A stretch of 64,000 bases of DNA, from NCBI RefSeq assembly GCF_030867095.1, contig NC_081824.1, forward strand, positions 173,670,933 to 173,734,932, written 5' to 3'. Source of the stretch: Alligator mississippiensis. Taxonomy: Eukaryota; Chordata; Crocodylia; Alligatoridae. Position numbers and translations under genes: made by a program. Under the pieces are notes generated by a model, which saw nothing but the letters and a program-made list of their open reading frames with translations, ran no database searches and had not been told where the DNA came from. Of the stretch, positions 1-64,000 are shown in pieces (position 1 is the stretch's first letter; each line of letters opens with the position of its first letter).

Positions 1-69
1 CTATAGCTGTTTTAAGGAACAGAGGTCCTAGCAGAGTTCACCAAGGAGAAAAAAATGAAAGTAGAAAAC

Positions 70-70
<1 letters not shown>

Positions 71-102
<32 letters not shown>

Positions 103-104
103 GT
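71..104. repeat. (TG)n/(CG)n alternating purine-pyrimidine microsatellite
   Basis: A TG dinucleotide run passes directly into CG dinucleotides. Such alternating tracts can form Z-DNA and vary in length. About 270 bases on its right hold nothing I recognise. Confidence 0.9.
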
Positions 105-376
105 GCTGGGGATTACAGTCTGCCAGTTCATTCTATGCCCTTACAATCAGGAATCGATTCAACTGAAGGATAACTGGGCCAACAAAAGTCTATGACAGAG
201 TGAATGTAAAGTCATATTGCCCCCATCTGTGGCTTAGTTGATCCCAAATGTTTCCCTTTAGTTGAAGGTATGGCTATGAAATACAACCTAATCTCCACTC
301 ACAGCAAGGATATCTTTTATACTTGCTTTTCAGTTGACTGTACAACATGCAAAACAGCAGAAAATTGAGCCACCAA

Positions 377-833
377 GGGCACGTTCAGATGAGCCTGAGC
401 GTGCGGTGTGGTATGTGGCGCCGTAAACATGTCTGCAGCATTACGTACCACAGTCAGGTGTTCTCCGCACTCTGGAGGCATGCTGCCCATGCATGCGCTG
501 CTCTGGGTTTTTTTTTTTTTCCATGGGTTTTTTTGACTCCTGGATAGTCAGTGGTCAAAAAAACTGTTGGAACAAAAATGGAGCAGTGCATGCCATTTAA
601 AAGTGGAGCCAGGCCACCTGGAGCTGTGCTGCGTCTGCCAGCCAGGCTCTGCCCAATGAGATTGCTGCAGCTACAGCTGAGAGAGGCCCCTCGGATAACT
701 TGCTACGTGCCAAAACGTGTGGCATGGGTGTGCCCCAAGGACAAGTAGCGGTGGCACAATGCGTGTGGCATAGGTGCGCCTCTCCTATTTGTCCGTGGAG
801 AACCAAACATCTACACTCATCTGGATGCAGTCC
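377..833. mobile_element. MITE-like inverted-repeat element (family F copy 1)
   Basis: The left end reads GGGCACGTTCAGATGAG and the complement of the right end reads GGACTGCATCCAGATGAG, an imperfect terminal inverted repeat about 18 bp long. The interior is CpG-containing and has no coherent reading frame. Related ends occur at 8701-10168 and 21043-21485. No clear target duplication remains. Family assignment is inference from shared ends. Confidence 0.5.
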
Positions 834-1466
834 TAGTGTCCAGTTTGTGACAAACAAGAACCTGCCCAGCCCCTCCCCCCAAAAAACAAAAACCCCCAAA
901 ACAAACCAGTATGCGACAAGCTGGGAGAGCAGGGAAAGAAATGGAGAGACACATAGGGCTCGATTCTATCTTAGTTTATACCTGTGCAAATCTAGAGGAG
1001 CTCATCTCAGAGGCTGGTCCCAGAGCAACAGTAGGTATATTTAGGGAAAACAAAATGGTTAGAATAAAATGAAGGCCAACTCACACATTTGCTTTTTGAG
1101 CACTTCAAAAAATTTTAGTTAATATTAGCATATTAATTTACACAGGCTTCTGCCTTTCCTAGTAGTTATTCAGAGATGAAAACAAGTACTAAAATGCCAA
1201 CACAGAACTATTCAGATGAGAATTTGACTGGCTACAGGAGAACGCAGCAAAAACAAATTATTGTGCATTTTTTTCTATTCCAGAGTTACCTGGAGGCCTG
1301 AACCGAGTTCAGGGCCTTGTTTTGAGGGACACTGCAGATGCACATAGAAAAGAGTATTTGGACACTTAGAAGTATTAACAGTATAAGCAGAAGTGCAGGA
1401 ATTTAAGGCCAGATTCTGTTCTACCTGGAGCACACTGGAGCTTTCAAGACTCCCATGTAGTATGCT
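834..1466. other. non-genic sequence, nothing recognised
   Basis: AT-rich DNA with no long frame, repeat terminus or promoter-like cluster that I can support. Confidence 0.5.
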
Positions 1467-1735
1467 TCAGAGGCTGGAAGCTCCCAATTAGGGCTCTTAA
1501 CCAGGGATCACACCATGTGCAGAAGCACAGGGAACTTCTATCAGCTGACCAGAACTCCCAGCTGTGGGAGTGTACCAAGTGTGGAGCCTAGGAGCTAAAC
1601 CTGCTACTTGGTGCTGCAGGAAGTGCCTGGGATTGTTTTCCCCCTGCAGACTTCCTACCATGCACATATGGCATGGCAAAAAGTGTGCTTATTGGGATCT
1701 CACATCAGATCCCATTGTGCCTTTAAATTAACATC
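1467..1735. repeat. dispersed repeat sharing two blocks with 18760-18995
   Basis: Two blocks recur in the same order near 18760-18995: a self-complementary block around AACTCCCAGCTGTGGGAG, and a block containing GATCCCATTGTGCCTT. The interior between them differs. It is probably a non-autonomous DNA transposon with a replaced middle; the ends were not resolved. Confidence 0.4.
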
Positions 1736-1839
1736 TGTCAGGGTCCGTAGCCACCTAAATCCACTTAGCTGCCCAATGGAGTAAGTGGGGAAAGTTAGTA
1801 ATATGCAGGAGTCAATAGGTAGGGGAAGCAATATTTAGC

Positions 1840-2025
1840 ATCCGTATAGGCACAAAGCTGGGCACCTGGGGCAAAGCAGAAGTGATGACTTCTGTTTTGT
1901 GATCATGAAAGCAAATGAAAATGTGGTGGCCAGCAGCATCTGCTTTTTTTCACATACTCTAAAGTCAGTGAAAGTTGGTGCCCAGGGTGGCTGCCCTATT
2001 GCCCCCACCCTAGTTACACCACTAA
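1840..2025. mobile_element. hAT-like remnant (right end)
   Basis: The right end reads CCCACCCTAGTTACACCACT, whose complement resembles the common hAT terminus CAGTGGTGTAACTAGG. Another terminus of this kind occurs at 29173. The left end and target duplication were not found. Confidence 0.4.
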
Positions 2026-2079
2026 TTCCTGTTTAGGTACCTCCATTACCACTGAAATCCAGGGTAAACACCTTTGTGA

Positions 2080-2200
2080 AACTGGTCCTAAGTGAATTGC
2101 CCAGGGTCACCCTGGGAAATGTGTAATAGAGGACGGAATTGAAGCAAGAACTGAATCTCAGTCCAGTGCTTAAATCACTAGTCTACCTGTCATTCTCTAG
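2080..2200 (-). repeat. MIR/CORE-type SINE relic
   Basis: Order and wording resemble an antisense MIR-like SINE: TTGCCCAGGGTCACCC, then GAACTGAATCTCAGTCCAGTG, then TTAAATCACTAG. On the minus strand this is a degenerate tRNA-like head followed by the core region. It is old and diverged; recognition is from memory. Confidence 0.4.
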
Positions 2201-2204
2201 TATT

Positions 2205-3243
2205 GCACATTTTTCAACCAAGCCAACAGAAGGAAAATTGGGATCAAGCTCCTACATTTTGGGAGCTTACTTGAACTATGTTTTCTGAGGTTCAGTTGTG
2301 GTTCCTGGAAGCGCACTGCCTTGAGGAACTGAACAAGACAAACGTAGGCAAAGCCGACTGTGTGTGGGAGGTAGATGTAAAAGTATTTTCTGCTGTTTAC
2401 AGCCAAGGGAGATCTGGGTAGCTGCCACTTTGCAAGCCCACAGATGTCTGAGTGGATCCTCTGAGAAGCAGACATTTTCTTTAAATAGTGTGCTGCAAAT
2501 TAAAAGCTTCTGTGGCAAAGTCCCCATAGTAGTTTCTCTCTTAATACTTCTGCTGCTCTGTCAATACTTTTAACAATCCACTGAAGTCAAAGTAGCAGTT
2601 CAATACTTTAAACATTCAGAACACCAAGTTATTTGTTCCTTCCTTCCTGATTGATTGGCAATATTGGGAAGCAGCGTGTGTGTGTGTTGGGGATAGCAAG
2701 GAGACTGTGGAATAAATGTAGACCTCCTAAGCATCTGGGAGATAAATGCTTTTTCCATCCAGAGGCAAAATTTTTTTGGCATTATATCTTGTATTGGACA
2801 ACTGCATAACTGGGAGAGAGTTTAGACAAGCTTTTTCTTTTTGCCAGTGAACTCCAAAACCAATTTCATATTAAGTCAAGCAAAGTGGCATGTTTCAATT
2901 TTAACTCCTGTTTTCTTGTAAGTTTCTAAAGAAAATGGACTTTTGTATTTAAAGCAATCAAAACAGAATGCTCTGACAATTTCAAAACTTTCTCTTTTTG
3001 CACTTTTTAAATAGGAAGCTTATTCAAACGGAAGCTTTTCTGTGATCACTTTCAGTGCAAATGAATTGGTATTAGGCAATTAAAAATGTTGTGTCAAAAA
3101 ATCCCCTACCTGCTCTGTCTCATCTGGTGATGGCTGAATTTTCCTCTAAGGTCTTTTGGGCCATGAGATAACACAGTGAAGACATTTCTGTGATTCACTG
3201 CATAATCATACAAATCACAGCATGCGATTCATTTCCACATTAA
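2205..3243. other. non-genic, mostly AT-rich unique sequence
   Basis: No repeat terminus or credible coding frame is visible. The segment 2800-3060 is free of recognisable repeats and could hold conserved non-coding DNA, but nothing in the sequence proves it. Confidence 0.4.
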
Positions 3244-3334
3244 GGGCCAGAATCTAAGCTGATGTAAGTCAGTGTCTCTCCACTGAAGTCAATGAAGCAG
3301 CACTGATTTATTTCAGCTGCAGATCTGTCCCTCA
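3244..3334. repeat. short palindromic MITE-like repeat
   Basis: The left part GGGCCAGAATCTAAGCTGAT pairs imperfectly with the right part CAGCTGCAGATCTGTCCC. The centre is CCACTGAAGTCAATGAAG. This matches a hairpin-like repeat common in reptile genomes. A related fragment may lie near 6270-6290 (CATTGACTTCAGTGGG). Confidence 0.5.
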
Positions 3335-3784
3335 TTTGCCAAAATAGCATTGTCTAGAACTAACCAAGTGTGGATAATATGAACTTGCTCTGTGCAAGTT
3401 TCTTTGGCATCCCTTTGCTAGTTGTGCTAGCTCCTGTCTGGCATTAACCTCTGCAATTGCAGTCCTGTGCATCCAAATGACTCTGCCAGTGCATCTTAGT
3501 CCTGACCTGAAATGGGCACTCTCCATAACTGTCATGAAATTAATCACAAAAACATACATGTTGCTGATTTCCTCCAGTTGTAGTGAGTCTATAATAGTGC
3601 TGTGGCAGTGCACTCTAAACAATGGAGCATATATTTTTCAGAGTACCCCACAACTCCTCAGCACTAAAATAAGGCACCCCAGTCCCAATGTTTGTTTGTG
3701 TGCAGTTCCACAAAAGCTAACAGGACTTATCAGTGTAAAGGAGAGCAGAATTTGGCCTTTGCTGTGCATAGAGTACAACTGTAC
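3335..3784. other. non-genic, nothing recognised
   Basis: Ordinary AT-rich sequence. A long frame on the plus strand runs through it but has no domain or codon signature. Confidence 0.4.
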
Positions 3785-3945
3785 TCAAAAGCGACTGGTA
3801 GGGGATGCACGGAGGTACACGTGCCCCCGCCAACGGCTGACACTGACGCTGTCAGCAGGACCGGTGCCCCCTCTGACAGGGCCGCTGCTGTCAGCGACTT
3901 CTGCGGGTGCCCCCCAGATTCAGGAGGCACCAGTCACTCATGACT
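3785..3945. other. compact CpG-dense patch, probable repeat interior
   Basis: About ten CpG sites fall within roughly 140 bases, in a region otherwise nearly CpG-free. Short related segments occur twice (CTGACACTGACGCTGTCAGC and CTGCTGTCAGCGAC). It is probably a young repeat or fold-back fragment; a small CpG island is the alternative. Confidence 0.4.
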
Positions 3946-4649
3946 GCACTGTCTCCCTATCAGTAGCCAAAAGAATTAAAATAAATTACCATAAGAAATG
4001 TTGCTACACAATATACATTGTCCAAAGCCTTTGCTGGATAAAGAAAATCTGTTCTCCCAAAGTTGTTTTCCTGATGAGCTTCTCTGTGTTCAGTTAGGTG
4101 CTTTATATCCCAGAAGAAAAAAAAATGACATAAGAAAAAGATGAGCTTCAGAATAAAACATAATGGCAATGCATTTCATTCTTATTTCATCTTTTCTAGG
4201 GTATTTTATCTTGAATAGCAAGAAGGGAATGGGCAGGATTTTCCTAATGGTTCAGCAGTAATAATTGTGACCTGATTTTTCAAAAGAGCTCAGCTCTCCT
4301 TTACATAGTAAAATATGTGGTCACCTTTTAAGGCTTGTTTCACACTGCAGTGCATGTTGTATGTGCCAAGTGCTCAAAAATGTGCCTACTGGTGTGCCAA
4401 GAGGACCAGAAATGCTCTGAGAAATAAGGTTATTTTTTAGAAACTTAAACGTTTGTGGGGATCTAGAAACTGGGCTTTTGCTGCTTAGACCCAAAACCTA
4501 GGTTTTTCTGTAGCACTGATAGGCTGGCACCATTCTCTTTGCAGTCATGCTACAGTTTTTTCTAGCTCCTGGTATCTGCTGCGTTACCAAGTGGGTTCTC
4601 GCTCTCCTGCTGTGAAAATCACTAGCTATCACTGTGTTGTGTGAATGTA
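3946..4649. other. non-genic, nothing recognised
   Basis: AT-rich, no supported feature. The stretch near 4335-4400 contains CACACTGCAGTGCATG, a short palindrome that may be a MITE end. Confidence 0.35.
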
Positions 4650-4990
4650 ATGTGTTTAACAGCAGGAGAAACCAGGGGGCAGTCTGGAGAGTTGTGCTGA
4701 CTTAATATGAACTACAACTCCCAGAAATCCCCAGGGGCTGTCAAGTATGGGAATAAAGAAATGGAAACTTGAGGCTGGAGTAAGTGGAAGAGAGAGCAGT
4801 GTGCACAGAGGAGTGCACAGTGGAGCTGGAAATTTCACTGGCTTAGTCAGCCAGGACTGTGCACTGAAGGAGCTGGACTCAGACTTCGGGGAAGCTGCAG
4901 GCTGCTGTTTGAGTGCACTACAGGCTAAAGGCTTGTCTGGGGACACCTCTGGAAGTGGGCTTCCAGAGTTGCTGAATATATTTTACCACA
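4650..4990. repeat. possible DNA-transposon fragment
   Basis: It contains AACTACAACTCCCAGAAATC, a wording common in non-autonomous DNA transposons, and a related phrase occurs near 63080 and 63160 inside another inverted-repeat element. Boundaries are not visible. Confidence 0.3.
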
Positions 4991-6450
4991 GTGTTGATAT
5001 GTCTTTATCTTTTACCTGTTCCATCCGTTTGACCCACTGGCTTCTGACCACAACCCCTATGATTTTCTATATGAACTTCCCTTTGCTTCTTGTCCCAGTT
5101 TTTGGGGCTGCAGGGTTGGCATAATTGTCTCACCACCGTTTTCCCTAGCAGGAAGATTCTTTAGATTTCTTTCTGCTTGTTGTGTACCTTTTAATTATAA
5201 GATGAGGGATTTGAAGTTGAAGTGGGCCTATTCTGGGGGTCTCTGGGGCAAGTAGGGTTAACATTTGAACAGCAGCACCAAAAACCCCGCTGGAAAAATC
5301 CAGGTTTAAAAAATGCATCGTTTAATTTAACAGCAATTGTGGTAACAGCTGCATTTATCCTTGAGAGGTACATTAAATACTTTGGGACATTGAGTCTTAT
5401 CAATATTTTATTCTAGGTAATTCTTCTAAGTGGGCTTCACTGTGTTGTTATGCCTATATATGCTCCTGAGTCTCATCACAGTCTCTATTAGTTGAATACA
5501 TTATCTTTACAAGAAGCATAGTTAGAAGGTAGTTCTGTGCAAATGTATTTTTTTGGCCAGGATTTATATTTTTTTCCATGCAAAAAAAATCAGACAACAA
5601 CAGGTTTGCGTTGACTATATTTCTTATTGAAACCAATAGAAACTAAAGGCTTTCCCCTTCAGCAAAGGGCTGGTCCCTTTCAGCAAAGCCAGAATCCTGG
5701 AACTGGACAGCCTAGTTGAGCTTTCAGGTCAAATTTCAGTAGTGGTAGCAGCAGAGTACCATAGAACTTCCCCTTCTTACTTCATATGTGCCTCATTCAA
5801 CAATTTATTGGAACAATAAATTAACCAACAGTCCACAGACTCTATAGAAAATGGGGTGTAGGGTGACGATTCTAATAGGTCCCTTTATAAAAGACTAGTT
5901 TAAAAATGGATTCCTGCAGTCCCATCACAGCATCACACCAATGCTTATGAAAGCTTATGCCATACATCTCTGATTTATGTAGCCTATAAGGTGCAAATTT
6001 ACCCTGCCTTTGGTCAAAAATGTATGTCAGCTGTATTTCTTGGTCCTAAGTCACTTAGCTATGGCTACACTGCCAAATAGAACAGGATGGTCTTTTGATC
6101 CTCTCACTCCTACGTAAAGGAAGACTGTGGAAGAAGTTGATTGTATACTGTGTCAATGGGTTTTCCTCCCAGCTGGCCACGTTGAATGGGCTGGCAGCAG
6201 TTAAAACATGAACTTAGTTTTAGGCCAAACTCCAAAGCCCTTATTCTGATTGTCCTCCATCAAAGCTTCATTGACTTCAGTGGGAATTTGCCTTAGTAAG
6301 GATGGTGTCACAGTTGACAGAGGATTTTATAATTTGTCTCTTTGTCAAGAAACTAGGCATCTGCAATGTGTTCAGGAACAGTTCAATCAAGTGCTATTGT
6401 GACAGCCACTTTTCTGGTTATAATCGATATTTAAAGAATGCCTAATGGTG
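4991..6450. other. non-genic, nothing recognised
   Basis: No supported gene or repeat boundary in about 1.45 kb. The only notable point is a CATTGACTTCAGTGGG phrase near 6270, matching the palindromic repeat at 3244-3334. Confidence 0.4.
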
Positions 6451-7095
6451 CAATTCACAAAGGGAGTGCAGCATGGCAACGCTGATGTTTTGCACCAATG
6501 CTTAGGCTCCAAGTAAGAGATTCTAAAACTTAAACTAGGTGCCTGACTTTCCTATTGTTTAAATGAGGCGACTCTAGGTATTTAGGATTGGAATTCACAA
6601 CACTTAGAGCACTGAATGAAGGTGGGGAAGGGATGCCTAAGTTAGACAGTCAAAATACTGGAGAGAGGGGGATGTCCAAAATCTTACACCACTATCACTA
6701 CTTCCAACCATGTTTTTGAATGAAAGTGGCTGTAAGTGATGACACCGCTGCCACTTAGTATATTGATGAGCAGGCTCACCTGACTGAGAACCTAGTTCAT
6801 GAATCTCAGATGGTCTTAGGTGAGAGATAGGCACTCAAACACTCAGTTGAGTGGATGACACTGGATGACAACACTTTTGAGCTTGTGCTGTACCTGAGCC
6901 TTAGGCAGATACCCAGGGATCTTAAGCACCTGAGGGAATTTAGATAGGTTTCTGTGAATCATTCTCTTGGATATAAGCAGCTAAATGCCATTTCAATCCT
7001 CTTTTGGGCTTAAACTGCTTTGTGACTATCATCCTAAATGCCTATAGGGTAGGCCTGCAGTATAAGTGGTACTTACCTGTGAATCAATTCATTTA
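6451..7095. mobile_element. possible non-autonomous DNA transposon
   Basis: The left end contains GCAATTCACAAAGGG and the complement of the right end reads GAATTGATTCACAGG, a weak terminal inverted repeat. The interior repeats TTAGGTGCCT-like words in both orientations. Similar wording appears at 13925-14100. No target duplication was seen. Confidence 0.35.
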
Positions 7096-7282
7096 AGTGA
7101 CCCACAAACGACTCCCAAACTTTATTTTATGATGATGTATAGTTAAACCAAATTAGGGCCTAAACATTGGTTTTCTATTCTGCCTTTTGTGCAGTTGAGC
7201 TGCATCTGTGTAATGTACAGACAGAATTCAAAGCAGATTCTCAGAGCTCCACTTAACCAATGAAGCTGCTTCTTTGCTTTCT

Positions 7283-8110
7283 TCATAGGCTCATAGGGAA
7301 GTAAGGCTGGAAGGGACACCACAAAGCTATCTAGCCCAGCCCCCTGCTCAAGGCAGGATTGTTCATGACTAAATTATTCTAGCCAAGTGTCTGTCCAATC
7401 TGCTTTTGGAAAATTTCCAAGGATGGACATTTCACAACTTCTTTAGGCACCCTGTTCCAATTCTGGACCACCCTCATAGTCAGAAAGTTCCTCCTAATCT
7501 TAATCTTCATCTGAAATTTCCTCTGCCACAGCTTGAAGCCATTTCTCACAGTCTTGTCCCCTACAGCCATCAAGGAAATCCCATCTCCATCCTTTCTATA
7601 ATGTCCCTCAGGTATCAGAAGACTGTTACCAAATCCCACCCCTGCCCAGTCTTCTTTCCTCCAGACTAAATAATCCCAGTTCTTTCAGCCTTTCTTACGT
7701 AATTTTGCTTTCAAGACCCTTAATCATTTTTGTTGCTCTGTACTGGACTCTTTACATTCTTTCCACATCCTTCTTGAAGTGTGGACCCCAAAGCTGCGCA
7801 CAGTACTCCAGGTGAGTCCTCACTGGCACTCAACTGAATGGAAGAATAACTTCCCTTGATTTGTAAGTGGCACTCTTGTTCATACAACCCAGTATGCCAT
7901 TGGCCTTTTTTGCAACAAGAGCATATGGTGGCTTCATTCCAGCTTGTCCTCAGTCAAAGCTTCTACTGTAAATAATAATAGAGCTAGGATTTAAATTTCC
8001 CCAGTTCTTTCTCTGTAGTACTGCAGCCTAGTCAATCATCCACCAGTCTGTGTTAGTTTATGCAAATATCTTCTTCCAAATGCAGGCCTTTTAACTTGTT
8101 TTAACTGCCC
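7283..8110 (-). mobile_element. CR1 LINE fragment, C-terminal coding part and 3' end
   Basis: On the minus strand it decodes the CR1 ORF2 carboxyl region, including NGFKLWQRKF, RRNFLTMRVVQNWNRVPKEVV and SLEIFQ. It ends at the 3' tail repeat at 7283 (CTATGAGCCTATGAA on the minus strand). The segment 7640-8110 continues upstream into ORF2. The frame is interrupted and the copy is 5' truncated. A further 50 bases of the same LINE resume at about 8525, so 8111-8524 is later insertion. Confidence 0.85.
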
Positions 8111-8310
8111 CACTCCCTCCCACACTGCAGGGGCTTTGATCTGTACCCCACCACCTCTTCCCTCTCCCCCACCGCCCCTCCCTCCAGCGGAGTTACCAGC
8201 CAGACGCTGCTCTCCAAACTGCTGGGCTAAATATCAGCAATTGGTCAATATGGTTGGTCAATAATCGGCCATTAGTATAGGTCCAAAAAATCTTTATCGA
8301 TGCAACCCTA
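8111..8310. mobile_element. hAT-like MITE, right end recognisable
   Basis: Read on the minus strand, the right end is CTAGGGTTGCATCGATAAAG, resembling hAT-type ends with a GCATCGAT core. It sits where the CR1 of 7283-8575 is interrupted. The GC-rich left part has no clear boundary. Confidence 0.4.
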
Positions 8311-8524
8311 GATGTGAGCTAATACAACTCAGCTATTCATGCCTAAATTTGATACCTGCTTTATGCAGATATCAAGTTTAGGTTCACATAGCTTTAAATC
8401 ACCATTTTTAAGGTGCATTAAGGGCATGCATTTGTAGACACACAGCCTTGGTGTGCCTTAAAATGGCAATTTTAGGGTAAACTCACTTAAAAGAGCCACA
8501 TGTAGATGCACCCAGAGTGTCTGT
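8311..8524. mobile_element. short MITE-like insertion
   Basis: Contains GGGCATGCATTTGTAGACAC and, near its right end, CACATGTAGATGCACCC, words typical of the TCTACAYATG-ended MITEs elsewhere in this window. Nested in the CR1 copy; precise ends uncertain. Confidence 0.4.
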
Positions 8525-8575
8525 AACTCCTCCCAATTTAGTGTCATCTGCAAACAATGCATCAGCAACAGAACT
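8525..8575 (-). mobile_element. CR1 fragment, continuation of 7283-8110
   Basis: The phrase CTCCCAATTTAGTGTCATCT followed by GCAAACAATG is the expected next part of an antisense CR1. This places the two elements at 8111-8524 as insertions. Confidence 0.5.
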
Positions 8576-8700
8576 GTCTGCTACTTTTTTGACTGCAGTA
8601 TCTTTATTTCTGGTATAACTGGGATGAAATGCAGGACTGGGCCTTTGGACCTATAAACAGAACAATTATAGAAGCTCTCCATAGTATATTTGCACTTTTT

Positions 8701-10168
8701 GGCTGTGTCCAGACAAATGTGCATGTGCCTCTTGCCCTGTCCCAAACCCCATTGAGGCAGAGCAACAGGCACATGCGGGAACAAAAAAATTAGACCCCTG
8801 GATATCCAGGGGTCTAAAAAACCTGAAGTTTAAAAAAGCAGAGCAGGGCACGGTCCCAGACCATATCTTGAGGAAACCAGAGGCTGGGTCTTCTAGGGAG
8901 ATGCTCTGGCTGCCAGAGCATCTCTGTGGTTGGCCCCTTGCCCTGGTGCTGAAGCATGCTGCTTCAGCACCAGGGCTCCAGAGCCAGTGAGTAAGGGACC
9001 AGGGGGGCTGGAGGAGTGGGGAGGGGACTATGGGGGGGACCCCTGCTGGCCCCGCCCACTCCCCCAGACCCCTGATCACCGCAGTGCCCAGCCTCACCCC
9101 CTGTCTGCCTTCCTGAGGCCCCTGATCCTAGCGGTGCTGGGGCATGTGGGCCTTGCGGGGGGGTGGAGGGGTGGTAGCCCCTGCGGGGGCCATTTGGCCC
9201 CTGCTGGGGAACCATAACCCCTGTGTGGCTGTAGCCTCCCAACAGCCAGTGCTTTAACACTGTAGATGTATCAATAAAACATTGTCCAACTGATCTCTAT
9301 CTCTGTCTTTCACTCTCTCTATATATATAGTGGTCTTTTGTTTTAATTGTGGAGGAACATGGATTTGGGGATATTTTACAGAGTGACTTTGGGATTTTTT
9401 TTTATCAGGGGTTTTTCAGTTTTCCAATAGGGAACACCAGAATTCCTGCTAGGGAGGCCAGTGGCAGGGCCCTGCCTGCTCAGAGCTGGCACCTTGGACG
9501 CAGCTGGCTGTGGCTGATGTCCTGGTCAAATGGGGCCAGGGGGACATGCTTTGACAGTACAAAGCAGGCGACCACACCTGGAACATTTTCCGGGTGATAG
9601 TTGTCCAGGTGGCCAGGCGGGGGCACACATGGAAGTAGTGCCAAACAGACGCCAACCCTGCAGCCACAACCCGCTGACAGCTGGCCCAGAGAGGCAGATG
9701 CCTCATCCGGGTCTGGCAGGTGGGCAGCACGTCACAGCCAGACAGCAGCCCCCACTGCCAGACTGTTGCAGTGGGTAGAGGGGGAAGGGAACTCTCAGGG
9801 CTGCTTCAGCAGTCCAGCTGGCACAAGCGGTAGTGTCCTCAGGTACCAATTGGCTGGGTCCCAAAGCTCCTGAGAGTGAGTAGCCCTGAACTATTTGCCA
9901 GGGCAGCTTTTTGTACTGCTGGGGCCAGGACAGGGTAGCCTTTTATATTGGTGAGGACAGCACAGATGCTGGCCCTGGGCTCTAGCTCTCCCTGGCTGCA
10001 GATCCGGGAGGAGCCAGGCAGGGTTATTTTGCCCCAAGTGGCACAATTTGCTCCTCAACAAAGTGCACGGCTGAGCGCACGCACTGGGGCAAAAAGCCCT
10101 GGTTCAAATATTCACCGCTTCTATTTGAGCTGCTGCAAGCGCACGTGCTTGCATGTGTGGACACACCC
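8701..10168. mobile_element. hairpin-rich inverted-repeat element (family F copy 2)
   Basis: The left end is GGCTGTGTCCAGACAAATG and the complement of the right end is GGGTGTGTCCACACATGC. TTT flanks both sides, consistent with a 3-bp target duplication. Three perfect palindromes lie near the left end at 8791-8816, 8899-8923 and 8941-8975. A (TA)n tract at about 9320-9330 splits two GC-rich blocks. Open frames in both orientations around 9450-9730 lack a domain I recognise, so I do not call a gene. Confidence 0.5.
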
Positions 10169-11070
10169 TTTGACCCAAGAGCTCCTTTCCCATTTATGAG
10201 AAGCACTCAGGGTCCGATTTTCAAGAGTGTTCAGTGCCCAATGTTATGAGTCCTTTTGAAAATCTGATCTCTTACTCTATTGCCTACATGTCTCAGTTAT
10301 CTGGTCCCTTTTAGGAACCCAACACATAGAGGCCAGCACACTTATTGAGGCACTTTCAGCTCCAACAGAATCTCCATTCCCATATCCTGGTCTTCATCAT
10401 TTTGAACAACATATGCTGTGAACATTACTGTACCATAGCATTTAAGGACACGCACAACACTATAGATTTCTGCTTTTCCCTACAGGGTTTGATTTAAGAC
10501 AACTGCAAAATTAAATTACCTGGTCAGTGGTCATTTCATGGCAGCTCTAGGCTGCCAAATAATAAGCAGAATGTCCTTAACAGAATTTCTCCAAACTTTA
10601 TAATAATGCTGATTCTAAGAACGGGAACAAATCTAACACGACAGTTCATTTTAATGAAACTTATTATTACTTATTACAAGCACAAGTCAGCTAGATATTT
10701 TATAATAATATTTAAAAGATATGTTTCTGCCATGAAGATCTTGAAACCCAAGGTGGATCCTTGGGGACATTTTCTTTGTTATAGGCTCCAACCTAACCCA
10801 CTACAACAAATCCTTCTCTTGAAGGCTGAAATTTTATTACAAAGCAAGGTTTCAACTGAGCAATAAATTAACCAAAGCTTCTTATGCAGTTGCAAAGTAC
10901 CATTGCCAGCTAATATGCAGCCAGCTGAGAAGAAGGTCAGAGATGTCAAAGTTTCATCTCCAAGCTCACTTGAAATCTGTATCTTTTGTTGGCAGTAGTT
11001 TCAGGTGATCAACTCTGTTTCTGAGGCATTTTTTTTTGAGATATTAATTATCATTTCAGTGTATTACATA
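10169..11070. other. non-genic, nothing recognised
   Basis: AT-rich, with no repeat end, promoter cluster or domain-bearing frame. Confidence 0.4.
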
Positions 11071-12560
11071 GGGGGCATGTGATATGTGTTACTGTGCATT
11101 AGCATACGTTACTGTGCAGTAAGCACTCATGTCTACACGCTCATGGACTTACTGGGCAGTAAAAACCCTTAATCCTACTTAAATTTGCTACTTGCAAATG
11201 CAAATAGCAAATTTAAGTGGGATTAGTTACTGAACAGTAATGCATTTGTAGACATGATCCAGGAGCAAGTTTGCTCCTGGGTCTGCCCAGCTACTAGGGA
11301 GTTGGCCTCAGGCCAGCCCTAGGACTGTGGACTAGGAGCCTCTCCTGCCCCAGAGCTGGGGTGCCTTTATGGCAGCCCCTGTCTGTAGGCTTTAAAAGTC
11401 TGAAGACATTTTGAGCCCTGGGACACACAGACAGGGAGTCTGAGAGCACTCCAGGCCTTGTATCCTCCTAGGCAAGCCACTGTCTAGCTGTGCCTGCCTG
11501 CCAGCACCCCAGCATTGCAGCATTGTTCAGGACACCAGGGTACTGCAGGTTTCTGCACTCTCTGGCCAGGCCTGTCAGCATCTAGGGCCACCTGCAGGCA
11601 TTTTTTGGCCATCAGGGTCAGCACCACTTGCCAGAAGCACACCCCCAGCAGCCTGCCCTGCAGCTGCAGGTGCTGTGGGGCATTGCCTCTGCCACATGGC
11701 TGCCAGTCCTGTGCTGTGGCCCTGCACTGGGAGCTGCAGGCCACTACCCAGGTCTGGCAGCACAGGGACAGCCACATGGGGGCCCAGAAAGCTGGCACAG
11801 GACCCACCATCGCCTCATCCTCTTTGCCCAGGCCAGTGCCCTTCACCCAGGGCCTAAACTGGATCAAGGAGGAGACTGGCAACCTCATGGCACTGTGGAG
11901 CAAAGCAGGGGTACAGTACCAGTTTGAGCAGGGCATGTACTCCAACACCTATATATGTGAGGCACTGTCAGGTTGGATTCAGAAGCATGGGGACGACTTG
12001 TTGGTGCAACAGTGCTGCATAAAAGTCAAGGCACAATTGTCAGTCCAGCCATGCCTGAAACTCCATTCCCTTTATGTGGCAACTGGACACCATCCTTGCA
12101 CCCCTGGACCCAGGCTGCAGCCATGCTACCTTTAGCAGCATGGGCAGCCTGGCCAAGCCCGTGCCCCACACTGGCACCAGAGGAAGGCGCCTTGGGTGCC
12201 CAGCATCCTGTCTCACCAAGCTCCCTGGCTGCAATTTCCACCAGCAGTTTGGGGAGCCCTGGCTAGCACCTACTTCACTAGCTGCACAGCCCCAGGTGCA
12301 GCAACATGGTGCAGCTTGCCACAACACCACCATCTGCTAGCAGTGCCAGCTCCTCCCCAGGGCAGGGGAGGGAGAGTCCCTGTCTGGGCACCTGCATGCT
12401 GTGCCCCTCCATTGGAGCACATGGCCCAGAGTCAGATTCTGTCACCACCAGTCAAGACCAAGCAGAGCCACTGGCTATACCAGCCCCAGCCGCATGGGAA
12501 GGCCTGCACTAGAGCAAACAAAAGAGAGCCTGATTCTGCAGCCTAGTGGGACTGTCCCTA
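11071..12560 (+). mobile_element. large MITE-superfamily element (family A copy 1) with coding remnant
   Basis: The left 200 bases match the family A start seen at 24039: GGGGGCATGTGATATG, then CTGTGCAGTAAGC, then GCTACTTGCAAATGCAAATAG, then GCAAGTTTGCTCCTGG. About 1.2 kb of GC-rich DNA follows that other family A copies lack, including a Myb/SANT-like coding remnant at 11854-12039. The expected right inverted repeat is not found, so the copy looks 3' truncated or its right end is lost. It may be a relic of a longer relative of the MITEs. Confidence 0.5.
11854..12039 (+). pseudogene. Myb/SANT-like (trihelix-type) DNA-binding domain remnant
   Basis: In a plus-strand frame open from 11515 to 12135, residues 114-175 read as a trihelix-type Myb/SANT domain. 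It starts LNWIKEETGNLMALW, continues through YSNTYICEALSGWIQ and ends QCCIKVKAQL. The spaced tryptophans, the EE pair after the first tryptophan, the N-x-Y-x-C-E-A helix and the QC-x-KVK helix fit the family. Such domains bind DNA and accompany PIF/Harbinger-type transposases or appear in domesticated MSANTD/ZSCAN-like proteins. The frame upstream is low-complexity GC-rich translation and I see no transposase. A decayed transposon gene is more likely than a host exon, since family A sequence precedes it directly. Confidence 0.5.
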
Positions 12561-12699
12561 GGAGGGAATGTTCCTTGAACCCAGGGTTGTTTTTCTTTTT
12601 TTTTAATGCAATATTTCCTTAATATAAAATGGATAAACAGTCCTAGAAGCAGAGATCAGAACTAACTCAAAATTGGGATGGCAGCTCCCCCACCCAGTC

Positions 12700-12836
12700 T
12701 ATTCTAATAACTCAGCAGTTAGGGCACTCTCTTGGGAAGCGGACGATGTAGGTTTGAATCCATTTAGACTTACGAGGGCCTAGAATCTAGGTCTAATACT
12801 TGCTGGGCAAGTATTATAACTACTAGGCTATTAGAC
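12700..12836. repeat. tRNA-derived SINE arranged as inverted dimer
   Basis: The left unit at 12704-12762 is tRNA-like: TAACTCAGCAGTTAGGGCAC resembles an A-box arm and GGTTTGAATCC is a good B box. The right unit at 12783-12834 is the same unit inverted; its complement begins TAATAGCCTAGTAGTTATAA and ends GACCTAGATTC. The halves can form a long hairpin. It cannot be a functional tRNA gene because it lacks a foldable complete cloverleaf. Confidence 0.6.
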
Positions 12837-13144
12837 AGAGGTAGTGGGGAAGTCCTCTGCTAGCAGTGTTTCAGAGCTGAACTCAATGTTATAAGTGTGA
12901 GTTAGGTATGGTCTGAAGACTCATAATCAATTGGGCCCCACTGGAGTAGCATTCTAGACTGAAACAGGGGCTAGGCAGGTCTAACAGGGTGCCATCTCCA
13001 GGGGTAGTCATGAAGCTGCTGGAGACTGAGCAAACACCTTTCACCCTGTTCTCATGGCAGTCCACTCTTCTTTCACCTGCTATGCCTTGATGTAAACTGT
13101 TATTAAAGCATGGCTGCCCTGAACTTACACTAATGATTCCTAGA
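12837..13144. other. non-genic, nothing recognised
   Basis: Spacer between the SINE and the LTR-like block with no supported feature. Confidence 0.4.
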
Positions 13145-13921
13145 TGTCAGGGTCAGTGCCTTAAGGGCTAATTGCATAGCTCCATTCCTTCCCTACATCA
13201 TACCCCATACCTTGGAGGTGTTTTGAATCAGGTCTGTCACTTATCCCTGTCTCCTGGGCACTTCAGGCCTTCCTTCCCTTTTGAGGGTTTTAGCCTTCCC
13301 AGATTCTACCCTGTGATTCTGGCTAGTACCACAGCCAAGGCCCACTGTTTTAGGCCTGGTCTTGTCTTTGTCTTGGTCCAGGCTCTGCCACCCCACACTC
13401 TGCCTTCAGTTTGCCTCCAGCAGGGCTCATAACAAATCACATGCCCCTAGAACACTAATGGGACCTCCAACCACCCTTTTAGTGCCAAACCCAGGCCATC
13501 AGTATAATTTAAATTAAACCACTTCAGCCTTCTGCTAGGCACCCAAAACTTTACTATAAAATAAAGGCCACTTGCTTACATAATGAATATCTTTCCCCCT
13601 GCCCCACATAGCTCTTCCTTGTACCCAGGCCTGCAGAACTGCTTCCTTTCAGTTCCACTGTAGATTCAGGGGCTCTACCATGCTATTGTCAAGAGCTCCA
13701 CACTTCACAACTCTTGGGGCTGGCCTCCTTGACTGGCTCAAGCCCAGGGCTTATATAGCTCTGGCCTGAGCCCTCTTCTGGTCATGTGATGTCCCAGGCA
13801 GCTGACCTCGCTACAGGGCTCTCCCTTACCCACCACTATGCTGCCTGCCTATGCTATAAAGACTCTGCCCACATAGGGGCTGCATCACTCTTCACTAACA
13901 GGGCCAGGGTTTTTTGTTACA
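13145..13921 (-). mobile_element. candidate old solo LTR (fossil)
   Basis: Read on the minus strand, the block begins TGTAAC and ends CCTGACA, giving TG...CA ends. A TATA-like box AGCTATATAAGCCC lies at about 13748-13761, roughly 165 bases in. Flanks CTAGA and GTAGT match at three of five positions, so a target duplication is at best eroded. CpG is scarce, suggesting old age. Family unknown. A promoter-bearing non-LTR repeat is the alternative. Confidence 0.4.
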
Positions 13922-15299
13922 GTAGTTAGAGTAGGATTTAAGTATCTAAGCAATCTAAGTAAATCACATCTGAGCACTCTCCTAAGTCAAAACATAGGGA
14001 ACGTGCAGTCCAAAACAGAAGTCCTAAATGAACATAGGAGCCTAATGTATTTTGTGGTGGCTAAATCACTCTATGCAATTTAGGGGACTATATTCTGTCT
14101 ACATCCCATTAAGATACTAAGCAAGCAATCTGGATCTGACCTTTAATGTTTCTGTGCAGTTTAAAAGCCAAAGGAATGAGTTGTTCTGGGATTTAGAGAT
14201 TCCTCTTCCTCAGGGAGTTATTGCATGGTACAGAGCTATTGTGGTGGATTTCCTGCAATCCCCGCCCCCCCGCCCCCCATCTCCCAAACTAAAGCTGCTG
14301 AAAACAGAGCTTTCTGTATCCAAATGATCTTAGCCACTGTAATAACCAGTGGGAACAGACACAGAATACAGAAGCCTTTAGACTGCTTTAGTATTTGCTG
14401 TAGTCTATTTCAAAACATGTCCCCAGGGGCAGAGAAATGTCTGATTGTTTCCTAGTCCGATATCTGATTGTTTCCTAGTGCTTGGGTAAGTGGGAATGAG
14501 GGATTTTTTTTAATTGTTAGCTAAGACCATAAGGCCTGAAGAATGCAGTTCATGATACTTGATGTAGAGCTGGTCAAAATGGGCAGAAACTTTGCAAGCA
14601 TTTGTTTTGAAACTCCTTACCTCCCACATTCATTCTTAATTTTTTACTTTTTAGGACCAGCTATAGTTTAGAGATTCATTGAGAAAAAATTAAAACCTAA
14701 GACTCCAAGTGCTTATGTAAGTGATGTAGATTGGCTGAATTTGCAAAAGTGGGCAAGAAATTGGTACAACTCCATTTATTGAAGATCCATCAAACATCCA
14801 TTCATCTTTTCCCATAAAACAAACACATTCAATGACAATGAAAAGTGACAATTCATCACCAGCAAAAGGAAGATTTTTTTTATATAATGTGCATAATGCC
14901 TATATACCTAATGCCACAAGATATTACTAAAACCAAAAGCTTAGCAAGCCTCAAAAAGGAATTATACATTTATATCCAAAACACCCTGTGTAGTTATTAT
15001 AAATATAAGAAGCAAGCAAACAAAAGCTTTGGGAGGGAGACAAATCTTCTAATTCCGAGGCCCATTACAAACTCAAGTTGTTGGAAGTTAGGACATTTTT
15101 TCTTTGGGGAAGTTCTCTCCAACTATCTAGGCCAGGGTTTGATCTTCTGCAGCATCTAGTATTAGCCACTGTCTGGCACAAGCTACCAGACTAGATAGAG
15201 CCTTGGTCTAAGCTGGTAGGGCAAATCTCCTTTAATTAATGTTGACTAATGAAGTTCATTAGTGTGCAATGGAGCTATATTGCTTTTCCACAGCAGTTA
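13922..15299. other. non-genic, nothing firm
   Basis: About 1.4 kb of AT-rich DNA. Words at 13925-14100 recall the element at 6451-7095. The phrase TAGAGCTGGTCAAAATG at 14565 resembles a DNA-transposon terminus, but no partner end with a target duplication was confirmed. Confidence 0.35.
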
Positions 15300-15680
15300 A
15301 AGAGCTGTGTAAATAATTGATTTTTTTGGTTCATTTGATGAACTAAAAAATTGGAAAAGAAAATCACTTCAGAACAATCTAAAATAATTTGCTTTGTTTT
15401 TTTCACTGAAATAAAATAGAACAAAAATATGAATATTCCCTCTGTGTTCATCAAAATATTTTATTCCATTTGACATTAAATAGTTCATTTTGATTTGGGG
15501 GTTTCTACCCATTTTAAAAGATTAAATTTAGATAATTTTCAAAATGAAATGTCTCTTCAAAATGAAAAATGTAAATGTTTTGACTTTTTTATTTTTGCCT
15601 TCTTTTTTATCAGCCATGTCTGTTCATTGAATTCAATTTGAATTTGCAAATAGTTTTGATCAACTTGAAATGGAATTTTT
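15300..15680. repeat. AT-rich degenerate repeat block
   Basis: Dense in AAATTTT and TTCATTT words in both orientations, ending GAATTTTTTAGCGAGCTCTA. The complement of that end starts TAGAGCTCGCTAAAAAATTC and loosely matches the phrase at 14565, so this may be the right part of one old element. Similar composition recurs at 20570-20910. Confidence 0.3.
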
Positions 15681-17224
15681 TAGCGAGCTCTAATAACAAG
15701 ATAAAATATGTATTTAATTTTACTTCCATGCAGCAGCCTTCTGGGAGGTATGAACTGTGTGCCACATTATCCCACACACTGATCTTTCAGTGCCTTTACA
15801 GTACGTATTTCTTAGGTTGGCAGCAAAAGACCTACAGAAAGTGAACTTAGCTTTACCGTGCTAACCATGCTCCAAACCAACCGTCTGCAGAGGGTTTTCT
15901 ATATATCGGGGGCACCTCTGTGCTTCATTAATTTTAAGCTGAGGCACGTGTATCTCTGCAGGAAAAGAGAGAGAGAGAGATGGAACTGTTGCCATAGTAT
16001 TTAACACATCAAAGCCTATGAAAAAAGTCACCTTGCTTTAGACTCTGTAGCTCTCTTTTTCCTTTCCTTGCTCTAATATTAGATGCATCAATTTCAAAGT
16101 AAGCCATCTGGGCAAGCTTGAGTAAAGCTAGAGAGACCAGATCTGACATTCTAACAAGTTCAGTCAACCTCAGAAAGAAAACCATTTATCTCCATGCCCC
16201 CCCACTTTTTCCCCCCCTGATTTGAAGAGTAAAACAAAAGAAAACAAAACACAAAGGAAAGCCAGGGTCCCACTGTGGGGAAAGTAGGAAGTTCAGCTTT
16301 TGCTTGTGATTTAGAGGAGCTTGTTCAATGAGCAAGGATCTGGATTTTTGAGTTTTACAATGCAACGTGAACCAAATGGTGAAGCAGACATTTCACATGA
16401 AATAAGGACCTGGCCCCAGCAGTTCATCTGTTCTTCAGAAAAGCAGTTCCATACTGGCTTCAGTAAGATGTATAGGACTTTGGTTAGCTTAAATTGCTTT
16501 TATGAACTGCAATCAAAGATCCCTAGAGTTTGCACTCATGTTTAGAAATGAGATCCATGCAGATATCATTTGGCCACAACAATCCTGGGACAAATTATTC
16601 TTTCTTTGCGTGAGAAAGACAAAACAACTGAACTGAGTCAAAAGATTTACCATGCAATCTGCTGGTCTGCAGTAAATGTTTCATATGATTGCTCTGTTCT
16701 CCATAGGGAAAAGTTTTCAACTAGCAACAATCGCGTCTTGGTACTAAACTGATAGTTTGTCCAGTATTTAATTCAGGGACAAGCTGCCCTGTTTTATTTC
16801 CACTTACTTCAAGCCAGAACAGACAATGAAACAGTTACAGTGGACCAGCAGCCATGCTGTGAGTTCCCTTTCTCCCTCCTCCTTTTTTAAACTGGTGTTT
16901 GGTTCATCTGTCCATGCCTACTGACTGTGTATTTATATTGGAGTGACTCTGCAGAAATCATCGGAGTTACTCTACATTTAAATTGGTGTAATTGAGAACA
17001 TTTCGGTTCCCTTAGGACAGAAAGGAGTAATAAATATTTAATGTTTAATCCCACTGCTCTTATGTACATTAAGTAATAACTTAGTTGTGACTACTGTTGG
17101 TTTCAGTGAGATGACTAGTAGAGTATAATACTGGCTGGTATAAATTAAGGTGGCAGAAATGAATGCTCAGGAGAAAAGAGATTGTTCTGAGCAATTCAGA
17201 AGTGAAGGTACAACTAAGCAGGGT
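15681..17224. other. non-genic, nothing recognised apart from a GA repeat
   Basis: Contains a short (GA)n tract at 15966-15980. Otherwise AT-rich without repeat ends or coding evidence. The frames at 16321-16545 and 16570-16752 are short and domain-free. Confidence 0.4.
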
Positions 17225-17460
17225 GGGATAATATTGTAAAAAGATAACTTCAGGCTGAGTATCAGAAATTATTTCCTAATACAGAGATCTGAATGGAAGT
17301 AGAGGAAGCTTCATTGCTATTTTTTAAATTATATGGACAAAGATCTGGAGAATATATGCTGAGTGATAACTGTGCACTGGTACAGGGACAGCCTGGTTGA
17401 CATGACTGATCTTTTCCATCTCTGTTTAATTCTACCACTGGGAGGAGATCAAATTAGATA
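17225..17460 (+). repeat. possible ancient CR1/L3-type LINE 3' end
   Basis: Phrases such as AATTATTTCCTAATACAGAG, GACTGATCTTTTCCATCTCT and TTAATTCTACCA appear in the order expected of a LINE 3' end (last coding part, then the tail near an ATTCTA word). Divergence is high and the evidence is by resemblance only. Confidence 0.35.
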
Positions 17461-17819
17461 TATGATGGAAACCACAGGAACTACCAAAACTGGATCTTGC
17501 CAGTTGGGCAATGCTTCTCATTTAGTGGGGAGTCTCTTAATAAGATCAACTGACGGGCTGAATCATTACACCAATGTTCCTGTGGCCGCATGGTATTGGT
17601 ATGACTTCCACTTCATCCTACCTGCAAAACTACAGCTTTTGTTACGGGTCACAAATATACCTAATTTCTACTTAGATATCTATCCATGGTATCTGACATG
17701 ACCAGCAATGCCAATGAATTCTACTGGTCAGTCTTAGATTAGATAAACAGTTGTGTGTATTCGGCATTTTCTACCTTTTATTTTGACTTGACCTCTAGTT
17801 TCTCATGTTATGTCACAGG
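17461..17819. other. non-genic, nothing recognised
   Basis: A 112-codon plus-strand frame covers part of this (17363-17701) but shows no domain and begins inside the putative LINE tail. Confidence 0.35.
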
Positions 17820-18620
17820 ATAAAATGGAAGGACTGCTCGATTTTCATTGATCCCTTCATAATTTTGAATGCCTCTTTCAAGTCCTTTCTAATACCAGTC
17901 TTCTCTTTTCTGCCATAAATAAGCCTCCTCATCTGTAAATCCTGCCAGGCATCTTAATCCTTCCCTGAACATATAAACTCATCCCTACACTATAGTTCTT
18001 AAAATGAAGGGATCAATTTTGGACAAAGCACTTGAGCTGACTGTGAGTCATCTTCCAATACAGCATGGCAATGCAAAACATGCTTTAATATTATCTATCC
18101 CAGTTTCAAGGAAGCCAGAGACCCTGTTTGCTTTCTGACTGAGCAGATATCTGCACTGTGCTACCTATGATCCAGGCATTATCATCATGCTCATCAAATC
18201 AGTGTCTAGGCTACCCATAATAATTCCTCAGTCCCTTTTATCCCAGGGCAACCTGCAGCTGGATTTAGAGTCCATCAGAAAATAGAAGACGTTTTGCTTT
18301 TTTATGATGTCAACATGCATTACTTCTCACTTATCCAAGATTAAATTAATCGCACTTCATGTTGCCCTGTCCTCCAATGCATTTAAATCCAGCCAGAGAT
18401 TTTCACAGTCTTCCATATACTAGTATTAGCTGAAATAACTAGGCCTCACATCAGATTTCAGCGCTTGCTGTCTTCTTCCTCCTGCAAATTAAAATATATT
18501 ACATAATATCAATCCCAATACTAAGTCTAGAACACCCCTCTATTCACCTTTGTTCATGCTCAGGAGTATCGTACAACTCTTTGTTCCCTGTAATTTAACA
18601 GATAGTTAATCTCTGGCATT
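17820..18620 (-). mobile_element. old CR1-type LINE fragment
   Basis: It follows the order of an antisense CR1: a block about pathway words like TTTCAAGTCCTTTCTAATAC, then GCAACCTGCAGC, then GCATTACTTCTCACTTATCC with ATTAAATTAATCGCACTTCA, then TCCTCCAATGCATTTAAATC. No intact frame remains. Much older than the CR1 copies at 42657 and 58815. Confidence 0.5.
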
Positions 18621-18626
18621 ATTTAG

Positions 18627-18995
18627 GGCCCAGACACACATTACACTTAAAACATGATTAACTGGTTAATCATGTCATAAGTGGTGACCTGCCCACACGT
18701 TCATTCAATTAATGACATAATAAAAGAAGGAACAAACTACAAAATTACTATACCATTTGGAGCTCCCAGCCATGGGGGCGCACCATTTCTTAACAGGGCT
18801 TCCAGCCATAGAAGCAAAGATTGCCAGTGCAGGAGGAGACCAGGATCATGATCCCAGGCTCCCCTTGCACTGGTAATATGGCATGATGGGATTTGATGCT
18901 CAGTTCCACAATCACACCTCCCCCCATGCATGTGTGGCATGTCAGGAAGCGCTAGAGTTGGTATTGCACATCTGATCCCATTGTGCCTTCTTTTT
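18627..18995. repeat. dispersed repeat related to 1467-1735
   Basis: Starts GGGCCCAGACACACATTACA and contains a self-complementary GATTAACTGGTTAATC. It shares GGAGCTCCCAGCCATGGGGG and GATCCCATTGTGCCTT with the copy at 1467-1735. A right end may lie much further on, near 19850 (complement GCTGACAGACACGAAA), which would place the hAT at 19364 inside it. Confidence 0.35.
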
Positions 18996-19355
18996 AACGT
19001 TAGTCCTCCAACTCTGTGAATATTTATTTTCTTCAGTCTCTTGTAACAGAAGACTTTTTAATGTCCAGTTTGGATTCATTTCTACATACACTTCCATTGC
19101 TTTTTCACTGACCTCTTAAGGGTGATGAATGATGCTAATGGTGATGAATGATGATTCTACACTATAAGCAATACTTATCATCCAAATCTCTTATCCAACA
19201 AATGATTATTCCCAATTAAATCTTTGGGGTTGCTTACAGATGTAACCCCCCGCCCCCTGTGGTACTTTACTTTAAACTTGGCACACCCCCATGCTGAGCC
19301 CCATGCATGCCCAGAAGAGGCATCACATTAGTTTGGCTCATCCACCATCTATATG
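18996..19355. other. non-genic, nothing recognised
   Basis: AT-rich with two close copies of GTGATGAATGATG near 19120-19155. No supported gene. Confidence 0.35.
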
Positions 19356-19363
19356 GATTAGGC

Positions 19364-19661
19364 CAGCATTTCCCAACCGATGTGCTGCGGCACACTGGTG
19401 TGCCATCAGGCACATCCAGGTGTGCCATGGCATTTGGGGCTGGAGCCATGCCCCTGCCTGCTGCTGCTGTGGACACAGACAGATAGGGGGCGTGGCTCCA
19501 GCACAAAATGCTATCTGGATGTCTGCTTGCCACCCCCCACCCCAGTTGGTGTCTGGCTGGCTGTGCACCCTCCCACCCTCACCCCCTCCGCGTCTAGTGT
19601 GCTGTGGTGCTTTTTTATTTAGGTAAGTGTGCCATGGGGTAAAAAAGTTTGGGAAACGCTG
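19364..19661. mobile_element. hAT non-autonomous transposon with perfect 8-bp TSD
   Basis: Ends are CAGCATTTCCCAA and, as complement, CAGCGTTTCCCAAACTTTTT. The 8-bp GATTAGGC is repeated exactly at 19356-19363 and 19662-19669, the hallmark of hAT integration. At 298 bp it is a MITE without transposase. The interior is GC-rich with repeated GTGTGCCATGG words near both ends. Confidence 0.9.
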
Positions 19662-19669
19662 GATTAGGC

Positions 19670-20129
19670 ACTTTAGCGAGGCTTTTTTTCTGCTTTTATC
19701 TAATAGCTGATTAAATCAGCCATTAGATAAAAGCGCCAAAAAGCCCCACTGCAGTGCACAATTGCTACAAACACTATGGAACCGGGTTGAATAACGTGCC
19801 GCCGTTTCCAATAAAGTTTTTTTTTCGTGTCTGTCAGCAACCTGGGATACTAAGACACAGTAAGTAATTTGCTTTAAACTGTATAGTGAGTTACAGATAC
19901 AGCCAAGTCTCTCAACTTCTAATCCTCTGCTCTGTCCAATGGGACAGAGTGCCTCTGGTATGCACCACAAGTCTTTGTCTTACAGAAGCATTACTCACTT
20001 GCTTTATTATTTATCATGATTGTCTATTACTGTGTTACTGCTCTGCCTACAGGCAGTGCCAACATTCTGGGTGGGTAAAAAGTCTTTGGGTGCCTATATA
20101 TATAAATATTCCTTCGTATTCTAATTAGA
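19670..20129. other. non-genic with a short inverted repeat
   Basis: A hairpin at about 19694-19735 pairs GCTTTTATCTAATAGCTGAT with its complement across a short TTAA centre. The part 19861-19945 loosely resembles an antisense MIR-like SINE. Nothing else is supported. Confidence 0.4.
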
Positions 20130-20375
20130 ACGCTCCAGCATTTCTCCGGTGTCACACGTATTAAGCCCCACACATTTCAAAATGGCTGTGGGGCACTTTA
20201 ACTAAACCTCATCAAACAAGGTTTAGATAAAGTATAGCATGGCCATTTTTAAATGGGCAGGAGATGAATACATATGACACTATGGTGTTTTAATTAGAGT
20301 GGCTGCCTGGGAACCACTCTAATTAAAACACCTCCCCACCACCTTCAAGCACATGTATAGGCAGCCTTTGTTGTA
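20130..20375. mobile_element. MITE (family B copy 1, boundaries approximate)
   Basis: Shares AAAATGGC, GGGGCACTTTAACTAAACCT and CATCAAACAAGGTTTAG with family B at 55115-55399. An inverted pair GTTTTAATTAGAGTGG / CCACTCTAATTAAAAC lies at 20289-20331. The right end reads CACATGTATAGGCAGCC. Confidence 0.5.
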
Positions 20376-21042
20376 GATAGTTTACATTTCCTATTTCTGA
20401 TGGTCCGGGGGAGGGGGGGCAGAACTGGATGAAAAATGCAGATACTTCTTGAAAAATCTTTGAATGAATAAATTTACTTAAACTCCATAGGACATTCTGA
20501 ATTTGTGTAAAATAATTCCAAATCAATTGAGATAGCTGTTTTATTTAGAATTGCAGTGATTGTTTATCTTTTATTTATAAAAAATGTAGATTTTTGGTTT
20601 TCAGGTTTTCTTGGTTGATTTGCCTTCTCTCTTCCTTTTTCACATTTCTACCCTTTTTCCAAAGGTAAATTTAGAAAAGTATATTAAAAGGGATAAATGT
20701 AAAAATGTTTTCCAATTATTTAAATTATGAATTATAAATTATAAATAAATGTTGAGCTTTGAATTTTGAACTAAATTTTTTCAAAATACAAAACTAAAAT
20801 TTTCCAACTCCATCATTTGCATTAACATTTTCCAGTAAACAAGGAGGAAATAAGTAAGAATTGATTTTTTTGTAGAACATTCAGATTTTGACAAATTAGA
20901 ATTTTTGACAAAAAAAGTGCTAGAAAATAGGCAAATAAAGAAGGGGAGGATAAAGTTCAAAGAAACAAGAATAATTTTGTCTAATAAACAGTACTGTTAG
21001 TACAACCAACTGCTTGCTTATAATCAGGTAGTTGGACCCTAT
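20376..21042. other. AT-rich non-genic block
   Basis: Composition and words recall 15300-15680 (AAATTTT, TTTTCCAA). Probably degenerate repeat; no ends found. Confidence 0.35.
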
Positions 21043-21485
21043 GGCTGTATCCAGATAAGCAGGGGTGTGATGGTTGTGGCACCCCAAGCTATACAGAGGG
21101 AACATTAAAACATGCCCCATGCTGCAAATTAGCAGTATAGGGCCAATATTTTTTACTGAGAAATACCGGTAGCAAAAAAAATCACCGGGAAAAAAACGCC
21201 ACACAGCACATGTAACAGTAGCATGCACCCAAGGACACAGGGGCGTAGTCTTCCAAGGAGATGCTTGGGCTGCTGGCCAAAGTGTCTCCACTTCTTCAGT
21301 TGTGCCAAGGCTCCTCCAGCACATGAGGAACTGGGCATGGGCAGTTTGTCTAACATGGGGCAATTTGTCCCCCCACAAAGCACATGTGCATGGGTGTGCG
21401 CTGTGGCAAAAAGTAGTGGCACAAATTTGTGCCACTGCTATTTTTGCTACTGCAAGTGCTTGCCCCTGTACATCTGGAGGTGGCC
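21043..21485. mobile_element. inverted-repeat element (family F copy 3)
   Basis: The left end GGCTGTATCCAGATAAGC pairs with the complement of the right end, GGCCACCTCCAGATGTAC. TAT flanks both sides, giving a 3-bp target duplication. It shares the TCTTCCAAGGAGATGCTTGG region with copy 2 (8885-8910) and ends in GCAAGTGCTTGC like that copy. Confidence 0.6.
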
Positions 21486-24038
21486 TATAAGGTTATGGTG
21501 TCCCCACAAGACTTTTGAGTTTTCATTTAGTTGAACACCATAACCATTTCCAAGTTCATAGAGACAATGCATGCACCATGGTCACTTAGAATTCAAATCC
21601 TTCTGTTCCAAAATGCAGACCTTTAGTGTATGAACTGAAGAAGAAACCAGAGCTGTTTGCAGCAAGAGCATGATGACTGTTCTGATTCCATCTAATAAAG
21701 AGCAGTGATGTCTTTGTCACTAGAACCCTTATTAGACTTTTCAAGACCTGGTTGTACTCAGAGCTCCATGTGAGCCAACGTAGAAATTTCCCATGGGCAG
21801 AGATTGAAGGTTTGGGTGTAGATTGGTGTCTCCAGAATCAAAGGGAAGCTCATGAGTTTGGGAAATTCTCAGGTTCTCCCTTAGTTCTGTTTGTTAAAGT
21901 GGCAGCAATAGCACAATGAGGGCTGGGCAACTGGGGCAGCCTCCAGGGGTGTCAACTTGGGGGAGGAGGGAAAAGAGGGGAGAAAAAAATATCATCTGTT
22001 CTGACAGCCACAGAATCACACTGGTGGCATGGTGGCAGCCAGAAGTTGCTGCTGTCCCTATGTGTCCTGCTGCCCTGAGTGCCCAGCTGCTTTGTTGTGC
22101 CTCTGGGTACCTCTGATTTTAGCTCAACTGGGAACTAGAAGCATGAGTTTTCTGGCTGGCTCCCTCTTTGCCCCTTTATGCAATAATACGCCAAATCCTT
22201 GTCCAGAGATATAAAGACTGTCAAAGGCTGGTGCCAATAGTTCTGCCAATCAGCACAATACATACGGGCTGAGCTGGTACCACAGTCCCTATCACCCAGT
22301 TACATTTAACACCACATATGAAACGTAACAGGAGGCTGTGGTCCATAACAAGTTCTGAACTATGCAATATTAGAACACTTGGGTGATTATAGATAACACT
22401 TCTGGTGCCAGGGTTTGCCAGATCTCCCACAGGTGGCTGTGTGTCCCTCTCCCAGTACTACAAAGCTATGCTTTACAAGGCATCTGCCCATGGGCTGCGT
22501 CCTAATGGAAAATACCAAAAATAATGGAAAATAAGGTGTTCTGCTCTGGTTGTTTTTCCCCCTTCTCTCTCCTCCCCCCTTCCCCCAAATTGCTTGTCTC
22601 AGGTGGAAGATGTTCTTTGCTCATTTTACCAGCAGCTTCTTTGTTTGCCAAGAAGAGTTCAGCTGAACTCTTTCTGCTCCCAAATAGACTGTTTTGTTGA
22701 TTTTAGTGTTTGCCATGCCTTTTCAGCTGAGAGCAACCATAGGGCTTTTTTTTTTTGGATAGCACTGAAAAACACACCACCTGCTCCCTTCTGAAACATT
22801 TAAAGCAACAGATCATTGTTTTCACCTGGGCACAGTGCTGTGGCATGTCTACCCAACCAAATGAATATGTGATGGAAGATGTGATAGCATATCCCTGCCA
22901 CCTTAATCTAACCAGCACTGGTAACAGCAGTAGGGAAAAGAAGCACAGGTTGTAGCATAATATAGCAACCAGAGCACAATCTCTCCAGAAACCCATAGTA
23001 CGTAGTTTGGATGTTAGTGCATGCTTCAGCCTGCCCTGCCTTGTCTTTATAGTCGTTACTAGATTAAGCTAATCTTACACCAGTACACACAACCGTCAGA
23101 CCTACATTTGCTGGGAGAGATAAACCCAGTCTTTTCACATTGCATGCCTGATTAGAGATGATCGAGGCAGAAAAAACTGGTTGAGGTAGAAAAAAGAGCC
23201 AGAGCTCAGAGTGACATGAACTCTCCAGGGCATCTATTAAAATACAGTTAACAATTGTTACCTAGTATTATTAGAAGTAAAGATTCTGATCTGTCTGGTT
23301 TTGTATGGGGACAAAAGGTAAATCAGGAGAGAGGTGCATTGGCAGAGCTGGGTAGAAGCCAATAGCAGAACAACAGAGAATGCAACAGGTCTGGATTCAA
23401 GTGTCTTACTGAGGTTTCTGAGTGGAAATTTGCTAAGCATCTATTTTCTGTATTGTCTGGCTGGAGCCATGTTATCTTTCCCTTGAGTAGTAAACCCCCA
23501 TTCCAGTGGGAATCTCTATTGTCTTTTAGAAGGATAATCAAGAATGCTGTTAAAGAATTTTCCCTCCTCACTATGGAAGCTTGAAAACATTTTTCCCCCT
23601 TATCAAAAGGCTTGTTTTAGGTTTGTTTTTTTGTTTGCTTTACTTCCTTATTCAAATGCCTTCTGTTGTATGGTAGGTTATGGTGAAGGTTGTTTTGCTT
23701 TAATAGGTTTTGTTGTCATTAGTACTGGATTGTAAGCACTTGATTATTGTAAGTTTTTAAGGAGTGTTTGTTATTCCAGAATGGGTTTTGATGCACACTG
23801 GGTTTTAAATACTGTGTTACCTTGATCATGATGATTTGTGTGCTATGCAGGGTATTGTAAGGTTTGCTTATGAGAGCTGGACTGGGATCACTGCTCTGCT
23901 TCTGCATGAATAGAATATGCTTAGAACTAAATTCACCATGTAAATCTAGCTGAAACACCCATTGCTGAATGGAACAGATATTCCACAACCTTCCACCAAC
24001 GTAAATTCATAATGAAGGTAGTAGGTTAAATACATTGT
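21486..24038. other. 2.5 kb without supported gene
   Basis: No repeat ends or domain-bearing frames recognised. The segment 22600-22760 contains a perfect short palindrome AGAGTTCAGCTGAACTCT at about 22655-22672 and is relatively CpG-free, so regulatory DNA is possible but unproven. Confidence 0.4.
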
Positions 24039-24855
24039 GGGCATGTTTACACAAGATGTTTTGCTGCACAGTAGAGCTAATTACTGCACAGTAAGCATCC
24101 CTGTCTACACATGCAGACACTTACTGTGTATTAATTGGCTCTTATTGTAAGTAAATTTACTACCTGCAAATGCAAGTAGCAAATTTACTTGAGATTACTT
24201 ACTGTGCAGTAGCACACATGTAGATGCCTGACCAGGAGTATATTTGCTCTCATCAGCCAGGCAGCAGGGGGTAGGAGATTGCTCCCTGCCCCCAGAAGAT
24301 GCCTGCTACTGTTGGGGGGGAGGGGTCCACCACTGAAGCCCAGGCAGGAAGGAGCTCCTAGCCCCTGCTCTACAATCGTGGAGCCCAGGCTAGGAGATCC
24401 TTTTCTCCCAGCACCAGCTCCATGGAGCTGGTGCTGGGAGAGAAGGATTTCTCAGCCCAGGTCCAACAACCTAAGGCTTGGGTTGGGAAAGAAGAATGTC
24501 CCAGCACCAGCCCCACAACTTGGAGATAAGGATCTCCCAGCCTGGGCCCTGCGAGAGTGGGGGCTGGGAGCTACCTGCTGCCAGGGCAGAGATTGCCCCT
24601 GCCCAGGCTCCAGTGGCAGAGCCTGCCCTGGCAGCACACAGGTCCCAGGGGCAGAGACCAATGTCCCAGCCCCCTCCAGGAGACAGCTGTCTCCTGGCCC
24701 CTGGGCTAGCACCCAGGGGGAGCCTAGAGCAGGAGCAATTAGCAAATCTTCTCCCATGTCTCTATACATGTAGATGTGTGCCCAGGAGAGTTTACTCTTG
24801 AGTACTTTACTCGAGAGTAAACTGCTTCCAGATTTTTTGCATGTGTAGACATGCC
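24039..24855 (+). mobile_element. MITE-like element, family A reference copy
   Basis: This is the most complete family A copy here. It begins GGGCATGTTTACACAAGATG and ends with the complement of GGCATGTCTACACATGC. The left half holds TTACTGCACAGTAAGC and CTACCTGCAAATGCAAGTAG; the right half ends GAGTAAACTGCTTCCAG. The middle is GC-rich and includes a perfect 38-bp palindrome at 24404-24441 centred on CCATGG. Frames across the middle are open only because of GC bias. No transposase is visible. The flanks ..TTGTG/..TTGT suggest a short duplication but do not prove it. Confidence 0.65.
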
Positions 24856-25447
24856 TTGTATATATTTGTAACATTCAACTAGTATATACTTCCCATAGAC
24901 AAACTGTGAAATGCAGAAATGAAATGCATGGCTAAGCCTATTTGAGACTCTCTTGTTCAAAGTTTTACTGAACAGCTTTGGCCATAATAAAGCTATTATG
25001 CCTGAAAATGTAGATCATACAACTGGCAACCTGGAGAAATTCAAAATACATGCATGGATGCAATTCACAACAAACAAGAAATGGAAGTGTCTGGAGGAAA
25101 ATGACCTCAAAAGGAATGGCGAGATTATACTAAGGCTACAACAATAAAGGACCCTGCTGAGAATCAATTAGAGGCTGTGCTTTTTCTGAGTATCACTGGC
25201 ATTCATATTTGAAACCTGCATTCTGGGGACAGTCACAGCCAGAAGGAAATGGATGGTATTTTAGTATGGAGCAGAGTTAGCCACCTCCAGACATACTTAT
25301 ACATGCTGTTTTAAGGCTTGGTCTTTTTGAGAAGTATGGTCACATAGGAGGAAAAGGCAAGAAGGCAGAGGGAAAGGGAAGAAAAAGAGAGAGGGGAATT
25401 GGGTGGAAAGGAGCTTAGAAAACCAAGTGATAGGCATGACACTACCT
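24856..25447. other. non-genic, nothing recognised
   Basis: About 590 bases between two MITEs, with no supported feature. Confidence 0.4.
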
Positions 25448-25906
25448 GGGCACGTCTACACATGCATATTATAAACTCCAGAGCTTACTGCTCTGGGTGT
25501 GCTGTTTGCATGTGAGTCTGGGACCGCAGGATGTTAAGCCAGGTCAGGGCAGCTCTGGCTGACAGGAGGCCACAGGGGTCAGCCTGCCAGCCTGGGGCTT
25601 CTCCCTCCAGCTCAACTTGCTATGGAGGGGCTGGCTGGGTTACCAGGGTGTTTCAGCACAGGGCTAGCTGGCAGGCAGTCCGTGCACTGAAGCACTCTCA
25701 TGCCCCAGCCAGCCAGAGAAGTATCTACATGTTTGCTGCTGTGGAGTAAAAAACTCTACAGCAGGATAGTACTTGTATTTACTCATAAATAAAATTACTA
25801 CCCTGCTGATGACTTAATTAATTTTCTCCAGCCTAAAAGGGGTGCACATATAGACATGAGATATTTACTGCACAGCTAATTAGTCTACTGCATGTAGATG
25901 TGGCCC
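25448..25906 (+). mobile_element. MITE, family C copy 1
   Basis: Begins GGGCACGTCTACACATGCAT and ends with the complement of GGGCCACATCTACATGCAG. The interior matches copies at 51534-51946 (inverted) and 56145-56601: CAGAGCTTACTGCTCTGG, a block of CAGCCAG words, GTGGAGTAAAAAACTCTACA and GGATAGTACTTGTATTTACT. No coding frame. Ends resemble family A, the interior does not. Confidence 0.65.
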
Positions 25907-26439
25907 TAGAGACCTAAGTAGACAGATGAACAGATACATAGGGGAAGAAAAGAGGTGTCTATGAGCTAGATGTTTGCACATGCAGAACATAAAAAAGGTC
26001 AAGTCCCTCCAACTGCAGAAATGAACATATCTCAGGTCATGAGATACGTTCTTTTTGTCATGAGATTCATCTATTCTCTCTTTAAAGACAAAAATAATAA
26101 TGATGAGTTCTTTCCTATACATTTCCTGGTGAGCAGATATGTGTGACAAATCAGATAAATATCACATCTCTTTCACAATATAGATATCTTGGTTTTATTC
26201 ATAAATCATATAATACTAGGGAAAAATCTTCCTATTTGGTTTATTTTTGGAAGTTGTCTGTCAAGGCTAGTAAAATCTCCTTTGTCCAACATCATAGAAT
26301 AGAAGGGAGTGGTCAAACTGGTTTTCTTCATACCACCAGATGTGACTTTCTACTCAATCCCCTTCATGATTATCACTTTCTTCAAGTCCCACAGAACATT
26401 AATGAGTCTCCCTGTTTCACTTGACATCTCTCTTCAGTC
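25907..26439. other. non-genic, nothing firm
   Basis: The part 26200-26439 may be an upstream portion of the CR1 that follows, but I cannot align it convincingly. Confidence 0.35.
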
Positions 26440-27040
26440 AAAGAGCCTGGAACAGTGGAATAGATTATCTAAAAAGACTGTAGCATCTCTATCAGGGGAG
26501 GTTTTCAAATGCCAGTTAAGATAACATTTCTCTAGAATGATTTAAATAAGGGTGATCTTACCTTCAGCAGTGGGTTGGACTACATCAGTGGTTCTCAACC
26601 TTTTTTGTAACAGGACCCATTTATACACATTGATAGTCAGTCCTGACCCAGTGCCCCTCACTCCCAACCTGCTGCCCTCTGCCTCTAGGCCACAGCCCCC
26701 TAGTGTGTGGGGCAAGGGGTGGGTATGTGTAGGTACGTTGGGGGCCTCAGGCAGCCCCTGACAGGCTGAAACTCCACCAGCCTGCAAGGGAAAAGCCAGT
26801 TTCTCATGTTTTTCTTCTTTAAAGGACAATCCATTTTTAAAGTTTATCCACAGCCCTTTCATATATTCTTGTGACCCACTTTTGTGTCATGACCTACAGA
26901 TTGAAAAATGCTGAAGTTTATCCATGACCCTTTCATATATTCCTGGGACCCATTTTTGGGTCATGACCCATGGGTTGAGAAACACCGGACATTTCTCAAG
27001 ATCCTATCTAAACCTATTGTATTGTGCTTCTATGAAGTTC
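26440..27040 (+). mobile_element. CR1 LINE 3' end, split by a hAT
   Basis: The left part holds CCTGGAACAGTGGAATAGAT, then GGGGAGGTTTTCAAATGCCA, then GGGTTGGACTACAT. The right part resumes at 26988 with TCAAGATCC, CTAAACCTATTG and CTTCTATGAAG, the normal end of a CR1. Removing 26586-26987 restores a continuous CR1 3' end. 5' truncated. Confidence 0.7.
26586..26987. mobile_element. hAT non-autonomous transposon with doubled right end
   Basis: The left end is CAGTGGTTCTCAACC, a classic hAT-Charlie-type terminus. The right end complement is CGGTGTTTCTCAACC. The last 74 bp occur twice in tandem (26840-26913 and 26914-26987), each copy starting AAGTTTATCCA and ending in a version of the inverted repeat (TTGAAAAATGCTG and TTGAGAAACACCG). 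Flanks GACTACAT and GACATTTC are weakly alike. Inserted in a CR1 3' end. Confidence 0.8.
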
Positions 27041-28141
27041 TTTTCACAAACAGCTGCTAGATTCAGGAGAAAAAAATATTTGCATTCTTCAGCTCCATAT
27101 TGTTATCCTCTATATTTGCAAGTTTCCACTCCTTGCTAACCCCTAGCAAGCTGATCTTATGCCCATAACAACAATGTGCCAGTGTTAAAACTGGGATTAG
27201 AGACACTGTCAATCTATTGCGTAGTACCTCTGTTTCTATTCCCAGGTGAAATACTGAAGGGCAGAAACACAACAAACAAGAAAGGCAATAAGCAAACCTT
27301 TAAAAAAAATGATGAATCCAACTAACAGTCTGGGGCTTAGATTAATTTTCCTTTAAGTTTTTTGGCTCCATCCATGCCTGCATCTATAAAGTGCCCAAAG
27401 TCCCTCACTATAAATCTGAATATCCTCCAGGAAGCAAGCTGTTCTCATGGAATGACATTCCATCATTACCTCCATGATTAACAGAAATGCCACCACAAAC
27501 CACCTAGCACATTCCTTGAATTACTAGAGCTAACTGTACCCACCACTCATAATTGATAAACCCATCTCCTGTGTAAATGGTATGCAATTCAAAGGAGATT
27601 AGCTTGTCTAATAAAGTCAAGATCATTATTCTGTGAGATTATTGGCAAGTTAAAATCTCCTTTGAAGCTTTGTTATGAGATGAGGTGGGGTCACTGTGGT
27701 AATTGAGGTAACTTTCTTTTTACCAGTATCTCCAGCCATGCTGGAGGAACTAAAAAAGTTCTGGGATCCCAGTTGACATCCAGGTTGGGTTCATACACAA
27801 GACAAATATCTGAAGGACTGACTCAGTAAAGAATTTCAGTGCCCAGGTCAGGACAGGGAAGAGGGGCTGTGAGCACCTATGAGGCTGAATCTGTATGCAT
27901 TAAATATAGATAGGAGAGCAATGACTACAGGACTATTGCATTGTCTGATTTTGGCTCGGGGGGTGCTGAAACCAAGGAATCTAAGCTTCAAGAAAAATAT
28001 TGACTTAGAAAGAAACTTGTATATTTTTTCTAATTTAATGGAAAAAAGACTGTCTCTATGTCCTCCTCATTCTTTTTTTCACTTCCTTCACCTTCACATA
28101 CATGACTTCTCTTAAGTGTGCTCCCTCTGCTCTGTTACAGG
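27041..28141. other. non-genic, nothing recognised
   Basis: About 1.1 kb with no repeat termini, promoter cluster or domain-bearing frame. Confidence 0.4.
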
Positions 28142-28383
28142 GGTGTAGGTTGTAGCTGTGTTAGTCTAAGGACATAGGCAGAAAAGGTTTGTTGGGTAAA
28201 TCTGATATCGTTTATTAATAAAAGATATCTTTTTCAATAAAATAAATCTTTTTAAAATATATATTTTAATTGTAAATTTTTATTTTTTGATAAAATATTT
28301 CTTTAAATAAAAAATCTGATATCTTTTATTAATAAAATATTAATAAAGTATTAATAAAATATATCCTATTTACCCAAAGAACC
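28142..28383. mobile_element. fold-back of two Penelope-like tails
   Basis: The left arm reads GGTTGTAGCTGTGTTAGTCT, then GGGTAAATCTGATATC. The right arm ends with AATATATCCTATTTACCCAA and AGAACC, the same tail inverted. The centre is almost pure A/T with AATAAA-like words. The complete tail order is known from 55659-55925 and from the element at 31580-33790. The structure could extrude as a hairpin. Confidence 0.6.
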
Positions 28384-29172
28384 GTATCTCCCTCTGCTCT
28401 ATTTCTTAAGCATCTCTTCCTCTCTTTCAGCTGCATATTCCCCCCACACATATACACCTGTCTCTCCCTCTTGCTGATCCAACATCCCTCCCTCTGCTTT
28501 CCCATTGCAGATTTCAGAAGGGAAGAATTTGCCAAATCCTGATCCCTTCAATATCTACAAGGATTTTGCAACTGACTTAGATGGAATCAAAATTTGACCA
28601 TAAGTAGGTAATGTGCTTGTGCAGCGTTCATGGTACCCTTCCTTCCTTACAAAGCAGATGGCAGGTGTGACCATTTCCCAGGTCAAAGTGTCCCTACTTG
28701 GCCTCAAGCTGAGAGGGAGAAAGGTCTCAACTTTCTTTCTTATGGGAAACTTTGAAGATTTGAAACTTTTTTTTCAAATAACAATTTTGAAGGAAAATGA
28801 CAATTTGAGCTTTGTTTCAAACACCATTGAACACCATTTTATTCTGTTTTTCTTTTGCTGCTTGTGTTGAAGCAGTGAGAGGAAATATTCTTTTAAAATA
28901 AGATAAAACATTCCATTTTGAACCTATATTTTTATACAAAAAAATAACTTTTTTTTTCCATTTTGTTTTAAAGCCCTGGAAAAAGCAAGCAAGCAATATG
29001 ATAAGTAGAAATGAAACAGAAAAACTCAGCTTGTTGTTTCTCATAGAAAAATCCATTTTTTTTGCTGAGATTCATATTTTCCTACAGAGCATTTTGGAGG
29101 TGTGTTCAGCCTTCACAGCCCATTCTGTCCTTGGGTTCTGGCATTTACACTGGCCTCACATGTCAGGTCAGT
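28384..29172. other. non-genic, nothing recognised
   Basis: AT-rich, no supported gene. Confidence 0.4.
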
Positions 29173-29440
29173 AGTATACCTTGGAGGGGAGCAAATGGGG
29201 CACCAGCCCCAGGCACCAACTTAGAGGGGGTGACAATATGGCCCCCTCCCATCAGGAGTCTTTGCTATAGCAGGTGCCACCCTGTACTTCCCAGTCACAA
29301 GAGCCAGGCAGGCACATTTCCATGCCCAGTAGTGTATATGCAAGGGAGGGGTGGATTGGTGCCACCTCTCTAGGAAGGCTTTGCAATTGGTAGCAAAGTC
29401 CTGTGCCTGGGGAGGGGGGAGTGAATGGGGCACTAGGAGC
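29173..29440. mobile_element. hAT-like remnant, left end recognisable
   Basis: Begins CAGTAGTATACCTTGGAGGG, resembling the CAGTGGYGTANCTNGG type of hAT end, followed by GGGGCACCAGCCCCAGGCAC. The terminus at 2025 is of the same type. The right end was not found. Confidence 0.4.
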
Positions 29441-31167
29441 AGCCCTAGGGAATCTGCACCACCACCTGTTCCTCAATATCTGGGCATGTTGGGCTACAGC
29501 AACCCAACCCTGCAGCAGTAGTGGTTGCTGCCTGAGTAATAGAGCCATGGCAGGTAAGACTTCTCTCCCTTGTCATCTTTCCTCTCACCCTTCCTCTGCT
29601 CTCCAATGGTCAGCATAATCTGCCTTACCCTAGTCCCATTCCCTGGGTGCTAAAAGAGCTTGCTAAACCTCTGAGCCAGGTCTATAATGCCTTGTGGTGA
29701 AGGCCAGGAATGCTGCCAGCAAAATATGCCCACCCACTTACTCACACACAGTAATTAGACCATCTATAGGGTTATCATGTCTCTCCAGCTCTATTTTGGA
29801 GAGCCTAACAGTGAGAACAGGGTGAGTGAGCAGGAATTTTCTAGGTGTGTCTGTTACCTAATGGCTAAGCTTGGGACATCATGGAGTGGAAGTGAGTGGA
29901 TGGGTTTATTTCCTTGGCAGTAGTCCTGGGCTTGGCAGGGAGGTAATATGGACATGGCCACAGGAGCCAATATGTGCCAATATGATGGTGGTTTTATGAC
30001 CTGCCTGTTAGGAACTAGGCTAGGATCTACCCATCAGTTTTACATAGGATCTTACCCTAATGCCAGTCATTAGATGGCAATAACTTTTGGTCACTATCGA
30101 CCCAGAATGGATTTGCACCAATGACCCAGAAGTAAGAGTATCTCATTACCAATCTCTTAAACTATCTAGTCCAGCAAAATAACCCTGTATCAAAATGTAT
30201 CATTTATTTCCCTACACCTGCCTGGCAGAAGGAATGTAACTATAACAAACCTTCTAAAACAGCCCTAGGAGGTAGTAATATACAGCAATTTAGAAGTAAT
30301 GGACCTGAGAGCCTTCTAGTACAGAGAAATGACATGCATTTGAAGGACAGGATATAAAGTTAAGCACAAATATGGATCTTATTCCCAGTCAGCAGTCATT
30401 GTCTATAAAAATCATCCCTATTCATGTTTGCAGGGGGGACAGGGGAGTTTTGCTGAATGCTTTGGAGCCTGCGTTAGAAATTGCTTTAAACACTGACTTT
30501 GAAAGGGTCTTGAGGTAGTTTTCTTCTACCTGATATGACTTTATTTTTTGTCTGAGCCCTGGAGTTGCAAGACAAATGAGTGAGTAATTTTTAAAATTTA
30601 ACTTACATCCTTCATCTTTACCGGTAATGAACCTGAAGAGACTATCCCAGTGTGGAGAGCAGTCACACAGTCTCATCTGTTAGTCCGTCTACGTCTCCAG
30701 CATTTGCCTATTCTCAGCACCTTTGCCATTTATCTTTCCCAGCTCAGCTAAAATGAATTCAGAGAAATCAATGTCTCCATGTCACCTCACAGTACTTTTC
30801 CAAGTAGCAGTTTGGTCTGCCTAAAAAGTGGATTATAGACTACAAGCAAAGGGTTTCAGCTTGCTGTCATAGAAACCAATAGCAAAAATCCCATTGGACT
30901 TGAAAAGTAAGATCAGATGCTAGGCCTGGGTCTTATTAACTAGCTTTGTTTCACAAGGATCTCCATTCATCTGGATTTTTTCATTCTTTCCATTCCTGAT
31001 TTAAGATTTTAACCCTGTGTGATGACATGACAACTCCACACCAAACAGCGTTTGTATGTGTTGGTCCAGAAGTGTTCAGTCTCACCAGAGATCATCCATC
31101 TGAACGCATGAATTAAATAACAGAATAAGATTGATATCTGCTCAGATGGAGCAAAAAATTGTTCCCC
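29441..31167. other. 1.7 kb without supported gene
   Basis: No clear repeat ends. The stretch 30060-30180 has a wording (GAATGGATTTGCACCAATGA) suggestive of a degenerate SINE but with no clear A/B boxes. Confidence 0.35.
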
Positions 31168-31350
31168 AAGGGTGCCTGTAGATGTGCAGGGAGGCTGTTC
31201 TAATGAGCTATATCAGAGCAGACTCAATTAATCTAATCAGCACACTCCAACAGCCTCTGCATCTCGTGCATCAGCAATCCTGCACTTCAAAATGGGGGCA
31301 GGGGCACTTTAAAGCTTGTCTGATGAGCTTTGGAGTCCTTGAAATCTCTG
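31168..31350. mobile_element. MITE fragment (family B copy 2)
   Basis: Starts GGGTGCCTGTAGATGTGCAG and contains TCAAAATGGGGGCAGGGGCA and CTGATGAGCTTTGGAG, matching family B order. The right end is unclear. Confidence 0.45.
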
Positions 31351-31579
31351 GATTTATCTTGAGAATCATGTTTACAAACCTAGCAGTACAATCATTGCAT
31401 GGCACCGCACAGACATTTGAAAGGATCTCAAAGTATCCCAGGATGCTGCAACACTGAGAAACACGGAGCTAAACATTTTACACATTTTGAGCTGTGATTA
31501 AATCAATCCACTCATTCTTGTGTTTGTAATAAACAGTTTGTGGGTGTTCAAGGTCAGTAGCAGCTGAAGACTACTGAAG

Positions 31580-33790
31580 AAAGGTCTAATTTAGTTGGTC
31601 TAATAAAATATATCATATCTACCCAATGAACCTTGTCTTCAGAAAGGCAAGAATTCTTGTAGGTGATATATTTTACTGGACCAACTGTATGGTTTGTATA
31701 GGCATAGGCAAGTATTTTGGTATCAGTACCTTTAGTCAGCCCTCTGAGGCAGAAGAAGACACAGCTGAGCTAAATAGTAAATGGAACAAAAGTTTGTTAA
31801 GTAGGGTCATTATCATCTGTGAAGTGCAGGAGTTAGCAAATATCAGAAATGACAATGAACTGTGAAGTCATTGTCCATGTTAAGTTTCTGGTGCTTAGTG
31901 TCCAATAAGCTGCTGACTTTTTGCTGTAAAAAGTGTAGAGGAGATTTCCTTTGAGCACTACAACCGTGAGGTCAGACACGCGAAAAAAATGTTCTGCTAC
32001 CTGTCTTCTAGTGTTGTCCTTTACCTTTTTCAGTGGCTATTCATTCTTGTGCATCTGGTTTTAGTCTGGTTTCACCCACCCAGTTTCCATAAGGGCATTA
32101 GGTGCACTGAATGAGTTCTACTGCATTCTGAGATACATGTGTATGATCCATGGATTCAGATGGTTTTGTTGTGGGGAGAATTGGTTATTGTGGTGGTAGA
32201 GATGTGTTGACAGCTGTTGCATTTATTGCTGAGGCAGGGCTTGGTCCCATTATATGCCTGTTGTTCAGCAGGGAATTTACTTCTGATGAGGAGTTGGGCA
32301 GGTTAGGGGGCTGTTTGAAGGCCAGAAGCATGGTGGGGGCAGGGATTGGGAATATTTTTGTTAAGGCTTGGTCACTTTCCAGTATAGTCTGTAGTTGTTT
32401 GATGATCCTTCTTGTAGGTTCAAGTGTGGAATGGTGTATCACAACCAACGGTGTGCAGTCAGTGTTGTTTTTTTCTTGTATTGTAGTAGGTTTCTGCATA
32501 CTTCTGGGTGGCTTTTTCAAAAACACAGTCTATTTCTCTGCTTAAGTGTTCTTGCTGGGTAAAGGCAGTTTTCAGTTTGGCAAGATGGGTCTTCTCCCCA
32601 AATCAGAAATAGTGGTATCTGAGGGCCTGACTGTAGATCATTGTTTTTTTTGGTTTGTTTGGGGTGATTATTTGTGGTGGTGCTGGGCATCCTGTATATA
32701 GTGGTTTGTCAGGTGCCATCCTGGATGTGGACCAAGGTGTCTAGAAAGTTGATGTTATTGTATTCCAGAGAGAATTTGATTGAAGGATGGTAGTTGTTAA
32801 ACTTACCGTGGACATCAATAAGTGTATCCAGGTGTTCAGTCCAGGTTATGAAGGTGTCATCTATGTAATGCAGGTTTGGTGACACCTATCTAAAAACTCC
32901 TCTTCCAGGTGGCTCACAAAGTGGTTGGCATATTAGGGAGCCATCGATGTGCCCATAACTGTGCCCACAGTATGGAGGAAGTGTCAGTTGTTGAAAGTGA
33001 AGTTGTGGGTAAGGATGAAATTGATGATTTGTGCAATATGTTGTGGTTGCAAATCTGAGTCTAGTCCATCTTCCTGTAAGTATTTCAGGAAAGCAGCTGT
33101 ACCTTCATTGTATGGGGTATTAATATATCAGCTGGTGACATCCATGGTTGCAAGTATGGCCCTCTTAGGAGGTGGTTAATGTTCAGAATTTTGTTGAGAA
33201 AGTCCTTTGTGTCTTTTAGAATACTTGCTCTTGAGCGAGTATAAATAAATGGTTTTAGTATAGTTTCTATGAACCCCAATAGCTCTTTTGTGAGGTCACC
33301 ACAGCTGGATTTGAAAGTCTGCCATGGTTGCCCTCTTTTGTGACTCTTTGGGAACATATAAAATGTTCCTAGGGTAGGAGAGCAAGGGATTAGTGGAAGT
33401 AGTTTGTCCTGAAGCTGTCATGGAAAGGATTTGATAATATTTTACAGGTCCAGAATGAATGCTGGTTTCAGGTACTCCCCGTGTTCTTTACAGTAATTGG
33501 TGTCTGACAATTGTCTGGTAGTCTCATTGGTATAGTCTTCATGGTTGAGGATGATAGTAGCTCTTTGTTTGTCTGCTGGCTTGATTGGATCTTAGGGACT
33601 GGACTACATGGCTTTTCTCTCTGAAGGGGAGAGGTTGATGTGGTCCTGGCTTTTGTTGAGACTCTCACTCTTAACTTGTTTCCTGAAACAGTTGATATAG
33701 TAGCCCGATGTGTGGTTTCTGTCTGATTTTTTGTTGTTTGTTTTATTGGTTATGGCACAAAGGTTGCCAGAGGCAGTTCTGTTCTGATTG
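31580..33790 (-). mobile_element. Penelope-like retroelement, decayed
   Basis: Minus-strand translation in shifting frames gives the expected order of a Penelope-like element. An N-terminal block at about 33668-33470 comes first, then LTKELLGFIETILKPF with ILKDTKDFLNKI (33300-33170), then a palm block ATMDVTS (about 33150), then TVGTVMGTSMAP (about 32960). The YIDD catalytic box lies at 32856-32867, followed by HPSIKFSLEYNNINFLDT. Downstream come LVVIHHSTLEP and IFPIPAPTMLLAFKQPPNL (32185-32526) and a C-terminal EHF/VVVLKGNL block of GIY-YIG endonuclease type near 31950-32040. Multiple frame breaks and stops mean it is not functional. At its 3' end (31580-31700) the tail occurs twice in inverted orientation. 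The 5' boundary is approximate. Confidence 0.8.
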
Positions 33791-33955
33791 TGAAAGTAAG
33801 CTCAGCACTACTACTGTAGAAATGAAATTTTGGACACTGATGACGCCTTCAGGCTGTTTCATACAGTTCTGCATTTAAATATTCCTTTCTCTCTGGTGAT
33901 TGCTCCCAACACTCCAAATCCCTTTCTCGCACAGGCGCTTTGCTTTAGCTTAATT
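33791..33955. other. short unique spacer
   Basis: No supported feature; it may still include the 5' edge of the Penelope-like element. Confidence 0.3.
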
Positions 33956-35661
33956 CAGGAGTGGGCAAAGTCTGGTCCATGGGATGGATCAGGCCCATGG
34001 TGGACTCCATTTCCCAGGAGCCCCTGCCTGCATTGCTGCAGCTGGTTTGCATGGATGGGGCTGTGACAGCACGTTTCCATGGAGACCAGTCCCAGCAATG
34101 CTGGCAGGGCATGCAACCAGGCAGGGAGCTGTTCTGGGGCTGGGATCTTGCAGTGGTGACAGCGTGGTTCAGAGCCAGGGCAGAGCTGTGATCTGTTGCT
34201 CGCTTGTCCCAGGCACGGGCAGGCAAGGAGTGGATCACACCTCTGCCGCAGCTTTGGACCACACTGTCACCACCATGAGATCCCAGCACTGTACCTGAAG
34301 GATCATATTTGTGGGAGTCCAGCAGGAAAAAATAATGCAGCAGGGCAACCAGCATGGATTCATAGCAAGTAGATCATGCCTGACCAATCTGGTTTCATTT
34401 TATGACAGGGTCACAAAATGCTTAGACACAGGAGTAGAGGTGGATGTTGCTTTCTTGGATTTTAGCAAGACCTTTGATACGGTATCTCATCCCATTCTCA
34501 TAAATAATTTAAGAGGCTGTGACAGATGTTTACATGGTCTGGTGGGTGGCAAATTAGCTTAGCAGTCGCACCCAGAGAGTGCACACTCTGGAGAGTAGGG
34601 AACGCTTGCAGGCAGACCTGGACAGGTTAGAAAAGTGGGCAGTACACAATAGGATGCAGTACAACAAGGACAAGTGCAGAGTGCTGCACCTAGGACACAA
34701 AAATATCCAAGACACCTACTGGCTGGGAAATGACCCTCTCAGCAGCACAGAAGTGGAAAGGGATCTCAGACTCATAGTGGACTCCAAGATAAACATGAGT
34801 CATCAGTGTGAGGAAATCATCAGCAAAGAATCATCAGCTGCACTTTATCATACATCAGCAGATGCACAACAGACAGAACCAAGGAGGTGATACTTCCCCT
34901 CTACGCAGCATTGGTCAGACCGCAGCTGGAGTGCTGCGTCCAGTTTTGGGTGCCATACTTCAAGAAGGATGTTGATAGACTTCAGAGGGTCCAGAGGAGG
35001 GCAACTCGTATGGTTAGGAGCTTACAGGACAAGCCCTATGAGGAGAGAGTGAGGGACCTGGACCCCTTCAGCCTTCGCAAGAGAAGGCTGAGAGGTGATC
35101 TTGTGGCCACCTACAAATTCATTAGCGGGGCATAGCAAGGGATTGGAGCTGCTCTGTTCACCAGGGCACCTCTTGGGGTAACAAGGAACAGTGGTCACAA
35201 AGTGACAGAGAGAAGATTTAGGCTAGATATCAGGAAAAACTTCACCGTAAGGGCTGCCAAAATCCGGAATGGGCTTCCAAGGGAGGTGGTGCTCTCCCCT
35301 ACCTTGGGAGGTCTTCAAGAGAAGGCTGGATAGGCATCTGGCTGGTCATCTGGCCCCAGCACTCTTTCCTGCCTAGGCAGGGGGCCGGCCCTGACCCAAG
35401 CATCAGGAAGATGGACTACACTGATCTGTTGAGGTCCCTTCTGACCCAAGCATCTATGAATCTATGAAACCTAGAGCAGCTCCCCACACAGCTGTGCACT
35501 GCTGGGGCCTGTCTCCATGGAAACCTTGGCCCCATGGTGTCATGGCCCTATGCCCTACGGCTGCTGGGATCTCTATGGAAACCAGCCACAGCAATGTGTG
35601 CTGGGGCTGCTGGGAAATGGAGTCTGGCCTTCATCTGGATCTGCCATTTTGCCCACCCCTG
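33956..35661. mobile_element. hAT transposon with long inverted ends, split by CR1
   Basis: The left end is CAGGAGTGGGCAAAGTC; the complement of the right end is CAGGGGTGGGCAAAATG. Inverted similarity continues inward for over 100 bp (GACTCCATTTCCCAGSAGCCC, then GGTTTSCATRGAGA). Flanks GCTTAATT (33948-33955) and GTTTAATG (35662-35669) match at six of eight positions, as expected for an 8-bp duplication. Without the CR1 at 34331-35468 the element is about 570 bp, a MITE. Confidence 0.75.
34331..35468 (+). mobile_element. CR1 LINE, internal deletion, nested in hAT
   Basis: Frames decode NQHGFIASRSCLTNLVSFYD, then VDVAFLDFSKTFDTVSHPIL (RT palm), then LQADLDRLEKWAVHNRMQYN, then LVRPQLECCVQFWVPYFKKD, then [19 protein letters not shown]. 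It ends in a TCTATGAATCTATGAA tail. Against the copy at 58815-60336, roughly 190 bp including the FADD box are missing at about 34573-34590. It is 5' truncated and shifted in frame, hence inactive. Same subfamily as 58815-60336, but more diverged. Confidence 0.9.
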
Positions 35662-35669
35662 GTTTAATG

Positions 35670-36599
35670 CCTACTTTGCTTTTTGTCCTCTCTTTCCAAA
35701 ACTCCTTTCTTGCCATCCTCCTTACAACAGTGACCATCTCCCTTCACTTTTATTTGTTTTTAGTTGATTCCCTCTTAACAGAATCCCATCACAATAGAAA
35801 AAAATGCTTATCTACAACAATTTTTGCAAGGCATCCCATTGTTTACTCTGCTTGCATGTAGTAGCCTTTCCTCTTCCTAGTTCATGTTTTGACTATCTTG
35901 CCTATTTAGACTCTAAATTTTTGTTCAAGAATTGTTGTGCACACTGAGGCTTTGAAGTGTAACAACAAAAGGAAAAACACAAGTATTTTTCAGGGTACCT
36001 GCCTTAGGAGTCTACATAATAATATCTTATTATGTGCGCAGGTCTATAGTTCAGTTTCTTTAACTTCCTACACTCAGTCTTGAGAACAGCTGTGAAAATA
36101 ATTTCTTCTTCTGGAACTAGATAAACCAATCAATAAATAAATAAACTATAAAATCAGACTGCTACAACGCAAAATTCTCAAAATCCCCTGAATATTGGCA
36201 CATAAGCTTTCTTCTAGCCTTTTGGAACTTCCCTAGTATTGCAAGACTTAAATGTAAAATTAAGATTAAAATTAAAATTAAAAATGTAAAGCAACAGTCC
36301 AGAAAATTCCCCAACCAACTCTTTGCAAACACTTGAATGCAAGTTACTTGGATCTGCTAGTTTAACTATAGTTAACTTAGAATCTGCTGTTTAACCTCCA
36401 AAAAGAACTTTTAGGTGGAATTATTTTTTCCTTCTGCCAGGAAGGAACACAGCACAGTATTAGCAGTGATTCTTAATAAAACCCTAACTAGAAATAATTT
36501 TTAGTTTGGAGGGCAGAATAAGTTCTGAATATTTCAGATTTTGATCTAAAGCTTAGAATACTCTAACTGACACTTCTGATGTCCATTCTGGTCCATGCA
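35670..36599. other. non-genic, nothing recognised
   Basis: AT-rich, with a short (TTAAAA)n-like tract near 36262-36287. No supported gene. Confidence 0.4.
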
Positions 36600-38168
36600 C
36601 CAGACCATTGCACCAGGCAGCACAGTTTGGGAACAAGCAGCCCTCAGTGATGAAAGAACAGGTTAGGGACTATTTAAAAAAGCTGGGTGTATACAGATCT
36701 GTGGGGCTGGATGGGATGCATCTGAGGGTGCTGAGGAAGTTGGCTGATGTGATTGCAGAGCCATTGGCCATTATCTTTGAAAACTCATGGCAATCTGGGG
36801 AGGTCCTGGACAATTGGAAAAGGGCAAATATAATGCCCATCTTTAAGAAAGGGAAGGAGGAGGATCCAGGGAACTACAGACCAGTCAGCCTCACCTCAGT
36901 CCCTGGAGAAATCATGGAGCAGATCCTTAAAGAATCCGTTTGTAAGCACTTGGAGAAGAAGGTGATTAGGAACAGTCAGCATGGATTCACCAAGGGCAAG
37001 TCATGCCTGACCAACCTGATTGCCTCCTATGATGAGATGCAGTGGAGGTAACATACCTTGACTTTACAAAGGTTTTTGGTACCAGTTCCCACAGCATTCT
37101 TGCAAGCAAGCTGAGGAAGTATGAGTTGGATAAATGGACTGTAAAGCGGATAGAAAGCTGGCTGGATTGCTGGGCTCAAGGGGTAGTAATCAATGGCTCA
37201 ATGTCTAGCTGGCAGCCAGTATCAAGTGGAGTGCCCCAGAGATTGGTCCTGGGGACAGTTTTTTTCAATATCTTCATTAGCGATCTGGAAGATGGGATGG
37301 ATTGCACCCTCATGAAGTTCATGACACCAAGCTGGGGGTTATAGTAGATCTAGAGTGACCTAGACAAATTGGAGGATTGTGCCAAAAGAAATATCTAAGT
37401 TTCAACAAGGGCAAGTGCAAAGTCCTGCACTTAAGACAAAAGAATCCCATGTACTGCTATAGGCTGGAGACTGACTGGCTAAGCAACAGCTCTGCAGAAA
37501 AGCACCTGGGAGTTAAAGTGGATAATAAGCTGGATATGAATCAGCAGTGTGCCCTTGTTGCCAAGAAGGCTAACAGCATCCTGGGCTTCATTAGCAAGAG
37601 CACTGCCAGCACATCAAGGGAAGTAATTATTCTGCTCTATTATTCACTGGTGAGGCCACATCCGGAGTAGTGTGTGTCCAATTTTGGGCCTCCCATAAAA
37701 AGGATGTGAACAAGTTGGAAAGAGTCCAGTGAAGGGTGATGAAAATGGTTTGGGGGCTGGGACACATGTCTTATGAGCAGAGGCTGAGGGAACTGCGCTT
37801 ATTTAGTCTAGAGAAGAGAAGACTGAGAGGGGATTTAATAACAGCCCTCAACTACCTGAAGGGGGTTCCAAAGAGGATGGAGCTGTTCTCAGTGGTGGCA
37901 AATGATAGAACAAGAAGCAACGGTCTCAAGTTGCAGCAAGGGATGTTTAGGATGTTGGATATTAGAAAACTTTCTCACTAGAAGGGTGGTGAAGCACTGG
38001 AACAAGTTACCTAGAGAGGCTGTAGAATCTCTATCCTTGGAGGTTTTTAAGGCGCAGCTTGACAAAAAGCCCTGGCTGGAATTATCTAGTTGGGGATGGC
38101 CATATGTTGAGCAGGGTGATGACATCTTGAGGTCCCTTCCAACCCTCATTTTCTATGATTCTATGATT
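36600..38168 (+). mobile_element. CR1 LINE, second subfamily, 5' truncated
   Basis: Several frames together carry the CR1 ORF2 order: [69 protein letters not shown] (palm), [40 protein letters not shown] and [20 protein letters not shown]. It ends TTCTATGATTCTATGATT. The FADD segment is deleted around 37320 and the frame is broken several times. Wording differs consistently from the copies at 34331, 42657 and 58815, so it is a separate, older subfamily. No endonuclease domain is present. Confidence 0.9.
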
Positions 38169-38384
38169 CCTCACCATTCGTTTCTAGCACTGATTACAAT
38201 AAAAGGGCTTAGGGAGGCAAGTAAGAAATATCTCAGTTAAAACCTTCCTTTTTTTTTTTTTGAAAGTTTATAGAAATTGAAGAAAAAAAAGGCCCTGCTG
38301 TGTGCATTTGTCTCAGTGCAGCTTGTTCCCTCTCCCTTGACTTGATTTGAAATCTTTAACATCCTCCAAAGATGACAAAGCTCA

Positions 38385-38892
38385 CTAGGGACAGAACTTG
38401 CACATAAACCAGTGTAAGTGATTGGAAACCCTTTCAAATCTGTAGCACAACTGAAGTTCAGTGCACATAAACTGCTTTCAAAATGGCCAAAACTGGTTTA
38501 AGATAAACCTGGCCGAATGTAGTATCAGACTTAGCTGATTTAGGTTAAATCAATTTATTGAACTTCCCCTCTACCTTAACACACAGTCCCCCAGCATCCC
38601 AGGAAGCTTTGCAGCTCCCCTGCAAACCCCCTATTGCAGTATGGGTGGATTAGCCTTGGCCTAAGCTGTCTGCTCAAGCTGAGCAGGGAGGTATGCTCTA
38701 GCATCCTTCCCCCTCCTCACCATCCTCTCCCCCACTCAGCTTCTGGTCTGGGCTACTGCAGGCATGTGGCTGCATTTCTGGAATCAAAAGTGAAAGTTCA
38801 CTTGCTTATCAGTTCAATCTATGAAACTTAAATTAACCTTGAAAGATTGAATCAATTAAGTCTTGGGCTTTTTGACTATCAGTAGTTACCCT
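38385..38892. mobile_element. MITE-like element (family D copy 1)
   Basis: Starts CTAGGGACAGAACTTGCACA and contains AAACTGGTTTAAGATAAACC, CCCCAGCATCCCAGGAAG and GAATCAATTAAGTC. It ends near GCTTTTTGACTATC. The same order occurs inverted at 62843-63654. No coding frame. Confidence 0.6.
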
Positions 38893-39117
38893 TGTTGACA
38901 CCCTGTGGAGTCTCAGGTCTGTTTGGCTCAGAAAAACCTAATTCCAAAACATGCTTGGCTGTGACAGGATCTCCTCAAAGAAGCCATGGACTCCAGGAGA
39001 AAGTCTGGCATAAATGTTGAGGATGCTCACCAGCTCAGCACAAAGCCAGATCTGTCACAATCCCAAGACGATTATTTAAGAGAAATTAGAAAACATGAGA
39101 GGTTCGAAGAGGACGAA

Positions 39118-39131
39118 GGGGGGGGGGGGGG
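39118..39131 (+). repeat. G14 homopolymer
   Basis: Fourteen consecutive G on the plus strand between GACGAA and ATTAGG. Capable of G-quadruplex or slippage; assembly length may be unreliable. Confidence 0.9.
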
Positions 39132-40141
39132 ATTAGGTTAACTGTCCTAGAGCTTTTAAAAAAAGTCTATTTCCTGAAATTTGGTATTATTCACCAGCAT
39201 GCAACAAAATCTCTGGATATGCATGGATCCCAATATGGGCTTTGTTTGGACATTTATCTTTATAATCAAGATATTTAGAGGTGCCCCGAGGCTCTGGGTC
39301 CTTCTTCTTTAGCCTATGAAACAGTCCTTGAATCTTGGCCACTTAATGTGAGCTCTTCCTGTGAGGTCAGGAGGGGAGTGGAGCCCAGTATCCTCTGCCA
39401 ACACTGAGAATTATATCTATACTTCAGAGGCTTATAAGTCATTCTATTATATTTGATGCACCACTTTCTTTTGGGATGACTCACTGGCACTCACCTTTCT
39501 TTTAAGCAGCGGGGTTCAAAAAAATCAATGCTGGGGCCCAGTGAGCTGCCTTTGCAAGGTTAAAAATGCAAACAGGAGCAGATTCTTTTCAATCCTTACA
39601 AAAAAAGGGCTCTTTTTGCCTTGCCATTGTCTCATGTCTGATAAGGGCTAATTAGGAACCACAGTGCATCTCTAGTTTATCTGTGAGAGACACGGCATCC
39701 ATCTCAGCGCTGTTATCTATTAGTCTTTATGAGAAATAGCTTGGCTTTGAGCCACGGATGAATGGGGCTGGTTTTAGAAACTCATCTCAGACTGCTGTTC
39801 CTAGCACCAATACTATTGCCTTTTCCCTTGCCATCTGAGAAGTGCAGAGCACACCCTCCAAAAGGACCATGGGGGCCACTCTGCAGCAATAATTCCCCTG
39901 ATCCACACCACCTTTTGCAGAGAGATACCTCATTTCACTTGATCATTCTTACCATGTTGTGGAAACAGATACCAGCTTATTTCCTCCCTCCCTTAGACAT
40001 TTTCTGACTCTGGTGGCTTTGGAGCCTCTGTCCCCTGCAGGGCCAGATGATCACCAGAAATTAAAATGCGATTGCAGTAATACAGCTGGGCTCATGTGCA
40101 GTCATGCTGGCTCTTTCCCTGTTTTTTGTGCAAAGTTGGTT

Positions 40142-40175
40142 GTTTTATTTATTATTTTATTTTATTTATTTACTT
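40142..40175 (+). repeat. (TTTA)n low-complexity tract
   Basis: Run of TTTAT/TTTTA units within otherwise unique DNA. Confidence 0.85.
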
Positions 40176-40919
40176 CTGGCTCTGAGCTGTTCTTGAAATT
40201 AGACTCGTTGTAGCAGCATAATGCACAGACTGTCTGCTGACTGTGTCAGACTGAGCTTCATAATATTTTATGTTGATTGAAAGAGCATACGCACTGCCAG
40301 TAATAAGTATTTGCTGCCCTTGGGCCCCACTTCTGCAATGTATTACAAATCTCAGAAACATGGTCATTACTTTTTCTTAGCTGCAAAATTACTTTTATTG
40401 AATTGCAGTTAAGAAACCTTGTTTTTTTAAGGGGAGTTTTGCACATTTCCTCACCGAACTGCCTAGGAGTACATAACATTACCACTTGATCGCCATAAAA
40501 CTTTGGGACTGGATTTCTAGAGAAGGCTCTAGATCTGTTTGGGCTTATTCATTTTAGACTAGTGGAGAGCTTGTCAAGCTCTTTGTTATGACTTCTATGA
40601 GTGTTGAGGAAAATAAAGCATTCATGAACCAGGTCCATTTTTTTCTGTTGTTACTAGTGACTTTTGGTGTCTTATTTAGACAACTTTTGTTCATGACACA
40701 TTTATTGTGACAATTTGTTATTTGTTCATGTTTTGTGATTGGTCAGGAGCTACCTAGTATTGTCTCTGCTCCAGTATGGAATGATTTTATAGTAGGATTG
40801 GAGTGTTGTAGTCATGATGGTCGAGGGAATGTATGAGAGGCAAAGATTTTTAGTGATGTCTCTTATTGGACAAACCATATAGCTAGGAAAGCTGATGGAC
40901 AAGCTTTTGGACATCAACA

Positions 40920-41250
40920 AAGTTTATGTACGTGATCCAGGAGTTGGGAGGGAGGGGGCTCTGAGATCTGCTCCAAGATCTGCTCTAATTAAAGCAGTTG
41001 GAATGTCCCATGTAACAGTGTCCCCACATTTAAAAATGGCAGCAGGGACACTTTATCTAAAACTGAAGAGCAAGAAGCTTTGATTAATTGAGTGTGCTGG
41101 AGTGTGGTAATTATTGCGCTCCAGTAGTCTCCAATGTCTCGTGTATCAGCAGTTAATCAAGTCTGCTCTGTGTATCAGCGATGAATTGAGTTTGCTCCAA
41201 GACGCTGTAATAACAGTGTTGGAGCAGCCTGACTGCTCATGTATAGGTGC
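40920..41250. mobile_element. MITE (family B copy 3, left end approximate)
   Basis: Contains CCCCACATTTAAAAATGGCA and GGGACACTTTATCTAAAACT as in family B. The right end is CATGTATAGGTGCCCC. A block with GTGTATCAGCR occurs twice, about 25 bases apart, near 41143-41185. Confidence 0.5.
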
Positions 41251-42559
41251 CCCAAGAGCCTTCCCTTGAAGGACTTTTGGGATTTAATTCAAAGCTTCTT
41301 GCTCTTAAGAAATTCCCTAGGAATCTCCCAAGAATAATTTTTCTCTCAAGTTCCCCAAACAACTCAAGTTGTTTGAGTCAAGCTCTGCCAAAACTACCAA
41401 GAGAACTGCCTTTGTAAGATTTCAGTACATGCATGTTTCTCATAAATATGAAATATATATTTGATACTAGCTTAGAAATACAATATTTGCTGTATATATT
41501 AAATTAAATTCACTCCTGGGCAGAAGACCAGTACAAGGCCACTTGAGATGTATTGAGATTTAATTGGTGCATAAGCCTTTAAATAAAGCATAAGTGAGAA
41601 TTTCATCCATTACAGGGGACATTTATGTAAACCTTTATCTGAAAGGAAACCATATCCTATTGGTAAATCCCATTTTGAGAATATTCTAACATTGTGTTTC
41701 TGGGTATCACATCTTGCTTAACTGATTACTCTGGCTTACTGCCCCATACACTATATACACATTTTTAATGGGGCCTTTAAAAAGATTGATTTCAATAATA
41801 AAAATGAATAGGAATAGTGAAACAGCACTCTATATTTTTTCCAAACCCAAAATTTGTTTCTAAGTTTGACCCAGAGGAATGATAGCTTAATTATGATGCA
41901 AATAATTCATCTTTCAGTGGGCAAATCTGCTTTTTATTTTCTTCCTTGACATACAAATTCTTCCCAAAGAAAATGAATAAAGAAAAAGAACCTGTAGAAA
42001 ATGAAAGGATTTTCCGAATGAAAATCATCTCATTACTACAACCCAACCTGGATCCTGATCAGTGGACTGAGCAGTGGATTTCAGGAAGAATTGCAGTAGC
42101 TCAAACAAATAGTCCTACTGAAGGGCCTTGATGCTGGTCATACAACTGGCCAATGGAACATCTGGAAACAGGCCCCCAAGAGTCCTATCTCCCAGTCCTC
42201 TGCTATCACTGGTAGAATACACACTGCATAGCAAAGATTTGTTTTATAGACAGATAATAATACTCTTTTATAGACAGATTAAAGGTATATGTTATTTAGC
42301 AACTTGCATTGTGAACTCATTTTTTTATTGGCAATTTAGAAATAGTATCTTTTCTTCTTTGCTACAAAAGCAAAGGGCTTAAAATAATACAGCTGCAGCA
42401 TCACTCCAAAAACAATACTGTTGGCATCCCCTAGAATCACTACAATAATAAATGTTATAAAAATAATAAATAATCCTTTCGTTTTCTTTAACACCTTTCA
42501 TCTTGCAAGGTCTGAAAGTCTTTCTGGACTGTGGCTTCATGGCCCGACTCAAAGTGCAT
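41251..42559. other. non-genic, nothing recognised
   Basis: About 1.3 kb. No repeat ends or domain-bearing frames. Confidence 0.4.
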
Positions 42560-44009
42560 TCTAAACATACACATGCTTACTTTGTAGTAAACCTCACTAA
42601 TCATGAGTAAATTTCCTACCTGCAAATGCAAGTAACAAGTTTGCTTTCTATTAATTAGTACTGGGCGCCGCACTTCAGAAGGGATGTGGCCAGCCTGGAG
42701 AGGGTTCAGAGGAGGGCCACCCGCTTGGTGAGAGGGCAGCAGGACAGGCCCTACGAGGAGAGACTGAGGGACTTGAACCTGTTCAGCCTCATCAAGAGGA
42801 GGCTGAGGGGGGGACCTGGTGGCTGCCTACAAACTCATCACGGGAGATCAACAGCAAATAGGCAGAGCTCTTTTCTCCCCAGCACCACCTGGGGTGACAA
42901 GGAACAATGGTAATAAGCTGATGGAGAATAGGTTTAGGTTAGAGATCAGAAGGCAATATTTTACAGTTAGGGTGGGCAAAATCTGGAACCAACTTTCCAG
43001 GGAAGTGGTCCTTGCCCCTACCTTGGGCAAATTCAAGAGGAGGTTGGACGATCACCTGTCTGGGTCTTGTGAACCCAGCATTCATTCCTGCCTGTGGCAG
43101 GGGGTCAGGCTAGATGATCTGTTCAGGTCCCTCCTGACCCTAGATACTATGAAACTATGAAACTATAATAACGGTGCAGTAATGCTTGTGTAGACCACTG
43201 ACCTGCAGCAAATCTGCTCCTGATCAGCTACCCACCAGGGGGTGGGAGATTGCTCCCTGCCCCCAGGAGCTGCCTGCTGCTGGGGCAGGCTCCACCACCA
43301 CAGCTTGGGTGGGGACTATGTCCCCGTGTCCTGTCAGCAGTGACATCCAAGTTTGTTCCCCACTATGCTGTGTGCTTGCAGAGTTGAACAGGGAACAGGC
43401 TTCTAAGCCTCCGCCCTGAACATGGGGTAGGGGCTTGGAACTGTCCTGGTCAGAGACAGGTCCCAGCCCCATGTCCTGATTGAATGATCGAGGCATGGGG
43501 CTTGGAAAGGCCTGCAGGGATGAGTTAGGTCCCAGCCCCCTGCCCCAGTCTGCCAGTGGGGCAGCTAATAGCTGCCTAACCAGTGCCTTGGGACAGGGGG
43601 CCGGGATCTGCATCTCTCCTGCAGCATTTTCCAAGTCCCCTGACCGTGATCAGGGAGCCGGGGCCAGAAGCTCCCTGCTACTGGGGCAGGGGGACATTGA
43701 ACTCACCCTGGAAGCAGGCAGCCCTGGGGACAGGGTGTAATGTCCCAGACCTGGCCAGAAGACAACCGTCTAGTAGTCCAGTGCTCCCTGCCAGCCCCTG
43801 GGCTGGCACCCAGGAGGAGCCTAGAGCTCCCCCAGGTGTCAGCAGTGGTCCATTGCAGGACCGCAGGAAGCAGAAGCAGTTTGTCGCCATTAGCAGCAAA
43901 TCGGCTTCCACTTCCTTGCAAGTGTAGATGCCTACCTGGGAGCATTTACTTGCAAGTAGTTTACTCACAAGTTAACTAATCCCACATCCATTGCATGTAT
44001 AGATGCCCC
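42560..44009 (+). mobile_element. family A element (copy 3), split by CR1
   Basis: The left part has TACCTGCAAATGCAAGTAAC. After the CR1 the family A order resumes with CGGTGCAGTAATGC, GCAAATCTGCTCCTGATCAG, GGTGGGAGATTGCTCCCTGC and AGTAGTTTACTCACAAG, ending TGCATGTATAGATGCCCC. The left terminus is degraded, so the start is approximate. Coding frames in the GC-rich middle are chance. Confidence 0.6.
42657..43166 (+). mobile_element. CR1 LINE 3' fragment nested in family A element
   Basis: Decodes [20 protein letters not shown], then [11 protein letters not shown], then [18 protein letters not shown], then VRVGKIWNQLSREVVLAPTL, and ends in ACTATGAAACTATGAAACTA. It is 5' truncated to about 510 bp. 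Family A sequence stops before it and resumes after it, so it inserted later. Confidence 0.9.
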
Positions 44010-45440
44010 CTATGTCACCAGTGAGCTCAAGGGAGTTATTCAGTAACATAAAAGCAGGAGTATGTCATCCTCATTGTAGAACCATTTCAGCCAGTACTGA
44101 AAAGTACCCATCTCTGAGAGGGACCCCCTTCGCATTCAGTTAATAAAAAGTAGAAAGTGAAATAAAATTTAGCCCAGCATGTTTCAAACTTCCTGAAGTC
44201 ATGAAACTCTTTCATATAATTTCTTCTGCTGCAGAACACCTACTCCTGGCTCCGTGGGCCATGTAAACTGACACAGAGCCAGGTGACCCAGCCCAGAAAT
44301 GGCAGTGCACTTCTTCCCAGACCATTCTTCAAATACCCCCAATTATCTCTTTGTGGAAACCCTGATGATCTATCACAGAACCCCACTGGTTTAGCCTGCT
44401 GAATGAACAGCGGAGCTGGTAGGGGATTAGGTGGGCAGAAAAGAATTAACTGTGGTAGCTCTTTTAATGCAGACAAAAAGAAAAGCTGATAATTATTTTT
44501 ATAGTAAACAGCATAAAGCCTTTCGATACTGTCATATTCTTAATTCCTATCTCTAGCTCACTATTATTAATGCCTTTTTTTCCCTTTCACCATCTTGACA
44601 ATGAATAGACCAGGGTCAGAAAGATTGTAGCCTTGATCTGAAAAGAAGAAGAGTAGCTGTATTTTAAGCTCTTTCCTTCTTGCCATTACAACTTATATAC
44701 AATCTCTTTAATGAAGCATAAACATTATCCATAGATTGTAATGGCAAACTGCTGTGCTTCTGTACTTTGACCCTTTTTTTTAAATTTATATTCATATTAT
44801 AAATTTTAATGTGCTTGCTCTCCTGTTTCCTTTCTCCAGTGTTTATGACCCCTTGCTGGTTGTTAAGAACAGGAAGGGGGCATGAGAACCAGCCAGTTAA
44901 AGGCATGGTAGTAGAGTTAAATAGTATTTGCATTGTGCTTAGTAAGATGGATTTCTTAGAACAAACAAAGCTGCAGATAATATATAGAATGGTAGGCTCT
45001 ACTCATCTCTCCCCTAATACATAACTCAGAGCCTCAATTGGGAGGATTTCCAGGGAGCATATTAATTATGACACATTTTAATAACAAGGAAGGTAAAAGG
45101 GATACTACACCCGTTTCACAGGACCTGGATGGTTCTGTAGCAACCTTTGCATTGAACTTAAAAGGTCAAAATGTCATTTGCTTACATAAATTCCTCATTG
45201 CATGGCCCTTTGTTCACTTCTGGCTGCTTCCATGCTATGTTACAGCTGCTAAATCATTCAAAACAGGCCTAAATAGAGTCTGAGTTTGTTAACATTTCAG
45301 ATTGTTGCATGGTGTTTATTTAAGATCAATTAAAATAAAATAACACCATGTATAAAAATGACTATCTGAGAATATAATTTCTTCATTGGAAACATCCAGG
45401 ACTAGCTCACCACTCTATTATAACACAATTATTCTAGGTA
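44010..45440. other. 1.4 kb without supported gene
   Basis: AT-rich, no repeat termini recognised, only short domain-free frames. Confidence 0.4.
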
Positions 45441-46722
45441 AACATGTCTACACATGCATTAGATCTGGGAGCAGCTTACAAGTAAACTACTCATGAATAA
45501 ATGCTCCCGAGTGTCTCGGATCGCCAGAGCCGACTCGAGATGATTTAGAAATCACTCGGTCGCTTGGGCGGGCTGGTGAATGGAGAGGCAGACAAAGCTT
45601 ATTGATTGCAAAAACTTTACTTACGCCGCTTGTAGCCATGACGCAGGTGGTTCAGTCGCTTAAACAACTATGTGAGTTGCTCCAGCTGGCAAGGCTCAGG
45701 CCAGCTAATCCATCCACAAATTAAGCCGGCAGGGAAAGGGTACGTTGAGGATTGTGCTCGGTGACGGGGAGAAGAATTGATAGGTGATCAGGCTATCGAT
45801 CAGCTCAGCCGCAAGTCATATCTCTTTAGTGGCACTCTGCAGCATGCTCAAAGTTCTCCGACTTGGGTGGAAACCACCCAAGCCTCTTATACGGCTAGCA
45901 AGCCAATCTCTAGCCGCCACGTGGGAATAATTTAAAAACAACCAATAATGGGGCTTGAATTTAAATACAAATGGTGGGAACTCCTTGTAACGTGCATTTC
46001 TATGCTGCAAAGAAGAAATGCACCCTGCAAAGAAAGCTTCAAACGCCGGGAAAATAATTCAGTGGTGCCAAAGCACACACAAAAACAAAAATCACACCTT
46101 TGGGTTGTGACACCGAGTAGGAGTCAATGCACGCGGGGAAGCAGGAGTAGATTTGCTGCTAATGGCAGCAAACTGCTCTCACTTCCTGGGGTCCTGCAGT
46201 GGGTCCCTTCCACCACCAAGGGGAGCTCTAGGCTCCCCCTGGGTGTTAGCTCAGGGGCTGGCAGGGAACACTGGACTAGAAGACAGCTGTCTCCTGGCTA
46301 GGGCTGGGACATTGCTCCATATTTCCAGGGGGCTGCCAGCTACCCAGGCAGGGACAATGTTTCCCTGCCCTGACAGCAAGGAACTCCCAGTCCTGGCTCC
46401 TTGATTGAGGCAAGGGACTTGGAAAGAGCTGCAAGGGAGAGGCAAGTCCCAGTCCCCTGCCCAATCCACTGGTGGAGCAGCTAGCAGTGAGCCCCTGTCT
46501 GGGCACATAACTGAGATCAGATTTGCTCTTGGTCAGGCATCTACATGAGCACTGGTGTGCAGTTAGTAATCACAAGTAAATTTGCTACTTGCATTTGCAG
46601 GTAATATTTACTCATAATTATCAAGGTTTACTGGGCGGGAAGCATGAGCATGTGTGCACGTGCTTACTCTTCAGGAAGCTACACTACTTTGCAGTAAAGC
46701 GTCTTGTGTAGAAGCACCCTCT
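45441..46722 (-). mobile_element. family A element (copy 4, inverted), split by solo LTR
   Basis: The left part, ACATGTCTACACATGCATTA and GTAAACTACTCATGAATAAA then ATGCTCCC, is the complement of the right end of family A. The order resumes after the LTR (GATTTGCTGCTAATGGCAGC) and ends with CTTGCATTTGCAGGTAATAT and GTGTAGAAGCACCC. Removing 45512-46112 plus one target copy gives a continuous element. Confidence 0.65.
45512..46112 (-). mobile_element. solo LTR of an LTR retroelement (fossil)
   Basis: It is 601 bp with TGTCACAAC at its 5' end and GAGACA at its 3' end on the minus strand, i.e. TGTC...GACA inverted termini. CCGAG is repeated exactly at 45507-45511 and 46113-46117. A TATA-like GTATAAGAGG lies at 45883-45892 and an AATAAGC polyadenylation-like word near 45597-45603. 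No internal retroviral genes flank it, so it is a solo LTR. A 5-bp duplication fits ERVL/class III-like or Gypsy integrases. Many CpGs are retained, suggesting youth. Confidence 0.85.
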
Positions 46723-47286
46723 GTCACCTTTGATGGAGTTATGCCAGACTAAAAATGATATAAAGTGGACTGCAGAATCAGGACCTTTGTCTATACCTAT
46801 TCACTGAATCTGACTATATAAAGCACTATGTCTCTAATACCACAGACTGAGAAGCCCTAAAACAATATTTCTGCAGGTGTGCACATACAAATTGTGCTAT
46901 ATTTATGGGCTACAGTTGTTCCTTCCTTTGCTCTCAAAGGGTAAGTGGCTGTTATACGCTAGATCTGGATTCAGAAATTTTAACGTAATTGATTTGAGGA
47001 ATTTAGCCTTTTTTCTGTTTGTGGGTTGTCTCTTAGAAGTGATTGAAAAAGGGCAGTGAGGTGGCAGAGTGTGATTCAAGGGTTGAGGGGTGATTGGATG
47101 CCAGGGGGATGATCAAGGAGTGGAAAGGCTGATCAGGAAGTGCAAAGGCAGGGGCATTCCAGGGGCTGATCAGGGGTGGAGGGATTGATCTTGTGTGGTG
47201 AGGGTGGTGTTTTGAACCTTGCAACTCCCTGTCTACCTACTTCCTCCCCCCCCCCCCCAAATCCTCATCCCTATCCCCATCTCTGG
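46723..47286. other. non-genic, with C13 run
   Basis: Nothing recognised except a run of 13 C at 47246-47258 in a CCTCC-rich stretch. Confidence 0.4.
47246..47258 (+). repeat. C13 homopolymer
   Basis: Thirteen consecutive C; the minus strand is a G13 run. Length is likely to be polymorphic or unreliable in assembly. Confidence 0.85.
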
Positions 47287-47600
47287 CTAGGGTGGCCATC
47301 AAGGTACCTCAAGAATAGAGAACGGTGCCCCCCCAGCCTCCTGGCAGTGTTATCAGTGTTGGGGGTGTGGCAGCAGTGAGCGGGGAGCTCCCACAGGCAG
47401 CTGCCGTGATGTTGGCAGTGGGGGCGGGCTGAGTGGGGAGCTCCCACAGGCAGCCGTGGAGGTGTTGGCAGGGGGGGTGCTGCTGAGCGCTGAAAAATAG
47501 AGGATATAAAAGCATGCAGTAGAGGACAGAAGACCAGAAAACCAGACTGTCCTCTATAAAACTGTATGAATGGCCATCTATCTTTGGCCCCCCTGCCCTC
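47287..47600. mobile_element. possible hAT-like MITE with internal two-copy repeat
   Basis: The left end GCTAGGGTGGCCATCAAGGT and the complement of the right end, AGATGGCCATTCATACAG, share GGCCAT. A unit of about 56 bp containing GGGGAGCTCCCACAGGCAGC occurs twice, near 47375 and 47431. No target duplication was confirmed. Confidence 0.35.
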
Positions 47601-48125
47601 CTTCACCACTCATCTGCTACCCAGCTGGCCCCAGCTATGAGTCCAGGACTATAGAAACCTGGATGATAGCTAGCCCTCCTGGGAGTGGTACTTCTTGGAA
47701 TACTGGAAGACTGTAAATTGGTAGTTTTATCTTAGCTGAACAGCCAGAAGTTAATTTAGCTTGACTTGGGTAGTACAACTCAAAGGTATCCTCAATCAAA
47801 GTAGCATAACTTTAAAACATCTAGAGGACACTTATCATTTGTTAATGAGCCTTCATGAGTGATTGTTCATGTTTTAAGTGCTCTTAACATAGTTTAATTG
47901 TAATATGTAATCACACCCCTATATAGCACAATATATAAGATATAAGATACAGGCCAAGGGACATAAGAGGTTCACTGGCAGAAATAGGAAAATAACTCAG
48001 TTTTTATCACTTCTAGAGCCCTAACCAGTAGTATTTGATGTCTCTCAGACCTATAAAATGTTATATGCTGTCTCTGTTCCTCCCTCACTTCTATTCACCC
48101 TCCTATCTTTATGCAGTTGTCTGAA
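47601..48125. other. non-genic, nothing recognised
   Basis: No supported feature. Confidence 0.4.
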
Positions 48126-48127
48126 TA

Positions 48128-48599
48128 TAGGTTTCCCTTGCTTTACGCTGTACATGTGTTCCTGGAAAACAGCACATAACTTGAATTCACATAAAGGGAA
48201 CCCACTTTACAATGTAACAAACAGGGATATGTTCCAAGATGTCAATTGTACTGACCCCTAGACTTATTTCTACCACGTTTACAAGACAATTTTGGTACTC
48301 CCCAGCAGCAGACAATTGGAGATAAGCTAGTGGGATGTTTAGAAGCTGGAAAGGGGGGTGGCAACTATAGAAACACATGTTGCAGACAATAAGCGAGGAG
48401 CACAGATCCACACAGGAGACTATTTTGGTGTATGTCATTCTCACAATGCACTATACAAAGCAGCTGACTGTGGGCTTCCACCATACCAATTGCATAAGAG
48501 TGAATTGACTTTGCATATAATTAATTTTTGGTATAAAAAGGGTCATTGCATAAGAGCGAATTTGCACATACAGAACTCACATAAAGTGAGGGAAACTTG
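48128..48599. mobile_element. Tigger-like (Tc1/mariner) MITE
   Basis: The left end is TAGGTTTCCCTTGCTTTACG and the complement of the right end is CAAGTTTCCCTCACTTTATG. TA sits immediately outside both ends (48126-48127 and 48600-48601), the duplication made by Tc1/mariner transposases. The subterminal word GTTCCTGGAAAACAGC is like the Tigger pattern at 60996. At 472 bp it has no transposase. Confidence 0.75.
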
Positions 48600-48601
48600 T
48601 A

Positions 48602-49185
48602 ATGGATAATCCTTTGCCTTCACCATGCCTTGCCTCTCGGTTGGGGACAATTTTGCCTAATTCTAAACAATTTATTTAGAGTATTTGTTGTGAAGAGAAG
48701 GTTATTTTTTCAACCTCAATAGCTAGTTTATCACATATACTGGTATTTCCAAACATATGAGATTCATCAGGGTCATGGGAGTGTTTCTCTGTCTCCCAGC
48801 CAACCTGTTTCTGTACTATCTAGGTGGCACCTGCATAAAGTTCAGTTCTTCATTTCATCCACACTAAAATGTGAGATGAAAGGGACCTAGTCATTGTTTC
48901 TGATCATCATGCTCCAAGGTGGCTTTGATTTAGAAAGATGCACTTCTAATTCATACTCCTAGAGGAACTGGCATAACAGCTCTTCATTAGGCCACATCCT
49001 GTTTCTTTCTCACGTCCCTGCCAGAACATTTCACATACCCCTTCTTTCACTTTTCATCATGTCTGAGGAGGGCAACACAAGTTGGCCATAACAAACTGAA
49101 GAATCTACCCCATAATGCCTGGATGGCATCAGTAGCTTACTCTAGTACAGCTTTAAAATAAACACAAAAAGAAAGAAAGAAATTG
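48602..49185. other. non-genic, nothing recognised
   Basis: Ends in a short (AAAG)n tract at 49165-49176, directly before a CR1 fragment. Confidence 0.4.
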
Positions 49186-49517
49186 AGAGGTCTCACTAGG
49201 GGGGACCAGAAGGGTTTGGGGGAGACCTTGTTTCCCCTAGCGCCCCCCGGGATAACAAGGAATAATGGCCACAAGTTGTTGGAGAGTAGGTTTAGATTAG
49301 ACATCCATAGGAACTACTTCACAGTTAGGGCGGCTAGGATCTGGAACCGACTTCCAAGGGAAGTGGTGCTGGCTCCTACCCTGGGGGTCTTTAAGAAGTG
49401 GCTTGATGCCTACCTGGCTGGGGTCATTTGAGCCCAGTTTTCTTCCTGCCCAGGCAGGGGGTCGGACCTGAAGATCTACAAGGTCCCTTCTGACCCTACT
49501 TCTATGATTCTATGAGA
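49186..49517 (+). mobile_element. CR1 LINE 3' fragment
   Basis: Decodes PPGITRNNGHKLLESRFRLD, RNYFTVRAARIWNRLPREVV and LAPTLGVFKKWLDAYLAGVI, then a 3' end TTCTATGATTCTATGAG. It is truncated to about 330 bp. Closest in wording to the copy at 58815-60336. Confidence 0.9.
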
Positions 49518-49773
49518 TTGTGAATGATATATAGTTCCTCTGTGCTGAGCCAGAACATGTGAAACTGGTATAAGTGCAAAGGATGTCAAAGCCACTGCAA
49601 GACAGAAGCATTGGGGCAATTCTACCCTGAGTAAAAACCAGCAAATTAAGAGTGAACACAGGCTGACAGAGGCATTTGCCATCTTCCACTCACCAGGGGA
49701 GTAAAATAAATATTATTGGAAAAGATTTTAAAAGTAAGAATGCACAATAGCTTCATGCCACTGAGCAGTAGCA
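49518..49773. other. short non-genic spacer
   Basis: No supported feature. Confidence 0.4.
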
Positions 49774-49912
49774 TCAGAAAAACCTGTGCAGAATGCTACT
49801 GTGTAGTAACGCTGGCTAGTGCAGTCACGTAGTACTTGGTTATGCAAGTACTAAATGACTATGCAGTAACAACTGTGCAGTCCATTTCTCATGTAGACAT
49901 GGCTACAGTGTT
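49774..49912. mobile_element. truncated MITE related to families A and C
   Basis: Contains ACTGTGTAGTAACGC, ACTATGCAGTAACAACTGTG and TCATGTAGACATGGC. These GCAGTAA and GTAGACATG words typify the ends of family A. The left terminus is missing. Confidence 0.4.
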
Positions 49913-50405
49913 GCAAAGTAGTCCTGGTATAAGTAAAAATCAAGCCTACTGTCATTAATAAAAGTAAGATTGAAGTTTCTTAACTGAGATGTCTCATTCT
50001 GCTGAGGCTGACCTCTTGTCTTAGAAATTTCAGGGTAACAGGGTTTCTGCCACAAGGTTTACTGTGTTAACCAGGCTAAAAATACTGTCATTTTCTCCTG
50101 CTCCCTTGTCCCACCCAAAGTCAAGATGAGCATAAGCAGCTGATAAATAATGTAAGAAGAGTTATTTGCATAAAGAATGGCCAAAAGCATGAAAAATATC
50201 AACTTGCATCAGCAGGAAAATGACTGAAGAGCTTCATAGTTCCTTGTCCTCTTTAATTCCAGGACTGTATGAAAATGAAGAAGTTGATTGATCAAAGATT
50301 TCAAATGTCAAAAAAACGTTCAGTTGGGCCATTGAACAGAGTCTTACAGGTGAACCTTATTTTCTCCAATATGAACCAATATACACAGACAATCTGTAAT
50401 TTTAT
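49913..50405. other. non-genic, nothing recognised
   Basis: No supported feature. Confidence 0.4.
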
Positions 50406-50413
50406 GTAGTCAC

Positions 50414-51100
50414 TAGGGCTGCGCAAAACAGCACTGTTTCATTTCAACTTCTGTTTCGCTATTTCAAAGGGACAGTGTTTCATTTTGCTGCTTCAAAGCA
50501 CTGTTCCATATTGTTTCATTGAAACTGTTTTGCTGTTTTGAGACTCTTTTGATGCGTTTCAACGTTTTGCCCATAGGCTACATGAGGAATCACAAAAATG
50601 TTTATAACTTTGTCACTTATTTCCTGATATGAATGAAAAGAGCAGGAATGGTAGTCCCTGCTGAGGCCACAAAGCCTGTCAAGTTTCAAGGAGATAGATG
50701 TAGGGGCTTCTGGGAACATACACCTCAAACTTCAGAGCAAGACTCATGTCACTTGTTAGTGTGAAGGCACAGAGAAAACAAAGTTCAAACAGTGCTTTTT
50801 ACGCTGTTTTTCGTGTGACCTAAGGGAAGGATCACAGTAACTGGTCAGCTATACATGTCAACATCAGAACAGTCCTTCCCCCCTTTTCCCCCTCCTTCTT
50901 CTTAGTTTCTGTTTAGCTGCAAGCAGGCCCAGCTTTGAAACTTGAAATGTTTCAAAACTTTCAAAACATTTTGAGTACCCTCGTTTCATTTTAAAGCTGT
51001 TTCAAAGCATTTCATTTCATTTCAATTTCATTGTTTTGAGCTCGAAACGCATCAAAATAGCTTCAAAACAAAACACCCGTTAAAATTTCGCACAGCCTTA
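50414..51100. mobile_element. hAT non-autonomous transposon with perfect 8-bp TSD
   Basis: The left end TAGGGCTGCGCAAAACAGC pairs with the complement of the right end, TAAGGCTGTGCGAAATTTTA. GTAGTCAC is repeated exactly at 50406-50413 and 51101-51108. The interior is rich in TTTCATTT and TTTCAAA words near both ends, with a more ordinary centre. 687 bp, no transposase frame. Confidence 0.92.
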
Positions 51101-51108
51101 GTAGTCAC

Positions 51109-51530
51109 AGGTGCTAATATGTTTTAGAAGTTTGTAGTGTAAAACATTAGTCTGAATTAGGCGATCCTCAGTTTGTAGCCATATGAAAGATAAGAGGCTC
51201 ATATTTGAAATCAAGTATTGGGTACGATAAGCATCACATTTAATTAGATCTGTAATGACCTACAGAGTTTCTCTACCTTTTCTCAGAATTATCATTCCTC
51301 AACTCTCCATTCTGATATCATGGAATTTAACACTTGACTTATGATGTACAAGTTTAGTGCCAGTACTGTTATCACCAGATTAACTTTGCTGAGTTGGAGT
51401 GGTGACTTAGGGCTATACTTCTAGGTTTTACTGATGTTAGACATTTCCCAATGAATGCTTGCAATGAAGGTGACAGACAATACACTTTTATGACACAGAC
51501 TTTATTCTTAGCATTTAAATTGTTCCCCTC
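51109..51530. other. non-genic, nothing recognised
   Basis: No supported feature. Confidence 0.4.
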
Positions 51531-51533
51531 CCT

Positions 51534-51946
51534 GGCCGCATGTATATGAGATTTACTGCGGAGTAAATTAATTAGCTCTGCAGTAAATGTCTCAGTGTCT
51601 ACATGTGCAGGGCTATTAGGCTAGAGTAAACTAATACATTCCACAGTAGCATAGTACTTGTAAATACAAGTTCTGTCCTTCTGCAGAGTTTTTTTACTCT
51701 GCATCAGTGCACGTGTAGACACTGCCCCAGCCAGCCCCTCTGCAGCACATTGCACCATGTTGGAGCAGCCCTGGGCTGGGAGACTGACCCCCGAGACCCT
51801 CTACCAGCTGGGCCTTCTTCAATCTGCCTCAACGTGCCATGATCCCAGGTACACATGAAAACATAGCACCCAGGAGCAATAAATTCTGGTGTAATAAGCA
51901 CCAGAGCTTATTGCATGGAATTAATATGCCCATGTAGATGCGCCCC
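51534..51946 (-). mobile_element. MITE, family C copy 2 (inverted)
   Basis: Its complement follows family C: start GGGCGCATCTACATGGGCAT, then TTCCATGCAATAAGC, CAGGGCTGCTCC, GAGTAAAAAAACTCTGCAGA, AGTACTATGC and end with GCGGCC. CCT flanks both sides (51531-51533 and 51947-51949), a 3-bp target duplication. Confidence 0.7.
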
Positions 51947-51949
51947 CTC

Positions 51950-52584
51950 TCTAGCTTTTAATTGTGCTACTCCTAGTTTCATCCCACGTGAAATCTTCTT
52001 TTAGGACTTCAAACAAATGGAGAGAAGTGATGAAAGTAGCCATTGAAGAAGAGAATATAGTGGATTGTATGAACCGGAAAGCCTTCCTAAGAAATAAATT
52101 TTAGCTACAAAAGCACAACTTTGACATTTATTGAAGGGAGGAGAGAGGCAGAGGGGAAATAAGTAGTTTGAAGGAAGTGGTGTTAATTTGTTCTGGGACC
52201 ATATGTGTTGGTTATATTTATTGGCATGTTGTATCAGTCACTAGCTAACAAATAAATCCTGTCCCACAGCACCTGGTATGGCATGTGATAACTACATATG
52301 CTCCTTCTCAGGCATAGAACATTAGATACCCATTCTTGTGTTGCTGCACTGTACTTTTAGCTAAGAAAGAATGTATATAGAATCACACACACATACATTG
52401 CACATACATCTTTTAAGAAACTGAGAGTTTTTTATTTGATATATCTAAACTATCTAAAGCTTCATCAAGGGATTAGGGATTGCATTTGTCTGTGAAGAAT
52501 TTACCCCTGTAGCTGTATCTTCTAAAGGATTTGTATTGTATTGCAGCTCACAGTAAAACCTCAATTCAGCAAAACATTTAGACT
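51950..52584. other. non-genic, nothing recognised
   Basis: AT-rich. No repeat ends seen. Confidence 0.4.
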
Positions 52585-53221
52585 AGCATCCCACCCATGG
52601 GCCAAATGCAGCCTGCAGAGCCTTGGAATCTGGCCTGCAGGGCTCCCCAAGGGTCAGGGAATTTGGCAGTGGGGAGCCAAATTCCCAAACCTGGTTTAGG
52701 AGGTTGGAGGTGGGCCATGACCCTCTCTCAATACAGCCAGATCAGGGCTAGGCTTTGCCCACTTCCCTGCGTGCAGCTGGATTGGGGCCAGGCTGTGCCC
52801 CCTTCTCCCTGCAGGGCCAGACCATGCCCCCTCCCCCTGTACAGCTGGTTAGGGATTGGTTGATTCCCCCTTCCCTTCACCCAGCCAGGTTGAACCTAGG
52901 CTATGCCCCCTTCCCCCCATAAGGCTGAAACACATCCCCTTCCTCTAGTGGAACCAGGCCATGCCCCTCCCCCAGCAGCACTGGCTCAGGGCTGGGTCGT
53001 GCCCCCTCCCTTCTCTCCTGTAGGACCAGGTTGGGACTGGGCCAAGCCCCCTTCCCTGGCATAGCTGAATTGGGTCTAGACTATCCCCACCCCCAAACAT
53101 GTCCTTCATGGTTGAAGCACCCACCCTGACTGCCAGCTTGGGTCCACTGGCCAGATCTGGCCCACAGAGGACCCAGGCACTGCCTATCTCGCCCTCTGGT
53201 CAAAAAGGTTGATTACCACTG
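52585..53221. mobile_element. hAT-like element containing a degenerate minisatellite
   Basis: The right end complement is CAGTGGTAATCAACCTTTTT, a hAT-type terminus. The left end is degraded (CATCCCACCCATGGGCCAAA). Between about 52735 and 53095 a unit of roughly 30-45 bp of the form CAGCTGGATTGGGGCCAGG, then CTGTGCCCCCTTCCC, recurs about nine times with heavy divergence. No coding evidence. Confidence 0.45.
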
Positions 53222-53254
53222 ATTTCAACTTATGTTGAAAGTTAGGCACATACT

Positions 53255-53879
53255 TGTAGCAGGCTTTCCTTTCAGAGCTTGGGTTGAGTCCCATGCTTGA
53301 GATCCTGCTGTTTTGATTGGTTGAGCCCATCCACCAATCAGGAGGCAGCAAGAGAAATAAAATAACACCCCTTTCCTGAGGGGAGGGGGAGAAGAGCTGT
53401 CCCAGACCTGATTGAAGACTGCAAACTGTCAGGTCCGGAAGACTTCAGGGGCGGAGCTCTGGAGCATATAAAAGGATCTGTGTGCCCAGCATGAGGGGCA
53501 GATGCGTTGGGGACAGAGAAGAGAGAAGAGTGGGGCTTACAACAGCTGAGGAGAGCTGCTCAGCAGGGCTCAGCAGTAGCCCAGAAAGAGCCCCTGAACA
53601 TTTCTAGCAGCAGGGAGCATGGCACAGCTTCATCAGTTAGGCTCTTGGTGTGCAGCATGGCACATGGTATCCAGACCCTGGGAACTTCATGAGGCGGCTG
53701 AGGTCTGCAAGCTCTGGTGTGTGGCCAGAGACACGGTGCACAGGCTGGGGCATGGAGCAGGATCTTTGGAGCCCCTGGGTCGGCTCAGGTCTTCAACCCC
53801 CAAAATGAGGCTGGGAGCTCAGTGCAGGAGGCTCTGCATGGAGACCCTGGGAGCTGCTTGAGGTGACTCAGGTCTACAG
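53255..53879 (+). promoter_or_regulatory. promoter-like module with CCAAT pair, TATA box and short repeats
   Basis: An inverted CCAAT pair (GATTGG at 53315-53320 and CCAATCA at 53334-53340) precedes a GGGGCGGAGC GC-box-like word at about 53450. A good TATA box TATAAAA follows at 53467-53473, so transcription would start near 53497-53503. Downstream, three diverged units of about 70-80 bp end in GAGGTCTGCAAG, CAGGTCTTCAAC and CAGGTCTACAGC. It could be the promoter of a retroelement or of an unannotated transcript. TG...CA ends exist but the flanks do not match. Confidence 0.4.
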
Positions 53880-53881
53880 CT

Positions 53882-53977
53882 GCAGGGTAGAACTTTATAG
53901 ACTAATTTGTCCAGTGTCTGTACCCTATGAAAACTCATACCTCTCTGAACAAGTTAGTCTATAAAGTTCTACCCTGC
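53882..53977. mobile_element. Penelope-like tail fold-back
   Basis: Arms 53882-53909 and 53950-53977 are complementary at 27 of 28 positions (arm start GCAGGGTAGAACTTTATAGA). The loop is 40 bases. The sequence TTAGTCTATAAAGT followed by TCTACCCTGC is the Penelope-type tail wording. Same architecture as 28142-28383 and 31580-31700. Confidence 0.6.
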
Positions 53978-55111
53978 CCTGCCTTCTGCTATATGTCATA
54001 TTAACATGACTAACTACCTCTCTCTACTAATTTTCTGTAAGTTCTGACTTTTGAAAATCAGTCTCTGCAAAAGGTCCTTCAGGTCAGTAGCTCAAAAGCT
54101 AACACTAGGCATTTCAGAAAACCTTGGACATAGTATGGATAGTTGGACTTGCACAGGCACATCGGTTTGCTTGAGAGGATCAAATTGCAGACTCAAAAAT
54201 AAGAGCAGGAGGCATAGATAACAAACACATTGGGGTGAAGGATTGCTTTTGGGGTCTCCAAACACCATTACAACATGACATTGTTTTGTGTCATGGCAGG
54301 GGACCCTTGTCTGTGTAGCTCTGGTAAGAAGTTACCAGAGGCACACAATGCCCTGTTAAGATACATCAGAAGATGGCAAAGCTATGTTTGCTCAGAATTA
54401 TGAAGACTGTTTCAGCTATTGCCCTCCTAGATGTCCACCCTTTCTAGCCGATGACTTGCAAACAGAATATGCTCTTATTAACAGAACATCTGTAAATGAG
54501 CAAATAGGGCTGGAGGAACCACATGGCATATTCCTGGTGCTTAAGGAGTCATTGAATTTACAACTAGTTTCATTTACACATGCTTTGTGTCCTGTACACA
54601 GAATATTTTTTTATCTTATCTCCAGCAATCACTCTCAAATAACTACTTACATACATGCAACCCTGATGGGAATGGAATAATGCTCTGCTAATCCCAGAGA
54701 GCCAATAAATAATTCCATCACCTGGAAGCCACCAATGTGGGCAGAAAAACTGTGAAGTCTGATAGGCTTTTGTGATAATTTTCTTCCTTGTAATTAAGTG
54801 TCCAACCTAGTCGGACGTTCAGGACAATAAAGGGTGTTTGCATGACACTCTTGTTTAATTCTTTCCAAATTAAGCTGTTTCCTAACAGCCCAGTGCTGTC
54901 AGTGGAAAGGAATGTGCTGATGAGGATGGCAGCTTTAGTGCCCCATGGGGTGCCCAAAGCTCAGCAGAACTCCCACTGGTTTGATCTAGTTATCAAGAAA
55001 CAGTGAGAAAGAGAGAAAAGGAAAGAAAATGAGATAAGAAATCCTGCACAGAAATGAAAATACATCATTAAACTAAATTAAAAATCTGCAATTTCTTTTT
55101 TGCTCAGACAC
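53978..55111. other. 1.1 kb without supported gene
   Basis: Non-repetitive in appearance. The part 54690-54960 has TGTAATTAAGTG, TTTGCATGACAC and few CpG, and could be conserved non-coding DNA. The 98-codon frame at 54384-54680 shows no domain. Confidence 0.35.
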
Positions 55112-55114
55112 ACA

Positions 55115-55399
55115 GGGCTCCTATACATGTTCAAGGAGCTGGCTTTGATGCACTAGAAATCTAGTGCGTCACAATTGAATGCAATCCAGCAGACTCTACC
55201 ATCATGTGTATCAGCATCCCCATGTTAAAAAATGGCAGAGGGGCACTTTGAACTAAAGCTCATTTGATGAGCTTTAATTCAAAGCACCTGGCTGCCATTT
55301 TTCAGTGGAGGAAACACATGATGTTTGGGAGCTTTTAATTAGCACAGCTCGCTAATTAAAGCACCCCCCATGCCTCCCAGAGCTCATGTAAAAATGCCC
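55115..55399. mobile_element. MITE, family B reference copy
   Basis: Begins GGGCTCCTATACATGTTC and ends with the complement of GGGCATTTTTACATGAGC. ACA flanks both sides (55112-55114 and 55400-55402). Two internal inverted pairs are visible: AAAGCTCAT / ATGAGCTTTA near 55253-55274 and TTTAATTAGC / GCTAATTAAA near 55336-55359. No coding frame. Confidence 0.7.
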
Positions 55400-55658
55400 A
55401 CAGATACTTCTTTTCTTCTGCATCTGGTCTGCCTCTCCCTCCCAACACCTTTGCATGCCAAACTACCCAAACAACTGTGACATGAAAATTATGTGAAGAA
55501 TTTATTTCAGTTTTGTAAAACTCTTCACTCTGGGGAAAAACAAAAATGTAAAGAAAAATTCAGGAAACATCAAAATGTCTGTTTTGGCATTTTGGAAAGA
55601 AAAAAAAAGGATTTTAATTAAAAAATTATGTACCATATATTACAAAGGCACTAAAATG

Positions 55659-55925
55659 CCTGTAAGGAAACAAGCAGACAAGGTTCCTTGGGTGAATTTG
55701 ATATATTTTATTAGACCAACGCAAATAGTTGGAGAATAGTTATTAAGCAAGCTTTTGAGTTCAAAAACCCTTTGGCAGGCTAAAGAAGTTTCAGCAGTTG
55801 GCATGTGCTCTTCCTGGATTGTACAGTTTCCATTTCAGATGGCTGAATTCGATATCTTCCATGTTGTAGGGGTGTAGGTTGTAGCCGTGTTGGTCTAAGG
55901 GCATAGGCAGACAAACAAGGAAGGA
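55659..55925 (-). mobile_element. Penelope-like tail, permuted order
   Basis: The block 55659-55850 carries the inner tail: GCAGACAAGGTTCCTTGGGT, then TTTTATTAGACCAACGCAAA, then AAGCAAGCTTTTGAG, then GGCAGGCTAAAGAAGTTTC. The block 55869-55925 carries the outermost tail, GGTTGTAGCCGTGTTGGTCT. On an intact minus-strand tail the outer part would lie to the left of the inner part, so the order is swapped, as in a head-to-tail pair broken at both sides. Confidence 0.65.
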
Positions 55926-56144
55926 AACAAAACGTTATTAAGCTTATTTAAATTATTTGACCAGAAAAAAAACCTAACTCCATAAAAAATCATTTTATGG
56001 TTAACCTGAATTGTTTTTTCTTATCTTTCAGAATTGCAAGAGTGAACCAGAAAATTGAATATTTGTAAAGGTCTAGAACTGGTCGAAATTTTAAAACTTT
56101 TTTTAAGGTTAGGAAGCAAACATACTTCTGTTAACTTTTATAAT
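55926..56144. other. short AT-rich spacer
   Basis: Contains TAGAACTGGTCGAAATTTTA, resembling the phrase at 14565; nothing firm. Confidence 0.3.
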
Positions 56145-56601
56145 GGGTGCATCTACACATACATATTAATGCAAAGCAATAAACTCCGCTTATTGCTCTG
56201 GAGTTTATTGATCTAGGTGCACATGCACCTGGGACCACAGCATGTTGAGCCAGATTGGAGCAGCCCCAGCTAGCAGGGGCCTCGGGGATTAGCCTGCCAG
56301 CCCAGGGCTTAATGTGCTGTGGGGAAGCTGACTAGGGCACAAGGTGTCTTAGCTAGGGCCAGTCAGCAGGCAGCCCCTGCACTGAAGCACCCTTGTGCAC
56401 CAGCCAGCCAGGGCAGCGTCTACACATGTGCTGCTGTGGAGTAAAAAACTCAGCAGCAGGATAGTACTTCTATTTATCTGCAACCTGCTGCATAGTAAAT
56501 TAGTTTGCTCTAACCTAACAGGTACGCATGTGTAGTTGTGAAATGTTTACTGCACTGCTGATTAGTCTACTGTGCAGTAAATGCCTCGTGTAGATATTCC
56601 C
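56145..56601 (+). mobile_element. MITE, family C copy 3
   Basis: Begins GGGTGCATCTACACATACAT and ends with the complement of GGGAATATCTACACGAGGC. The interior follows copy 1: CCAGCCAGGGCAGCGTCTAC, GTGGAGTAAAAAACTC, GGATAGTACTTCTATTTA. No coding frame. Confidence 0.65.
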
Positions 56602-57029
56602 AGTAGGAATGTTTTTTGCTTAGAAAGTTGTGCACTTTGATTTGTTACAATTTGGTTTGTAGCTTGAGTGGGGGTTGACAATATTACTACAGAACAAAAG
56701 AAGCTTTTTTTTCTTCTGCAGTTCTGACCCAGTTGACTTGAAGTGTTCCTGGACATTTTGGAAGACAACCCGCTCCAGAGAATTTTTACCTAGGACTTGG
56801 CACAAAGTTCAGGGAAACATTTATGCCATCACAAACAGAAGAAGAGTCCACATTTTTTGAATTCACTAGCAGAAGGGAAAGGAAAAGTAAAGACTGGTCA
56901 CATGAAGCAAGTGATGACTGAAAAGCCCAGGATTCTAGAACATTTATTAAATTCAAAGGGGGAAAGGCCACTTAGAGGTCTGAGTCTTCACTGAAGATGA
57001 TCATATTGAACATGGTGGCAAGATAGGTT
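56602..57029. other. non-genic, possible extension of the LINE that follows
   Basis: Nothing clear. The part 56880-57029 may be LINE sequence 5' of the recognisable section. Confidence 0.3.
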
Positions 57030-57696
57030 GGCTTCTGGGAATGAGATTAAAAGTAGAGACGTGATGATGTCTGAAGGGGAAGGAAAACTGAAAGAGTGTA
57101 ATGCATGCAAATCAAGAGAACTGGGTCATCTACAACACAGATTGCTCCTGAAATTGCATTAAATTGCATATTAGACAGCAGTGATATTTTTAATAAGTCT
57201 ATGAAGTTTAGAGTAGTTCCCTAGGAATCTAGAATAACAAATGTAGTGTCAATACTTAGGAAAAGCATAAAAAATGAACTAAACCCATTAGTTTGACCTA
57301 GTAGTATGGAAGATTTTAGTGTTTTTCTGTTTGTGAAGGAAAGAAATTATTAAAGAGCTGCTAGAAAATGGGAAATAGGATAAGATGCAAAATTGGTTTA
57401 CCAAGGTAGATCATGTCAGATTAACTAGATGTTTCTTTGATAAGTGACTGATTTTCTAGTTAAAGGAAATGTAGTAGATATTATCTGTCTGGGCTTTAGC
57501 AAAGCCACACAGGAAACTTGATTCAAATGAGGAAGATGTGATAAGATGCACCCTACGATAATAAGGCATGTAAGGGGATGGCTAAAAGAGACATGGCAAC
57601 AGGTCTTAGGACCAATCTTATTTACTAGTTTCATTAATGACTTTGGAGTAAAAAAATAATGGTATGGTCATAAAATGGCTAATGACACAAAGGGTA

Positions 57697-60655
57697 CGTA
57701 CAGAAGTGCAGGAAGGCACTTACTTGCAACTGCACTATAACTTACACACTTTACACAAAGTGCTAAAAGTCACAGTGTGATTGAACATAAAGGCTGTTTG
57801 GAATTTGGTAGGGGGCAGGTAGGATTGAAGCCTCCCTCCACTAATTGAAGCCAGGCGACAGGGGGCTCTGTCGCACGCCTCCCAGCATGCTCCTCACGTT
57901 CTGGGGACTGACTGCCAGAGACTGTCAAGTGCAGCCAAAGGGGCTAGCCATAGCCAAGCAGTCAATCTGCCTAGAGCTACTGTGGCTGATCCCACCCCCA
58001 GGCTGTCAGTGACTGTCTCTCAGCCCAGCCCTGCCTTTTCCCTCTGGCCAGCTGAGAGCCACAGCCTGGCTGGGGGGGAGGGAGAGGGAAGGTAGGATGG
58101 TGTCTCTCCCCGCATTGCCCCTGGGACTGGAGGAGCCAGCAGCCTGGCCAGGTGTGCTATGTGTAGGGTCTCTCCCCCAATTTGTTCCCCTGAGACTGGG
58201 AGATTTAGCAACCTGCCCATGGCTAGGCATGTACCTCAAGGGTTTGGTACTGCTCTGATGCTAAGTATCTTCTGAGAGTTTCTGAGAACCTGAAGTTCCT
58301 GTTGTCTGCAGCTCTAAAAATTAAATGAGGGGTGTCTTTTAAAAATACCATTCAGAAAAAGAAACAGTTTTGGGGATGCCCTTCCTCACCTCTGCTCCAC
58401 CCTGGTCACTTGAAGGGTTTGGAAATCAGTTGGATCTCCTTAGCATAGAATTCCTTGGTATAACCAGTTCCTATGTTGCCCTTGAAGCCCCCTGCCATGA
58501 CCAGCCAGAGTCCCCTACAACAGTACTATCATTAGGGCCCTACCAAATTAACAGCAGAAGTGGGGTGCACTGTAGTTCCTTTACTTTTCAGGTTCCCCTG
58601 CACACCCCTCCTCCCCACTCCCCACTGATGATTGGTGAAAGGACCCCACTTGCAAATTTTTCCTGATTGCTAGGGAGCTGAAAACTGCAGTTTTTAAATA
58701 TGGTGCCATTTTTGTCAGGGAGAAACACTGACCCCCTTTCCCTCCCCCCAGCCAGGCTGTGGCTCTCAGCTGGCCAGAGGAGGAGGCAAGGCTGGGATGA
58801 GAGGCTGTCATTAACAACTGCTGAAGGCACTGGCCAACATCATTGCAGAGCCACTGGCGAGAATATTTGAAAGCTCGTGGTGCACAGGCCAAGTCCCGGA
58901 GGACTGGAAAAGGGCCAACGTGGTCCCCATTTTCAAAAAGGGGAGGAAGGAGGACCCTGGCAACTATAGGCCGGTCAGTCTCACCTCCATCCTTAGCAAA
59001 GTCTTTGAAAAAATTATCAAGGCTCACATTTGTGAGAGCCCGGCAGGACAAATTATGCTGAGGGGAAATCAGCACGGGTTCGTGGCAGGCAGATCGTGCC
59101 TGACCAGTCTAGTTTCTTTTTATGACCAGGTTACAAAACGCCTGGACACAGGAGGAGGGGTGGATGTCGTATACTTAGACTTCAGGAAGGCCTTCGATAT
59201 GGTATCCCACCCCATACTGGTGAACAAGTTAAGAGGCTGTGACTTGGATGACTACACAGTCCGATGGGTGGTGAATTGGCTAGAGGGTCGCACCCAGAGA
59301 GTCGTGGTGGATGGGTCGGTTTCGACCTGGAAGGGTGTGGGCAGTGGGGTCCCACAGGGTTCGGTCCTTGGACCGATACTCTTTAATGTCTTCATCAGTG
59401 ACTTGGACGAGGGAGTGAAATGTACTCTGTCCAAGTTTGCAGATGACACAAAGCTATGGGGAGATGTGGACATGCCGGAGGGCAGGGAACAGCTGCAGGC
59501 AGACCTGGATAGGTTGGACAAGTGGGCAGAAAACAACAGGATGCAGTTCAACAAGGAGAAATGCAAAATGCTGCACCTAGGGAGGAAAAATGTCCAGCAC
59601 ACCTACAGCCTAGGGAATGACCTGCTGGGTGGCACGGAAGTGGAAAGGGATCTTGGAGTCCTAGTGGACTCCAAGATGAACATGAGTCGGCAGTGTGACA
59701 AAGCCATCAAAAAAGCCAATGGCACTTTATCGTGCATCAGCAGATGCATGACGAATAGGTCCAAGGAGGTGATACTTCCCCTCTATCGGGCGCTGGTCAG
59801 ACTGCAGTTGGAGTACTGCGTGCAATTCTGGGCGCCGCACTTCAAGAAGGATGCGGATAACCTGGAGAGGGTCCAGAGAAGGGCCACTCGTGTGGTTAAG
59901 GGCTTGCAGACCAAGCCCTACGAGGAGAGACTAGAGAAACTGGATCTTTTCAGCCTCCGCAAGAGAAGGTTGAGAGGTGACCTTGTGGCTGCCTATAAGT
60001 TCATCACAGGGGCACAGAAGGGAATTGGTGAGTATTTATTCACCAAGGTGCCCCCGGGGGTTACAAGAAACAATGGCCACAAGCTAGCAGAGAACAGATT
60101 TAGATTGGACATTAGGAAGAACTTCCTCACAGTTAGAGTGGCCAGGGTCTGGAACGGGCTCCCAAGGGAGGTGGTGCTCTCCCCTACCCTGGGGGTCTTC
60201 AAGAGGAGTTTAGATGAGTATCTAGCTGAGGTCATCTAGACCCAGCACTCTTTCCTGCCTATGCAGGGGGTTGGACTCGATGATCTATTGAGGTCCCTTC
60301 CGACCCTAACACCTATGAATCTATGAATCTATGAACTTGGGGACAAGGCCAGCCCAGCGCTCAGGCAGCAGAGAAGACAAACTTTGCCTATGCAAGGCTA
60401 GCGTGCAGCACAGTGCAAAGGCTCATGGGATGCAGGAGGAATCACCCAAAAGTAACACTTGGTGTGAAACTGCACACAGGTCAGTTAAGGTGCTCTACCC
60501 TAGAGTGCCTTCTTCTGATGGCTCATCAGATGAGGGTTAACTTTTCACGCTATCAGCCAATTTAAAAGCGCTCTTTCAGCCGTGAATGTTTGTTATATTA
60601 CAGCTGTAGGGCACTTTTGGGGGCCTCATCATGCAGTAAAAATGTAACCTCTGTA
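57697..60655. mobile_element. long-inverted-repeat (fold-back) element nested in L3-like LINE, split by CR1
   Basis: The left end is GGGTACGTACAGAAGTG; the complement of the right end is GGGTGTACAGAGGTTAC. CAAAG or CAAA occurs at both junctions. A long inverted repeat lies inside: arms around 58008-58110 and 58718-58813, including a perfect 37-bp pair (58041-58077 with 58744-58780). The right arm is interrupted by the CR1 and resumes at 60337 (CTTGGGGACAAGG, GCTCAGGCAG). Without the CR1 it is about 1.4 kb. No coding frame. Confidence 0.6.
58815..60336 (+). mobile_element. CR1 LINE, young, 5' truncated, about 475-codon open frame
   Basis: The frame is open from 58815 to the TAG at 60237-60239. 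RT blocks in order: [60 protein letters not shown] (palm aspartates), GVPQGSVLGPILFNVFISDL, then the catalytic FADDTKLWG at about 59436-59462. The thumb and tail follow: [60 protein letters not shown] and VWNGLPREVVLSPTLGVFKR. The 3' end is (TCTATGAA)n at 60312-60336. The endonuclease and ORF1 are missing through 5' truncation, so it cannot move itself, but no stop lies in the kept part. A CR1 ORF2 would be about 900 or more codons. It sits in the inverted-repeat arm of the element at 57697-60655. Confidence 0.95.
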
Positions 60656-60724
60656 CACCCGCAAAGTGTGATGGCACCAGCAATACAGAAGAGGCTCAGA
60701 ATATCATAAGGAGAAAATCTGGAG

Positions 60725-60914
60725 TCCCACACATGTGCTTTAATGTGCATTAGTCTATTTTAATGTACATTAAAGCTCTATTTAAAAAAAAGTATGCTTT
60801 TGCTAATTCACATTAAAATAGGCTAATGCACCTTTTTCTAGTATCTCACAATGGAGGTACTAAATTTAATGCGCATTAGCAAAGCACATTAATGAACATG
60901 TAGACACATCCCCA
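60725..60914. mobile_element. small MITE nested in L3-like LINE
   Basis: The left side TCCCACACATGTGCTTTAAT mirrors the complement of the right side, GGGGATGTGTCTACATGTTC then ATTAATGTGCTTTGC. The centre is TTTAATG-rich with an (A)8 run. Ends carry the same TCTACATG word as families A-C. Confidence 0.55.
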
Positions 60915-60995
60915 GAGAACTTGATTAGTGTAAGTGGACTGAAACTGAACGCTGTGTCATACACATATACAAAATTATAAGAATAGATACTACTA

Positions 60996-62043
60996 CAGGC
61001 AACCCCCGCTTAGTGCTCGTAATTGGTTCTGGAAAAACTGAGCGCTAAGTGAAACAGTATTAAGCGAACCCATTTCCCCATAGGATTTAATATAAATAAA
61101 GATAATGGGTTCTGCACCACCTGCCGACCCAGACTCCGCGCTCCTGCAGCCCCACCCAGGGCCCTGCTGGCCCGGGCCCTGCGCTCCTGCCGGCCCTCTC
61201 CCAGCAAGGCACCATGTGGGCTCTGCCAGGGAAGACATCAGCTCCTCCTAGCCTCATTGTTCCCCCGCCAGCCCACACCCGCCGGCCACCAGTGCACCTG
61301 TGCACGGCCGCAGCCGCCCCCCCCATGAGGACTGAGTCGGGGCTCTGGTGTGGGGTAAGCAGTGGGGCCACCCACCTGCCCTTGCCCTGCTTTGCCCAGC
61401 GAGGGCTCACTCTAGGGCTCCCAGCACTGGAACGAGCTGCCGCCGCCAGATCACTGCAAGTTTGGGACAGCGTCCGCACCCCATGGGTGAGTGTATGACT
61501 GGAGTGGAACAAGGCACAGGCTGCAGCCCAGGGGCAGGGGAGCTCTGTGGGCTCAGCTTGCACTGACTCAGGTCCTGCGCTCCTGCTGGCCCTGGCCTTG
61601 GGCCCCATGCTCCTGCTGCCCTGCTGGCCCAGGCCCCATGCTCATGCCCCCCACCTGCCTCTTCTCACTGCTGCCACTGCTCCTCCCCACCCGCTGGCCA
61701 CTCAGCAGGATTAAATGTAAATATTCTGTGTTCCTGGGCCCCACCAGCTTGGGCTTCAAGCTCATGCTCTGCACCCTCCCCTTCTTGCTGCTACTACTCC
61801 TCCTCGCCCAATCCAGCACCATGTGCTGGAGTGGACTCCAGGCTCCTGATGCCCCTTCCTGGGCTCCTGCCAGTTGCCACTCACCACTTCCCTCACCACC
61901 GCCACTGCCACTGCTTCTTCCCATACCCGCGCTGAGTGTTATAATAAAACGCTCTCAGAGCTGAGTGAAACTAGGTAGGTATTTTAAATGAGTGTTAGAA
62001 CAAAACTGCGGTAAGTGAAACCATGTTAAGAGATGGTTGCTTG
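60996..62043. mobile_element. Tigger-like (Tc1/mariner) element with GC-rich interior
   Basis: The left end CAGGCAACCCCCGCTTAGTG pairs with the complement of the right end, CAAGCAACCATCTCTTAACA. TA flanks both sides (60994-60995 and 62044-62045). The subterminal GGTTCTGGAAAAACTGAGCG is Tigger-like. The interior 61105-61930 is very GC-rich with frames open in several phases and no transposase motif. Removing it plus one TA rejoins the L3-like LINE as ATACTACTACAAGC. Confidence 0.8.
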
Positions 62044-62143
62044 TACAAGCTAATGAACCATCTGGCAGAAATGACATAGAAGGAGAAAACTTTGTGTACT
62101 AGTCTATCACAGGATGATTATGAGCCACCAGTTTGATTTTTTT

Positions 62144-62578
62144 TCCCATAGCATTGTTCCATTTTTATTTCATAGTTGGTAAAGAGTACTTTATTATCAT
62201 GATTCAGTGTGAAATCTAGTTTATTATTATACATTTTTGTATAGTTTGCATTAGGATTCGCTCTTGGCTACTGCTGTCACTGCAGTTAATCTTTTATAAC
62301 AGTGTAGTTTTGAATGGGTGACTTCTGAGATGAGCTCTTTACCTGAAGGGCTCTAAAGAACTACAATCTTTCAGAGAAAAGCATGAACAATCAGCCAAAG
62401 CTCCAGATAACAAGATTTTTAACGTGTGCAACTTGTCTATCCTAAGGGTGATATTCTGCCAATGTGTGCCCATAACAGTGTGAAACCCATGTTGTATCTG
62501 GTTTATCCCAGTAGAACCGGAGTCACTAGAAATATACATTCATCTGACAACATCTTTGACTACATACAACCAAGAAGA
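62144..62578. other. unidentified insertion within L3-like LINE
   Basis: About 435 bases separate GAGCCACCAGTTTGATTTTT from AATGCTAAGATGTATTAGCA, which are close neighbours in this LINE type. No inverted ends or coding frame recognised. The part near 62450-62520 recalls the hairpin repeat at 3244. Confidence 0.4.
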
Positions 62579-62842
62579 CAAATGCTAAGATGTATTAGCA
62601 AAGACAGGGAATTATTAATATCACTATACAAGGCACTGGTGAGACTTCATCTGGAATCCTGTGTTCAATTCTGGCCATCCCTGTTCAAAGAAAGGTGATG
62701 TTAAACTTGAACAGGTGCAGAGAAGGACTGTTAGGATGATAAAGGGAATGGAAAGCATATCATAAGAGAGGTGACTAGAAGAACTGGGATTATTTAGCCT
62801 ATGAAAACAAAGGCCAAAGGGGAGATAAGATTGTGCTCTGTG

Positions 62843-63654
62843 GCTAGGTACATACAGTCAAAAAGTCAGAAGCTGAATCAATTCAGTCTTTTCAGACTAG
62901 TGTAAGATGCATAGATTCAATTAAAACACAAGTGAACAGACATTTACCTTTTATTCAGGAAATGCAGCCACATTCTTGCAGTGGCTCAGGCCAGAAACAG
63001 GGGAGGGGAGGGAGGCACTAGAGTATAACTCTCTGGATGTGTTCACTTCCTCTTCCTACTGCCCCTGAGGTCTCTGGGATTTGCAGTCCAGAATTACAGC
63101 AGCAGAACTCTGTTGGGTTGCTCATCATTTCCTTTTCCTGCTTCCAGGTGCCTGTGGGATTTGTAGTCCACAGTCACAGCCAGCAGTAAGTTCAAGCAGA
63201 GGAAGGGGTGTTTAAACCCCTTCCCTGGCTCCAGACCCGAGATGGGGTTTGCCTGAGGGGGCAGACCCCTGCAGACTGGGTTGCATCCCCAGCTGGATTT
63301 GCTCCCCTTGTCAGCTGGCCCTCACTGCTCCAGCTAGGGGTCAGAGGGAAGGAGACAGCCCTGCTCTCTGGAGCAGACAGCACAGCCCAGCCCAGCCCAG
63401 CCCAGGGCTGGAAAGCATGCTGGGATGCTGGGGGACTGTGATTTTACTTGAACCAGGAAGGGGTCTGGGACAGAAGTTTCATAAACCGGTTTGACCCAAA
63501 TCAGTTAAGTTTGATGCTGCATTCAACCAGGTTTATCTTAAACCAGTTTCAGCAATTTTGAACTGGTTTATGTGCACTGAACTTCTGTTCTGTTACAGGT
63601 TTAAACCAGTTTCTGATCACTTAAACCAGTTTATGTGTAACTTCTGTCCCTAGC
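62843..63654. mobile_element. MITE-like element (family D copy 2), nested in L3-like LINE
   Basis: Ends are GCTAGGTACATACAGTC and, as complement, GCTAGGGACAGAAGTTAC. CTGTG flanks both sides (62838-62842 and 63655-63659). The order matches family D copy 1 in reverse: GAATCAATTCAG, GGGACTGTGA, AACCAGGTTTATCTTAAACC, GTTTATGTGCACTGAACTTC. It includes an (AGCCC)n tract at 63384-63405. Frames in the GC-rich middle are chance. Confidence 0.7.
63384..63405 (+). repeat. (AGCCC)n short tandem repeat
   Basis: More than four perfect AGCCC units inside the family D element. Confidence 0.85.
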
Positions 63655-63945
63655 CTGTGAGTTCACCTGAAAGGGTAAACATGAGGGACAGAAGAAAGTT
63701 AGTTGATCTGAAGCGCAATCTTGACACACAAACAACTGGTCATTAACTGGCCACAAAGTTTTGTACTGGAAGTTAAAAAAAGAAATTCCATCTGTACCAG
63801 CTGCGGGATTCTGGAACCCATTTCCAATGGAGTGTTTGGGAAAAAATAACCAAACTTGCTGCAGGATGAAGCTTGATGACTTTATGAAAGGGATTATATG
63901 ATGATGAAGACGACCATAGCTGGGTACTTGTCACAAAGACCGAGG

Positions 63946-64000
63946 TTTTTTTTCCAATATTCACTTCCTAAATTTCCTATCAAGAAGAGCTGTGTCTTCC
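63946..64000. other. window end, nothing recognised
   Basis: Possibly the 3' flank of the L3-like LINE. Confidence 0.3.

Follow-up and report, generated by a model that had tools for sequence, protein, structure and literature searches.

An old, probably CR1-clade LINE readable across five later insertions and a nested younger CR1 in Alligator mississippiensis

Insertions of one transposable element into another have been used to order the activity of element families, an approach termed transposition in transposition (TinT; PMC3014933), and it has been applied to crocodilian CR1, whose activity was ordered from nested insertions (PMC4316615). According to the latter report, amniote CR1 retroposons comprise at least seven ancient lineages (A to G), and ancient relics are still detectable in crocodilians (PMC4316615). 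Here we describe a single locus in a 64,000-nucleotide window of the A. mississippiensis genome. As in the TinT work on crocodilian CR1, element-in-element insertion is used for ordering, and as among the amniote CR1 retroposons, the old LINE and its nested insert are both CR1-clade by ORF2 similarity. As these sources describe it, TinT is statistical and draws on many nested insertions genome-wide, whereas the single locus in the window gives a partial order (PMC3014933, PMC4316615).

The interrupted LINE consists of six pieces on the plus strand between 57030 and 63945, designated A, B1, B2, C, D and F, and probably starts near 57030. The translated frame of the nested CR1 served as the ruler for their order. 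Piece A (57030..57691), a decayed part of the reverse-transcriptase region, matched amino acids 16-212 of this frame by tblastn (E 0.001), piece C (62046..62136) amino acids 277-294 (E 0.17), piece D (62555..62841) amino acids 309-387 (E 2e-13), and piece F (63656..63945), the 3' part, amino acids 418-473 (E 0.01); the four pieces are colinear with the frame. By these reverse-transcriptase similarities (ORF2) the old LINE belongs to the CR1 clade. On the DNA level, piece A is 64-79% identical to its paralogs, while piece D matched the nested CR1 with E 2e-20 and has 343 genome candidates, 70-78% identical among the matches listed. Pfam returned no match for piece A or for two translated stretches of piece D. 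Of the two short pieces, B1 (60661..60720) was found on-diagonal in 5 of 12 paralogs, with E-values from 2e-5 (L003) to 8.2 (L069). B2 (60913..60995), the 83 bp between the MITE and the Tigger-like element, was assigned from spacing alone. Its sequence match was not significant by itself, as 14 of 300 random window chunks scored equally well; the gap from B1 to C measured 54-104 bp at five loci, with a mean of 81 bp against 83 bp in the window, which supports B2 as LINE sequence. Between 57505 and 57604, several paralogs carry ∼60-90 bp that are missing from the window LINE. The 3' tail of the window LINE resembled the CR1 3' end no better than shuffled sequences did (36/300 as good); two of six paralogs resembled it (L068, 0/300 shuffles as good; L069, 2/300), and the other four did not.

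Other copies of the LINE were sought in the 2.35-Gb genome, and 12 paralogous loci were compared for piece order and diagonal spacing. The detectable pieces occurred in the same order in these loci, with a spacing close to that of the LINE free of inserts. Across the fold-back element, the MITE and the Tigger-like element taken jointly, the end of A was matched on-diagonal in 7 of the 12 loci, six of which also carry C or D with a diagonal shift of -24 to +18 bp; two of the six A-end matches used here reached only E 1.2. Across the 418-bp block, C and D were both present in eight loci with shifts of at most 14 bp, the C matches having E ≤ 0.001 in three loci and being weaker in five further ones, and one D match having E 1.3. 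Across family D, D and F were found together in six of the 12 loci, with a shift of at most 16 bp in five and of 62 bp in one (L068). Several single-piece matches were weak (E above 0.05) and were counted by position only, and the paralogs are old and gapped. In a control with 40 shuffled sets, 31 matches at E ≤ 0.05 stood against 0.6 per set on average. Among the matches listed, several loci gave alignments of the joined flanks that pass the junctions of the fold-back element, the block and family D, and L069 gave one that passes the junction of the Tigger-like element; the MITE junction was not convincingly spanned by any single paralog among them.

It could be argued that the pieces are unrelated fragments that fell into order by chance, given how short and weak pieces B1 and B2 are and that the window contains several other CR1 fragments. 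We consider this highly improbable, since it is contradicted by the paralogs, which keep the order and the near insert-free spacing, and the excess of 31 matches over 0.6 per shuffled set also speaks against it. A sequence-only reading of the window had proposed a single LINE running through five interruptions, one of them holding a CR1, and this proposal is borne out by the colinear CR1 ruler, the paralog spacing and the shuffle control. Examined by the same three means, the pieces did not resolve into different LINE families or non-adjacent positions. The limits first given for the block, the MITE and family D had to be revised.

The first interruption is an inverted-repeat, fold-back DNA element (57692..60660) with GGGTGTGTACAGA-like terminal inverted repeats and an imperfect CAAA repeat on both flanks. 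Its two ends co-occur in other copies, and its termini were aligned with those of L071-L073. The right part of the element contains a young, 5'-truncated CR1 on the plus strand (58819..60335) with an open frame of 473 aa. This frame encodes a reverse transcriptase (RVT_1, E 1.6e-30), and at least 39 other copies are 96-97% identical among the matches listed; the insert is a CR1 by its domain and by its high identity to a dispersed family. The inverted-repeat arm of the fold-back element resumes on both sides of the CR1, and one of three fold-back copies (L071) has the CR1-empty site, with 15 bp between the matched ends where 18 were expected. Several other CR1 fragments lie elsewhere in the window. 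The fold-back element thus does hold a CR1, as proposed, but its content is not limited to it. The loop also includes a low-copy segment (58204..58532), most of which has one other match, on contig C16, and a fragment of another dispersed repeat (58533..58714). At this fragment 17 of the matches listed end at one point, and all five fetched copies extend past its right edge.

The MITE (60721..60912) has GGGTGTGTCTACACATG-like terminal inverted repeats, the left end being decayed. Its copies are 83-87% identical among the matches listed, and the termini were compared in eight of them; in the window, the target duplications of both the MITE and the fold-back element are imperfect. Five miRNA-like Rfam matches to the MITE hairpin, and two further weak Rfam matches, all remained below the gathering score and were rejected. 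Tigger/pogo elements of the Tc1/mariner superfamily insert at TA targets and have a CAGGCA-type terminal repeat. The non-autonomous element at 60996..62043, which we take to be Tigger-like, shares the TA target and this type of terminal repeat (CAGGCAACC...GGTTGCTTG) and has 782 genome candidates. Unlike Tigger/pogo, it is ∼1 kb long and GC-rich, and no transposase was noted in it. The TA duplication reported for it earlier is present on both sides in the window, and 12 of the 23 distinct copies likewise have TA on both sides, in keeping with Tc1/mariner.

Family D is represented by a non-autonomous DNA element at 62842..63655 with the termini GGCTAG...CTAGCC. The family has 8899 genome candidates, and near-full copies are 80-84% identical among the matches listed. 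The duplication at this element had been given as CTGTG; the agreement of the flanks among copies shows that it is better read as the 3-bp TGT at 62839-62841 and 63656-63658. After four of 30 rows had been dropped as unclean, the middle three flanking bases agreed in 16 of the 26 clean copies, compared with a mean of 1.0 and a maximum of 5 in 2000 re-pairings, while all five bases agreed in seven (mean 0.5, maximum 4). Family D therefore has the 3-bp target duplication of PHIS / PIF-Harbinger elements. NuwaII, a PHIS transposon, is described as having the same ambiguity between a 3-bp and a 5-bp duplication, with C|TNA|G as its target (PMC4482050), and family D resembles the PHIS transposons, including PIF/Harbinger and NuwaII, in the 3-bp duplication and in this ambiguity. 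In contrast to what is described for NuwaII, the TNA core is not dominant in family D copies: the outer C occurs in 16/26 left flanks and the outer G in 14/26 right flanks, and the core T and A each in at most 10/26. A transposase was not found inside the family D element; DDE_Tnp_4 (PF13359) is abundant in the genome (2994 candidates, 150 scored).

The remaining interruption, previously put at 435 bp, is a 418-bp single-copy insert (62137..62554) between two TTTGA repeats, which form the last five bases of piece C and the first five of piece D. It has T8 at its left edge; on the minus strand AATAAA lies 19 bases before the corresponding A8, and with the TTTGA target repeats the block shows the poly-A tract, signal and duplication of a candidate mRNA 3'-end retrocopy. 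A DNA search of the 2.35-Gb genome to E 10 yielded the self-match only, with no other copy or parent gene, and the block was not filed as a retrocopy because it has no identifiable parent gene. We judge its reading as an antisense mRNA 3'-end retrocopy to be evenly balanced. More tentatively, and rather doubtfully, it could be an ancient poly-A-tailed retrocopy that a LINE machinery using poly-A produced in this CR1-rich genome, and its parent would then have been lost or have become unrecognisable; chicken CR1 is said to produce negligible numbers of retrocopies (PMC3136929). The alternative, in which the block is what remains of a low-copy transposon or else host DNA that was captured, has an equal chance, in our view, of being right or wrong. 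A parent gene or second copy was missing even at E 10, and with the low crocodilian neutral rate (3.9e-10, PMC4263362) one might still expect to recognise the 3'UTR of a parent. On the other side, T8 at the edge arose in a fraction of 0.0003 of the mononucleotide shuffles, or 0.00175 when local composition was used, and TTTGA at the far edge in 0.0023, and no terminal inverted repeat was seen by eye; the polyadenylation signal in place carries less weight, at 0.035 and, for local composition, 0.095. A 5-bp repeat such as TTTGA would be short for L1-type retroposition, which again favors the relic or host DNA. A solo LTR was dropped as a candidate, since the edges, judged by eye, did not combine TG...CA with a matching repeat.

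Nesting at this locus orders only the LINE before the five inserts and the fold-back element before its CR1. The five inserts are siblings, none lying inside another, and the order is therefore partial. The divergence K was 0.026 for the CR1, 0.083 for the MITE, 0.092 for family D, 0.139 for the Tigger-like element and 0.21-0.22 for the LINE; the values of 0.133 and 0.241 at the two ends of the fold-back element rest on 3-6 copies. With all sites the Tigger-like element ranks above family D, and without CpG-like sites below it (non-CpG-like differences: MITE 5/111, Tigger-like 37/607, family D 39/516). Divergence thus places the CR1 last and the LINE high, and does not reliably separate the fold-back element, the MITE, the Tigger-like element and family D. 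It is improbable that nesting and divergence together date every layer and place all of them in order. The clearly youngest CR1 and the high LINE value fit such a sequence; the five inserts, however, are siblings, the MITE, Tigger-like element and family D lie close together in an order that depends on the measure, and the fold-back element is judged from few copies, with different values at its two ends. The "dated order of activity" formerly read from the locus is not supported; what holds is the LINE first, the fold-back element before the CR1, and the CR1 as the youngest layer. At the crocodilian neutral rate of 3.9e-10 per site per year (PMC4263362), the LINE would be more than 500 million years old. 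This figure was set aside, and absolute ages were not applied beyond the CR1, because a few-copy consensus cannot carry such an age.

Taken as a whole, we hold with high confidence that an old CR1-clade LINE received five independent inserts and that a CR1 later entered the fold-back element. The LINE, ancient, long dead and probably 5'-truncated, would have been a neutral landing ground and presumably has no present function. The fold-back element, the MITE, the Tigger-like element and family D would have entered it independently by cut-and-paste from elsewhere, and may have been moved by transposase acting in trans, no transposase domain having been found in the four; the 418-bp single-copy insert would also have entered independently, and the young CR1 would have reached the fold-back element much later. 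Apart from the 418-bp block, the inserts are members of dispersed families. No insertion damaged the LINE text on either side of it, and the pieces can therefore still be read in order. The nested locus is genome sediment of an ordinary sort, and similar loci have already served to order transposon activity; alone it dates nothing, and it leaves views on how these elements work unchanged. It provides a clean teaching example of an old retrotransposon that is legible across later insertions, and its insertion points can be scored as presence or absence in other crocodilian, bird and turtle assemblies.

The genome searched comprised 2,346,462,532 bases in 195 contigs, and the window corresponds to contig C1, 173670933-173734932. 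The translated young CR1 from inside the region was used as a ruler, and each presumed piece of the old LINE was searched as a separate sequence. Four LINE pieces matched the CR1 protein in order and on one strand: piece A (57186-57692) at aa 16-212 (E 0.001), piece C (62084-62137) at aa 277-294 (E 0.17), piece D (62588-62822) at aa 309-387 (E 2e-13) and piece F (63731-63898) at aa 418-473 (E 0.01). Other CR1 fragments, with 59-76% identity to the nested CR1, were present in the window at 7282-7910 (minus strand), 34298-35468, 36729-38169, 42661-43166 and 49201-49524. Parts of 56144-56582, immediately upstream of the LINE, were repeated within the window at 25447-25890 and 51551-51727 (70-71% identity).

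The interruptions were investigated at paralogous empty sites, that is, in other copies of the same LINE without the inserts. The genome was queried with 57030-57810, consisting of piece A and 119 bases of the fold-back element (92 first-look candidates, part of them fold-back ends; 40 scored), and with piece D (343 candidates; 40 scored). The 12 paralogous loci used were top or chosen matches and no random sample: L002, L003, L005 and L006 from the first query, L066-L070 from the piece D query and L088-L090 from a further search. The LINE pieces lay on near-constant diagonals in these loci, with 31 matches at E <= 0.05 versus 0.6 per dinucleotide-shuffled set (40 sets), which bears out the structure proposed by the sequence-only reading, one LINE with five interruptions. 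In L005 the best piece D match among the 31 was to another CR1 copy that did not lie on the diagonal, and the on-diagonal match was weaker.

The end of piece A was found in 7 of the 12 loci and was accompanied by C or D, across the fold-back, MITE and Tigger-like elements, in 6. The shifts from the end of A to D were -24 (L002, where the match to D reached E 1.3 only), -8 (L003), -12 (L006), 0 (L069), +4 (L088) and +6 (L089), and those to C were -11 (L002), -19 (L003), -6 and +9 (L069), +18 (L088) and +8 (L089), compared with over four thousand inserted bases in the window. The end-of-A matches were weak in L002 and L088 (E 1.2 each). Pieces C and D were joined across the 418-bp block in eight loci with shifts of at most 14 bp; the match to C reached E <= 0.001 in L002, L069 and L089 and was weaker in the other five. 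D and F were joined across the family D element in six loci, five with shifts of at most 16 bp and one (L068) with 62 bp. Among the matches listed, several loci gave joined-flank alignments that crossed the junctions of the fold-back, the block and family D; L069 gave one across the Tigger-like junction, and no locus convincingly spanned the MITE junction.

The weak link was the 83 bp (60913-60995) between the MITE and the Tigger-like element. It showed no likeness to the matching interval in six paralogs taken singly (z <= 1.0), and for the six combined an equally good score was reached by 14 of 300 random chunks of the window. It was assigned to the LINE by spacing, since 54-104 bp are required at this position in the paralogs (77 in L003, 74 in L002, 54 in L005, 104 in L088 and 94 in L069; mean 81), lengths derived from B1 and C matches, some of them weak. 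Copies of the adjoining MITE (60721-60912) had 83-87% identity among the matches listed. By eye, a clean 3-bp duplication was seen in three of eight fetched copies and was absent from the window copy. For both strands of the palindromic MITE middle (60741-60833), Rfam gave miRNA-like matches, none of which reached the gathering score. The Tigger-like element (60996-62043) was flanked by TA on both sides, as were 12 of 23 distinct copies.

The 418-bp block (62137-62554) had TTTGA on both flanks, and a genome search returned no match besides itself. It starts with T8; read on the minus strand, AATAAA lies 19 bases ahead of A8. In 20,000 mononucleotide shuffles, the frequency was 0.0003 for T8 at the block edge (0.00175 with local composition), 0.0023 for TTTGA at the opposite edge and 0.035 for the polyadenylation signal (0.095 with local composition); the whole window held 25 A or T runs of at least 8. 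The best single guess, roughly an even bet, is a retrocopy of an mRNA 3' end, whose parent was not found. Chicken CR1 elements are described as having generated a seemingly negligible number of retrocopies (PMC3136929), and the mild interest of the block rests solely on that description.

The left and right ends of the fold-back element (57692-60660) co-occurred in other copies. In its inverted repeat, 57967-58088 is paired with a second arm that covers 58734-58818, breaks off there and resumes at 60336-60368; the CR1 (58819-60335) therefore lies inside this second arm. Of three fetched fold-back copies, one (L071) lacks the CR1 at this site; its matched ends are 15 bp apart, and 18 bp were expected. 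The loop contains two further segments. The larger part of the first (58204-58532) had a single match elsewhere (contig C16, about 78-81%), which lacked the adjoining repeat fragment. The second (58533-58714) was part of a dispersed repeat; at the point at which the window goes back to arm sequence, all five fetched copies extended further. The nested CR1 had 39 other copies at 96-97% among the matches listed and a stop-free 473-aa frame with reverse transcriptase.

The family D element (62842-63655; GGCTAG...CTAGCC) had 8899 genome candidates, and its target duplication was assessed in 26 clean rows of 30 counted. The three bases adjoining GGCTAG...CTAGCC agreed in 16/26; 2000 re-pairings gave a mean of 1.0 and at most 5. 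G stood before GCTAG in 26/26 and C after CTAGC in 24/26, and agreement was poorer at the outermost fifth flanking bases (16/26 and 14/26 versus 21-23/26 for the middle three). Judged from these base frequencies, the element itself most likely includes the near-invariant G and C, and TGT is a better reading of the duplication than the CTGTG given earlier. NuwaII elements, which belong to the PHIS superfamily, are described with the same 3-or-5-bp ambiguity (PMC4482050). A second, diverged family D copy lay at 38385-38891 (minus strand; two pieces, 71-76% identity), immediately downstream of a further old CR1-like LINE (about 36608-38169). PF13359 transposase domains were abundant genome-wide (2994 candidates, 150 scored), and the four best among the matches listed had no internal stop codon.

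Divergence, measured as difference from the majority of copies, was 0.026 for the CR1 (5 best of 39 listed copies; biased young), 0.083 for the MITE (8 copies), 0.092 for family D (29 copies; 0.080 without CpG-like sites), 0.139 for the Tigger-like element (12 of 24 fetched copies; 0.064 without CpG-like sites), 0.133 and 0.241 for the left and right fold-back ends (6 and 3 copies) and 0.221 and 0.214 for the LINE (8 and 6 copies). The CR1 is clearly the youngest, and the LINE divergence is high. Of the dated order claimed from the sequence alone, the nesting shows that the LINE preceded each of the five inserts and the fold-back element preceded the CR1, and only this part holds; the relative order of fold-back, MITE, Tigger-like and family D elements is not reliable. 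If the crocodilian rate of 3.9e-10 substitutions per site per year (PMC4263362) applies, the CR1 would date to about 44-67 million years ago; absolute ages of the older layers exceed what few-copy consensuses support. Ancient CR1 relics in crocodilians and the ordering of CR1 subfamilies via nested insertions have been reported (PMC4316615), and the TinT method is described in PMC3014933. The locus is biologically ordinary, an old LINE that served as neutral landing ground.
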